Part shown: piece after piece, positions 1 to 35,832 of the stretch
How positions within the stretch are numbered: position 1 is the stretch's first letter
Layout of the letters: each line of letters begins with the position of its first letter
NCBI GenBank assembly: GCA_021157415.1
Contig: JAGGWN010000016.1
Span: forward strand, 1 to 35,832
Direction: 5' to 3'
From: Bacteroidales bacterium
GTDB lineage: Bacteria; Bacteroidota; Bacteroidia; Bacteroidales; VadinHA17
DNA: 35,832 nt
Position numbers and translations under genes: made by a program
Notes under the pieces: generated by a model
The model's database searches: none
What the model saw: only the letters and a program-made list of their open reading frames with translations
What the model was told of the DNA's origin: nothing

Positions 1-715
1 CTTTCGGAGGTTCATAATGCCCTTTCTCAAAGAAAGAAACGATAATCAACGGAATCAGCATGTTTACCAGACTGACCAGGAATATTCCTTTGATAATACC
101 CCAGGCCGTGATCTGCCCGCCGATCCAGAGCATAATGGTGGTCACATCACCAATAGGGGACCAGGCCCCCCCGGCATTGGCCGCAATAACGATCATACTG
201 GCGAAAAACCAACGGTCTTTCTTTTCTTTGATCAGCTTATTCAGGAGTGTCACCATCACAATGGTAGTAGTCAGGTTGTCAAGGGCAGCAGACATAAAGA
301 ACGTGATGAAGGAAAGGATCCATAAAAGCTTGACTTTGTTGGTGGTATTGATCTTGTCCGTAATGATCTTGAAACCATTATGGGAATCAACGGTTTCCAC
401 AATGGTCATGGCACCCCACAGAAAAAACAGAATCTCTGAAATCTCTCCCAGATGATGTATGATCTCGTGGTTTACAATGAACTTTAGAAATTGTTTGTGT
501 TCGGGTAAGCGGGCCAGGTCGGGATTCTTGCCCAAAAATTCCTGGAAAAAGGTCTTTCCTGGTCCGGTTAGAATCTCATGAGATCCGATCATAAACAAAA
601 CCCAGAGCACAACACTGGTTATAAGTGCAGAAGCTGCTTTATCAACTTTTATGGGATGTTCCAAGGCAATTGCCGTATAACCCAGCACGAACACCACCAC
701 CATGGCCATAAACAT
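1..715 (-). CDS. nhaD: NhaD-family Na+/H+ antiporter (partial, runs off the left edge)
   Basis: This is an integral membrane sodium/proton antiporter of the NhaD (ArsB/NhaD superfamily) type, which exports Na+ in exchange for H+ across the inner membrane. The reverse strand reads MFMAMVVVFVLGYTAIALEH followed by hydrophobic segments and the family's conserved blocks SAALDNLTTTIVMV and NAGGAWSPIGDVTTIMLW. These are the helix-break regions typical of NhaD. About 238 residues are present; family members are usually 400-480, so roughly the C-terminal half lies outside the window. The ATG at 715 was chosen because the residues after it match the usual NhaD N-terminus; the frame stays open upstream but without another ATG. 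It begins 78 bp after the stop of the TamB-like gene on the same strand and may share its transcript. Family assignment is confident; ion specificity is by family. Confidence 0.9.
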   Translation of the reverse strand, partial: MFMAMVVVFVLGYTAIALEHPIKVDKAASALITSVVLWVLFMIGSHEILTGPGKTFFQEFLGKNPDLARLPEHKQFLKFIVNHEIIHHLGEISEILFFLWGAMTIVETVDSHNGFKIITDKINTTNKVKLLWILSFITFFMSAALDNLTTTIVMVTLLNKLIKEKKDRWFFASMIVIAANAGGAWSPIGDVTTIMLWIGGQITAWGIIKGIFLVSLVNMLIPLIIVSFFEKGHYEPPK

Positions 716-793
716 AAGCGTATCTTTTAAAGGTTTAGAAAATGGAAAAACGATGCGAAAATACTTTCTTGAAATAAGTTTTCCAAATAATTC

Positions 794-3700
794 TTAATTT
801 CCTTGCGGGGGAGGGATTTTTGTCTCTTTTTCTTTTTTGGTGAATAATTTATTCCAGTAGCGCCGGAACAGTTCTTTCCACGAACTGAATTCTTCACGGT
901 AAAAAATCCCGACGCCGTTGGTGTAAGGAGCTGTTTCGTAAAGGTACTTGTCGTTGGCCCGGGTGAAAGCTTTAATCCTGAGCTTTCCGTTTTGTGTGAT
1001 TTTAACTTCAATCTGGAAGTCACCTACTATGTTGCTGCCCGTTTGTGTAGTGGTATTATTTTGTCCGCTGAAATCAATGTTGCTGTATATGGCTACCCGA
1101 TCGTTGAGGAGCTGGGTGGATAAAGCCACCTCGACCTGATCGGAGGTGACCTGGTCACCCGGGTGATAAGAGAAGCCTACGTCAAAATCATTGCTGATCT
1201 GCGAAAGCCAGCTGCTTAGCTGGTTGGACAACACTTCGGTGGTAGTAACCCCCAGCGCACTGGCCGAGGCGATATCTCCGGGTTGCCCATAGGCAGGATC
1301 CGGATAAAAACTGTTCAGAATCAACAGAGAAAGGAACTGTTTACTCATCTCTTCTTCCGAGGTGATGGCATTCTGGACTTTTGAACGGGTTTCTTCATCC
1401 ACCGTGGGCAAGTCAATATTAAATCTTATCTGGGGTTTATTGAGTTTTCCTTTCAATATGATCTGACATTCCACAGGAACTCTTTTCTTATAATTCTCAT
1501 CATAAAATAACGGATAAAGAGAGGTTTTGACCGGATAGGTAGCCAGGATATTCAGATTGGCATCCAGAGGATTTCCGTTCCAGGTAATTTTTCCGCCTGA
1601 TTCCAGACGAAACTTTTTCTGAATGATATTTTGCAGGGAAAACAGATACGTCCCTTTTTCCACCGTGTATTCACCCAACAGGTTAAAATCGCCGGTTTTT
1701 TTTACTTCCATGCGCAGGTTCCCGTGCCCCCGGGCATAGAGGTTTCCTCCCGTATTGGGATCAAACAACATGGTTACTTCTGCATCCGGAGTTACTTCGA
1801 TGTCCAGGTTCAGGTCAAGACCCCGGGACATGGGTTTTCGTATTTCGCCGGTTGTTTTTTGTTGTTGCCCGCTTTTACCGGTAATAAAATGAATATAGTC
1901 ATATGCCGAGATGGTTTTTCCCTGATATAGGGGTAGCGTAATGCTGGTGTTCTGGCCTGTTTTGGCAGATATGTCCATACGGATTCCGGACAAGGGCCCC
2001 TTAATGGCTACCACACCCGAACCATAGGCAGTTCCGTAAAAATAATCATTGTCTCTTTGGGTTGTGTGAATGAATAACATATTATTAGTCTCCAGGGTGA
2101 GGTCGATGGCCAGGTTTTTTAAGTCTTCGATGGAAAAGAACCCATGGGCGGTGGCAACATTCCCTTTCTCATCATATGTTTTGATATTATTGAAGAGAAA
2201 GCGGTTATGCACGATGGGGACTTTGGACGTGAAAGTATATTTGGTCTTGAGATAATCGACGGTCAGGGATGTTTTCTGAAGGTTTAACTGTCCGTTGATA
2301 TCCGGTTTACCGGCAGGGCCTTCCAAATGTGCTTGTCCCGAAACAATCCCGTTGACATCCGAGAATACGGCTGAGACAAATGATGAAAAGGTGGTCAGTT
2401 TTAGTTTGTCAAAATGAATGTCCCCGGAGATCTGTTTTTCCGATGGGCTGTAGGAACCGTTTGCCAGGATAGGATGAATGGTCCCGTAATCCGTTCTGAA
2501 CAGTATGTTTATCCGTTTATTCAGCGTGTCCCAGGAGGAAACAACCTGAGCATCCCCCAGCGGTTCATGATTGATATGCAATCCCCGGATTCCAATGTCT
2601 GACAGAAATAAAGGGGTCTTGTACACATTGGAAAGATGTACCTTCCCGTTTAGTAATCCTTCCAGCTGTAGTTGTTTTTCATTTTTTGAATTCAAAAAGG
2701 AAAGATTCAGATTATGAAAGGACAAATTTAGGGTATCAGCGGGATTATCACTTAGTTTACCCGCCAGGGAAAGAGATCTCTCCCTGCTTACAAGTCCGAA
2801 ACGATAAATTTGCAAAGAGGAAGTATCCATGTTGATACGCCCCTTTTCCAGATGCCACATGCGATTGTTCAGAAAAATATCCGAAGAGTCAATATACAGA
2901 TCCATGCGGGGATGAAGCGCTTTGTTCCTTTTAAAAATACGGGCAAGCATACGTACACTGTTTTCTCGGGTTAATGTATCGTTACCCGTCTTCCAGGAAA
3001 AATAGGAGTGTAAGGAGTCACCGGAAGCCATGAGGCTTGTCCGGAATCCGTCGATATGAATCTTATGGATGATAGCCAGAGTACTTCCTTGGATATCCAG
3101 GGTCAGGCCACGGTTGGTCAGGAGGTTGATCTTCAGAGAATCCATGGTGCCTGCATGAGAGACAAATTTATCGGTATATGCTTCCAGCGAAAGCAGATGG
3201 ATGTCCGGAGCGAATCGTCCGGTGACCCTTGAATTATGGGCAATGGAGAATTGTGGCGTAAAGAAATCGGTGAAGGGATCAATATTGTGGATATTTATAT
3301 TTAAAACAAAATTATTGCTCTCCCGTTTTCCGGGGGCCCCCGGAGGGATGGCAGCCGGAATATATCTGGCGAGCAATGACTTTGCAGAAGAAGAAACCTC
3401 CGAAAAGTTGTATTTTCCGTTCAGGGAAGCATCCAGATAGCCCGATTTTAATTTCAGTGAACCCGAATCAGGCGTGTTGTATGCAAGTAATTTGATGTTG
3501 TAAATGTTTAAAACATTTTCTTTCCTTTGCAGACGGGCATCCAGGAGTTTTATCTGTCCGTTGAAATCCTGAAAATTATTTCCTTTAAAATTGGCCAGGA
3601 CCAATCCCGAAAACAACAGGGAAGTGTCGGAAGATGTAATATGTAAAGGAAACAAGGCAGCCCGCGGGATATTCAGGGAGAAATCAAACTCAGGTAGTTT

Positions 3701-5362
3701 TTGCGTGAAATCAAACATCCCCAGAAAGTCCAGGGTAAGATTCGGGTCGTTAATCCGGATGCTGCCGTCATAGGCTTTTTCCGTGAATGTCCCATCCAGC
3801 ATAACGGAATGATACCTGTAATGATTAAATTCCACGCTGTCTATCGTTCCTGATAATTTGGATTTGAAATTTCCCTTTGAATGATATTCCCCTTGCATAT
3901 TGGTATGCAAAGTGATTTTTCCCAACAATCTCTCCTGCGATAAAAACTTGCCCAGATCAAATTGATTGACTCCGAGGTAACCGCTAAAATGGATGGTCTT
4001 GCCGGTGTCGGCAGAAAAAGAGATGTCGTCATCGAAGCTGCCCAGATCCGTTTCCAGCCGGCCATAGGACACAAAATCCGTGAAAAATCCCGTAAAGTTT
4101 CCTTTGTATTTTATTTTTCCCAGATTATCTAAATGCTCCGGCACTGTTATTTTCTGTGTGGATCCCGGCCTGTAGATGTTCCGTAGATCTTCAACGTAGG
4201 TCGTAAAGTTCTCTACATTAAAATAGATGTAACTGTTTCTGATATCGGGCAGACCGATAATATTCAGCGTTCCCGACAATCTGGTATGATCATGTACCCG
4301 TACATGCATGTTTTTGGCTGTGAGATTGGCCAGCGTTCCCCGTGCCTTCATGGAAAAACGAAAGTCATTCCTGATAAACAGAGAATCCTGTGCGATCATG
4401 TTCATATCCCGGTAGCCGAAAACCGACGGGAGAAATTCAGCAGAAAGTTCCACTTTGTTGATGAAGTCCTTCATGTCGCTTTTATGCCGGAAGTCCATAT
4501 GATAATACCTGGCAGAGAGTTCAGACCAGGGTGTGACGATCGTGATGTTGTCAAACCATATATGCCGGGGTGTAATTTCCATGTCTGTGGATGCTTCGTT
4601 GACATGCCAGCCACTGCTATCCGTGAATCCGGCTTTTCGGACCCATAACCTGGTTACTTGGTTAAAAACAGTAAGGTCGTCAACGATACCGTGAACATGA
4701 TAGAGATTCAGGTCGGTGAAATGAACGCCGTATTTTTTTACGGGCGGGGCTATCTTTAGCTGGTAACGCGAATCTTTTAATACGGCGTGCCGCAGTATGA
4801 AAGTTACGGGGGTGGATGTTGAGTCTTTTTTCGGAGGATTGAAAAGAAAATCATAATTGTTCTCTCCGTTCCGGGGTGCGATCATCCTTAAAAAAGCTCC
4901 CTCGGCAACAGCATTTCTCAAAACGACTTTTTTATGCGTTAAATTGGAAGGACGAAAACTCGGAGTAATCCTGATTTTTCTTGCATAGATCAGTGTGTCT
5001 GCCTGTTGGTCCCGGATAAGAAAATCCTCAAAATAAATAGGACGAAATAAACCGACTCTTACTTTTGAATAGCTGATCCCGGTGTGAAAACCTGCTTCCA
5101 TACGGGCTACCAGCTTATTGGTTAGTCCGGTCTGAATATCTGGGATGTGTAACAAACCAATAAGTAAAAGGCTCCAGCCCAGGAGGGCCAGAATGAAAAG
5201 AATGATTATTTTTACAAGCTTTTTTATAGGACCGCTGATTTTATTAATTTTAACAGACTGAACAAAAATAGTGCAAATTTTATAGTAAAGAAAACAGAGG
5301 ATGGATGTGACGATATTGGGAATCGAATCTTCCTGTGATGATACCTCGGCAGCCGTAATCAA
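794..5362 (-). CDS. tamB: TamB-like translocation/assembly module protein (AsmA/TamB superfamily)
   Basis: A very large (about 1,480-1,522 aa) envelope protein anchored in the inner membrane by one N-terminal helix (about residues 50-72 of the longest reading: IIILFILALLGWSLLLIGLL) and otherwise periplasmic. It has the long beta-rich repeat body of AsmA/TamB-like proteins, now thought to bridge the envelope for phospholipid transport and outer-membrane protein assembly. The C-terminal 350-400 residues carry the TamB (DUF490) domain, with blocks such as NPLDANLNILATYPV and PVECQIILKGKLNKPQIRFN. In Bacteroidota a TamB of this size often acts with a BamA-type partner, which is not seen here. The start is uncertain: the longest frame begins at a TTG at 5362, inside the divergent tsaD, and no ATG, GTG or TTG occurs in frame between there and the membrane anchor. 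The first ATG is about residue 88, after the anchor. Upstream neighbour tsaD is divergent; nhaD follows on the same strand. Confidence 0.88.
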   Translation of the reverse strand: MITAAEVSSQEDSIPNIVTSILCFLYYKICTIFVQSVKINKISGPIKKLVKIIILFILALLGWSLLLIGLLHIPDIQTGLTNKLVARMEAGFHTGISYSKVRVGLFRPIYFEDFLIRDQQADTLIYARKIRITPSFRPSNLTHKKVVLRNAVAEGAFLRMIAPRNGENNYDFLFNPPKKDSTSTPVTFILRHAVLKDSRYQLKIAPPVKKYGVHFTDLNLYHVHGIVDDLTVFNQVTRLWVRKAGFTDSSGWHVNEASTDMEITPRHIWFDNITIVTPWSELSARYYHMDFRHKSDMKDFINKVELSAEFLPSVFGYRDMNMIAQDSLFIRNDFRFSMKARGTLANLTAKNMHVRVHDHTRLSGTLNIIGLPDIRNSYIYFNVENFTTYVEDLRNIYRPGSTQKITVPEHLDNLGKIKYKGNFTGFFTDFVSYGRLETDLGSFDDDISFSADTGKTIHFSGYLGVNQFDLGKFLSQERLLGKITLHTNMQGEYHSKGNFKSKLSGTIDSVEFNHYRYHSVMLDGTFTEKAYDGSIRINDPNLTLDFLGMFDFTQKLPEFDFSLNIPRAALFPLHITSSDTSLLFSGLVLANFKGNNFQDFNGQIKLLDARLQRKENVLNIYNIKLLAYNTPDSGSLKLKSGYLDASLNGKYNFSEVSSSAKSLLARYIPAAIPPGAPGKRESNNFVLNINIHNIDPFTDFFTPQFSIAHNSRVTGRFAPDIHLLSLEAYTDKFVSHAGTMDSLKINLLTNRGLTLDIQGSTLAIIHKIHIDGFRTSLMASGDSLHSYFSWKTGNDTLTRENSVRMLARIFKRNKALHPRMDLYIDSSDIFLNNRMWHLEKGRINMDTSSLQIYRFGLVSRERSLSLAGKLSDNPADTLNLSFHNLNLSFLNSKNEKQLQLEGLLNGKVHLSNVYKTPLFLSDIGIRGLHINHEPLGDAQVVSSWDTLNKRINILFRTDYGTIHPILANGSYSPSEKQISGDIHFDKLKLTTFSSFVSAVFSDVNGIVSGQAHLEGPAGKPDINGQLNLQKTSLTVDYLKTKYTFTSKVPIVHNRFLFNNIKTYDEKGNVATAHGFFSIEDLKNLAIDLTLETNNMLFIHTTQRDNDYFYGTAYGSGVVAIKGPLSGIRMDISAKTGQNTSITLPLYQGKTISAYDYIHFITGKSGQQQKTTGEIRKPMSRGLDLNLDIEVTPDAEVTMLFDPNTGGNLYARGHGNLRMEVKKTGDFNLLGEYTVEKGTYLFSLQNIIQKKFRLESGGKITWNGNPLDANLNILATYPVKTSLYPLFYDENYKKRVPVECQIILKGKLNKPQIRFNIDLPTVDEETRSKVQNAITSEEEMSKQFLSLLILNSFYPDPAYGQPGDIASASALGVTTTEVLSNQLSSWLSQISNDFDVGFSYHPGDQVTSDQVEVALSTQLLNDRVAIYSNIDFSGQNNTTTQTGSNIVGDFQIEVKITQNGKLRIKAFTRANDKYLYETAPYTNGVGIFYREEFSSWKELFRRYWNKLFTKKEKETKIPPPQGN

Positions 5363-6314
5363 AAACGGTCATTTGCTGTCTAATATTATGGCAGGGCAAG
5401 AGGTCCATGAAAAATACGGCGGGGTGGTTCCGGAATTGGCTTCCCGGGCACATCAGCAGCATATAGTACCTGTGGTAGATGCTGCCCTGAAAAAAGCGGG
5501 GGTGAAAACATCGGATCTGGATGCGGTTGCTTTTACCCGGGGTCCCGGATTGCTGGGGTCATTACTGGTGGGGAGTTCCTTTGCCAAAGGGCTTGCCCTG
5601 GCCCTGAATATTCCGCTTATAGCCGTCAATCACCTGATGGGGCATGTGCATGCTTTGTTCCTTCCCGAAGAAGAGGAGAAAAAACCCTCCCTGCCTTTCC
5701 TGTGCCTTTTGGTTTCCGGAGGCCATACCCAGTTGATACAAGTGAATAACCCTCTTTCCATGGATGTTCTCGGAAAAACCATTGACGATGCTGCAGGAGA
5801 AGCTTTTGATAAATGTGCGAAAATGATGAACCTTCCTTATCCGGGTGGACCGGTGATTGATGAGTTGGCAGCGGATGGAGACCCCGAAAAATTTTCTTTT
5901 GCCATGCCCAAAGTGAACGGCCTGGATTATAGCTTTAGCGGATTGAAAACCTCATTCCTGTATTTTCTGCGTGACAGACTGAAGGAAGACCCGGAGTTTA
6001 TTCCGAAAAATATTCACGATCTGGCTGCTTCGTTACAAAATACCATCATAAAAATATTGATGGAAAAACTGATCCGTTCCGTAGAATTAACAGGCATCAA
6101 AGAAATTGCCATTGCTGGGGGGGTGTCTGCCAATTCACAACTGAAAAAGACGTTGCTTGAAACCGGAAAAAATCGGGGATGGAAGACATATTTTCCCGCA
6201 CGGCGTTTTACTACCGATAATGCAGCGATGATCACAAGGACCGCGTATTTTATGTATCTGACCGGAAAGTTTGATACACAGGATGTTATCCCGAAGGCAA
6301 GAATGATGTTGTAG
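5301..6314 (+). CDS. tsaD: tRNA N6-adenosine threonylcarbamoyltransferase TsaD
   Basis: Cytoplasmic enzyme that, with TsaB and TsaE, transfers the threonylcarbamoyl group from TC-AMP to A37 of ANN-decoding tRNAs (t6A modification). The 337-aa product has normal family length. Visible motifs are the N-terminal ASKHA-fold signature (LGIESSCDDTSAAVI), the metal-binding HLMGHVHA (His111 and His115), the LLVSGGHTQL phosphate loop, and GGVSANSQLKK with a later TTDNAAMI block. The ATG at 5301 gives the standard N-terminus (M-D-V-T-I-L-G-I-E-S-S). The gene is divergent from the TamB-like gene and its first 62 bp overlap the longest reading of that gene, so both promoters must lie inside or very near coding sequence. 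A SiaC-family gene follows 45 bp downstream on the same strand. No oddities in the protein. Confidence 0.97.
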   Translation: MDVTILGIESSCDDTSAAVIKNGHLLSNIMAGQEVHEKYGGVVPELASRAHQQHIVPVVDAALKKAGVKTSDLDAVAFTRGPGLLGSLLVGSSFAKGLALALNIPLIAVNHLMGHVHALFLPEEEEKKPSLPFLCLLVSGGHTQLIQVNNPLSMDVLGKTIDDAAGEAFDKCAKMMNLPYPGGPVIDELAADGDPEKFSFAMPKVNGLDYSFSGLKTSFLYFLRDRLKEDPEFIPKNIHDLAASLQNTIIKILMEKLIRSVELTGIKEIAIAGGVSANSQLKKTLLETGKNRGWKTYFPARRFTTDNAAMITRTAYFMYLTGKFDTQDVIPKARMML

Positions 6315-6359
6315 TTTAATTACAATTTATTAACTTTACCTTGCTTAAATTATTTTTTC

Positions 6360-6740
6360 ATGGAGGATTTTATCAGGGAACAAACCAATAAAACACCCGG
6401 GATAATTTTCAGGACTAATGGCAACCTGAAAATCAGCGGACGTTCGATTCATGAAAATCCGGAAGTGTTCTATGAGCCTATTATTGAGTGGGTGGAGGAG
6501 TATCTTAAGCACCCTGCACCCAAAACGGTTATCGATATATCCATTGAATATTTTAATAGCAGTTCGGCGAAATATGTGCTGTCCATGCTGCAAACCCTTA
6601 CAAAACTGTTGCAGGAAGAAAAAGAACTGCTGATTAATTGGTCTTATGAAGAAGGAGATGATGATATTCTTGAGAGAGGCCAATACTATTCCTCTGTGCT
6701 GGGAGTCCCTTTCAATTTTATTGAGACCTATCCTTCCTGA
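6360..6740 (+). CDS. SiaC-family regulatory phosphoprotein (DUF1987)
   Basis: A 126-aa cytoplasmic protein matching the SiaC/DUF1987 family in length and pattern. It has an N-terminal beta region (TPGIIFRTNGNLKISGRS), an acidic WVEEYL helix, the core VIDISIEYFNSSSAKYVLSM, and the C-terminal DDDILERGQYYSSVLGVPF. In Pseudomonas SiaC is phosphorylated by the SiaB kinase, dephosphorylated by the PP2C phosphatase SiaA, and in the unphosphorylated form activates the diguanylate cyclase SiaD. The serine-rich FNSSSAK stretch lies where the phosphorylated threonine of SiaC is expected, so a Ser phosphosite is my inference. None of the partners SiaA, SiaB or SiaD is encoded nearby, so what it regulates here is unknown. 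It follows tsaD by 45 bp; a TAACTTTA box at 6341-6348 resembles a weak -7 element. Start at the only plausible ATG. Confidence 0.85.
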   Translation: MEDFIREQTNKTPGIIFRTNGNLKISGRSIHENPEVFYEPIIEWVEEYLKHPAPKTVIDISIEYFNSSSAKYVLSMLQTLTKLLQEEKELLINWSYEEGDDDILERGQYYSSVLGVPFNFIETYPS

Positions 6741-6749
6741 AAGGTCTCA
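6722..6749 (+). terminator. Hairpin across the stop codon of the SiaC-family gene
   Basis: TGAGACCT (6722-6729) and AGGTCTCA (6742-6749) form a perfect 8-bp inverted repeat with a 12-nt loop that contains the stop codon. There is no clean U-tract directly after it (CTCCAGTTTGTC follows), so it may be an imperfect terminator or an mRNA 3'-end stabiliser rather than a strong intrinsic terminator. Confidence 0.4.
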
Positions 6750-6761
6750 CTCCAGTTTGTC

Positions 6762-6805
6762 ATTTAAATAAGTATTTAAATATGTATTTAAATACTTATT
6801 TAAAT
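6762..6805. repeat. Four 12-bp-spaced ATTTAAAT iterons forming a perfect 20-bp inverted repeat
   Basis: The 8-bp palindrome ATTTAAAT occurs at 6762, 6774, 6786 and 6798, exactly every 12 bp, with linkers AAGT, ATGT and ACTT. As a whole, 6762-6781 is the perfect reverse complement of 6786-6805 around the 4-nt centre ATGT. The array lies between the convergent SiaC-family and SDR genes. It could be a cooperative protein-binding array or an extrudable cruciform. There is no replication gene nearby to support an origin. Confidence 0.9.
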
Positions 6806-6817
6806 ATGTATAATTTT

Positions 6818-6945
6818 ATCCGCCACAGCATAACGCGAAGGCGGATTAATAACTCCATGATGGTATCCCGTCTGCTCGCAGCGGGGAGATATGTTGTAGC
6901 AAACCGACACCATTCCCTAACTCGGCGGGTTGGTCCGCAGACGGG
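6818..6945. repeat. Intergenic inverted repeats at a convergent gene end
   Basis: Two inverted repeats lie between the iteron array and the SDR gene. ATCCGCC (6818-6824) pairs with GGCGGAT (6840-6846). CCCGTCTGC (6867-6875) pairs with GCAGACGGG (6937-6945) at a distance of 61 nt, with the right arm inside the 3' end of the SDR gene. They may end transcripts arriving from either side, but no T-run follows either of them. Confidence 0.5.
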
Positions 6946-7711
6946 AAGCCACAAATTTTATCTTTATATATTGGGGCAGCAGTTTGTCCATCCAATATAG
7001 GAATTTGTTAGGGAAACCCGGAATGATAAAAGCTTTTCCCTTCAACATGCCCCTGAGGCATAAACGGGCTGTTTTTTCCGGGCTGAGCACCATGAATTTA
7101 CTGATACGTCCCTGGTCATTAATGCGTTGGATGACATGCCGGTTGGTGGTTATGGGACCCGGGCAGGCTACACTTATTCTTAAAGGCGTATTCAGGTATT
7201 CCATGCGAAGGGCCCGTGAGAATTGGTAGATAAATCCTTTGGAAGAAGCATAAACGGCTTTATAAGGCATGGTGAAGAATGATGCAAGGGATGAAATATT
7301 CAGGATCCTGGCATCCGGTTCTTCTGCAAGTTCTTCTATAAAGTAATGTGTCAATAAGACGACTGCTTTGATGTTAAGATCCAGTTGTTTGTCATAAAAC
7401 GCAGCGTCATGCGAGGTGAAAGAGCCTACGCTGCCTATCCCTGCATTGTTGATGATCCTGTTCAGCACATAGTGATGATCGTGGACCCAGTGATAAATTC
7501 TTCCGGCCGACTGCGGTTCGGTCAGATCAATTTCAAGATAGTCGGTTTTTACACCATAGTCATTTTGTAGTGACCGGGTAAACGTTTTAAGCTTTTCCCC
7601 CGGGAGGGCGAGGAGTAACAGGTTGAAATGTTCTTTGGCGCATGCCTGTGCCAGGGCTTTTCCAAGACCCTGTCCGGCACCTGTTATGAGCGTAAACCTT
7701 TCGTCGTTCAT
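6917..7711 (-). CDS. Classical short-chain dehydrogenase/reductase (SDR)
   Basis: A 264-aa NAD(P)-dependent oxidoreductase with a Rossmann fold. The cofactor motif is T10-G-A-G-Q-G15-L-G17, NNAG is at 88-91, and the catalytic set is Ser141 (in NISSLAS), Tyr154 and Lys158 (YASSK). The length is typical for a classical SDR, and the C-terminal part (PEKTARLCLRGMLKGKAFIIPGF) resembles the DltE/YqjQ-like acyl-chain or ketone reductases; the substrate cannot be read from sequence. Its ATG overlaps the stop of the upstream extended SDR by 4 bp, so the two are translationally coupled in one operon with the CPBP protein gene. The last codons run into an intergenic inverted repeat. Confidence 0.9.
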   Translation of the reverse strand: MNDERFTLITGAGQGLGKALAQACAKEHFNLLLLALPGEKLKTFTRSLQNDYGVKTDYLEIDLTEPQSAGRIYHWVHDHHYVLNRIINNAGIGSVGSFTSHDAAFYDKQLDLNIKAVVLLTHYFIEELAEEPDARILNISSLASFFTMPYKAVYASSKGFIYQFSRALRMEYLNTPLRISVACPGPITTNRHVIQRINDQGRISKFMVLSPEKTARLCLRGMLKGKAFIIPGFPNKFLYWMDKLLPQYIKIKFVASRLRTNPPS

Positions 7712-8694
7712 GAGCTGTTATCTAAAAAAAGAACTGTTTTATGCAAAGCTTCCCGAAAAGGTGTATATTCATAGCCCAGTTCTCTGTGGGCTTTTTCGGA
7801 TGAAAGCTTCCAGTCGAAGAAATATTTTTTTACCCAGTCAGGGGTTATGAGCGGATGAAAGTTGAAAATCCGGGCTCCTGCTGATAGCCCCCACGATACC
7901 ACCAGCATAACGGACAATGGGATGGGAAGTAGTAGGTTTTTTCGACCTGCAGACAAAGATATTTCCCGAAAAAAACGGCGATAAGACAAATTTTCTCCTC
8001 CCAGGATATATCTTTCCCCGGCCATTCCTTTTTTCATGGCGAGGGTCAATCCGTTTACCACATCATCTACATAAACATAATTTCCATATCGTTTTCCGGA
8101 CCCCGGGATAAAATGCCATTTCCCTTGTTTGTAGTTCAGGATAATTCCTGTAACGGCATTGTTCTCATCCAAAGGACCGGGTCCGAATACCCGGGAAGGG
8201 TTGGTGATTACAACATTCAGACCCTGACGGACGTATTTCAGGATGGTCTGTTCTGCCTGATATTTGCTTAGATCGTACGGAGTGAAAAAAGGAGTTGTGC
8301 GGGGTGTGTCTTCGGTAGCCGGAACTTCTGCTGACGGGTTTATCACCCCTGCCGTCGAGGTATAGACTATTTTTTCTACACCGAGATCTTTGGCAATCTG
8401 CAGGATATTTTCCGTACCCCTGACATTGTATTCAAAATAGATGTTCTCGTCCCTGGCCCAGCCACGGGCATAACCGGCCAGATGGTAAATGTGCGTACAC
8501 CCTTCCATCGCCCTTGCTACAGCCTCCGGGTCCAGGATATCCCCCGTAAAAAAATGAACCTTTGGCTCGGGAAACATTTCTTTTTTTGCAATATTCCGGG
8601 AGAGTACATGTACCGTAGCCCCTGTGTCTGACAGGAGACGTACCAGTCTTTGCCCGATAAAACCTGTACCGCCCGTTACCAGATAACAGCGCAT
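7708..8694 (-). CDS. NAD-dependent epimerase/dehydratase (extended SDR)
   Basis: A 328-aa extended SDR resembling dihydroflavonol-reductase-like and HpnA-like enzymes, which reduce or epimerise a sugar or lipid-linked substrate. The N-terminal cofactor loop is T7-G-G-T-G11-F-I-G14. The serine block YTSTAGVINP is at 111-120, and Tyr140/Lys144 form the YDLSK catalytic pair. Further family motifs are VITNPSRVFGPG and NYVYVDDVVNG, which lines the active site. The substrate is not determinable; the pairing with a classical SDR suggests successive redox steps on one compound, which is inference. It is 42 bp downstream of the CPBP gene and overlaps the next SDR by 4 bp. Confidence 0.9.
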   Translation of the reverse strand: MRCYLVTGGTGFIGQRLVRLLSDTGATVHVLSRNIAKKEMFPEPKVHFFTGDILDPEAVARAMEGCTHIYHLAGYARGWARDENIYFEYNVRGTENILQIAKDLGVEKIVYTSTAGVINPSAEVPATEDTPRTTPFFTPYDLSKYQAEQTILKYVRQGLNVVITNPSRVFGPGPLDENNAVTGIILNYKQGKWHFIPGSGKRYGNYVYVDDVVNGLTLAMKKGMAGERYILGGENLSYRRFFREISLSAGRKNLLLPIPLSVMLVVSWGLSAGARIFNFHPLITPDWVKKYFFDWKLSSEKAHRELGYEYTPFREALHKTVLFLDNSS

Positions 8695-8736
8695 GCATTC
8701 AGTATTTTCTGGGTTACGACGAAATGAAACATACCG

Positions 8737-9456
8737 TTACAACGAATCATGTTCATTCTGTTTTAATAGCTGGATTCTCCTGTGGACCCGGTATGAGAAA
8801 TAATCGTTGGATAAAGCCAGCGTTAGATGACTCATAAAAGACAACCAGATAGATCCGGAATATATTGTCATGAGACCCAGGAAGATCCCGAAGACCGTGG
8901 CCCCGGCTATTTCCCTTTTATCCTTATGCACATGAGCCAGTGTATAGACAATTATATTGATGAGTAAGGTGCCTGTTATGCCGAATCGTCCCAGCAGAGG
9001 AAATATCAGCAGTCCACGGAAAAGAAACTCATAGCCAACCAGATAAAGGATCCAGGTAAAAATGTTAATCAGTTGTATATTTTTTCCCCAGGGTATTGTT
9101 CGTATTTGCGGATAGTGGGCCAGTAAAGCGGGTTTTCCGGCGTAACGGGCCATAAAGGTTATGAGTGCGAGCCAAAAAAGCAGGGCCGGGATCGCCCATC
9201 CCCGGCCGGGAAGCACAAGCCCGAAATCTGCAGCCTTTAATCCGGGAAGAAAATGAAAAATGGCAATGCCCGGCATAATACCGAAAAGAAAAAAGCCGGT
9301 GATACGCTCCAGTACCACCCTTTGCAAACTGCCGCTGCCAGGAATCCGCAGTAATTTCCTTTCCGAAGCATGCTTGCCATAAAAAAGGAAAATAAAAATT
9401 ATAAAAAACAGAACGGAGAAAAAAATAATGATGGATAATGTTCTGTTTTCAGACAT
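8737..9456 (-). CDS. CPBP-family intramembrane protein (Rce1-like), with an altered active-site motif
   Basis: A 239-aa polytopic membrane protein of the CPBP/Abi (type II CAAX protease, Rce1-like) family. About seven hydrophobic segments are visible, and the three family motifs are recognisable: GYEFLFRG (141-148), YTLAH (171-175) and FMSHLTLALSN (207-217). The first motif is normally EExxxR; here it reads Y142-E143-F-L-F-R147, so the first glutamate is a tyrosine. The final His-to-Asn spacing is also longer than HxxxN. Such Y/W-E variants are, as I recall, not rare in this phylum, so either a diverged subfamily or loss of proteolysis is possible. The ATG at 9456 is preferred over a TTG at 9483. 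It is the first gene of a minus-strand operon with two SDRs and is divergent from the APS reductase gene. Confidence 0.82.
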   Translation of the reverse strand: MSENRTLSIIIFFSVLFFIIFIFLFYGKHASERKLLRIPGSGSLQRVVLERITGFFLFGIMPGIAIFHFLPGLKAADFGLVLPGRGWAIPALLFWLALITFMARYAGKPALLAHYPQIRTIPWGKNIQLINIFTWILYLVGYEFLFRGLLIFPLLGRFGITGTLLINIIVYTLAHVHKDKREIAGATVFGIFLGLMTIYSGSIWLSFMSHLTLALSNDYFSYRVHRRIQLLKQNEHDSL

Positions 9457-9529
9457 TTTAATATATATTGGATGATCAATCAAAAGTAAAAATATTTTGT
9501 AATTTTCAATACGGGCCTTTGCTTTTTTG

Positions 9530-9561
9530 TTTGGCTGATTTACCGGATAGAATTATCTTTG
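9530..9561 (+). promoter_or_regulatory. Bacteroidota-type promoter of the APS reductase gene
   Basis: TTTG (9530-9533) and TATCTTTG (9554-9561) match the -33 and -7 elements (TTTG, TAnnTTTG) with 20 bp between them. Transcription would start a few bases after 9561. This places the TTG codon at 9559 inside the promoter and supports the ATG at 9583 as the start. Confidence 0.75.
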
Positions 9562-9582
9562 AAAGGTTTAATACGGGAATTT

Positions 9583-10284
9583 ATGAAAAAACTGGTCGGA
9601 GAACTCAACAAAAGATTTAAAAAGTCATCGCCTGAAGAAATTATAACCTGGTTCCTCCGCGAATTTAGTGGTGAGGTGGCTGTTTCCAGCAGTATGAGTG
9701 CAGAAGATCAGGTTATTACGGATATGGCCGTCAGGATAAAGCCTGATGTGAAAATATTTACGTTGGATACGGGTCGTCTTTTCCCGGAAACCTATGACCT
9801 GATACAGCAGACAAATGATCATTACGGGATCAGGGTACAGGTGTATTTTCCCGATCGCAGGGACGTGGAAGAAATGGTACATGAACATGGGATCAACTTG
9901 TTTTATCAGAGTGAAGCCAACCGGAAGTTGTGTTGCGATATCCGGAAGCTCAGGCCTTTGGCCAGGGCTTTGAACGGGCTGGATGCCTGGATTTGCGGAT
10001 TGCGTACCGAACAATCGGTGACGCGGATTTTGACCCAGCATGTCGAATGGGATGAGAAAAACGGGCTGATCAAGGTAAATCCCCTGTCGGAATGGTTGGA
10101 AAAGGATGTCTGGGAGTATGTGCATAAAAATAAAGTGCCTTACAATCCCCTTCATGACAAAGGATTCCCCAGTATCGGGTGTCAGCCGTGTACAAGAGCT
10201 GTGAAACCGGGTGAAGATCTGCGGTCAGGACGCTGGTGGTGGGAGACCCCGGAAAAGAAGGAATGCGGGCTACATCAGAAGTGA
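9583..10284 (+). CDS. cysH: Adenylyl-sulfate (APS) reductase, assimilatory, iron-sulfur type
   Basis: A 233-aa cytoplasmic enzyme that reduces adenylyl sulfate (APS) to sulfite with thioredoxin. The PAPS-reductase fold signature is visible (AVSSSMSAEDQVITDMA, FTLDTGRLFPETY). The paired cysteines Cys117-Cys118 and the later Cys200-x2-Cys203 (GCQPCTRAV) form the CC...CxxC set that binds a [4Fe-4S] cluster and marks APS-using rather than PAPS-using enzymes. The C-terminal KKECGLH (Cys228) is the catalytic cysteine that forms the S-sulfo intermediate. The ATG at 9583 was chosen because a good promoter covers the alternative TTG at 9559. No ATP sulfurylase, sulfite reductase or sulfate transporter gene is beside it, so the rest of the pathway must be elsewhere. 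Confidence 0.95.
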   Translation: MKKLVGELNKRFKKSSPEEIITWFLREFSGEVAVSSSMSAEDQVITDMAVRIKPDVKIFTLDTGRLFPETYDLIQQTNDHYGIRVQVYFPDRRDVEEMVHEHGINLFYQSEANRKLCCDIRKLRPLARALNGLDAWICGLRTEQSVTRILTQHVEWDEKNGLIKVNPLSEWLEKDVWEYVHKNKVPYNPLHDKGFPSIGCQPCTRAVKPGEDLRSGRWWWETPEKKECGLHQK

Positions 10285-10464
10285 AAAAGACAGAAGAAAG
10301 CAACAGGGTTGTAATCCCCGGAAATCAGATATGGTCTGACATGTTAATAACGATATATATATGAAAACAAGACCTTCCCTTTTCGTCCTGACCGCTTCTG
10401 CACAAGGACTGAAACCGGCACCCGTACAAATAGCCTTCAGATAATTTTATATTTCCCCGGTAGA

Positions 10465-11871
10465 ATGAAATCCTCCTATAACCTGAAATATGTCACGGCC
10501 ATTTCATTGGTTTCTGCCCTGGGAGGTTTGTTGTTTGGTTATGACTGGGTGGTGATCGGCGGGGCCAAGCCATTTTATGAACAATATTTTTCCATTGCCG
10601 GTATGCCTTATCTCCAGGGATGGGCTATTAGTTCAGCCCTCGTCGGATGTGTCGGAGGCACTTTCCTTTCGGGCTTTTTGTCAGACAGATATGGCCGAAA
10701 ACACCTCTTGATTCTGGCAGCAGTGCTTTTCTCACTGTCGGCAGCAGGTACCGGGGCCTCCGTTTCTTTTACAACCTTTATCCTGTACCGAATACTGGGC
10801 GGACTGGGGATAGGTCTGGCTTCCAATATGTCACCGGTATATATTGCCGAAGTGACCCCGGCAGATGTCCGGGGAAAGTTTGTGTCTGTCAATCAGCTGA
10901 CCATTGTAATAGGTATCCTGCTGGCGCAGACGGTCAACTGGCAGATTGCAAAACCGGTGCCGGAACATGCTACGGCTGACTTTATCTTACAGTCCTGGAA
11001 CGGTCAAACCGGCTGGCGCTGGATGTTCTGGGCCGAACTGGTGCCTGCTTCTCTCTTTTTCCTGCTTATGTGGCTGGTGCCGGAAAGCCCCCGGTTTCTG
11101 GCCAGAAAAAGAAAATATGAACGTTCTTTTTCCATCCTGGAAAAAATAGGAGGGAAAGATTATGCCGGAGAGCGATTAAAAGAAATCAAAGAATCTCTCA
11201 GACAGGATACGGGAAGATTAAATCTGAAGGCGTTAGGGTCGCCGGGCATAACGGGGATTGTTGTTATCGGGGTGGTCCTGGCTGTTTTCCAACAATGGTG
11301 TGGCATCAACGTGATCTTTATGTATGCTGAAGAGATTTTCACCGCTGCAGGATATTCGGTTTCCGACATGCTGTTTAATATTGTGATCACAGGGAGTGTG
11401 AATCTCGTCTTTACTTTCGTGGCGATGGCTCTGGTAGATAAGATCGGACGGAAAACCCTGATGCTGGCCGGGGCCGGCAGCCTGGCTGTCATTTATGCGA
11501 TCATGGGCTTGTTTTATTACATTGGCATCCAGGGTTTTCCTTTGCTGATCCTGGTGATGATGGCCATTGCCGCCTATGCCATGACGATGGCGCCCGTGAC
11601 CTGGGTGATCCTCTCGGAGATATTTCCGAATAAAGTGCGTGGGGCTGCCATGGCGGTAGCCACCTTTGCTTTGTGGACGGCCAATGCTTTGCTGGCCTAT
11701 TCTTTTCCCATGATCAATAAGAGCATACAGGCTTCCGGCAGCTTCTGGTTATTTGCCGGGATTAGTGTATTCGGATTTTTCTTCATCAGAGCAAAACTGA
11801 CAGAGACCAAAGGAAAGACACTGGAACAGATAGAAAAAGAGTTGCTTGGTAAGCCGATTATTGAAGAATAA
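10465..11871 (+). CDS. Sugar porter (MFS, XylE/GLUT-like) transporter
   Basis: A 468-aa, 12-helix inner-membrane transporter of the sugar porter family of the major facilitator superfamily, probably a sugar/H+ symporter. All family signatures are present: GGLLFGYDW in helix 1, LSDRYGRK between helices 2 and 3, the PESPRFL motif before the central loop, QQWCGINVI in helix 7, VDKIGRK between helices 8 and 9, and the C-terminal ETKGKTLEQIE. The length is normal. A GH36-like lipoprotein starts 38 bp downstream on the same strand, suggesting that the two handle the same sugar; an alpha-galactoside or its monosaccharide is only an inference. The 180 bp before it show no clear gene; a 27-codon ORF at 10361 was not accepted. 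Confidence 0.94.
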   Translation: MKSSYNLKYVTAISLVSALGGLLFGYDWVVIGGAKPFYEQYFSIAGMPYLQGWAISSALVGCVGGTFLSGFLSDRYGRKHLLILAAVLFSLSAAGTGASVSFTTFILYRILGGLGIGLASNMSPVYIAEVTPADVRGKFVSVNQLTIVIGILLAQTVNWQIAKPVPEHATADFILQSWNGQTGWRWMFWAELVPASLFFLLMWLVPESPRFLARKRKYERSFSILEKIGGKDYAGERLKEIKESLRQDTGRLNLKALGSPGITGIVVIGVVLAVFQQWCGINVIFMYAEEIFTAAGYSVSDMLFNIVITGSVNLVFTFVAMALVDKIGRKTLMLAGAGSLAVIYAIMGLFYYIGIQGFPLLILVMMAIAAYAMTMAPVTWVILSEIFPNKVRGAAMAVATFALWTANALLAYSFPMINKSIQASGSFWLFAGISVFGFFFIRAKLTETKGKTLEQIEKELLGKPIIEE

Positions 11872-11875
11872 ATTT

Positions 11876-11883
11876 TATTTTTG
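11876..11883 (+). promoter_or_regulatory. Possible internal -7 element before the GH36-like gene
   Basis: TATTTTTG matches the phylum's TAnnTTTG -7 box, 26 bp before the ATG of the GH36-like gene. The nearest TTG upstream (11861-11863) is too close (12 bp) for a classic -33 element, so this is a weak candidate for independent expression of the downstream gene. Confidence 0.35.
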
Positions 11884-11909
11884 ACAATATAACCTAATAA
11901 TTTAAACCC

Positions 11910-14204
11910 ATGAAAAATACCAGACAAAACATTTTCATTTTAATGCTGACAGTCTTCATGATAGGCTTGTCTGCATGTTCTTCCGGAACGTTCAATAGTA
12001 ACGGCTGGCAGATTCTTGTCAACAAAAAAAACAATACCCTGACCATTAAACAGAATGATCTTGGGGTGGTAGTACAGGATGCAAAACTGGCGGTACGGGA
12101 TGAAGCCGGAAGTTTTACCTGTCTGACCGAATGGACCCTGCAAAAGCAGCCGGGTAAAATGACAATTCAAACCGGGCAGCCCAAACAAATAAGCTGGAGT
12201 TTTATCGCTGACTCCGGAAAACTGGGAATACAATGCACGGAGGTTAACGGAGTTTTAACAGGAGTCGCTCCTGCCTCCGAAAGCAGGATCCCTGCTCGCG
12301 TAAAAAGCCAGGATAACGGAGTGATGTACAATGCATTGGGATTTGTCTCTGCCGGTAATATTTACAGTTTGTTTGACCGGGAGACCGATATCCTGATCCG
12401 TTTTCCGGAAGGGAGTGAACTGACGCGCAATGAAGAAAATGCCCGTATGATGGATGTAAAGCTCCCGACACGGGCAGGGGCAGGGATAACGCTGATAAAA
12501 GAGTACTATAACGAAGAAGTGGGCCTGGCAAAGTATCAGAAAACAAAGTTCACACCGGTCTATAAGCCGATACCCAAACGTTTTGACAGGGCTCCTACAG
12601 GATGGAGCAGTTGGTATTGTTATTACATGACGGCCAACGAAGCGGACATGGTGAAGGAAACCGATGCACTGGCCCGCACGCTGAAGCCTTACGGCCTGGA
12701 ATATGTTCAGTTGGATGCCTGTTATACCCGCGGTGAAGAGGCCAACTATCTGGATTGGAATAAAGAGGCTTTTCCAAGAGGCGGTAAATGGCTTTTTAAG
12801 TATATTCTGGATAAAGGCCTGAAACCCGGTTTGTGGCTGAATGCTTATGGAGCCAACTACAAAAAACCGGCTATGGCTGATAAATATCCGGAGAATTTTT
12901 TCCTGCGTAATAAAAACGGCAATCTCTCCGGGGCCTGCTGTACTGCTGATAAGACCGTGGTCCGGCTGGATTATACGAACCCTGATGTCATGAAGAAACA
13001 TTTAATGCCTATGTTCGATACGTTGGTAAACAGTTGGGGTCTCAAATACCTGAAAGCCGGCGGCTGGGGTACCTGGATGGATTATTATGAAAAGAACAAA
13101 AGCCAGGCTTATGATTCGACCCGGGACAGTCGCACCGTGTACCGTGATGTACTGATGGTGATCCGGGAGATGATGGGGGATGATAACTATTTGCTGGGAT
13201 GCGCCATGCATGAGGTGGGCTGTGGTTTCGGCCTGTTCGACGGTTCCCGCACCGGCGGAGACGACCTGGCACAGTGGTATCCCTCCAAAGAGAGTGGGAT
13301 GTCCATGCTCACGTTCTTTAAATCCCTCTTTGGTGCCAACTATCTCAACGGAATATGCTGGTGGTCCGATCCGGATGATGTGCAACTCAGGCCTCCGCTT
13401 ACCATGGAAGAGGCAAAAACCATTGCTACGACGATCTCCCTTTCCGGCCAGGCTTATGTCATCAGTGATTTCATAGCTGATCCTCCGCCGAAAGATCGTT
13501 TCCAAAGTCCTATTCATAAAAAGATCGTTACCAAGTTGCCACCGGAGCGTCTGAAGCTTTATAAGGCAACCATGCCTACAAGGCCCATCCATACCATAGA
13601 TCTCTATCCCTATCGTTGTGAGGCTGTCGTGCGTCCTCAACCGGCTTCCTTCCCCCGCATTCTCGACCTCAAGGTGAATGCTGCTGCAGGAATGTATGAT
13701 GTGGCAGCACTCTATAACTGGAGTGATGAGCCCGCAAAAAAGTCACTTTCCCTTACGCAAGACCTGGGACTCGATCCCGACATGAAATATCTGACCTTTG
13801 ATTACTGGAACGGAAGCTTTCTGGGGGTATATGAAGATACCCTTTCCCTCGATGTGCCGGTCCATGGGGTACGTGCATTGGTGATCCATCCCCTGCAGAA
13901 CAAACCGGTGGTGCTGGCTACCTCACGGCATCTGACGGGAACGGTCAGTTTGCAGGAGGTGACATGGGATGAAACTCTCAGCGTGTTGAGCGGGAAATCA
14001 GTCGTGGTGGAAGGAGATCCTTATTCGCTTTACCTCTTTGCCCCGACAAACCTGAAGGTTGATAATGTCAATGCTTCCATGAAGGGTAAAACCGAGGTGG
14101 GCATAAAAGCCCAACCAGGGGCCCAGGGCTCATTTATCCGGATACAATTCTCGGGCGAAGGAAATGAGCTGGTGTGGAAAGTTAAATTCAAAAAACAATC
14201 ATGA
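11910..14204 (+). CDS. GH36-like (alpha-galactosidase-related) lipoprotein lacking the expected nucleophile
   Basis: A 764-aa lipoprotein: the signal peptide ends in a lipobox (GLSA-Cys23), so it is probably attached to an outer or inner membrane. Residues about 30-215 form a beta-rich N-terminal domain. The TIM barrel starts at PTGWSSWYCYY (229-239) and includes EYVQLDACY (264-272), a fP.GGKWL block and LKPGLWLNAYG, all typical of clan GH-D melibiase-like enzymes. A C-terminal beta domain follows (about 650-764). The block GLFDGSRTGGDDLAQW (441-456) resembles the acid/base loop, with Asp451 or Asp452 as candidate. Where family members have the nucleophile motif K-x-D, this protein reads Y-L-K382-A-G384-G, so the nucleophile is missing on simple alignment. 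It follows a sugar porter gene by 38 bp. It may be a diverged hydrolase with another mechanism or a binding protein. Confidence 0.78.
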   Translation: MKNTRQNIFILMLTVFMIGLSACSSGTFNSNGWQILVNKKNNTLTIKQNDLGVVVQDAKLAVRDEAGSFTCLTEWTLQKQPGKMTIQTGQPKQISWSFIADSGKLGIQCTEVNGVLTGVAPASESRIPARVKSQDNGVMYNALGFVSAGNIYSLFDRETDILIRFPEGSELTRNEENARMMDVKLPTRAGAGITLIKEYYNEEVGLAKYQKTKFTPVYKPIPKRFDRAPTGWSSWYCYYMTANEADMVKETDALARTLKPYGLEYVQLDACYTRGEEANYLDWNKEAFPRGGKWLFKYILDKGLKPGLWLNAYGANYKKPAMADKYPENFFLRNKNGNLSGACCTADKTVVRLDYTNPDVMKKHLMPMFDTLVNSWGLKYLKAGGWGTWMDYYEKNKSQAYDSTRDSRTVYRDVLMVIREMMGDDNYLLGCAMHEVGCGFGLFDGSRTGGDDLAQWYPSKESGMSMLTFFKSLFGANYLNGICWWSDPDDVQLRPPLTMEEAKTIATTISLSGQAYVISDFIADPPPKDRFQSPIHKKIVTKLPPERLKLYKATMPTRPIHTIDLYPYRCEAVVRPQPASFPRILDLKVNAAAGMYDVAALYNWSDEPAKKSLSLTQDLGLDPDMKYLTFDYWNGSFLGVYEDTLSLDVPVHGVRALVIHPLQNKPVVLATSRHLTGTVSLQEVTWDETLSVLSGKSVVVEGDPYSLYLFAPTNLKVDNVNASMKGKTEVGIKAQPGAQGSFIRIQFSGEGNELVWKVKFKKQS

Positions 14205-14293
14205 GGAAGCAGGGACGCAAGATTTTTGTGTCCCTGCAGTTCAGATTAAAGTGTTTTGTCTGTTCACCGGAATTTTCACCAAAACAGGGAATT

Positions 14294-14409
14294 CCTAAGA
14301 CGGCATCGCTATCGCGTAGCTTCAGCCGAGCAAAGGATTTGCCCGGTACGGCTCACGGCCTGTTTGCCATAGGAGATTTTTCCGATATCGCTATTGCGCC
14401 AACTGGGTT
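14294..14409. repeat. Dispersed ~116-bp repeat, copy A
   Basis: It is similar over its whole length to copy B at 33705-33822. Shared landmarks in order are CCTAAG, CGGCATCG, TAGCTTCAGC, AGGATTT, CCCGGTACGG, a T-rich stretch and GCGC-A-AC-GGG-TT. Small internal palindromes occur (GCT...AGC around TTCAGCC). It sits between the convergent GH36-like and phosphoesterase genes, and its right part (14353-14409) encodes the last 18 residues of the phosphoesterase. Confidence 0.8.
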
Positions 14410-16839
14410 AAACAATTGTCTGTACCTGCTGTCCCGGATTTCCGGCATGGGAGAATGTTCTCCTTTGATGGATTTCCACAGGATCTCATTGAGAGGTTGT
14501 TCCGGAGCTTCATCTTCTTCATCCCAGTCCATTAGCATGGAAAGCTTTGATCCGTATGTATCATCGGTATTCATACGGTCCATAGGCCATGTGTTTCTCA
14601 GATAGTCATACGGGGTGAGGTCCGGTTTGTCCGTAAAGGCCGTGGTAAGAGGGAAAGCCGCCGCATCAAACTGACTCATGGGTTCTAAGCCCAGGATCAG
14701 CTCAATCGTCCTGAGCACACTGGTGGTGCTGTACATGTTATGATCGGTCCATCCTCTTTTGGCATAGGGCGAAGCAATCAACAGGATGGAGCGGTGGGCG
14801 TCCACATGATCAGGACCGTTCTGGGCATCATCCTCCAGGACGAAAAGGGCCGTTTCTTTCCAGAATTTGCTGTGGGAGACCGCGTCAAAGACCATTCCGA
14901 GAGCCAGGTCGTTCTCAGCGACCATTGAACGGGGGGTATGCTTGTGTAGGGCCGTACCGTATGTATGATCATTGGGCAGTCGCATGATCATCAGGTTAGG
15001 CCAGTTGCCTTTTTTCTCATACTCATGCATTTCCCGGATAAACTCCGCCGCACGGAGTGTGTCGGGGTAGTTAAGATCCCAGGGACGAAAGCGGGGATCA
15101 AAATGACCTTTCAGCTTGTCCATGGGCGTATAGTAGTAAGTTCCTGAAGAATCATGACCTATTTTGATAAATTCAGCATAACTGCGATAGGAAATACCTG
15201 CTCTGGCAGCCATATCCCAAAGGTATCCGATGGCCGGAGATGCGATGGGGTAATTCCCTTCTGAGGGATACCCCTTTCCCCGTCCCGAATAAGTAGCTGG
15301 CCAGGTTTTTTCCACAAAATCGGTAGCAACGGCTGCTGTAGACCATTCATGGCCGTCGGCACTGACCTCGGCGTCCACATAGAAATTATCAAAAAGGATA
15401 AACTGCTCTGCGATCTTGTGATGATTAGGAGTGATTTTCCTGCCGAACAGTACCAGCGAAGTATCTCCGTTCCCCCGGGCCATATCTCCAAGGACCTGAT
15501 CATAGGTGCGATTTTCCTTAATGATGTATATTACGTGCTTTATAGGAGAGGTGCCTCCAGGCAACGGTATGGCATGGGGTCTGGTGTCCTTCTTCTTGTT
15601 TTGGCTCATTTTTTCCCAGTCATTGTTTTTACGGACCTGGACGGTAAACTCCATGAGCTGTTTATCATCAGGTACAGGCAGAACAGACACCGTGCCCCAG
15701 AGAAGTCGTCCGATATATTGTGATTTCTTGGCATCTTTGTCAACAGGCTGAGGGGCCCGGGGATTGGGTTTGGAGCGAAGTCCTTTTCCGTTGGCGATAA
15801 ACAGGGTCTTTCCGTCCCCGGCCAGAGCTGCTGCCGTGGGATACCACCCTGCCGGGATCAGGCCTTTGACCCTGGAGGACCCCGGCACGGAAATATCAAG
15901 GACCGCTACATCATTGTTGCCGGCATTGACAACAAAAAGTGTTTTGCCGTCAGAGGTGACAGCCAGTCCGTTGGGGGTGGACCCATACCGGGCACCGGGA
16001 TAAGGCCGGACAGAGATGGTTTCTATAACCCGGTCTGATTTTGTGTCAATGGCCGAAACATCGTCGGTGTTGGCATTGGCAACGAACAGGCGACCGTCAT
16101 CTGCCAGCACCATCTTGTTGGGATGATCTCCGGCCGGGATGGTGCCGATAAGGGTTAAATCATAGGGGTCAACCACAGCTACGGCTTTCCCTCCCCAGAT
16201 GCTTACATAAAGCTTTTTTCCGTCCTGTGTCATGACCACATCGTACAGAAAGTGATCAAAAGAAAGATTTTTTACAATCTGTTTGTCTGAAACGGAAATT
16301 TTGAGAAGTTTTCGGGCGGTTTTGGTAGCAACGTATAGAAATTTTCCGTCCCGTCCGGCAGTCAGACCTGTTACAAACCACTCATCGGATGATCCCGGAT
16401 TCACATACATGGAATCGGTCTGAACAAACTGTCCTTTCCGGAGCGAAAAAAAATAGATCAGGTTTCTGCCGCCGCCGGAAGCATACAGCATCTGCCCATC
16501 CCTGCTGAAATCCAGACCGAAGAAAGAAGCTTGTACAGGCAGGGTCTGTACTTGTTTTTGTTGTTTGATATCAATGATCGAAATGAATTGTTCACTGTAT
16601 CCGTTGTTGGTGACTGCCAGGTATTTTCCATCAGGACTGACGGTCATGTTCAGGGGCAGATCACCCACGGGAATCTGCTCTCCGGCGGGGGTGAGCCGGT
16701 AATGATTAGGCAGGAGTACCGTGCCGTCTGATGTTGTTCCGGGCCATTGAGGGCTATGCCCTTGTTTGCAGGACAAGACCCATAGAACCAAAACCAGCAT
16801 GATGCTGATCATGAATAAGGAGGAGGTTAATCTTTTCAT
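14353..16839 (-). CDS. Bifunctional YncE-like beta-propeller / phosphoesterase lipoprotein
   Basis: An 828-aa exported lipoprotein (lipobox VLS-Cys24). Residues about 45-385 are YncE-like beta-propeller repeats, visible as recurring units of the type PDGKYLAVTNNG, RDGQMLYASGGG, DGRLFVANANTDDVSAID and SDGKTLFVVNAGNNDVAVLD. Residues about 435-760 form an alkaline-phosphatase-superfamily phosphoesterase domain, starting at IKHVIYIIKENRTYDQVLGD. It contains SADGHEWS, MRLPNDHT and VLEDDAQNGPDHVDAHRS, which supply the predicted metal-binding Asp and His residues. The combination is a known architecture in Bacteroidota and Acidobacteriota; the substrate (phosphodiester or phosphomonoester) is unknown. 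It is divergent from the SGNH hydrolase gene and convergent with the GH36-like gene. The last 18 codons are supplied by a dispersed repeat, so the original C-terminus may have been replaced. Confidence 0.9.
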   Translation of the reverse strand: MKRLTSSLFMISIMLVLVLWVLSCKQGHSPQWPGTTSDGTVLLPNHYRLTPAGEQIPVGDLPLNMTVSPDGKYLAVTNNGYSEQFISIIDIKQQKQVQTLPVQASFFGLDFSRDGQMLYASGGGRNLIYFFSLRKGQFVQTDSMYVNPGSSDEWFVTGLTAGRDGKFLYVATKTARKLLKISVSDKQIVKNLSFDHFLYDVVMTQDGKKLYVSIWGGKAVAVVDPYDLTLIGTIPAGDHPNKMVLADDGRLFVANANTDDVSAIDTKSDRVIETISVRPYPGARYGSTPNGLAVTSDGKTLFVVNAGNNDVAVLDISVPGSSRVKGLIPAGWYPTAAALAGDGKTLFIANGKGLRSKPNPRAPQPVDKDAKKSQYIGRLLWGTVSVLPVPDDKQLMEFTVQVRKNNDWEKMSQNKKKDTRPHAIPLPGGTSPIKHVIYIIKENRTYDQVLGDMARGNGDTSLVLFGRKITPNHHKIAEQFILFDNFYVDAEVSADGHEWSTAAVATDFVEKTWPATYSGRGKGYPSEGNYPIASPAIGYLWDMAARAGISYRSYAEFIKIGHDSSGTYYYTPMDKLKGHFDPRFRPWDLNYPDTLRAAEFIREMHEYEKKGNWPNLMIMRLPNDHTYGTALHKHTPRSMVAENDLALGMVFDAVSHSKFWKETALFVLEDDAQNGPDHVDAHRSILLIASPYAKRGWTDHNMYSTTSVLRTIELILGLEPMSQFDAAAFPLTTAFTDKPDLTPYDYLRNTWPMDRMNTDDTYGSKLSMLMDWDEEDEAPEQPLNEILWKSIKGEHSPMPEIRDSRYRQLFNPVGAIAISEKSPMANRP

Positions 16840-16997
16840 AGTGATACATCTTTTCTGTAAAGTTGCAAAAAATCCGGATAAGGTTTGTTATGTCCTGCTC
16901 TTTTTTTTAATCCGCCTTCACGTGCCGCATGATGGAAGAGAGGCATCACGGAGTATTAAGTTTTTATTATCTTTAACCTTATTAAAATCGTGAAATA

Positions 16998-17726
16998 ATG
17001 AACCGGCAAATCTTGGTTATTATACGGGCCCTTTTCCTACCTGTGGCCGGGTTTCTTTTTTTTGTTCAGACGGGTTCCGGGCAGGGAGCCTACCTTGATC
17101 CCTCGAGGTTTGAATCGTCTGTTCTGACTTTCGAGCGTGCAGACAGTCTCCGGATGCCTCCGGCCGGTGCCATTGTCTGTACAGGAAGTTCCAGCATACG
17201 TAAATGGCACGATAATATCAGGGAGGATCTGGCCCCTCTCACCATTATCCCCCGGGGGTTCGGGGGAAGTAATATGAACGACCTCCTGTATTACACCGAC
17301 AGGATTGTTTTACGTTATAAGCCGAGGGCCGTTATGGTTTACGAAGGGGATAATGATATTGCACAGCAGATTTCACCCGGTATGATTACCGAAACCTTTC
17401 GGTCTTTTGTCCGGAAGGTACACCGGAGTCTTCCTGATTGCCGGATCTATTTTATTTCCATTAAGCCCAGCATAGCCCGTTGGAAGCTGTGGCCGGAAAT
17501 GGAAAAGACCAACAGAATGATTGAAGCATTATGTGACCAGGATCCACGGTTGACTTATCTTGATGTTGCTTCGGGTATGCTGGATAAATACGGACAACCT
17601 GTAAAAGAAATATTTGTTAGTGACAGCCTGCACATGAACAGGCAGGGGTATCTTATCTGGCGGAAAATGATCCAACCCGTACTGGTGCGTAAAGAATGGC
17701 GCTTCGAACCAAAGACCGCTTTTTGA
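16998..17726 (+). CDS. SGNH/GDSL-family hydrolase, secreted
   Basis: A 242-aa protein with an N-terminal signal peptide (about 1-29, ending TGSGQG). It has the four SGNH blocks in order: the serine block CTGSSSIRKW (61-70), the glycine block RGFGGSNMNDL (86-96), the asparagine block EGDNDI (116-121; Asn119), and the Asp/His block SDSLHMNRQGY (Asp209, His212). The family comprises esterases, lipases and carbohydrate acetylesterases; substrate cannot be assigned. Length is typical. It is divergent from the phosphoesterase gene with 158 bp between them, and is followed by a flavodiiron gene with its own promoter. It is probably monocistronic. Confidence 0.9.
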   Translation: MNRQILVIIRALFLPVAGFLFFVQTGSGQGAYLDPSRFESSVLTFERADSLRMPPAGAIVCTGSSSIRKWHDNIREDLAPLTIIPRGFGGSNMNDLLYYTDRIVLRYKPRAVMVYEGDNDIAQQISPGMITETFRSFVRKVHRSLPDCRIYFISIKPSIARWKLWPEMEKTNRMIEALCDQDPRLTYLDVASGMLDKYGQPVKEIFVSDSLHMNRQGYLIWRKMIQPVLVRKEWRFEPKTAF

Positions 17727-17841
17727 AGAAGGACAACATCCATACTTAAGAAGAAAGTGCCCGAAGATAGTCCCACCTGCAGGTTTTGGAGAGCAGGCCC
17801 CGTATGCTAACTTATCTTATGGATTTCTTCTGCAATCTAAG

Positions 17842-17849
17842 TATATTTG
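17842..17849 (+). promoter_or_regulatory. -7 element before the flavodiiron gene
   Basis: TATATTTG matches TAnnTTTG, 76 bp before the ATG. The -33 region is T-rich (ATTTCTTC) but has no exact TTTG. The leader of about 70 nt is AT-rich and shows no obvious structure. Confidence 0.5.
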
Positions 17850-17925
17850 TATGGAAATTTATGTAGGTTTGTCGTGAAGTTAATATTTTGGATTAATCAA
17901 AAAAACCATATAAATACTGAAAAAA

Positions 17926-19107
17926 ATGAAACCGTTAAAAGTAAAAGAAGGTATTTACCGTTTGGGTTCCTTAGATTGGGACCGTCGTATTTTTGATGCT
18001 TTGATTCCTTTGCCTGACGGGACGAGCTACAATGCTTATTTAATCCGGGGAAGTGAGAAAACCGTCCTGATAGATACCGATGATCCGGATTTCAGGGATG
18101 AGTTTATGAGTCAGCTTGAAGGCGTGGAAAAGCTGGATTATCTGGTTTCTCTTCATGCCGAGCAGGATCATTCGGGATGTATTCCTTTTGTATTGGAAAA
18201 ATATCCCGGGGCCAAAGTGCTGGTTACCTCCAAATGCAAAAATATGGAAATGGACCTGCTGCATATCCCGGCAGAAAAATTTATTACGGTGGAAGACGGG
18301 GAAACCCTCTCGTTGGGAAACAAAACGTTGAAGTTTATCCATACCCCCTGGGTGCATTGGCCTGAGACCATGTCTGCTTATCTGGAAGAAGACAAAATAC
18401 TGTTCAGTTGTGATTTTTTCGGATCGCATCTGGCCGTAAGCGACCTGTTTGTTACGGATAAAGCGCGCACCTATGATGCCGCTAAACGTTATTATGCCGA
18501 GATTATGATGCCGTTTCGCAAGATCATCAGCAAGAACCTGCAGAAAGTGTTGGCTTATGATATAGATATGATCGCCCCGAGTCACGGTCCAATATACCGG
18601 GAGCCGGACCTGATCATCGAAGCCCACAAGGAATGGGTAGATGCTCCTCCGAAAAACCTGGTGGTTTTGCCTTACATCTCCATGCATGAGAGTACACGTT
18701 TGATGGTGGACCGGCTGGTGGAAGCGTTAATCAGGAATGGTGTGGAGGTAGAACAGTTTAATCTGGAGGTTACCGATCTCGGCAAGCTGGCTATGATGCT
18801 TGTGGATGCGGCTACCATTGTCATGGCCAGTCCGACGGTGCTTAGCGGTCCTCACCCGGCGGTTGTTTATGCGGCTTATCTGGCCAATGTCTTGCGCCCC
18901 AAAGCCATGTTTGTTTCCATCATGGGGTCCTATGGCTGGGCCGACCGTACCGTGCCTGTGATATCGGGTCTGATAAAAGACCTGAAAGTTGACGTGCTGG
19001 ATCCCGTCCTGGCGAAAGGGGCTCCTACCCGGGAGACATATGCAGCTGTTGATCACCTGGCTGAAACCATTGCGGCTAAACACAGGGAAGCAGGAATAAT
19101 GAAGTAA
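17926..19107 (+). CDS. A-type flavoprotein (flavodiiron protein, FprA family)
   Basis: A 393-aa cytoplasmic enzyme that reduces O2 to water or NO to N2O, protecting anaerobic or microaerobic metabolism. Residues 1-250 form the metallo-beta-lactamase-like diiron domain, with the complete ligand set His77-x-Glu79-x-Asp81-His82, His144, Asp163 and His220 (HAEQDHSG, WVHWPET, SCDFFGSH, PSHGP). Residues about 255-393 are the flavodoxin-like FMN domain (VLPYISMHESTRLMVDRLV, MASPTVLSGPHP, SIMGSYGW). It is the simplest two-domain class without a rubredoxin extension, so it needs a separate electron donor. Its presence fits an anaerobe or facultative anaerobe. The next gene on the minus strand is a pseudogene, convergent with it. 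Confidence 0.96.
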   Translation: MKPLKVKEGIYRLGSLDWDRRIFDALIPLPDGTSYNAYLIRGSEKTVLIDTDDPDFRDEFMSQLEGVEKLDYLVSLHAEQDHSGCIPFVLEKYPGAKVLVTSKCKNMEMDLLHIPAEKFITVEDGETLSLGNKTLKFIHTPWVHWPETMSAYLEEDKILFSCDFFGSHLAVSDLFVTDKARTYDAAKRYYAEIMMPFRKIISKNLQKVLAYDIDMIAPSHGPIYREPDLIIEAHKEWVDAPPKNLVVLPYISMHESTRLMVDRLVEALIRNGVEVEQFNLEVTDLGKLAMMLVDAATIVMASPTVLSGPHPAVVYAAYLANVLRPKAMFVSIMGSYGWADRTVPVISGLIKDLKVDVLDPVLAKGAPTRETYAAVDHLAETIAAKHREAGIMK

Positions 19108-19114
19108 AAAAGAA

Positions 19115-19142
19115 GTCCTCCTGCGCTAAAGCTTCGGAAGAC
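19115..19142. repeat. Imperfect inverted repeat in the convergent intergenic gap
   Basis: GTCCTCC (19115-19121) and GGAAGAC (19136-19142) pair with one mismatch, just after the flavodiiron gene. It may be a small terminator or a remnant of a dispersed palindromic repeat. No U-tract follows. Confidence 0.3.
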
Positions 19143-19249
19143 AAAGTCCTTTCTGCGCTCCCACCTTCATCAGGGATGGCAAAGGGGTTTGCTATAAAAC
19201 TGAAACACGGGTGCGGGTTATGGTATTAAATATTTTCCGTTTTATGAAA

Positions 19250-20444
19250 CTATTTAATAATCTTTATCTTTCGAACAGTGTTTCTTTCCCGGATCAGTAA
19301 CAGATAAGCACCCCTGTGCCAGTGACCGGTTTGCAATTGAAGAGTGTTCCGGTTTTTTACCAGTCCATACTGTCCGTCCCAGCATATCTACGATTTGCAG
19401 GGAGGTTCCTCGTGGCAGACCGTCAAGGCCTTCTATGGTGAGGTATTCATTTACGGGGTTGGGCCATACATGCAGGAACAGCGTCAGAGCCTCTTTTCCG
19501 GAGCAGACGCTTACCTGTATATACACCGAATCCGAAGTTTCACAACCATAGCTATTGGTAACGGTTACACTGTAAGTCCCGGTATGATTGACATAGATGG
19601 CGGAGTCGTTGCTTCCGGTATTCCAGAGATACTGTTCTCCGCCTGTTGCAGTCAGGGAGAAGCGGTGGCCGAAACAACCTGCCGTGTCCCCGGAAAGATG
19701 AATGGCAGGGTAGGGGATGATTTTAATAAAGAGGGTATTGCTGGTATCCGGAGGGAATAGTGTGTCGGCAATGATACGCCGGTAATAGGCAGAGACCCGG
19801 GCCGTATCTCTGTAATACAGGTTATCAGTCTCTCCGCCGGCGTTTTCCCATGTGAGCCTGTCGTAGCTTTCCTGCCACAGGTATGTGAGGGGCCCGACGC
19901 CTCCCTGCACTGTGCTTCCCGTAAGTGTAAACAAATCCCCTTCGCATGCTGCACTGTCTGTAATGATATTGTTATGTGGCAAATCTTCCGCCAGCAGGTT
20001 ATCCAGGTCCACCTCGGAAAAGGCAGAATCCCATTCCGTTGTGAATCCGAATATGATTTCTTTTCCGGCATATTGACTGAGGGAAAGGGTGACACGCCGG
20101 AAAACGGTGTCGGGAAGGTGGTTTGTGTGATCTATGGTAAAAATCGTATCATAGTGATTTTTACAATCAGAGGAGATAATGACGAATACCTTTTCATCCG
20201 GACTTAGGCTTGCAGCCGTAGGCGGCCACTTCATGGTATTCAGGATCCGGTAATCAAAAGAGAGGAAAATATTTCCTCATTTTTGTATCCTTTGGTCATA
20301 TTGTGCGCTGTATATTTATTTTTTCTTTAAAGCAAAAGAATCCCAAACAACAGGAGGAAAAACAAAGTATGTTTCCCTGACTACGGATAAGAACCTGTTT
20401 CGGGTGCAACAGGATGTGTCTGTGTATGAAAGTGTCTGGATAAC
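19250..20444 (-). pseudogene. Decayed T9SS-secreted protein (N-truncated, three frameshifts)
   Basis: The longest open piece (19254-20234) lacks a signal peptide and starts in mid-domain. Reading upstream in the same frame gives GNIFLSFDYRILNT before MKWPP, the core strand of a choice-of-anchor/cleaved-adhesin domain, directly after a TGA at 20277-20279. Further upstream, two other frames continue the same domain (KNKYTAHNMTKGYKNEE and TYFVFPPVVWDSFAL), joined if one A is removed from or added to short A-runs. Then come Ig-like/SPRY-type repeats and a type IX sorting tail (FLHVWPNPVNEYLTIEGL). The tail is knocked out of frame at a six-A run (T6 at 19353-19358 on the plus strand); removing one A restores GAYLLLIRERNTVRKIKIIK with a stop at 19250-19252. 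It would have been a surface or secreted protein. No room remains for the original N-terminus before the phosphatidyltransferase gene. Confidence 0.8.
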
Positions 20445-20457
20445 TTATAGTAAATGA

Positions 20458-20493
20458 GTAGTATATAAGAATACTACGTAGGTGGCTACGTAG
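20458..20493. repeat. Two overlapping inverted repeats
   Basis: GTAGTAT (20458-20464) pairs with ATACTAC (20471-20477), 6-nt loop. Overlapping it, CTACGTAG at 20474-20481 is repeated at 20486-20493 around GTGG. The two foldings are mutually exclusive. They lie between the phosphatidyltransferase stop and the pseudogene, and could be a terminator without U-tract, a DNA-binding site or a mobile-element scar. Confidence 0.7.
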
Positions 20494-20531
20494 ATTATTT
20501 TTCTGACAAGGAAAAGAAAAAAAGGCAGGTA

Positions 20532-21257
20532 TTATTCAATGTTACCTTCTTTATTATCTTTCCGTGGCGGATGAGGAGGATCCAGTTTTTTAATAGCTTT
20601 CAGGTCTTTGAAGAAAAACAGGAAATATCCGAAAATAAGCAGGATAGCGATAAAAATCCCCAACAGATCGAAAAATGTCACATGAAAGGAAAAAATACGG
20701 ATGACCGGGTTCCGGTGAATGAAGAAAAGAGCGGTATTACCCAGGATGGCGAAGAAACGTACTTCTGTGGGACCGATCTTGCTGTAGGTGATCTTGAAAA
20801 TGCCTCGCAGGTAAGAATTGATATACGTGCTGATAGCCAGCATAAAATATCCAATGATTATGAGCAGGGCCACGGTCATATGCATAAAAGGGGAAAGTCC
20901 CAGGCCCAGGCCTATGACCAGGATAGAGATGGAATCTACATTATGATCCACAAAAAAACCATATATGGGTCGTTCGATTTTACGGAAACGGGCCAGGCTT
21001 CCGTCCAGACTATCGCCGAACCAGTTAACCAGAAAACCCAGCGATGCCAGCCACAGAAATCCATAGCCATAGCTGCATAGGTAATATCCCAGGGCAACCA
21101 TAAAAGATCCCACAATGCCGATGCCGGTAAGATGATCAGGGGTAATCTCCACAGGCAGCACGCGAACAAAGAAATTAAGCAGTTTTTTTTCAATGCCCCG
21201 TAAAAATGATTCGGTGATCCTGACAGCTTCTTCTTTTTGGATGGGATGCTTAATCAT
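20532..21257 (-). CDS. CDP-alcohol phosphatidyltransferase family membrane protein
   Basis: A 241-aa inner-membrane enzyme that transfers a phosphatidyl or similar group from a CDP-linked donor to an alcohol, building phospholipid head groups or related lipids. The catalytic motif D-x2-D-G-x2-A-R...G-x3-D-x3-D is complete: Asp82, Asp85, Gly86, Ala89, Arg90, Gly100, Asp104, Asp108 (GDSLDGSLAR...GFFVDHNVD). About six hydrophobic helices are visible, and the C-terminus is a charged, proline-rich cytosolic tail. The acceptor alcohol is not determinable; no phosphatidylserine decarboxylase or synthase partner is nearby. It appears monocistronic, with a pseudogene downstream and the tRNA-Leu region divergent upstream. 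Confidence 0.92.
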   Translation of the reverse strand: MIKHPIQKEEAVRITESFLRGIEKKLLNFFVRVLPVEITPDHLTGIGIVGSFMVALGYYLCSYGYGFLWLASLGFLVNWFGDSLDGSLARFRKIERPIYGFFVDHNVDSISILVIGLGLGLSPFMHMTVALLIIIGYFMLAISTYINSYLRGIFKITYSKIGPTEVRFFAILGNTALFFIHRNPVIRIFSFHVTFFDLLGIFIAILLIFGYFLFFFKDLKAIKKLDPPHPPRKDNKEGNIE

Positions 21258-21396
21258 AGGAAAAGAAGTTTATGCAAATATATATATTCCAGTGATTTTA
21301 CAAAAAGGTTTTTAACATAACATGAACGGTTTACAGATATTAAGGAGAATAACTTAAAAAAAGTTTTCAAATGTTTACCAGTTTCAAACAATTTTA

Positions 21397-21404
21397 TATT
21401 TTTG
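21397..21404 (+). promoter_or_regulatory. Candidate -7 element for the tRNA-Leu/structured-RNA transcript
   Basis: TATTTTTG matches TAnnTTTG and is followed by about 90 nt of leader before the first structured element. The -33 region has GTTTAC rather than TTTG. In the gap 21258-21495 I see nothing else except AT-rich sequence and the start of the direct repeat. Confidence 0.4.
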
Positions 21405-21454
21405 TAGCCCGATTTTGGGAGAAAGAGCATTTGTGAAAAGAACAGAAAAAACCG

Positions 21455-21506
21455 GAAGTTCTTTTATGTATTGATAATAATTAAATTACTTATTTGCCCA
21501 GATGGC
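21455..21506 (+). repeat. 52-bp direct repeat, copy 1 (tRNA-Leu upstream region plus first 11 nt of tRNA)
   Basis: It is identical except for one base to 21616-21667. It contains the AT-rich region upstream of tRNA-Leu(CAG) and the tRNA's own first 11 nt (GCCCAGATGGC, 21496-21506), but the rest of the tRNA is absent; the structured element continues instead. The two copies are offset by 161 bp. Confidence 0.9.
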
Positions 21507-21586
21507 AGGGCCGAACGTAAAGAAATGAGCCGGTGGCTCATTTTAGAGAGGAGCCGGGATGCAGGGGAGACAATTCCGCCATCTGG
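21498..21586 (+). ncRNA. Structured RNA element, copy 1 (precedes tRNA-Leu CAG)
   Basis: About 89 nt that fold by eye into a closed structure. The outer stem is 9 perfect pairs, CCAGATGGC (21498-21506) with GCCATCTGG (21578-21586). An inner hairpin has 9 perfect pairs, AAATGAGCC (21523-21531) with GGCTCATTT (21535-21543), loop GGT. A small hairpin GGGA/TTCC (21565-21568 and 21574-21577) has a 5-nt loop. Between outer stem and first hairpin lies GGGCCGAACGTAAAG, almost identical in copy 2. There is no ORF of note. Its 5' arm coincides with the first bases of a duplicated tRNA-Leu. It could be a small RNA, a tRNA-transcript processing element or a palindromic mobile element. I do not recognise it as a named RNA family. 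Confidence 0.65.
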
Positions 21587-21615
21587 AGGGATTACACAAT
21601 AAATAAGAAAAATCA

Positions 21616-21667
21616 GAAGTTCTTTTATGTATTGATAATAATTAAATTATTTATTTGCCCAGATGGC
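21616..21667 (+). repeat. 52-bp direct repeat, copy 2 (in front of the intact tRNA-Leu CAG)
   Basis: Partner of 21455-21506, with a single T/C difference. Here the tRNA continues intact from 21657, so this is likely the parental copy and the upstream one the duplicate. Confidence 0.9.
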
Positions 21668-21740
21668 GGAATTGGTAGACGCGCTAGTTTCAGGGACTAG
21701 TGCTCGTAAGAGCGTGCAGGTTCGAGTCCTGTTCTGGGCA
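21657..21740 (+). tRNA. tRNA-Leu (anticodon CAG)
   Basis: An 84-nt class II tRNA. The acceptor stem is GCCCAGA with TCTGGGC and discriminator A (21740). The D-arm has GGTAGAC, and the anticodon stem CTAGT/ACTAG holds loop TTCAGGG with CAG at 21691-21693, reading CUG. A long variable arm (GCTC-GTAA-GAGC) and the T-loop GTTCGAGTC confirm leucine type. CCA is not encoded. No clear terminator follows before the second structured element, so it may be co-transcribed with the next tRNA. Confidence 0.97.
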
Positions 21741-21839
21741 CTCACGGAACTATGAACAACGGATGTTGATTGATGAGTTATGCATTTCCCGTAGTTGTTC
21801 GATCTTCGTCAGTCAACCTTCGGGTTGCACAAAAGTCCG

Positions 21840-21920
21840 GGTGGCAGGGCCGGACGTAAAGAAATGAGCCGGTAGCCCATTGTAAGTAAGCCCGAATGCG
21901 GGGAAGGCTGTTTCGCCATC
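21840..21920 (+). ncRNA. Structured RNA element, copy 2 (precedes tRNA-Leu GAG)
   Basis: An 81-nt homologue of the element at 21498-21586. The outer stem is GGTGGC (21840-21845) with GCCATC (21915-21920), one G-U pair. The central hairpin is AATGAGC with GCCCATT and loop CGGTA, one A-C mismatch. GGGC (21847-21850) can pair with GCCC (21890-21893), and the small hairpin is GGAA/TTTC (21902-21905, 21911-21914). The core GACGTAAAGAAATGAGCCGGT is near-identical in both copies, while stems change with partial pairing retained. A CAACC-TTCG-GGTTG hairpin (21814-21827) lies just upstream. No 52-bp direct repeat accompanies this copy. Confidence 0.62.
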
Positions 21921-21995
21921 GAAAAATGAATATAATGAGTTGTTATTTATTATAAAGTGATTTTAGTTCTTATACATATTTTTTAATGATTCTAA

Positions 21996-22081
21996 GCCCA
22001 GGTGGCGGAACTGGTAGACGCGCCAGGTTGAGGGCCTGGTGGCCGCTTTAGGCCGTGCAAGTTCGATTCTTGTCCTGGGCA
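21996..22081 (+). tRNA. tRNA-Leu (anticodon GAG)
   Basis: An 86-nt class II tRNA. The acceptor is GCCCAGG/CCTGGGC with discriminator A at 22081. The anticodon stem CCAGG/CCTGG has loop TTGAGGG with GAG at 22030-22032, reading CUC and CUU. The variable arm is GGCC-GCTTTA-GGCC, and the T-loop is GTTCGATTC. CCA is not encoded. It is preceded by structured element copy 2 and followed directly by an intrinsic terminator. Confidence 0.97.
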
Positions 22082-22096
22082 CAATAAGAACGATGA

Positions 22097-22126
22097 AGTT
22101 CGATGAATGCATGTCGGACTTTTTTT
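22097..22126 (+). terminator. Intrinsic terminator of the tRNA-Leu cluster
   Basis: AGTTCGATG (22097-22105) pairs with TGTCGGACT (22112-22120) over 9 positions including G-U pairs, loop AATGCA, followed by a run of T from 22120 to 22126. It sits 15 nt after tRNA-Leu(GAG). Confidence 0.85.
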
Positions 22127-22234
22127 GTCCCATTCCCCCGGGTCTTTGCAAGTTCCGGCTTATATGCCTTCCGAGAGGTGGGGCTGCCGGCATGCCGGCG
22201 GGCTGTTAACTTCTGTGTTTTTGCGCTCTTCAAT

Positions 22235-22266
22235 ATTGCAAAGCTTCTCTGTTTTTCGTACTTTTG
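22235..22266 (+). promoter_or_regulatory. Bacteroidota-type promoter of the TonB-dependent receptor gene
   Basis: TATTG (ending 22238) and TACTTTTG (22259-22266) fit the TTG and TAnnTTTG boxes with 20 bp between them. The ATG at 22289 follows 22 bp after the -7 box, giving a short leader. Confidence 0.65.
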
Positions 22267-22288
22267 ATGAGACCATACCGTTCCGGAC

Positions 22289-24550
22289 ATGAAAAAATAT
22301 TTTTCGATCCTGGTTGGGTTGTTTTTGATCATCCTTTCCATACATGCACAGGAAAAGGGATATATTACCGGTACGGTGACCGATTTGGTCCGTCATACTT
22401 CTTTACCCGGTGCGGCTGTCATGACCAAAGCACATTCGGGAACCACTACGGGACCTTCGGGAGATTATTTCCTTTCGGTAACAGCAGGCAGGCATCAATT
22501 GACTGTACGATATGTGGGGTATCAATCTGTATCCAGGGAGGTATATGTGACTGCCGGTGATACGCTGTTTCTTAATTTCAGCCTGGTTCCAAAAAGTGAA
22601 GTATTGAATGAAGTTGTGGTGAGTGCCGAGAAGTTCTCCCAGAAACTGTCGGATGTGAACGTTTCCATGGCAGTATTGAAACCCAGGGAGATAGAGCTGC
22701 AGAACACGGTATCTCTGGATGAGATCCTGGATAAAACCTCCGGGTTTGATATTCTGGACGGACAGCCCAGCATTCGTGGAGGAAGCGGATTCAGTTATGG
22801 TGCCGGCAGCCGGGTGTTGGTGATGCTGGATGGACTGCCGTTGATTGCCGGGGATGCCGGAGATGTGAAATGGGATTACCTGCCCTTGGAAACACTCTCG
22901 CAGGTGGAGATCATCAAGGGGGCCTCTTCCGTATTATACGGATCTTCGGCACTGAATGGTGTGGTAAACCTGAGGACTTTAGAACCTGGATTGAACCCGG
23001 TGACTCAGGCCCGGATATTTACCGGTCTGTATCTTGCCCCACACAGAAGAGAGTTAATATGGTGGAATACCCCCAGATGGATGTCCGGTATTTCCGTTTC
23101 TCACGCCAGAAAAATCGGAACCCTGGACCTGACAGGAGGCATGAACCTGGTGCACGATGCGGGATACCGGGAACATGAATATAAGAAAAATGCCAGGATG
23201 AATGTAAATCTTCGGTACAATCCGTCAAAAATTAAAGGACTGGTTTTGGGGGTGAACAGCAATGGTATGATCCTGGATAAGAGCAGTTTTTTTCTTTGGG
23301 AAAATGCCGATTCGGGGGCGTACCGTCAGAATCTGGCAGGTACATCCTCCTATTCAGGGTACCGGGTGAATATTGATCCTTATGTTCAATACCATTCATC
23401 CCGGGGAGGAGCCCATGTGCTCAGAACACGGTGGTTCTCGGTAACCAACAATATGTCCGACAATCCTGATAAGAACAATCATTTCGATTTGTTCATGGGC
23501 GAATACCGGTATCAGAAGAATATTTTCAAACAACTCAGGATTACGGCGGGACTCTTTGAAAATTACGGGAACGTGCGGTCCCGCTTGTACGGGGGGCATC
23601 GTCGTAATGAGGCTGCCTTGTATGCACAATTACATGGGACCCTGGGGGCCAGACTGAATTTTACGATAGGCAGCCGTTGGGAAACCTATTGGCTGGATAA
23701 GCAGACGCAGACGTCTGTGCCTGTTTTTAGGACAGGAATTAACTATCGTTTGTTCCCGCATACCAATATCAGATTATCAACCGGTCAGGGTTATCGTTAC
23801 CCTTCTGTGGCGGAGAAATATACGGCAACCAGTGTTGGTGCCTTGAATGTTTTTCCCAATCCTGACCTTTTACCCGAAAAAGGATGGAGTGCAGAAGTGG
23901 GTGTGATGCAGGGATTCCGCCTTGACACCTGGAAGGGATACCTGGATTTTGCCTTATTCAGAAATGATTATACCAATATGATCGAGTTTGCTTTTGGATT
24001 GTATCTGCCCGATACCGTGCAGGTGCCTTCTTGGGATTATGTTGGTTTTAAAGCGATAAATGTCGGCCGTGCCCGGATTACCGGTAGCGAAATAACTGCC
24101 CACATTGAAAAAAGTACCGGAAAATTACATGTCCTGTTTCAGGGAGGCTATACCTGGCTGAACCCGGTTGATCTGAATATGCCTGCAAACGACTCGGTGG
24201 ATAATATCCTGAAATATCGTTATCGGCATGGCATCAAGGGAAATACAGATGTTCAATGGAAGGGAGTGTCGGCAGGGGTGACTTTTATATACAGGAGTTT
24301 TATGGAACGGGTGGATTCGGTGTTTACGGATCCTGTTATCGGCAATATTATTCTACCGGGATATCCGAAATACCGGCAAGAACACCATCATGGGAACTGG
24401 GTCTTTGATGTCCGGGCAGGCTATCAGATGGCAACTTTTGTTAAACTGTCTTTTATCGTTAAAAACCTGTTTAACCGGGAATATATGGGACGGCCCGGGG
24501 ACATACGGCCACATCGGAGTGTTGCCATGCAACTGCTATTCAGATGGTAG
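22289..24550 (+). CDS. TonB-dependent outer-membrane receptor
   Basis: A 753-aa outer-membrane active transporter. A signal peptide (1-20, ending IHAQ) is followed by a carboxypeptidase-regulatory-like beta-sandwich (about 22-105: GYITGTVTDLVRHTSLPGAAV ... VRYVGYQSVSREVYV). Then come a TonB box-like region (NEVVVSAEK), the plug domain (about 115-230: LDEILDKTSGFDILDGQPSIRGG, EIIKGASSVLYGSSALNGVVN) and a 22-strand barrel ending in aromatic RW. The length and lack of a SusD partner downstream point to a siderophore, cobalamin, metal or other small-ligand receptor rather than a glycan SusC; the ligand is unknown. It carries its own promoter and ends 5 bp before the convergent T9SS gene. Confidence 0.95.
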   Translation: MKKYFSILVGLFLIILSIHAQEKGYITGTVTDLVRHTSLPGAAVMTKAHSGTTTGPSGDYFLSVTAGRHQLTVRYVGYQSVSREVYVTAGDTLFLNFSLVPKSEVLNEVVVSAEKFSQKLSDVNVSMAVLKPREIELQNTVSLDEILDKTSGFDILDGQPSIRGGSGFSYGAGSRVLVMLDGLPLIAGDAGDVKWDYLPLETLSQVEIIKGASSVLYGSSALNGVVNLRTLEPGLNPVTQARIFTGLYLAPHRRELIWWNTPRWMSGISVSHARKIGTLDLTGGMNLVHDAGYREHEYKKNARMNVNLRYNPSKIKGLVLGVNSNGMILDKSSFFLWENADSGAYRQNLAGTSSYSGYRVNIDPYVQYHSSRGGAHVLRTRWFSVTNNMSDNPDKNNHFDLFMGEYRYQKNIFKQLRITAGLFENYGNVRSRLYGGHRRNEAALYAQLHGTLGARLNFTIGSRWETYWLDKQTQTSVPVFRTGINYRLFPHTNIRLSTGQGYRYPSVAEKYTATSVGALNVFPNPDLLPEKGWSAEVGVMQGFRLDTWKGYLDFALFRNDYTNMIEFAFGLYLPDTVQVPSWDYVGFKAINVGRARITGSEITAHIEKSTGKLHVLFQGGYTWLNPVDLNMPANDSVDNILKYRYRHGIKGNTDVQWKGVSAGVTFIYRSFMERVDSVFTDPVIGNIILPGYPKYRQEHHHGNWVFDVRAGYQMATFVKLSFIVKNLFNREYMGRPGDIRPHRSVAMQLLFRW

Positions 24551-24555
24551 AAAAA

Positions 24556-25335
24556 TCAATGGAGCTTCACCAGTTTGCCTGCCAGCCTTTTCCCCGCTGT
24601 GGAAACAAAATAGGGATAGACACCGGGGTATAATGCCGCTCCGGTAAACCTGAAATAATTTTTCCCCGGCCGGGAATATAATCTCTCCCGGTATATCACT
24701 TGTCCGGACAGATCATAGACTACCAGTTCCGCATTTTTAGGATCAGCTGTTGTAAAGCCTATTTTTACAGACTCCCTGAAAGGATTGGGGCGGGGATTTA
24801 TCAGGGAAAATCCGGTACCCTTTCTCTCAGGCAGGAAGGAAGGCTCCGAAACGACGATGAAAACAGAGGTGCTGTCGTGCTGGGGGTTCATCTTCACTTC
24901 TCCCAAAATGTCCGACCAGATATATGGGATCACGGAAATGTCAATGTAAAAAGTACCGGTGTCAGTGGGTGTTCCACTGATCAAAACACAATACATCGTA
25001 TCCGGGAAAAAAATATTGGTGTCGGTGGAATAGGTAATCCCCGGAGGGAGGTTGGCAATGGTATCTATTTCGATTCTTGTTATTTTCACGCCGGAGTTTC
25101 CGATAAATGCAGAATCAGGAGCGATAAAAGTGACAGGTTGATAGTATGCTTCTCCCAGGAAGGCACCGGCAAGCGTGTCGGGACATACCTGCCCCGGGGT
25201 GCCAACATCTATACAACCGGTGTCAGGTGTGCACTGAGCGGAAACCCAGGCAGAAATGCTTAAGAACAAACCGGCCAGAAACAACTGTTTCACTTTTGTA
25301 AGAGCGTGTTTTCGTATAATGGAATTTGTTTCCAT
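24556..25335 (-). CDS. Secreted protein with type IX secretion sorting domain
   Basis: A 259-aa exported protein. The signal peptide is KQLFLAGLFLSISAWVSAQ before Cys-Thr-Pro. A Cys-containing beta domain (about 25-170) holds putative-Ig-like blocks such as LPPGITYSTDTN and LISGTPTDTGTFYIDISV. The C-terminal 75 residues are a type A T9SS sorting domain (NPRPNPFRESVKIGF ... LVVYDLSGQVIY ... GKRLAGKLVKLH), so it is carried to the cell surface or released. Function is unknown. ATG 25335 was preferred to ATG 25368 because it places the charged n-region properly before the hydrophobic core. A small coiled-coil ORF lies just upstream on the same strand and the TonB receptor gene is convergent, 5 bp away. 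Confidence 0.88.
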   Translation of the reverse strand: METNSIIRKHALTKVKQLFLAGLFLSISAWVSAQCTPDTGCIDVGTPGQVCPDTLAGAFLGEAYYQPVTFIAPDSAFIGNSGVKITRIEIDTIANLPPGITYSTDTNIFFPDTMYCVLISGTPTDTGTFYIDISVIPYIWSDILGEVKMNPQHDSTSVFIVVSEPSFLPERKGTGFSLINPRPNPFRESVKIGFTTADPKNAELVVYDLSGQVIYRERLYSRPGKNYFRFTGAALYPGVYPYFVSTAGKRLAGKLVKLH

Positions 25336-25373
25336 ACCTTTTATTTTAATTAAACAAAAAGCAATCATCTTCT

Positions 25374-25538
25374 TTATTGGTTCAGATAAAGGACTTTTTT
25401 CCTTTTTTCCTCGATCTCTTTTAAATCTTTATCCAGTTTCTCTTTTTTCCGGCTGAGTTTCTTCAGTTCTTTCTGAGTCTCGATAAGCTGAGAAAAAGGA
25501 TTCAAAGATTTTAACCATACTTTCAGCCTGCTCCCCAT
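25374..25538 (-). CDS. Small highly charged, probably coiled-coil protein (54 aa)
   Basis: A 54-codon ORF reading MGSRLKVWLKSLNPFSQLI and then a lysine- and glutamate-rich helix (ETQKELKKLSRKKEKLDKDL...) with leucines at regular intervals, ending KKVLYLNQ. The amphipathic, charged heptad-like pattern suggests a genuine coiled-coil peptide. It stops 38 bp before the preferred start of the T9SS cargo gene (5 bp before the alternative start). An 87-codon ORF in another frame overlaps it but lacks protein-like composition. No homologue is recognised; the evidence is composition and position only. Confidence 0.5.
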   Translation of the reverse strand: MGSRLKVWLKSLNPFSQLIETQKELKKLSRKKEKLDKDLKEIEEKRKKVLYLNQ

Positions 25539-25761
25539 TGTCGTCTAATTCTTTATTCTTCACAAGGTTACAAATAATTATTAAATAAAACAAGAGGTCA
25601 AAGGTTTTGATGAATGTTTTATGTGAAAAAGAGATATTTTTCCGGGAATGATTTTGCAAAATGAAAGAAAATTTGTATCTTAACACAACCAAAGTGTTCT
25701 TAGGAAGTTGCCCTCGTTCTTTGATATATACTTATTTGTTTAATTGTAAAATGCATGTGTT

Positions 25762-26184
25762 ATGGGTAAAATGACAGGAGTCTGGCTGGATAGTGAAAAA
25801 GCGTATGTGATCACCCTCGGTAACGGAACGACAGCCATTGAGGAGATCGACTCTCCGGTAGAAACAAGAGTTCGCATAGAGGGAGAAAAAAAACAGTATT
25901 CCCGGGTGGGAGGTATGTTCGTAAATCCCCAGAAGAAAAAAACAAAGCGTCATGAGCAGCAGTTAAAAAAGTATTATAATCTGATCATCAGTAAGGTTAA
26001 GGATGCCGAGGCCATCTATATTTTCGGTCCTTCCAATATACCCAAAAGGTTTTATAAAGAGTTGTTACAGGATAAGCATCTGGCCCCCAAGGTGGCGGGT
26101 ATGGAAACCGAAGGTAAGCTTACGCGGAACCAGATGATTGCCAAGGTAAAACAGGTTTTTGCAGAAAGAAAACTAACGGCCTGA
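25762..26184 (+). CDS. eRF1-domain-like (baeRF / host-attachment-type) protein
   Basis: A 140-aa cytoplasmic protein beginning MGKMTGVWLDSEKAYVITL, with a basic linker (QKKKTKRHEQQLKKYY, about 57-72) and a C-terminal alpha/beta unit EAIYIFGPSNIPKRFYKEL. It resembles the domain-3 motif (hydrophobic-GPG...K..f...l) of archaeal/eukaryotic release factor 1, found in bacterial baeRF and host-attachment-type proteins. These are thought, from family studies, to interact with ribosomes; here that is inference. Small proteins of this type are common in Bacteroidota. It has a strong bidirectional terminator 23 bp downstream. No partner gene is adjacent. Confidence 0.6.
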   Translation: MGKMTGVWLDSEKAYVITLGNGTTAIEEIDSPVETRVRIEGEKKQYSRVGGMFVNPQKKKTKRHEQQLKKYYNLIISKVKDAEAIYIFGPSNIPKRFYKELLQDKHLAPKVAGMETEGKLTRNQMIAKVKQVFAERKLTA

Positions 26185-26207
26185 GATACAAATAATAATG
26201 TAGTTAT

Positions 26208-26241
26208 AAAAAAACCCGGTCCGATAAGACCGGGTTTTTTT
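26208..26241. terminator. Intrinsic terminator, symmetric (bidirectional)
   Basis: ACCCGGTC (26214-26221) pairs with GACCGGGT (26228-26235), loop CGATAA. A run of A precedes it (26208-26213) and a run of T follows (26236-26241), so it can stop transcription in both directions, ending the eRF1-like gene and any readthrough from the trmD side. Confidence 0.9.
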
Positions 26242-26265
26242 ATTTTGTTTCTACTGCTTTTCTCA

Positions 26266-26418
26266 ATGCAAATTTTGACAGAACCGGGACGGGATCTTAT
26301 GAATGATCGTAGTTTCGATGACTGGGCAGATGATTTAATCCGTGAGATGATGAATCCTGCCATCAGTCTCATTGAAATTGAGAGTATGGGGGTGGTTAGA
26401 TGGGGATCATTGCTTTGA
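26266..26418 (+). CDS. Possible 50-aa small protein between terminator and trmD
   Basis: A 50-codon ORF, MQILTEPGRDLMNDRSFDDW and then ADDLIREMMNPAISLIEIES and MGVVRWGSLL, ending 3 bp before the convergent trmD stop. Composition is balanced and protein-like, with an acidic helix followed by a hydrophobic tail. A later ATG at 26299 would give 39 aa. There is no recognised family, no strong promoter and no ribosome-binding site, and it begins only 24 bp after a strong terminator, so expression is doubtful. Confidence 0.25.
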   Translation: MQILTEPGRDLMNDRSFDDWADDLIREMMNPAISLIEIESMGVVRWGSLL

Positions 26419-26421
26419 TGG

Positions 26422-27129
26422 TTAGGATATTTCAGGATCTGTCCCTTCTTCCGTTTTTTTCCACAGGTCGGGACGGTTTGCTTTGGTTTTTTGCATGGAC
26501 TGTTCCAGGCGCCACTGTTCTATTTCTTTCTGGTTGCCGGAAAGCAGGACGGGAGGTACCTTCCAGTCACGGAACATTTCAGGCCGCGTATAAACAGGAG
26601 GAGCCAGCAAATGATCCTGAAAAGAATCGGTCAGGGCGGATGTTTCGTCGTTCAGCACACCCGGAATGAGCCTGATTACAGCATCTGTAATGACAGCAGC
26701 CGCCAGTTCGCCGGCCGAAAGCACATAATCCCCTATGGAGAGTTCCAGGGTAATCAGATGATCCCGGATCCGTTGGTCGATGCCTTTATAATGCCCGCAG
26801 AGAATAATGATATTTTTTAAGGTAGATAACCGGTTGGCGGTTTGCTGATTGAAGGGTTTTCCGTCGGGGGTGACGTAAATGATTTCGTCATAATCTCTTT
26901 CTTTTTGCAATTTCTCCAGCACCTTGAAAACCGGTCCGATCTTGATCACCATGCCGGCTTCTCCCCCATAGGCGTAATCATCCACACTTTTATATTTATC
27001 CTCCGTATAATCACGAAGAGAATGAACGTGAATTTCGGCAATGCCCTTGTTTTGAGCCCTCTGAACAATAGACTGGTTTAACGGTCCTTCCAGTATTTCA
27101 GGAACCACGGCGATGATGTCTATTCGCAT
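26422..27129 (-). CDS. trmD: tRNA (guanine-N1)-methyltransferase TrmD
   Basis: A 235-aa SAM-dependent enzyme that methylates G37 of tRNAs with G36G37, which prevents +1 frameshifting. It is a SPOUT-fold protein: the N-terminus is [13 protein letters not shown], followed by [12 protein letters not shown] (substrate loop), the trefoil-knot blocks [12 protein letters not shown] and [13 protein letters not shown], and the C-terminal [16 protein letters not shown]. Length is normal. ATG 27129 was chosen because it gives the standard family start, over an in-frame ATG at 27165 that adds 12 unlikely residues. It is not in the usual rpsP-rimM-trmD-rplS operon here; upstream (41 bp) is a secreted protein gene on the same strand. 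Confidence 0.97.
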
Positions 27130-27170
27130 AATGTACATTTTATATTTTTCCGGGTGCAAAATCATGCACC

Positions 27171-28136
27171 TTATCTTTTTATACTATCCCTTTCGATCTC
27201 AAGCAAATCGTGTTTCACCTCCGGGTTTGCAATCGGGATCCTGGTATATTTTGCAATCTCATCCAGTTTGTCTCCCGGCCGGTAGTCTTTTAACAAATAA
27301 TAATGAGCCAGCCGGTCGGGAAGGGCATATTTGATAAAAAAACGATCCTGATCACTGAATACCACATACCCTGAAGCTTCCGATTCAACTTCCGGTAATT
27401 CTTTGCGGAAAAAATATCCTTTCCTGCCACTGAGTTTGCGAAAATATTCTTCCCGGTTCTCTCCATGTTCTCCGTAAGTTACAAAACGATTTCCTTTTTT
27501 CATGACGGCCACAACCTGGGGCTCGGCTGTCAACTCTTCCACATAGTGATTATTATTGAAAAGATGTTGCTGCCGGATGTCCAGTTGCCAGAGCCCTTCA
27601 ATTTTATCCAGTTGGTTTTTTCTTGTGTAAAAATATTTCATGAAAGCGTCCTGACTCCGGTAAGGAGCAGAATCCAAGGCATTCCGGTCTTTTCCATTGT
27701 TGACATGTACCCCGTAGAAGTTCATGCCTCCCGGTTCTTTTTCGATTATATTGATTTTATAGATATCCGGTTCCAGGGGGGGGAAATATAAGTGGAAGGT
27801 TATGTCATCCCGTTCGGTAGTGGTAACTTTGATATATCTCGGACAAATGGTAATGTTTTTAGCCATCACTAAGTATTTCCGGACATCCATGCCAGTAGGG
27901 GTGATATAGGATTTGTTGCTTACACAAATCCAGTCTCCCTGGGTGGAATTTTCTGTCTTATAGGGGACATAGTAAAAATCAATGATAGTAAAAGCATCAG
28001 TAAGTTCAACTTTGGCGATCTCCACCCTTTTCTGGTTTTTTGCCTTGTCTATCTCCGGAAAAATAGTAACCTGTGCCGCCACCGGCAGAAACAGTATCCA
28101 AAAGAAAATAACAGTCTTTATTTTTATGGTACACAT
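27171..28136 (-). CDS. Secreted protein of unknown function
   Basis: A 321-aa exported protein with a signal peptide [22 protein letters not shown]. The mature part shows an N-terminal beta domain ([20 protein letters not shown], then [20 protein letters not shown]) of the kind seen in Bacteroidota envelope proteins, and a second region [22 protein letters not shown], lipocalin-like in pattern. A charged C-terminal tail ends IERDSIKR. No family is firmly recognised. ATG 28136 was chosen as it starts the signal peptide; an upstream ATG at 28190 adds 18 residues. It lies 41 bp upstream of trmD on the same strand and is divergent from the AraC-type regulator gene across 212 bp. Confidence 0.7.
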
Positions 28137-28318
28137 CCCCGTTTCCAGTGTGAATTTTGTATTAAAATAATTCATGTTCGTTTCATGCAAACATACACAG
28201 ACTGCATGAAAAAATGTATAAGCAAGTTCCTTCTGACCATTATAATTATAATCAATATTTTTTCAGAGGAAATTTAGTAATTTTTTTCATGTTCGAAACA
28301 ATTTATATTTTCGAGTGT

Positions 28319-28326
28319 TATCTTTG
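28319..28326 (+). promoter_or_regulatory. -7 element before the AraC-type regulator gene
   Basis: TATCTTTG matches TAnnTTTG exactly, 22 bp before the ATG at 28349. The upstream -33 region is AT-rich without a clear TTTG. Confidence 0.55.
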
Positions 28327-28348
28327 AACGGTTTTATATCATTGTTTA

Positions 28349-29488
28349 ATGGAGCCTGTGTTGTATATAGGAATTGTCCAGTCGTTTTTTGCCGGTTTGA
28401 TGATTGCGACAAAAAAGCCACAACAGTTGCATGACAGGATCATGGCGGGATGGTTGTTTCTGATCTCCCTGGAGATGATCTTCGCTTTGAGCAAGGAGTA
28501 TTACCAGCAGCTCCTTGCATTTACGTTTATCCCATTTACCTATGGGCCTTTAATGTATTTATATACCAAATTCCTCATCAGCGAGAAACCCCGTTTTAGC
28601 TGGAAAAACTGGCTGCATTTTATCCCTTTTGTGGTTTTTCTGGTGCTGACTTTCGTTTACCGGCAGGAGAAGGTGATTGCCCTGGATCACTATTTTGAAC
28701 ATGACAAGCTTTTCTGGTTACGCATGACCTATGGAATTTCTTTTTTTATTTCCATAACGGTTTATAGTGCCCTCACATTTGACATGATCAAAAAACACCA
28801 GCGGAAAATACGGGATCTCTATTCCTTTACCTCGGAAAAAATCACACTGAACTGGTTGAAAGGGGTCTCCATCAGTTTTTCCATCACCTACCTGGCCATG
28901 TTCATTGCCGGAGCCTTCAATATGATCAGCGGAGATACTTCTACCGACCCGCTTCTGTTTTCCTACATCGGACTGACCCTGTTTGCATTTGCTTTTAGTA
29001 TCTATGGGTATAAACAGCAGGAGATTTATAAACTTTACGGGATTACCGGACGTGGGAATGAAGATGCAAATGGACACAGAGGGAAAAACCGATCGGGCAC
29101 CAAATACCGCCGTTCGGGCCTGAAAGAGGCAGAAGCCCGGAAGTATCTGCAGCAACTGTTAAAACTTATGGAAGAGGAACAACCTTACCTTGACGGGGAG
29201 CTGTCCATACAGGACCTGACCGTGCGTCTGAATATTCCCAGACATTACCTTACACAGATCCTGAATGAAAAACTGAACAAAAATTTTTATTCGTTCGTGA
29301 ATGAATACCGGGTGAAAAAGGTAATCCGCATGATGAAGGACCCGCAATACAAAAATTATACATTGCTGGCACTTGCGCTCGAGGCCGGCTTTAATTCAAA
29401 ATCTTCGTTTAATAATATTTTCAAAAACTATACGGGTTATACCCCGTCTGAGTACAGGGAGAAGAAGGATCTGTTACCGGAAAGCTGA
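28349..29488 (+). CDS. Membrane-anchored AraC-family transcriptional regulator
   Basis: A 379-aa protein with an N-terminal membrane domain of about seven hydrophobic helices (1-230, for example IGIVQSFFAGLMIA, WLFLISLEMIFAL, NWLHFIPFVVFLVLTFVY, YGISFFISITVYSAL). A basic linker (about 231-260) leads to a C-terminal AraC HTH domain (about 290-375), with LSIQDLTVRLNIPRHYLTQIL as the first helix-turn-helix and LLALALEAGFNSKSSFNNIFK followed by YTGYTPSEYR as the second. This architecture is common in Bacteroidota, where the membrane part is thought to sense an envelope or extracellular cue. Target genes are unknown; the divergent secreted-protein gene is a natural candidate by position only. It precedes the thrS operon by 111 bp. 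Confidence 0.93.
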   Translation: MEPVLYIGIVQSFFAGLMIATKKPQQLHDRIMAGWLFLISLEMIFALSKEYYQQLLAFTFIPFTYGPLMYLYTKFLISEKPRFSWKNWLHFIPFVVFLVLTFVYRQEKVIALDHYFEHDKLFWLRMTYGISFFISITVYSALTFDMIKKHQRKIRDLYSFTSEKITLNWLKGVSISFSITYLAMFIAGAFNMISGDTSTDPLLFSYIGLTLFAFAFSIYGYKQQEIYKLYGITGRGNEDANGHRGKNRSGTKYRRSGLKEAEARKYLQQLLKLMEEEQPYLDGELSIQDLTVRLNIPRHYLTQILNEKLNKNFYSFVNEYRVKKVIRMMKDPQYKNYTLLALALEAGFNSKSSFNNIFKNYTGYTPSEYREKKDLLPES

Positions 29489-29563
29489 AGACCAACGGTT
29501 GAATTTTGTCACATCTTTGTTGCTTTTCTCTTTTTACTTTAAATCTTTTGCTTTATATTTCAT

Positions 29564-29571
29564 TATCTTTG
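29564..29571 (+). promoter_or_regulatory. -7 element of the thrS-infC-rpmI-rplT operon
   Basis: TATCTTTG matches TAnnTTTG, 28 bp before the thrS ATG. A TTTTG at 29546-29550 is only 13 bp upstream, so the -33 element is not ideal. Confidence 0.6.
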
Positions 29572-29599
29572 CCCATTATTTTTCAGATAGCAAAGAGAT

Positions 29600-31537
29600 A
29601 TGATCAAGATAACCTTTCCTGACGGACATACACAGGCATTTCCTGAAGGCATAACGGGTCTGGAGATTGCCCGGAGCATACATCCCGGTTTGGCTAAAAA
29701 AGCGCTCGCCATTACGGTCAACGGAGAAGTGTGGGATTTGACCCGGCCCATTCATGAAGATGCGGTGATCCGTATCCACACATGGGATGATGAGGAGGGG
29801 AAACATGCTTTTTGGCATTCTTCGGCACACCTGATGGCAGAAGCCCTGGAAGCTTTGTATCCAGGCATAAAATTCGGCATCGGCCCGGCCATTGATAATG
29901 GCTTTTATTATGATGTGGATCCGGGCGACGGGGTGGTAATTACCGAAGCTGATCTGCCACGTATCGAACAGAAAATGAAAGAGCTGGCGCGCCAGAAGAA
30001 CCAATATCGGCGAAAAGTGGTTTCAAAAAAAGAAGCCCTGGAATTTTTCCAATCCAAAGGAGATGAATATAAGGTGGAGTTGATCAACGACCTGACCGAT
30101 CAGGAGATCACTTTCTATAATCAGGGAAATTTTACGGACCTGTGTCGCGGGCCTCATCTGCCAGGTACCGAACCGATCAAAGCCATCAAACTGTTGAATG
30201 TGGCCGGGGCTTACTGGCGGGGTGATGAAAACCGCAAGCAACTGACACGTATCTATGGGATCACGTTCCCAAAACAATCCATGCTGGAAGAATATCTGGT
30301 GTGGCTGGAGGAAGCAAAAAAAAGAGATCACCGCCGCATCGGCAGGGAGCTCGAATTGTTCACCTTCAGCCAGCGTGTGGGGCAGGGCTTGCCCCTTTGG
30401 CTTCCCAAAGGAGCCCAGCTGAGGGAAAGACTGGAAAATTATCTGAAAAAAATACAAAAAGACTTTGGCTATGAACCGGTCATTACCCCGCATATAGGAC
30501 AAAAAGCATTGTATGTTACTTCCGGCCATTATGAAAAATATGGTCAGGATTCTTTCCAGCCTATTAAAACACCGGTGAAAGGGGAAGAATTTCTGCTGAA
30601 ACCCATGAACTGCCCTCACCACTGTGAGATATACCGCTCCAAACCTCATACCTACAAAGAATTGCCTGTACGATATGCCGAATTCGGTACGGTATATCGC
30701 TATGAACAAAGCGGTGAACTGCACGGACTGACCAGGGTAAGGGGATTCACACAGGATGATGCACACATATTCTGCCGTCCCGATCAGTTGAAAGACGAAT
30801 TTATGAAGGTCATTGATATTGTCTTTTTAATATTTAATAAACTTCATTTTGAGCATTTTACCGCTCAGATTTCTTTGCGCGATCCAGAAGACCGGGAAAA
30901 GTATATCGGGAGTGACGAAAACTGGGACAAGGCTGAAAAAGCCATCATCGAGGCTTGTGAAGAAAAGGGACTGAAGACTACTACGGTGCTGGGAGAAGCC
31001 GCTTTCTATGGCCCCAAGCTGGACTTTATGGTGAAGGATGCTTTGAGCCGGGAATGGCAGCTGGGAACAATCCAGGTGGATTATAACCTCCCGGAACGCT
31101 TTGACCTTGAATACATCGGCGCCGACGACAAGAGACACAGACCCGTGATGATTCACCGGGCACCTTTCGGCTCTATGGAACGTTTCGTTGCTGTCCTGAT
31201 CGAACATACTGCCGGTAAATTTCCGCTTTGGCTGGCCCCAGATCAGGTTATTATCCTGCCTATCAGTGAAAAATATAATGATTATGCAAAAAAAGTTTTA
31301 AATTTTCTAAATAATTCCGATATTCGCACCCTGATTGATGAACGGAATGAGAAAATAGGTAAGAAGATAAGAGACAGTGAGTTAAAGAAGATTCCCTACT
31401 TGCTGATCGTTGGGGAAAAAGAAGAAACAAGTGAGTCTGTTTCTGTTCGAAGACAGGGAAAAGGGAATGTGGGCAGCATGAAAACGGAGGAATTTGTCCG
31501 TTTTCTTAAAGAAAAGATTGAAAAAGAGAATGAATAA
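29600..31537 (+). CDS. thrS: Threonyl-tRNA synthetase
   Basis: A 645-aa class II aminoacyl-tRNA synthetase that charges tRNA-Thr and edits mischarged serine. Domains are TGS (about 1-62), the editing domain with HSSAH (73-77) and the later zinc-binding His/Cys set ([11 protein letters not shown]), and the catalytic core (about 245-535) with the Zn site in [12 protein letters not shown], motif 2 near [25 protein letters not shown] and motif 3 in [11 protein letters not shown]. The anticodon domain starts at [19 protein letters not shown]. Length is full. It heads an operon with infC (26-bp gap), rpmI and rplT. No large leader structure is evident in the short 5' region. Confidence 0.98.
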
Positions 31538-31548
31538 ATAACCAAAAC

Positions 31549-31555
31549 AAGGAGG
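31549..31555 (+). promoter_or_regulatory. Strong Shine-Dalgarno site of infC
   Basis: AAGGAGG lies 8 nt before the proposed AUA start codon (31564-31566). Genes around it lack such a match, as is normal in this phylum, so it supports initiation at the AUA rather than at an ATG 84 nt further on. Confidence 0.8.
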
Positions 31556-31563
31556 ACTAGACC

Positions 31564-32109
31564 ATAGCTTATAACAGAAACAAAAACCGGAAAGTCGTAC
31601 TCAGATACCGGGTCAATGATCGCATACGCGCACGGACAGTACGTCTGGTGGGTGATAATGTGGACACCGGGGTGTATTCTTTGCAGGAAGCTTTGAAGAT
31701 TGCCGATGATCTGGAACTGGATCTGGTGGAGATATCTCCCAAAGCTGATCCTCCGGTATGTAAGATCGTGGATTATCAGAAGTTTCTTTATCAGCAAAAA
31801 AAGAAACAAAAAGAGATTAAGGCGAAAACGACCAAGATCATTGTTAAGGAGATCCGTTTTGGTCCGAATACCGATGAGCATGATTATAACTTTAAGTTGA
31901 AACATGCAGAGAAGTTTTTGGAGGACGGTGCAAAGGTGAAGGCTTTTGTGTTTTTCAAAGGAAGAACCATCCTGTTCAAGGAAAAAGGAGAGATTCTGTT
32001 GCTGAGACTGGCGCAGGACCTGGAAGAAATTGCCAAGGTGGAACAACTTCCCAAGCTGGAAGGAAAGCGGATGATCATGATCCTGTCACCGAAATTGAAA
32101 AAGAAATAG
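31564..32109 (+). CDS. infC: Translation initiation factor IF-3, starting at AUA
   Basis: A 181-aa IF-3, which binds the 30S subunit, checks the start codon and prevents early joining of subunits. The frame is open upstream of the first ATG (31648) and gives [20 protein letters not shown], the expected IF-3 N-terminus, from a codon ATA at 31564 directly after a perfect Shine-Dalgarno. IF-3 genes in other bacteria use AUU or related rare codons, which IF-3 itself discriminates against to control its level. The N-domain (about 10-80, [15 protein letters not shown] and [12 protein letters not shown]) and C-domain ([25 protein letters not shown] ... [12 protein letters not shown]) are both complete. 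Starting at 31648 would delete 28 conserved residues. It is 26 bp after thrS and 34 bp before rpmI. Confidence 0.93.
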
Positions 32110-32143
32110 ATAACAGATTCAATAAACTTAAAAGAGAGAAGCA

Positions 32144-32341
32144 ATGCCTAAGATGAAAACAAATCCGGGTGCCAAGAAGAGATTCTCACTCACCGGAACC
32201 GGTAAGATCAAGAGAAAACATGCGTACAAAAGTCATATCCTGACAAAAAAAGAGACAAAAAGGAAAAGGAACCTGACGTACTTTACGTTGGTCCACAAAG
32301 CCGATTTGTCCAATGTAAAGCGGTTGCTCGCGATGAAGTAA
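32144..32341 (+). CDS. rpmI: 50S ribosomal protein L35
   Basis: A 65-aa basic ribosomal protein with the family start [20 protein letters not shown] and the core [24 protein letters not shown]. It is in the universal infC-rpmI-rplT arrangement. A purine-rich stretch (AAAGAGAGAAG) precedes the ATG. A structured RNA of 71 nt follows before rplT. Confidence 0.98.
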
Positions 32342-32356
32342 TTATTTTGTTTAATC

Positions 32357-32427
32357 GGGTGGCACAGCCCTAAAGGGTTCCGGCCCGTCAGCCTGTAAGG
32401 CTGGCTCTCCGGAAACGCTGACCATCC
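32357..32427 (+). ncRNA. Predicted structured leader of rplT (possible L20 autoregulatory RNA)
   Basis: The 101-nt rpmI-rplT gap folds by eye into a closed structure. The outer stem is GGGTGG (32357-32362) with CCATCC (32422-32427). A hairpin has arms AGCCC/GGGTT around TAAA (32366-32379). A stem TTCCGG (32378-32383) with CCGGAA (32409-32414) encloses a hairpin GTCAGCC/GGCTGGC (32387-32393, 32399-32405), loop TGTAA. The first hairpin and the TTCCGG stem share two bases. L20 binds its own mRNA in other bacteria, so autoregulation is the natural reading; whether this matches a named leader family must be searched. The rplT ATG is 15 nt after the outer stem. Confidence 0.65.
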
Positions 32428-32442
32428 CAAAATGGAAAAACC

Positions 32443-32790
32443 ATGCCAAGATCAGTAAACAGTGTTGCGTCACACAGAAAACGCAAAAAGATCCTCAAAG
32501 AAACCCGCGGGTATTGGGGACGCAGGAAAAATGTCTATACGGTAGCTAAAAACGCCCTGGAAAAAGGACTGAGTTATGCTTACCGTGACAGGCGAAACAA
32601 AAAACGCAGTTTCAGAGCGCTCTGGATACAACGTATCAATGCCGGCGTAAGACAATATGATATGTCTTATTCTGAATTTATAGGAAAACTGAATAAGAAA
32701 GGAATTGTCCTGAGCCGGAAGGTGCTCGCCGACCTGGCTATGAATGAGCCCAAAGCCTTTGAAGCGGTCGTAAAAGCAGTGAAAGACTGA
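32443..32790 (+). CDS. rplT: 50S ribosomal protein L20
   Basis: A 115-aa ribosomal protein that binds 23S rRNA early in assembly. It has the family pattern: [72 protein letters not shown]. It is the last gene of the thrS operon and is followed by a terminator. L20 is the usual autoregulator of this operon, which fits the structured RNA directly upstream. Confidence 0.98.
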
Positions 32791-32811
32791 GTGTTTTTAT
32801 ACCATCCATAG

Positions 32812-32842
32812 AAAGGGAGGCTTAAGAGCTTCCCTTTTTTTT
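32812..32842 (+). terminator. Intrinsic terminator of the thrS-infC-rpmI-rplT operon
   Basis: GGGAGGCT (32815-32822) pairs with AGCTTCCC (32827-32834), one G-U, loop TAAG, followed by eight T (32835-32842). Confidence 0.9.
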
Positions 32843-32863
32843 CATAATCCTTGTGTTTATCAC

Positions 32864-32871
32864 TATTTTTG
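32864..32871 (+). promoter_or_regulatory. -7 element of dapB
   Basis: TATTTTTG matches TAnnTTTG, 21 bp before the dapB ATG. It lies after the TTG codon at 32851, so that upstream start cannot be on this transcript. Confidence 0.6.
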
Positions 32872-32892
32872 CCTGATCCAAATCATACAATC

Positions 32893-33609
32893 ATGAAAAT
32901 TGTGCTCATAGGATACGGAAAAATGGGAAAGGAGCTCAAAACCCTGGCGGAAAGCAGAGGACATACGATTTCCCTGATTATAGACGTTGACAACCGGGAG
33001 GACCTGACTCCTGATAATCTGAAACAGGCGGATGTAGCTGTCGAGTTTACGAATCCCAATGCTGCCCTGCAAAATATCGGAGCATGTTTTGACGCCCGTG
33101 TGCCGGTGGTTTCCGGCACGACCGGATGGACCGATAGAATGGACGAGGTCAGAAAACGTTGTAAAGAGGAAAATCAGACCTTTTTCTATGCCTCCAACTA
33201 CAGTCTGGGTGTGAACATTCTGTTTCATATCAACCGGGTGCTGGCAGACATCATGAACCGGTATCCCGGCTATGAGGTAATGATGGAAGAGACCCACCAT
33301 GTGCAGAAAATCGACAGCCCCAGCGGCACGGCCATCACCCTTGCCGAAGATATCCTGCAACGGATCGACCGGAAAAAAAAGTGGGTGAACCGTCCGGCAA
33401 AGAGGGATGATGAACTGCCCGTTCTTTCATATCGGCGGGATAAGGTTCCCGGTATCCATACAGTGCGTTACGATTCGAAGATGGATACCCTTACGCTGAC
33501 CCATTCGGCCAGGAACCGCACAGGCTTTGCACTTGGCGCTGTAATGGCCGCTGAATTCATCGTGGGAAAAACCGGTTGCTTCGGGATGAAGGATCTCCTG
33601 AATCTTTGA
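32893..33609 (+). CDS. dapB: 4-hydroxy-tetrahydrodipicolinate reductase
   Basis: A 238-aa cytoplasmic NAD(P)H-dependent enzyme of the diaminopimelate/lysine pathway, reducing HTPA to tetrahydrodipicolinate. The cofactor loop is GYGKMG (7-12), and VSGTTGWT is at 73-80. The catalytic and substrate motif is EETHHVQKIDSPSGTA (132-147: His135/His136, Lys139). ATG 32893 was chosen since it gives the standard N-terminus and lies just after a -7 box. Length is slightly under the enterobacterial form, normal for this phylum. It stands alone; the other dap genes are elsewhere. It is convergent with the next gene across a dispersed repeat. Confidence 0.97.
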   Translation: MKIVLIGYGKMGKELKTLAESRGHTISLIIDVDNREDLTPDNLKQADVAVEFTNPNAALQNIGACFDARVPVVSGTTGWTDRMDEVRKRCKEENQTFFYASNYSLGVNILFHINRVLADIMNRYPGYEVMMEETHHVQKIDSPSGTAITLAEDILQRIDRKKKWVNRPAKRDDELPVLSYRRDKVPGIHTVRYDSKMDTLTLTHSARNRTGFALGAVMAAEFIVGKTGCFGMKDLLNL

Positions 33610-33704
33610 TCTGTATTAGAAAAATAAGCGGTCTTCGCAAGTCTCCCTGACGTTGGCAAAGAGGGACGAATAAATCACTGCCACATGCAGGCTTCATATA
33701 TTAA

Positions 33705-33822
33705 CCTAAGGCGGCATCGTTTTCGTTTAGCTTCAGCGGAGCTAAGGATTTACCCGGTACGGCCTGCGATATGTGTACAATAGAAGTTTTTTTTCGAAAG
33801 CTCTATGGCGCAAACCGGGATT
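33705..33822. repeat. Dispersed ~118-bp repeat, copy B
   Basis: Homologue of 14294-14409, in the same orientation. It contains a perfect TTAGCT/AGCTAA inverted repeat around TCAGCGG, and CCCGGTACGG. It fills most of the gap between the convergent dapB and the uncharacterised gene and ends exactly in the latter's stop codon. Nothing else is seen in 33610-33704 beyond a short CCCT...AGGG pairing. Confidence 0.8.
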
Positions 33823-34738
33823 AATCATCATGTTTAATCACCGTAAACAATATATGATTATAAGGTAGTCTCACCGACGTATCCTGTTGCAATACCACCA
33901 GCCCTTTGTGGGCATCATATACCCAGTCGGTCCAGTCGAGTTGATTGCGACGACACTGCACAGCCAGGAAAGTGCCTTCGCAAAGACGGGCGATAGGTCC
34001 TTGCACTCCCGTGAGGTTCAGTCCGAGATGAAAAGACTGGACGATCTTGTTGCGATTTCGGGCAAGCACCAGCTTTACCAGTCCTTCCCCCAGCCGGGTG
34101 ATGGTTTCCAACCCGGGCAGCGCGGTATGTACCAGGTCCAGACCCTTATGAATCACCTCACTGTCCAGGACGGTCAGGGCTGATTCATCTTCTTCGTTGG
34201 AGAGATTGATGACATTCACTTCGAAATCCAATCCGCTGGAAGGAACTTTCAGTCCGGTAAAAATAAAATTCCCCAGTACGCCTGCTCCTTCATTTTCTTT
34301 GGAAACGTATTTCTGCTGAAACTGAACTTTTACGGGTTTTCCTTTGGTATCCGTACCATGCCGTGCATTGAACTGAAGTAAAATATTGTGTCTTCCCCAA
34401 CCCGGATAATTCATGGTATATATCCCTGACAGGAGGATATCTACCCTTGTCCCTTCCAGAGAGGTATCCGGATCGATGGCTCCGGCAAACAGGATGGGAT
34501 GCAGGCCCTTCTCTTCGCCCGGCCGGATATATCCGAAGGTATGTTCTGTTCCTCTCCAGGTGGCCCGGCTCAGACGGGGTGTCTCTTTTACCTCGCTGAT
34601 CTTGAGATTGGCCAGGGAAGGATCTTCCCGGACCATGGATTCCAGCGTTGCAACATTTTTCTTATCTCCGATCTCCTGAAGATAATCGATGGTTTCATGG
34701 AGTGTCAGATCAGAAATCTTTGTTTTCATTTGTTTCAT
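33821..34738 (-). CDS. Uncharacterised 305-aa protein
   Basis: A 305-aa protein with no signal peptide or membrane segment, hence probably cytoplasmic. The N-terminus (about 1-50) is helical and charged (DLTLHETIDYLQEIGDKKNVATLESMV). The rest looks mostly beta: TRVDILLSGIYTMNYPGWGRHNILLQFNARH, GNFIFTGLKVPSSGLDFEVNVINL, and a C-terminal stretch ending RLPYNHILFTVIKHDD. A central DLVHTALPGLETITRLGEGLVKLVL segment is helical. I do not recognise the family. Two ATGs close together (34738 and 34729) are possible starts. It is alone on its strand, with dapB convergent across a dispersed repeat; the SDR gene upstream is 139 bp away. Confidence 0.75.
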   Translation of the reverse strand: MKQMKTKISDLTLHETIDYLQEIGDKKNVATLESMVREDPSLANLKISEVKETPRLSRATWRGTEHTFGYIRPGEEKGLHPILFAGAIDPDTSLEGTRVDILLSGIYTMNYPGWGRHNILLQFNARHGTDTKGKPVKVQFQQKYVSKENEGAGVLGNFIFTGLKVPSSGLDFEVNVINLSNEEDESALTVLDSEVIHKGLDLVHTALPGLETITRLGEGLVKLVLARNRNKIVQSFHLGLNLTGVQGPIARLCEGTFLAVQCRRNQLDWTDWVYDAHKGLVVLQQDTSVRLPYNHILFTVIKHDD

Positions 34739-34877
34739 CTGTTTATATTTATTTTAAAGGTCAGATGGAACTTACCATGATAAAGAAATTATGCACGTGT
34801 GTTAAAATCATAATTGTTTTATCATGGACGTTTCATAGAATCATTTTTTATGGTTTGCGTATATTTTATTTACAACC

Positions 34878-35705
34878 TCAACCGTCCATCCCTTCCGGTT
34901 CAAAACCAGCGGCACGCAACATCTCCAGGCTTTTTCCCCAGCATTCGTCCTGTATGTTTTCATCATAGCTTATCACTGCCGAGGGTTGCTGCAACCCATC
35001 CCGGAAATAGGCCCCTGAAATATTTTCCACCTCCGGCGAGGTGGCCAGATATACCGGCATGCCGGCACCCTCACGGACGGGAGCTCCTATAGGTCCCCAT
35101 GTTTCAGTGAGTACCTTTGTGTTGATCACGCCCGGGTGCAGACAGTTGACCGTGATGTTTTTTCCCCCTTTCGGAAGACGGGCCAGTTTATAGGTAAACA
35201 GTACATTACACAGCTTGGAGAGGGAGTAGGCGTTCACCCCTTCAAAAGAAGCTTTATCGTTCAGGGTCTCAAGATCTATCGAAGAAGCATGGACCATAGA
35301 GGTAACATTGATAATCCTGGCGGGTTCGGGCAGATTATTCAGCAAGGATAACGTCAGATAAAAATGGGCCAGATGATTAACCTGAAGGGTTAACTCATAA
35401 CCATCCCCGGAGAGCGTGAACCGATGGGTGACTATGCCGGCGTTATTGATCAGGACATCAGGATAGGCTTGTTTCGCTTCTATCTTTTTTATCATTTCCT
35501 TTACCTGGTGCAGCGAAGAGAAGTCGGCAGTCAGCCCTTCACACCGTATGTCAGGATTGAATCGTTCGATCTCCAGGACGGTCTCCTCGACCCGCCGGGG
35601 TGAGCGGCCGTGAATAAGAATGTCATATCCCTGCGAAGCCAGTGTCCGGGCAGTCTCCCGTCCGATGCCGTCTGTAGAGCCGGTGATGAGAACTTTTTTG
35701 TTCAT
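34878..35705 (-). CDS. SDR-family oxidoreductase (retinol-dehydrogenase-like)
   Basis: A 275-aa NAD(P)-dependent classical SDR. The cofactor motif is TGSTDGIGRE at the N-terminus, then NNAG, and the catalytic serine block is VTSMVHASS. The active-site YSLSK pattern is seen in AYSLSKLCNVLF, followed by NCLHPGVINT. The layout and the C-terminal tail resemble retinol dehydrogenase/protochlorophyllide-reductase-like SDRs; the substrate is unknown. The ATG at 35705 was preferred over an in-frame start at 35807 because the extra 34 residues are hydrophobic and do not resemble the family. Nothing firm can be said about 35706-35832 beyond an AT-rich likely promoter region. Confidence 0.93.
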   Translation of the reverse strand: MNKKVLITGSTDGIGRETARTLASQGYDILIHGRSPRRVEETVLEIERFNPDIRCEGLTADFSSLHQVKEMIKKIEAKQAYPDVLINNAGIVTHRFTLSGDGYELTLQVNHLAHFYLTLSLLNNLPEPARIINVTSMVHASSIDLETLNDKASFEGVNAYSLSKLCNVLFTYKLARLPKGGKNITVNCLHPGVINTKVLTETWGPIGAPVREGAGMPVYLATSPEVENISGAYFRDGLQQPSAVISYDENIQDECWGKSLEMLRAAGFEPEGMDG

Positions 35706-35832
35706 AAAAAAGAAATAAAGGATTTTTGAAAATAGTAAAAAATTGTGATTATACAAAAACCGGTATTTCTCGCATTGCCTGGAAAAATGCCGGCCATCAA
35801 TCACCATTCTCTCACAGCGACCCTTTAGGGAG

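Follow-up and report, generated by a model that had tools for sequence, protein, structure and literature searches.

Two related repeats at convergent gene ends

The 35,832-nucleotide stretch analysed here (the window) carries two copies of a short repeat, each sitting between convergent genes. The four flanking genes are a melibiase-like gene, a phosphoesterase gene (PF04185), dapB and one gene without a Pfam match. A sequence search aligns positions 14285–14420 with 33705–33827 on the same strand at 76% identity (E = 1.1e-17), bearing out the initial annotation, which had described two co-oriented copies at convergent gene ends; the borders are now refined to about 14260–14407 and 33705–33819. 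We compared both sites with related genomes, and refer below to the genome of the window (3.28 Mb) as G000 and to six sister genomes as G001 to G006, together the seven genus genomes. The features are as follows.

14260–14407, plus strand: MITE copy 1 (family match 14270–14409; stretch absent from sister G006)
14388–14407, minus strand: right terminal inverted repeat of copy 1, 3 mismatches to the pattern
14353–14407, minus strand: 3′ end of the phosphoesterase open reading frame supplied by copy 1 (comparison with G006 and G003)
33705–33819, plus strand: MITE copy 2, 115 bp (family matches, flanks and comparison with the long form)
33700–33704, no strand: left target duplication ATTAA of copy 2 (single ATTAA at the G003 empty site, by eye)
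33820–33824, no strand: right target duplication ATTAA of copy 2, containing the stop codon of the minus-strand gene 33821–34738
33800–33819, minus strand: right terminal inverted repeat of copy 2, 3 mismatches to the pattern

Both window copies retain only the right terminal inverted repeat. Copy 1 has lost its left end, where the border is placed to within about 10 bp either way, and ends on the right in GGG at 14405–14407. Copy 2 ends on the right in ACCGGG; its left end, CCTAAGG, corresponds to sequence from the interior of the long form of the family described below. Copy 1 overlaps the phosphoesterase open reading frame over its final 55 bp, the frame stopping within the copy, and the C-terminal 17 residues and stop codon of the protein come from the repeat; the sister proteins end ...QLFNNKSQ* (G006) and ...QLFKDKTQ* (G003).

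Comparison of the window sites with two sister genomes, G003 and G006, reveals empty sites. Copy 2 is absent from both, and the ATTAA that brackets it occurs singly at the G003 empty site (by eye). Copy 1, which has no clear target duplication, is wholly absent from G006 and also absent from G003, where about 120 bp of other sequence stands instead; an early idea that TTAAA duplications flank copy 1 was dropped after comparison with these two genomes. The G003 sequence (contig C74, L206) is unrelated and hairpin-rich and lies in the same intergenic gap, and the copy 1 site may be prone to insertion. Separately, a hairpin GCAGGGAC..GTCCCTGC lies at 14209–14237, directly 3′ of the GH36-like gene. 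Its position is kept in G003 and G006, with letters differing on both arms in G006 (by eye), and it looks like a conserved 3′-end structure of the host.

An apparently genus-bound family of short elements

Searching G000 with copy 1 at E ≤ 10 returned 29 matches, including 18 with E below 1e-4, and a longer full-length relative on contig C7 returned 53; with a variant from the same contig there were 41 at E ≤ 10, a large share of which were weak or overlapped other matches. The dispersed family occupies about 60 places in G000 and is present in five of the six sister genomes, and the genome search proposed with the initial annotation thus yielded the further copies it had anticipated. Among 60 genomes searched, G000 included, matches at E ≤ 0.001 occurred in seven: six of the seven genus genomes and one outside, where the sole match spans 33 bp, and the family therefore looks genus-bound in this sample. 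The commonest hairpin loop, searched among named records, was found in eight stretches (three Bacteroidales/Bacteroidetes metagenome-assembled genomes). Rfam gave no match at the repeat, and two tRNAs only across the whole window. Contig C7, whose many copies raised the idea of a plasmid or island, holds genes typical of a chromosome, among them ligA, dapA, secA and recF (identified by eye in the translations), and that idea was rejected.

Intact copies run from CCC to GGG and have terminal inverted repeats of about 20 bp with a consensus of about CCCRNWTTNCGCAATAGAAA. At up to 3 mismatches this pattern finds 54 and 53 sites in G000, against 8 and 3 for a reversed control pattern. Pairing of these sites, which covered 298 kb of G000 sequence, yielded 45 pairs of 41–206 bp with main lengths of 41, 50–52, 110, 125–127, 148–166 and 205–206 bp; the list includes first-hairpin-only parts of longer or broken copies (C20:8913, C23:122335, C23:131542, C42:19157 and C7:60253) and weak pairs on C48 and C124, and the C98 and C120 pairs are probably one copy split by assembly. 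With 18 partial copies, the G000 catalogue comprises 63 places. The initial annotation had suspected a genome-wide REP- or MITE-like family, and the MITE-like option is supported: the elements are short and numerous, with terminal inverted repeats in intact copies, target duplications and empty sites, and they carry no transposase gene of their own.

By eye, a hairpin built from the terminus and an inverted copy of it lies at the left of the long form A; a central hairpin, additional modules and a right-hand hairpin follow, and form B, of 159–162 bp, follows the same plan in largely different letters. An alternative left start, CATGTTCGTTTCATC or near it, replaces the usual terminus in several copies (L005, L010, L041/L044 and L049). 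Folded as single-stranded DNA, a 51-bp copy (z = -8.7) and a 163-bp copy from G004, folded with the final 13 bases removed (z = -7.4), lie far beyond shuffled sequences. The short palindromes reported earlier are thus strong in intact relatives, but the window copies themselves fold no better than shuffles, either as RNA on both strands (z = -0.75 to 0.33) or as DNA on the plus strand (z = -0.45 and 0.22). Within a copy, the two arms of the first hairpin agree better than arms re-paired between copies (z = 5.5 for 69 unique arm pairs, with both strands of one palindrome represented in some cases; z = 3.9 for the 50 arm pairs from G000), an excess that may also stem from subfamily structure.

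Target duplications accompany the family in G000 and in four sister genomes. In G000 the 5-bp flanks are identical in 14 of 34 good pairs and an exact duplication is missing in the other 20; re-pairing predicts 2.9, and none of 20,000 shuffles reached 14. Without the quality cut the count is 16 of 45, with 3.4 expected, and in four sister genomes exact duplications flank 16 of 27 pairs, with 2.5 expected (29 pairs were found and 2 dropped for want of a right flank).

An IS1380-family transposase as candidate mover

Matches to DDE_Tnp_1 number 13, in five of the seven genus genomes, and one match, located in G002, is bracketed by inverted repeats of the MITE type. This insertion sequence is 1560 bp long, ends in CCCAGATTACGCATTA / TAATGCGTAATCTGGG and encodes a 442-amino-acid transposase that scores 238.8 bits against the IS1380 model NF033539 (cut-off 180) and 150.8 bits against PF13701; its flanks, TTAAT and TTAAA, agree at four of five positions. 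Of 16 MITEs from G001 and G004, 12 carry the end CTAATGCGTAATCTGGG of the insertion sequence and so have the same termini as the IS1380 element. G002 holds the only intact IS1380 gene among the seven genomes. G004 has three transposase fragments at contig ends, of 25–38 amino acids each and 100% identical in protein, and in two of them the end of the insertion sequence lies beside a terminator-like hairpin or T-tail. Inside the G002 element, upstream of the transposase gene (L150:1839–1855), a small hairpin CTAATGCTACGCATTAG repeats the core of the terminus and is a possible self-regulatory binding site.

The termini in G000 differ from the G002 end at at least 3 of 20 positions (17 of 20 agreeing at best, by eye), and the G002 insertion sequence is therefore a relative of the G000 mover, a candidate rather than a proven mover. 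A search for an IS1380 transposase gene in G000 gave no hits, so that the G000 copies look stranded. Mutual identity of long copies is 82–88% among five from G000, 91–99% among nine from G004 and 85–95% among seven from G001; the lower values in G000, together with the undetected gene, fit loss of the mover. PF01609 matches in G000 were considered as partners and rejected: that on C18 has only chance-like terminus matches with 4–5 mismatches, that on C73 has one and that on C74 none, the C73 and C74 matches beginning at contig ends with one side of each out of view.

Non-autonomous MITEs mobilized by IS1380-family transposases are the best explanation of these observations, to which we assign a probability of about 0.82. 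A DDE transposase would bind the termini of about 20 bp (CCC..GCAATAGA / TCTATTGC..GGG) before moving the element; the target, A/T-rich DNA cut with a 5-bp stagger, would be filled in to leave the direct repeat (TTTAT, ATAAA, ATTAA or ATAAT). The taste for A/T-rich targets is akin to the TTAA preference of piggyBac. The repeat, its terminal inverted repeats and target duplications, the empty sites, the IS1380 gene with matching ends in sister genomes and the positional bias are direct observations, whereas we infer both mobilization by such a transposase and the reasons for the present positions of the copies. Insertions in coding DNA would be purged by selection, so that surviving copies would be intergenic, most often between converging genes, and some would survive at terminator T-tails. 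In G000, where no transposase is detected, the copies would be decaying and both window copies would be relics; copy 2 was apparently made using the internal CCTAAGG as a makeshift left end, the one such case.

Copies favour convergent gene ends and some adjoin terminators

Not one of the 63 catalogued places is set more than 100 bp into a gene from both sides, against a baseline of 88.5% coding, although gene ends called with a home-made gene caller are overlapped by up to 57 bp at several places. Of 57 classifiable places, 23 are convergent, 18 tandem and 16 divergent, the other six lying at contig or stretch edges. In a 308-kb baseline that includes C7 and the window, themselves holding copies, convergent gaps account for 12.6% of the intergenic length and 16.3% of the gap count, predicting about 7 (P = 1.3e-7) or 9 (P = 1.4e-5) convergent places, respectively. 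In tandem gaps, 13 of 18 copies lie closer to the 3′ end of the upstream gene. The association with convergent ends in the initial annotation is therefore a real tendency but not a rule, and is best read as tolerance combined with a taste for A/T-rich sites.

Some copies abut intrinsic terminators. A strong terminator (score ≥ 16) adjoins 10 of 62 places, the place on C98 being left out for its short flank, compared with 12 among 590 A/T sites used as controls; of the ten, one is within an element, and without it the count is 9 of 61, or about one in seven (P = 3.7e-5). The adjacency depends on the threshold. Raising it to ≥ 18 leaves 10 of 62 places and 6 of 590 controls; lowering it to ≥ 14 gives 11 of 62 and 38 of 590, and ≥ 12 gives 11 of 62 and 77 of 590, by which point the excess is largely gone.

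Alternative explanations for the repeats

The other option in the initial annotation was REP-like palindromes, which would be spread by a RAYT (Y1 transposase) and perhaps act in transcript ending or stability. Solo hairpins of 41–52 bp do look REP-like, and PF01797 genes give 16 matches in five of the seven genus genomes, three of them in G000. Fourteen of the 16 loci were examined. Five have one or more element-like stretches nearby: partial MITE copies on both sides of the Y1 gene on G003 C14, one beside that on C31, a disrupted Y1 stretch on the far side of a truncated element on G000 C7, a weak 33-bp match on G003 C15 and two copies 0.4–0.9 kb downstream of the gene on G000 C13. The other nine lack a nearby element, although the flanks are short at several of them, which are situated at contig ends. 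A Y1 gene flanked by repeat copies, as expected of a REP/RAYT system, was encountered only on G003 C14, with partial copies, and we read the element-like stretches near Y1 genes as nested or neighbouring insertions. The Y1 gene on C13 sits among palindromes of another kind, and the clear target duplications indicate a DDE enzyme; Y1 enzymes are not known to make any. Spread by a RAYT is accordingly very unlikely. The proposed check for a transposase and target duplications thus found duplications (14 of 34 pairs) and Y1 genes mostly without the repeats, but no IS1380 gene in G000.

Two Y1 loci are of separate note. On G000 C13 (L277:700–1640), an intact RAYT-like gene is flanked on both sides by CCCGTAGGG-type palindromes, apparently a separate REP/RAYT system in this genome. 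On G003 C14:35340–36340 (L284), a Y1 unit lies between two MITE right halves, each with a stretch of about 30 bp (ATTATTTCCGGTAAATGCCGGG...), as if co-duplicated.

The elements might instead be retained at convergent ends as functional 3′ structures, serving as bidirectional terminators or mRNA stabilizers. Convergent enrichment under either baseline, the strong hairpins of intact copies and the within-copy pairing of first-hairpin arms in both the full and the G000 sets would all suit such a role, but 34 of 57 places are tandem or divergent, the pairing excess may reflect subfamilies, the window copies have no unusual fold and both are absent from two sister genomes. We found no support for the function in transcript ending or stability that had been proposed, and consider retention for it quite improbable. 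That the repeats are decayed remnants of one larger insertion sequence, or belong to another transposon family, is extremely unlikely: partial copies do occur at 18 of 63 places, but the elements recur at discrete lengths with target duplications and the interior of the G002 insertion sequence looks unlike that of the MITEs (by eye).

Short forms match predicted products of internal deletion

Within long MITEs, halves of the terminus are duplicated and further direct repeats occur. In form A, deletion between copies of CGCAATAGAA (at 10 and 164) or CAAAGGATTT (at 49 and 130) predicts 52- and 125-bp forms; deletion at TCTATTG predicts a 51-bp form and at ATTGC in form B a 41-bp form, both products added after the short forms had been seen. 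All 25 short pairs compared, 8 of them with an exact target duplication, match one of these four products at 0.70–0.98, with next-best values of 0.06–0.71, and some of the 41-bp pairs are parts of longer copies. Two 110-bp pairs fit the predicted deletions poorly (0.58 and 0.68), and two further form B products, of 51 and 131 bp, were predicted and none seen.

These matches suggest, tentatively, a conveyor in which deletion between internal repeats would turn long IS1380-type MITEs into the 125-bp form and solo hairpins of 51, 52 and 41 bp, a reading we regard as possible but doubtful. By analogy with the origin of solo LTRs, the short products would keep the outer ends and often the target duplication. 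In its boldest form, the reading would make the 41–52-bp hairpins mobile even now, as the shortest elements on which a DDE transposase acts. The reverse history, with solo hairpins assembled into long forms, is possible.

Relation to known mobile elements

ISEcp1 belongs to the IS1380 family. The G002 insertion sequence shares its transposase family with IS1247 and ISEcp1, and the 5-bp duplications described here recall the 5-bp direct repeats reported for IS1247 in a table of PMC3281130 and for ISEcp1, at A/T-rich sites, in PMC7527135. PMC3281130 also describes TMos of Paracoccus, in which single IS1380-family copies move with adjacent DNA of various lengths, and the makeshift end of copy 2 fits such behaviour. 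Unlike these insertion sequences, the repeats are geneless, have forms of 41–206 bp bounded by terminal inverted repeats and apparently have only the termini in common with the G002 element. IS1380 transposases are placed as an outgroup to piggyBac in PMC10813416.

Other bacterial MITEs, including Correia/NEMIS, BrickBuilt of Porphyromonas gingivalis, MITEPye1 and TIMEs, are likewise non-autonomous and mostly intergenic, with terminal inverted repeats and target duplications. By contrast with the present family, TIMEs of Pseudomonas are Tn3-derived and MITEPye1 of Paracoccus yeei is probably moved by IS1182, according to PMC4133298 and PMC11578231, respectively; the family described here combines several hairpin modules and also has solo hairpins. 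REP/BIME sequences with RAYT genes are similar in being small intergenic palindromes, some of them lone hairpins, but our elements have target duplications and lie mostly away from the Y1 genes present. The small BOX, RUP and SPRITE repeats of Streptococcus pneumoniae also cluster and insert into one another, as summarized in a review (PMC10969869), although they belong to another host and are likened here by description and not by sequence.

In the passages of open-licence papers that we consulted, MITEs linked to IS1380 were not described for Bacteroidota or any other group. The family is ordinary in kind, and what is new is its members and their likely IS1380 mover. MITE insertions also rewrite gene ends, as in the conserved phosphoesterase that receives its last 17 residues from one copy. 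The conveyor, if true, would provide a worked case of MITE decay into REP-like lone palindromes. For this kind of intergenic repeat, found in uncultured Bacteroidales, the analysis names a likely mover.

Follow-up and report, generated by a model that had tools for sequence, protein, structure and literature searches.

The tyrT operon of E. coli contains the rtT RNA repeats (Rfam RF00391), tandem units of ~160-180 nt which lie within a tRNA transcript and each contain a piece of the tRNA. REP elements are short, hairpin-forming, multicopy sequences with a palindrome of 20-40 bp and a terminal GTAG or CGTC; they are intergenic, often located 3' of genes and in some cases arranged in arrays, and the REP/REPtron definition involves a RAYT-type Y1 transposase, while CGTC families without a dedicated transposase are found in Bacteroidetes (PMC3733652). 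MITEs are small, non-autonomous and multicopy, sometimes with flanking direct repeats. T-box and other tRNA-sensing leaders are leader RNAs which can pair with tRNA, the T-box recognizing the anticodon and the CCA end.

Two copies of an element which resembles REP elements in habit and rtT repeats in layout were found in a tRNA-Leu operon of a Bacteroidales bacterium, flanked by genes for a CDP-alcohol phosphatidyltransferase and a TonB-dependent receptor, within a window of 35,832 nucleotides (the whole stretch of DNA analysed). The element is likewise short, hairpin-forming, multicopy and intergenic, often 3' of genes and with some arrays, but it fails the features which define a REP: it has a 63-nt core with internal loops, a tandem G-A step and phylum-wide covariation, its consensus carries no GTAG or CGTC tag, its association with tRNA genes is strong and oriented, and its arms are complementary to tRNA. 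Like rtT, it is a repeat of a tRNA operon with a tRNA segment in each unit (nt 1-11 and antisense nt 3-18); unlike rtT, it combines the tRNA 5' end with an antisense copy, lies upstream, has a core which recurs away from tRNAs and gave no match to RF00391 at the gathering or the permissive threshold, so that the likeness does not extend to membership. It differs from MITEs in its conserved RNA-type structure, and neither terminal inverted repeats nor a parent transposon were found. In contrast to the T-box it has no Rfam T-box match, is followed by the gene of the tRNA with which it could pair, and would do so at tRNA nt 3-18.

We read the locus as a tRNA-Leu operon into which a short, repetitive, non-autonomous and probably mobile RNA element of Bacteroidota has inserted, a reading to which a probability of about 0.55 was assigned. 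For the tie of such an element to tRNA genes no matching known kind was found, the unmatched traits being a strict orientation rule, a target copied in both direct and inverted form, and a complementarity to the neighbouring tRNA which has been retained for long. Searches of the open-licence literature in PubMed Central gave no description of the element. The coordinates of the features are collected in Table 1.

Table 1. Features of the tRNA-Leu operon, numbered from the first nucleotide of the window
Feature	Position	Strand	Remarks
Putative -7 box TATTTTTG of the tRNA-Leu operon promoter	21397-21404	+	Bacteroidota consensus TAnnTTTG
Leader duplication, left copy	21447-21506	+	boxA-like GTTCTT at 21458-21463; ends in tRNA-Leu nt 1-11
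Element 1, 5' arm GCCCAGATGGC	21496-21506	+	11/11 identical to tRNA-Leu(CAG) nt 1-11
Element 1, core, 63 nt, bulged hairpin	21507-21569	+	Model R1, 86.9 bits, E 1.4e-14
Element 1, 3' arm CAATTCCGCCATCTGG	21571-21586	+	Reverse complement of tRNA-Leu nt 3-18
Leader duplication, right copy	21608-21667	+	boxA-like GTTCTT at 21619-21624; continues into tRNA-Leu(CAG)
tRNA-Leu(CAG), intact	21657-21741	+	ARAGORN, Rfam RF00005
Element 2, 5' arm GTCCGGGTGGC, degenerate	21835-21845	+	9/11 match; tRNA has GCCCAGGTGGC
Element 2, core, 61 nt, degenerate	21846-21906	+	Model R1, 44.8 bits, E 9.2e-6
Element 2, 3' arm CTGTTTCGCCATCGAA, degenerate	21908-21923	+	10/16 complementary to tRNA-Leu(GAG) nt 3-18
tRNA-Leu(GAG), intact	21996-22082	+	ARAGORN, Rfam RF00005
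Intrinsic-terminator-like hairpin and T tract, operon end	22095-22122	+	

A first-pass annotation, made from the sequence of the window, had described two copies of an unrecognised structured RNA, each placed before a tRNA-Leu gene. Both copies are present, one ahead of each of the two tRNA genes of the window (elements 1 and 2 before the CAG and GAG genes, respectively), and the absence of a known family was borne out: an Rfam scan of the window at the gathering threshold returned the two tRNAs and nothing else, a permissive scan of the window gave no believable family, and nothing in Rfam 15 matched at the element in 15 related loci. The annotation had also suggested that one transcript may carry all four units. 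This is likely, given one promoter-like site upstream. The putative -7 box is the sole TAnnTTTG site on the + strand from the upstream gene to the tRNAs, but the motif alone is at chance level, and co-transcription was therefore graded as likely only. The sequence around the box is kept in two congeners. Relatives without the element at tRNA-Leu(CAG) have an undivided, unduplicated leader of ~60-70 nt behind a comparable TAnnTTTG-like site, and in 34 of 39 loci a promoter-like site was absent between element and tRNA. The hexamer GTTCTT, which precedes element 1 and both tRNAs (the third occurrence is at 21966-21971), resembles the boxA antitermination signal.

Two features had escaped the first reading, namely the 60-nt direct repeat formed by the two leader copies (95% identity) and a 16-nt stretch, 21571-21586, which is 100% complementary to 21659-21674 in tRNA-Leu(CAG). 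The core of element 1 is AACGTAAAGAAATGAGCCGGT and that of element 2 is GACGTAAAGAAATGAGCCGGT; the copies have in common a 48-nt direct repeat with 88% identity. Copy 1 is more stable than its shuffles (z = -2.95), and copy 2, which is degenerate, shows no gain over them (z = 0.06).

A covariance model (R1) of the 63-nt core, comprising 17 base pairs, was constructed from 31 sequences. In this first alignment 13 of the 17 pairs varied in a compensatory way, with a covariation score of 0.381 compared to 0.121 for shuffled alignments. A second alignment, of 109 further distinct sequences, was fitted to R1 and so leans its way, some positions also having been fixed by the search pattern; in it, compensatory changes were found in 15 of 17 pairs (7.2 in shuffles), 97.5% of the cells were paired, and the score was 0.403, against 0.115 for shuffled alignments and at most 0.057 for slid controls. 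Pattern bias cannot account for the variable pairs, since these sit at unfixed positions; one of them was AU in 49 sequences, UA in 36 and CG in 20. The core consensus begins with AGG and ends near GGNGG, and is followed by a short 3' extension which is not conserved. In the 109 sequences G-U and U-G together occupied 130 cells compared to 10 for A-C and C-A; when the constant G-U pair was left out, 32 cells of the G-U type stood against 10 of the A-C type. One mismatch swaps between G/A and A/G (46 versus 38 sequences), and the tandem G-A step is retained. These are marks of RNA on the + strand of the window, and they suggest that the core is an RNA-type structure read on this strand. Covariation, on which the first-pass description of the stems depended, was strong in the central hairpin and the inner stem and modest in the outer stem, where the sequence is copied from the tRNA and its changes follow the tRNA. 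The small 4-bp hairpin of that description found no support in covariation: zero pairs had changed on both sides, and its TTCC strand is anti-tRNA sequence.

The element is a strongly conserved, uncatalogued structured RNA family, phylum-wide in Bacteroidota, and homologues outside the locus, on which the first reading had staked its claim, are numerous. A blastn search with copy 1 gave matches in 31 of 60 related genomes; many of these had several, and units of ~150-165 nt were frequent. Within the family to which the window belongs, model R1 recovered the element from 97 of 117 genomes; in wider samples it matched in 9 of 295 genomes of the order and 9 of 396 of the phylum. Named genera of Bacteroidota also carry the element, Algoriphagus and Myroides among them. 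Within the family the number of copies per genome ranged from 0 to 30, some genera having up to 30 and congeners none. A degenerate pattern run against a collection of 84,980 species, the scan from which the 109 sequences of the second alignment were drawn, gave Bacteroidota only among the matches listed. Viral contigs, phages and plasmids yielded no match to the element, and the idea of a phage or plasmid element was rejected on that basis.

Among 277 distinct copies, a sample skewed to tRNA-Leu because the first query included the arms, 45 were followed within 400 nt by a tRNA-Leu gene in the same orientation, and a further 22 were followed by a tRNA gene for Ser, Gln, Met, Glu, Lys, Phe or Val in the opposite orientation. 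At the latter the element sits at the tRNA 3' end, and at tRNA-Leu it lies upstream in the precursor leader, so that the target tRNA is ahead in the orientation of the element. The remaining copies are dispersed, mostly between genes (129 intergenic, compared to 9 in ORFs), and 83 of the 129 intergenic copies have a co-directed gene upstream. The gene for tRNA-Leu is one of several targets, and across the phylum dispersed copies form the majority. Of the roles which had been listed at first pass, a palindromic mobile element preferring tRNA-Leu fits best, except that the preference is shared with other tRNAs.

At tRNA-Leu genes the core is preceded by the leader with tRNA nt 1-11 and followed by the reverse complement of tRNA nt 3-18, after which come the leader again and the intact tRNA. 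Direct repeats between the left and right flanks (score of at least 14) were detected in 63% of the copies at tRNA-Leu and 68% of those at other tRNAs, with 8% and 3% in the respective controls. At one locus (L030) the core is preceded by a leader of 79 nt whose last bases are tRNA nt 1-11; to its right lie 17 nt antisense to the junction, a repeat of the 79-nt leader and the remainder of the tRNA. At the 3' end of a tRNA-Glu gene (L043) an equivalent layout is built of tRNA-Glu sequence, and these two loci indicate that the arms derive from the local target. Enrichment of inverted arms was confined to tRNA sites and did not extend to dispersed copies, and such arms were therefore rejected as a general property of the element. 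In 39 copies at tRNA-Leu the 5' arm matched its own tRNA at 386 of 429 positions (352 when permuted to the tRNAs of other loci) and the 3' arm at 536 of 624 (500 when permuted); for either arm, 0 of 10,000 permutations reached the observed value.

The preferred reading, invasion by a probably mobile element, would account for this arrangement as follows. Copies would have spread by insertion, and insertion at a tRNA gene would have duplicated the left flank and copied the junction in inverted form, two events which together would leave the tRNA intact. Older copies would come to lie farther from the tRNA and decay. Within the precursor, the 3' arm could pair either with the 5' arm of the element or with the tRNA, and the element may thus affect tRNA-Leu maturation, incidentally or by later selection. 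A pure insertion scar agrees less well with the arms: where the upstream leader has lost its likeness to the duplicate, tRNA nt 1-11 are matched at 11/11 positions in 14 of 21 copies. Such a match to the cognate tRNA despite a decayed leader suggests selection or gene conversion, to which arm retention points in general, although a duplication that was short from the start would give the same picture.

The same arms could belong to a device acting in cis in the leader of tRNA-Leu operons, in which the 3' arm resting on the 5' arm leaves the tRNA free and the 3' arm resting on tRNA nt 3-18 blocks it, the core swaying the choice, perhaps through a bound protein or ligand. This alternative was judged rather unlikely. 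When the element was folded together with its leader and tRNA, the 3' arm was predicted to lie on the tRNA at 38 of 39 loci and on its own 5' arm at none of the 39. Such a device is supported by these folds, by the tracking of each tRNA by both arms, by the retained 11/11 matches and by a GTTCTT box, which 25 of 39 loci retain in the stretch separating element from tRNA. Against it, the folds are minimum-energy, thermodynamic predictions which ignore co-transcriptional folding and tRNA modification, and a default fold which blocks the tRNA would be costly. The element is also missing at the CAG locus in many relatives, family members included, and the same core is found with no tRNA nearby and, at other tRNAs, on the opposite strand. 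A combination of both ideas, in which a mobile RNA that copies the tRNA 5' end and the antisense junction upon insertion has become a self-made, spreading switch of tRNA-Leu maturation, each insertion building a leader that could sequester its own target tRNA, was considered improbable. If the pairing matters, an RNA structure in the precursor would set the supply of tRNA-Leu in these bacteria; if it does not, the arms would be the readable scar of the insertion chemistry. With this family, Bacteroidota gain an uncatalogued, strongly covarying and phylum-wide structured RNA element.

Several observations are consistent with mobility. Four identical cores were distributed across three loci of one genome, and in another (G256) a single hairpin sequence was common to the copies at the CAG, CAA and TAA loci. 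Short flanking direct repeats (score of at least 9) accompanied 16% of the dispersed copies compared to 0.7% in the null; most dispersed copies had no clear target-site duplication, and terminal inverted repeats were absent from them (a score of at least 8 in 5%, against 2% in the null). In arrays the copy proximal to the tRNA scored better in 7 cases, worse in 2 and equal in 6. 

Candidate mobilising enzymes were also searched for. No Y1 transposase (Y1_Tnp) matched in three genomes with 21-24 copies each (G394, G397 and G025), where the RAYT-type enzyme of REP/REPtron elements is thus missing. Reverse transcriptases were missing in the high-copy genomes G394, G397, G338 and G007, TnpB was missing in 31 of 31 genomes tested, and IS110 was missing in most genomes with at least 20 copies. 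One of 30 Y1 loci was flanked by two cores, the rest by at most one weaker match. RAYT, reverse transcriptase, TnpB and IS110 were accordingly rejected as mobilisers, as none co-occurred with copy number, and past mobilisation may have been due to an enzyme since lost. At G000:C78:319-678 and 833-1048, in the genome of the window, a frame for a Y1 transposase, interrupted by two stop codons, adjoins a reverse-transcriptase fragment.

The element might instead be a REP-like or MITE-like DNA hairpin, which as a single strand would serve as substrate for a transposase lost or encoded elsewhere in the genome. Its hairpin shape, multicopy and patchy occurrence and the placement between genes, frequently behind a co-directed one, fit this view, and CGTC-type REPs, those of Bacteroidetes included, also occur without a dedicated transposase (PMC3733652). 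The tandem G-A, the G/A swaps and the excess of G-U over A-C in the 63-nt core suggest RNA rather than DNA, neither terminal tag was seen, and just one of the 30 Y1 loci had two flanking cores; this explanation was held to be unlikely.

Still less probable is a stable trans-acting small RNA freed from the tRNA transcript in the manner of rtT. The position inside a tRNA transcript, the piece of tRNA sequence and the tandem units of ~160 nt recall that system. The free trans-acting RNA of ~85 nt which the first-pass annotation had offered as a possible role is not indicated, because neither copy has an evident promoter or terminator of its own, and no constant flanks accompany the dispersed copies. 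Another idea considered was that of a self-splicing intron between tRNA nt 11 and 12, the 3' arm being complementary to both sides of the junction in the way of an internal guide. It was rejected, since nt 1-11 are present a second time in intact form, which leaves no need for splicing, and dispersed copies do not have this arrangement.

In some Bacteroidota group II introns (RF02001) the core occupies one internal position; in five of these (L044:1320-1564, L107, L182, L199 and L160) it lies in one hairpin just before a GTCAGCAGA motif, and its position is similar in several genera. Catalytic intron domains (D1-D6) were not seen: RF02001 had no match in the genome of the window (G000), no intron family matched at the element, and the core is all that is shared with some introns. 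Other introns of the same class lack the core, which suggests that the copy at L044 is an insert. An origin from a group II intron domain was rejected, and for these reasons the introns are more likely hosts than source.

Other surroundings of the core recur as well. In genera rich in dispersed copies it is often bordered on both sides by short tandem units (L137, L138, L139, L131, L133, L144 and L149), for example GACAAAA/GACTAAA, GACGAAGC and CAGTCGG, as if core and units arose or spread together. In three genera (L113, L174 and L218) it directly follows a sequence resembling the 3' end of a TPP riboswitch. At six loci (L106, L119, L157, L169, L194 and L211) it borders or interrupts Rhs/YD-repeat-like genes, with the frame shifted. 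Finally, L043:457-502, in a genome from the order to which the window belongs, gave an Rfam match to Acido-Lenti-1 RNA with a score of 48.2 bits (gathering score 37).
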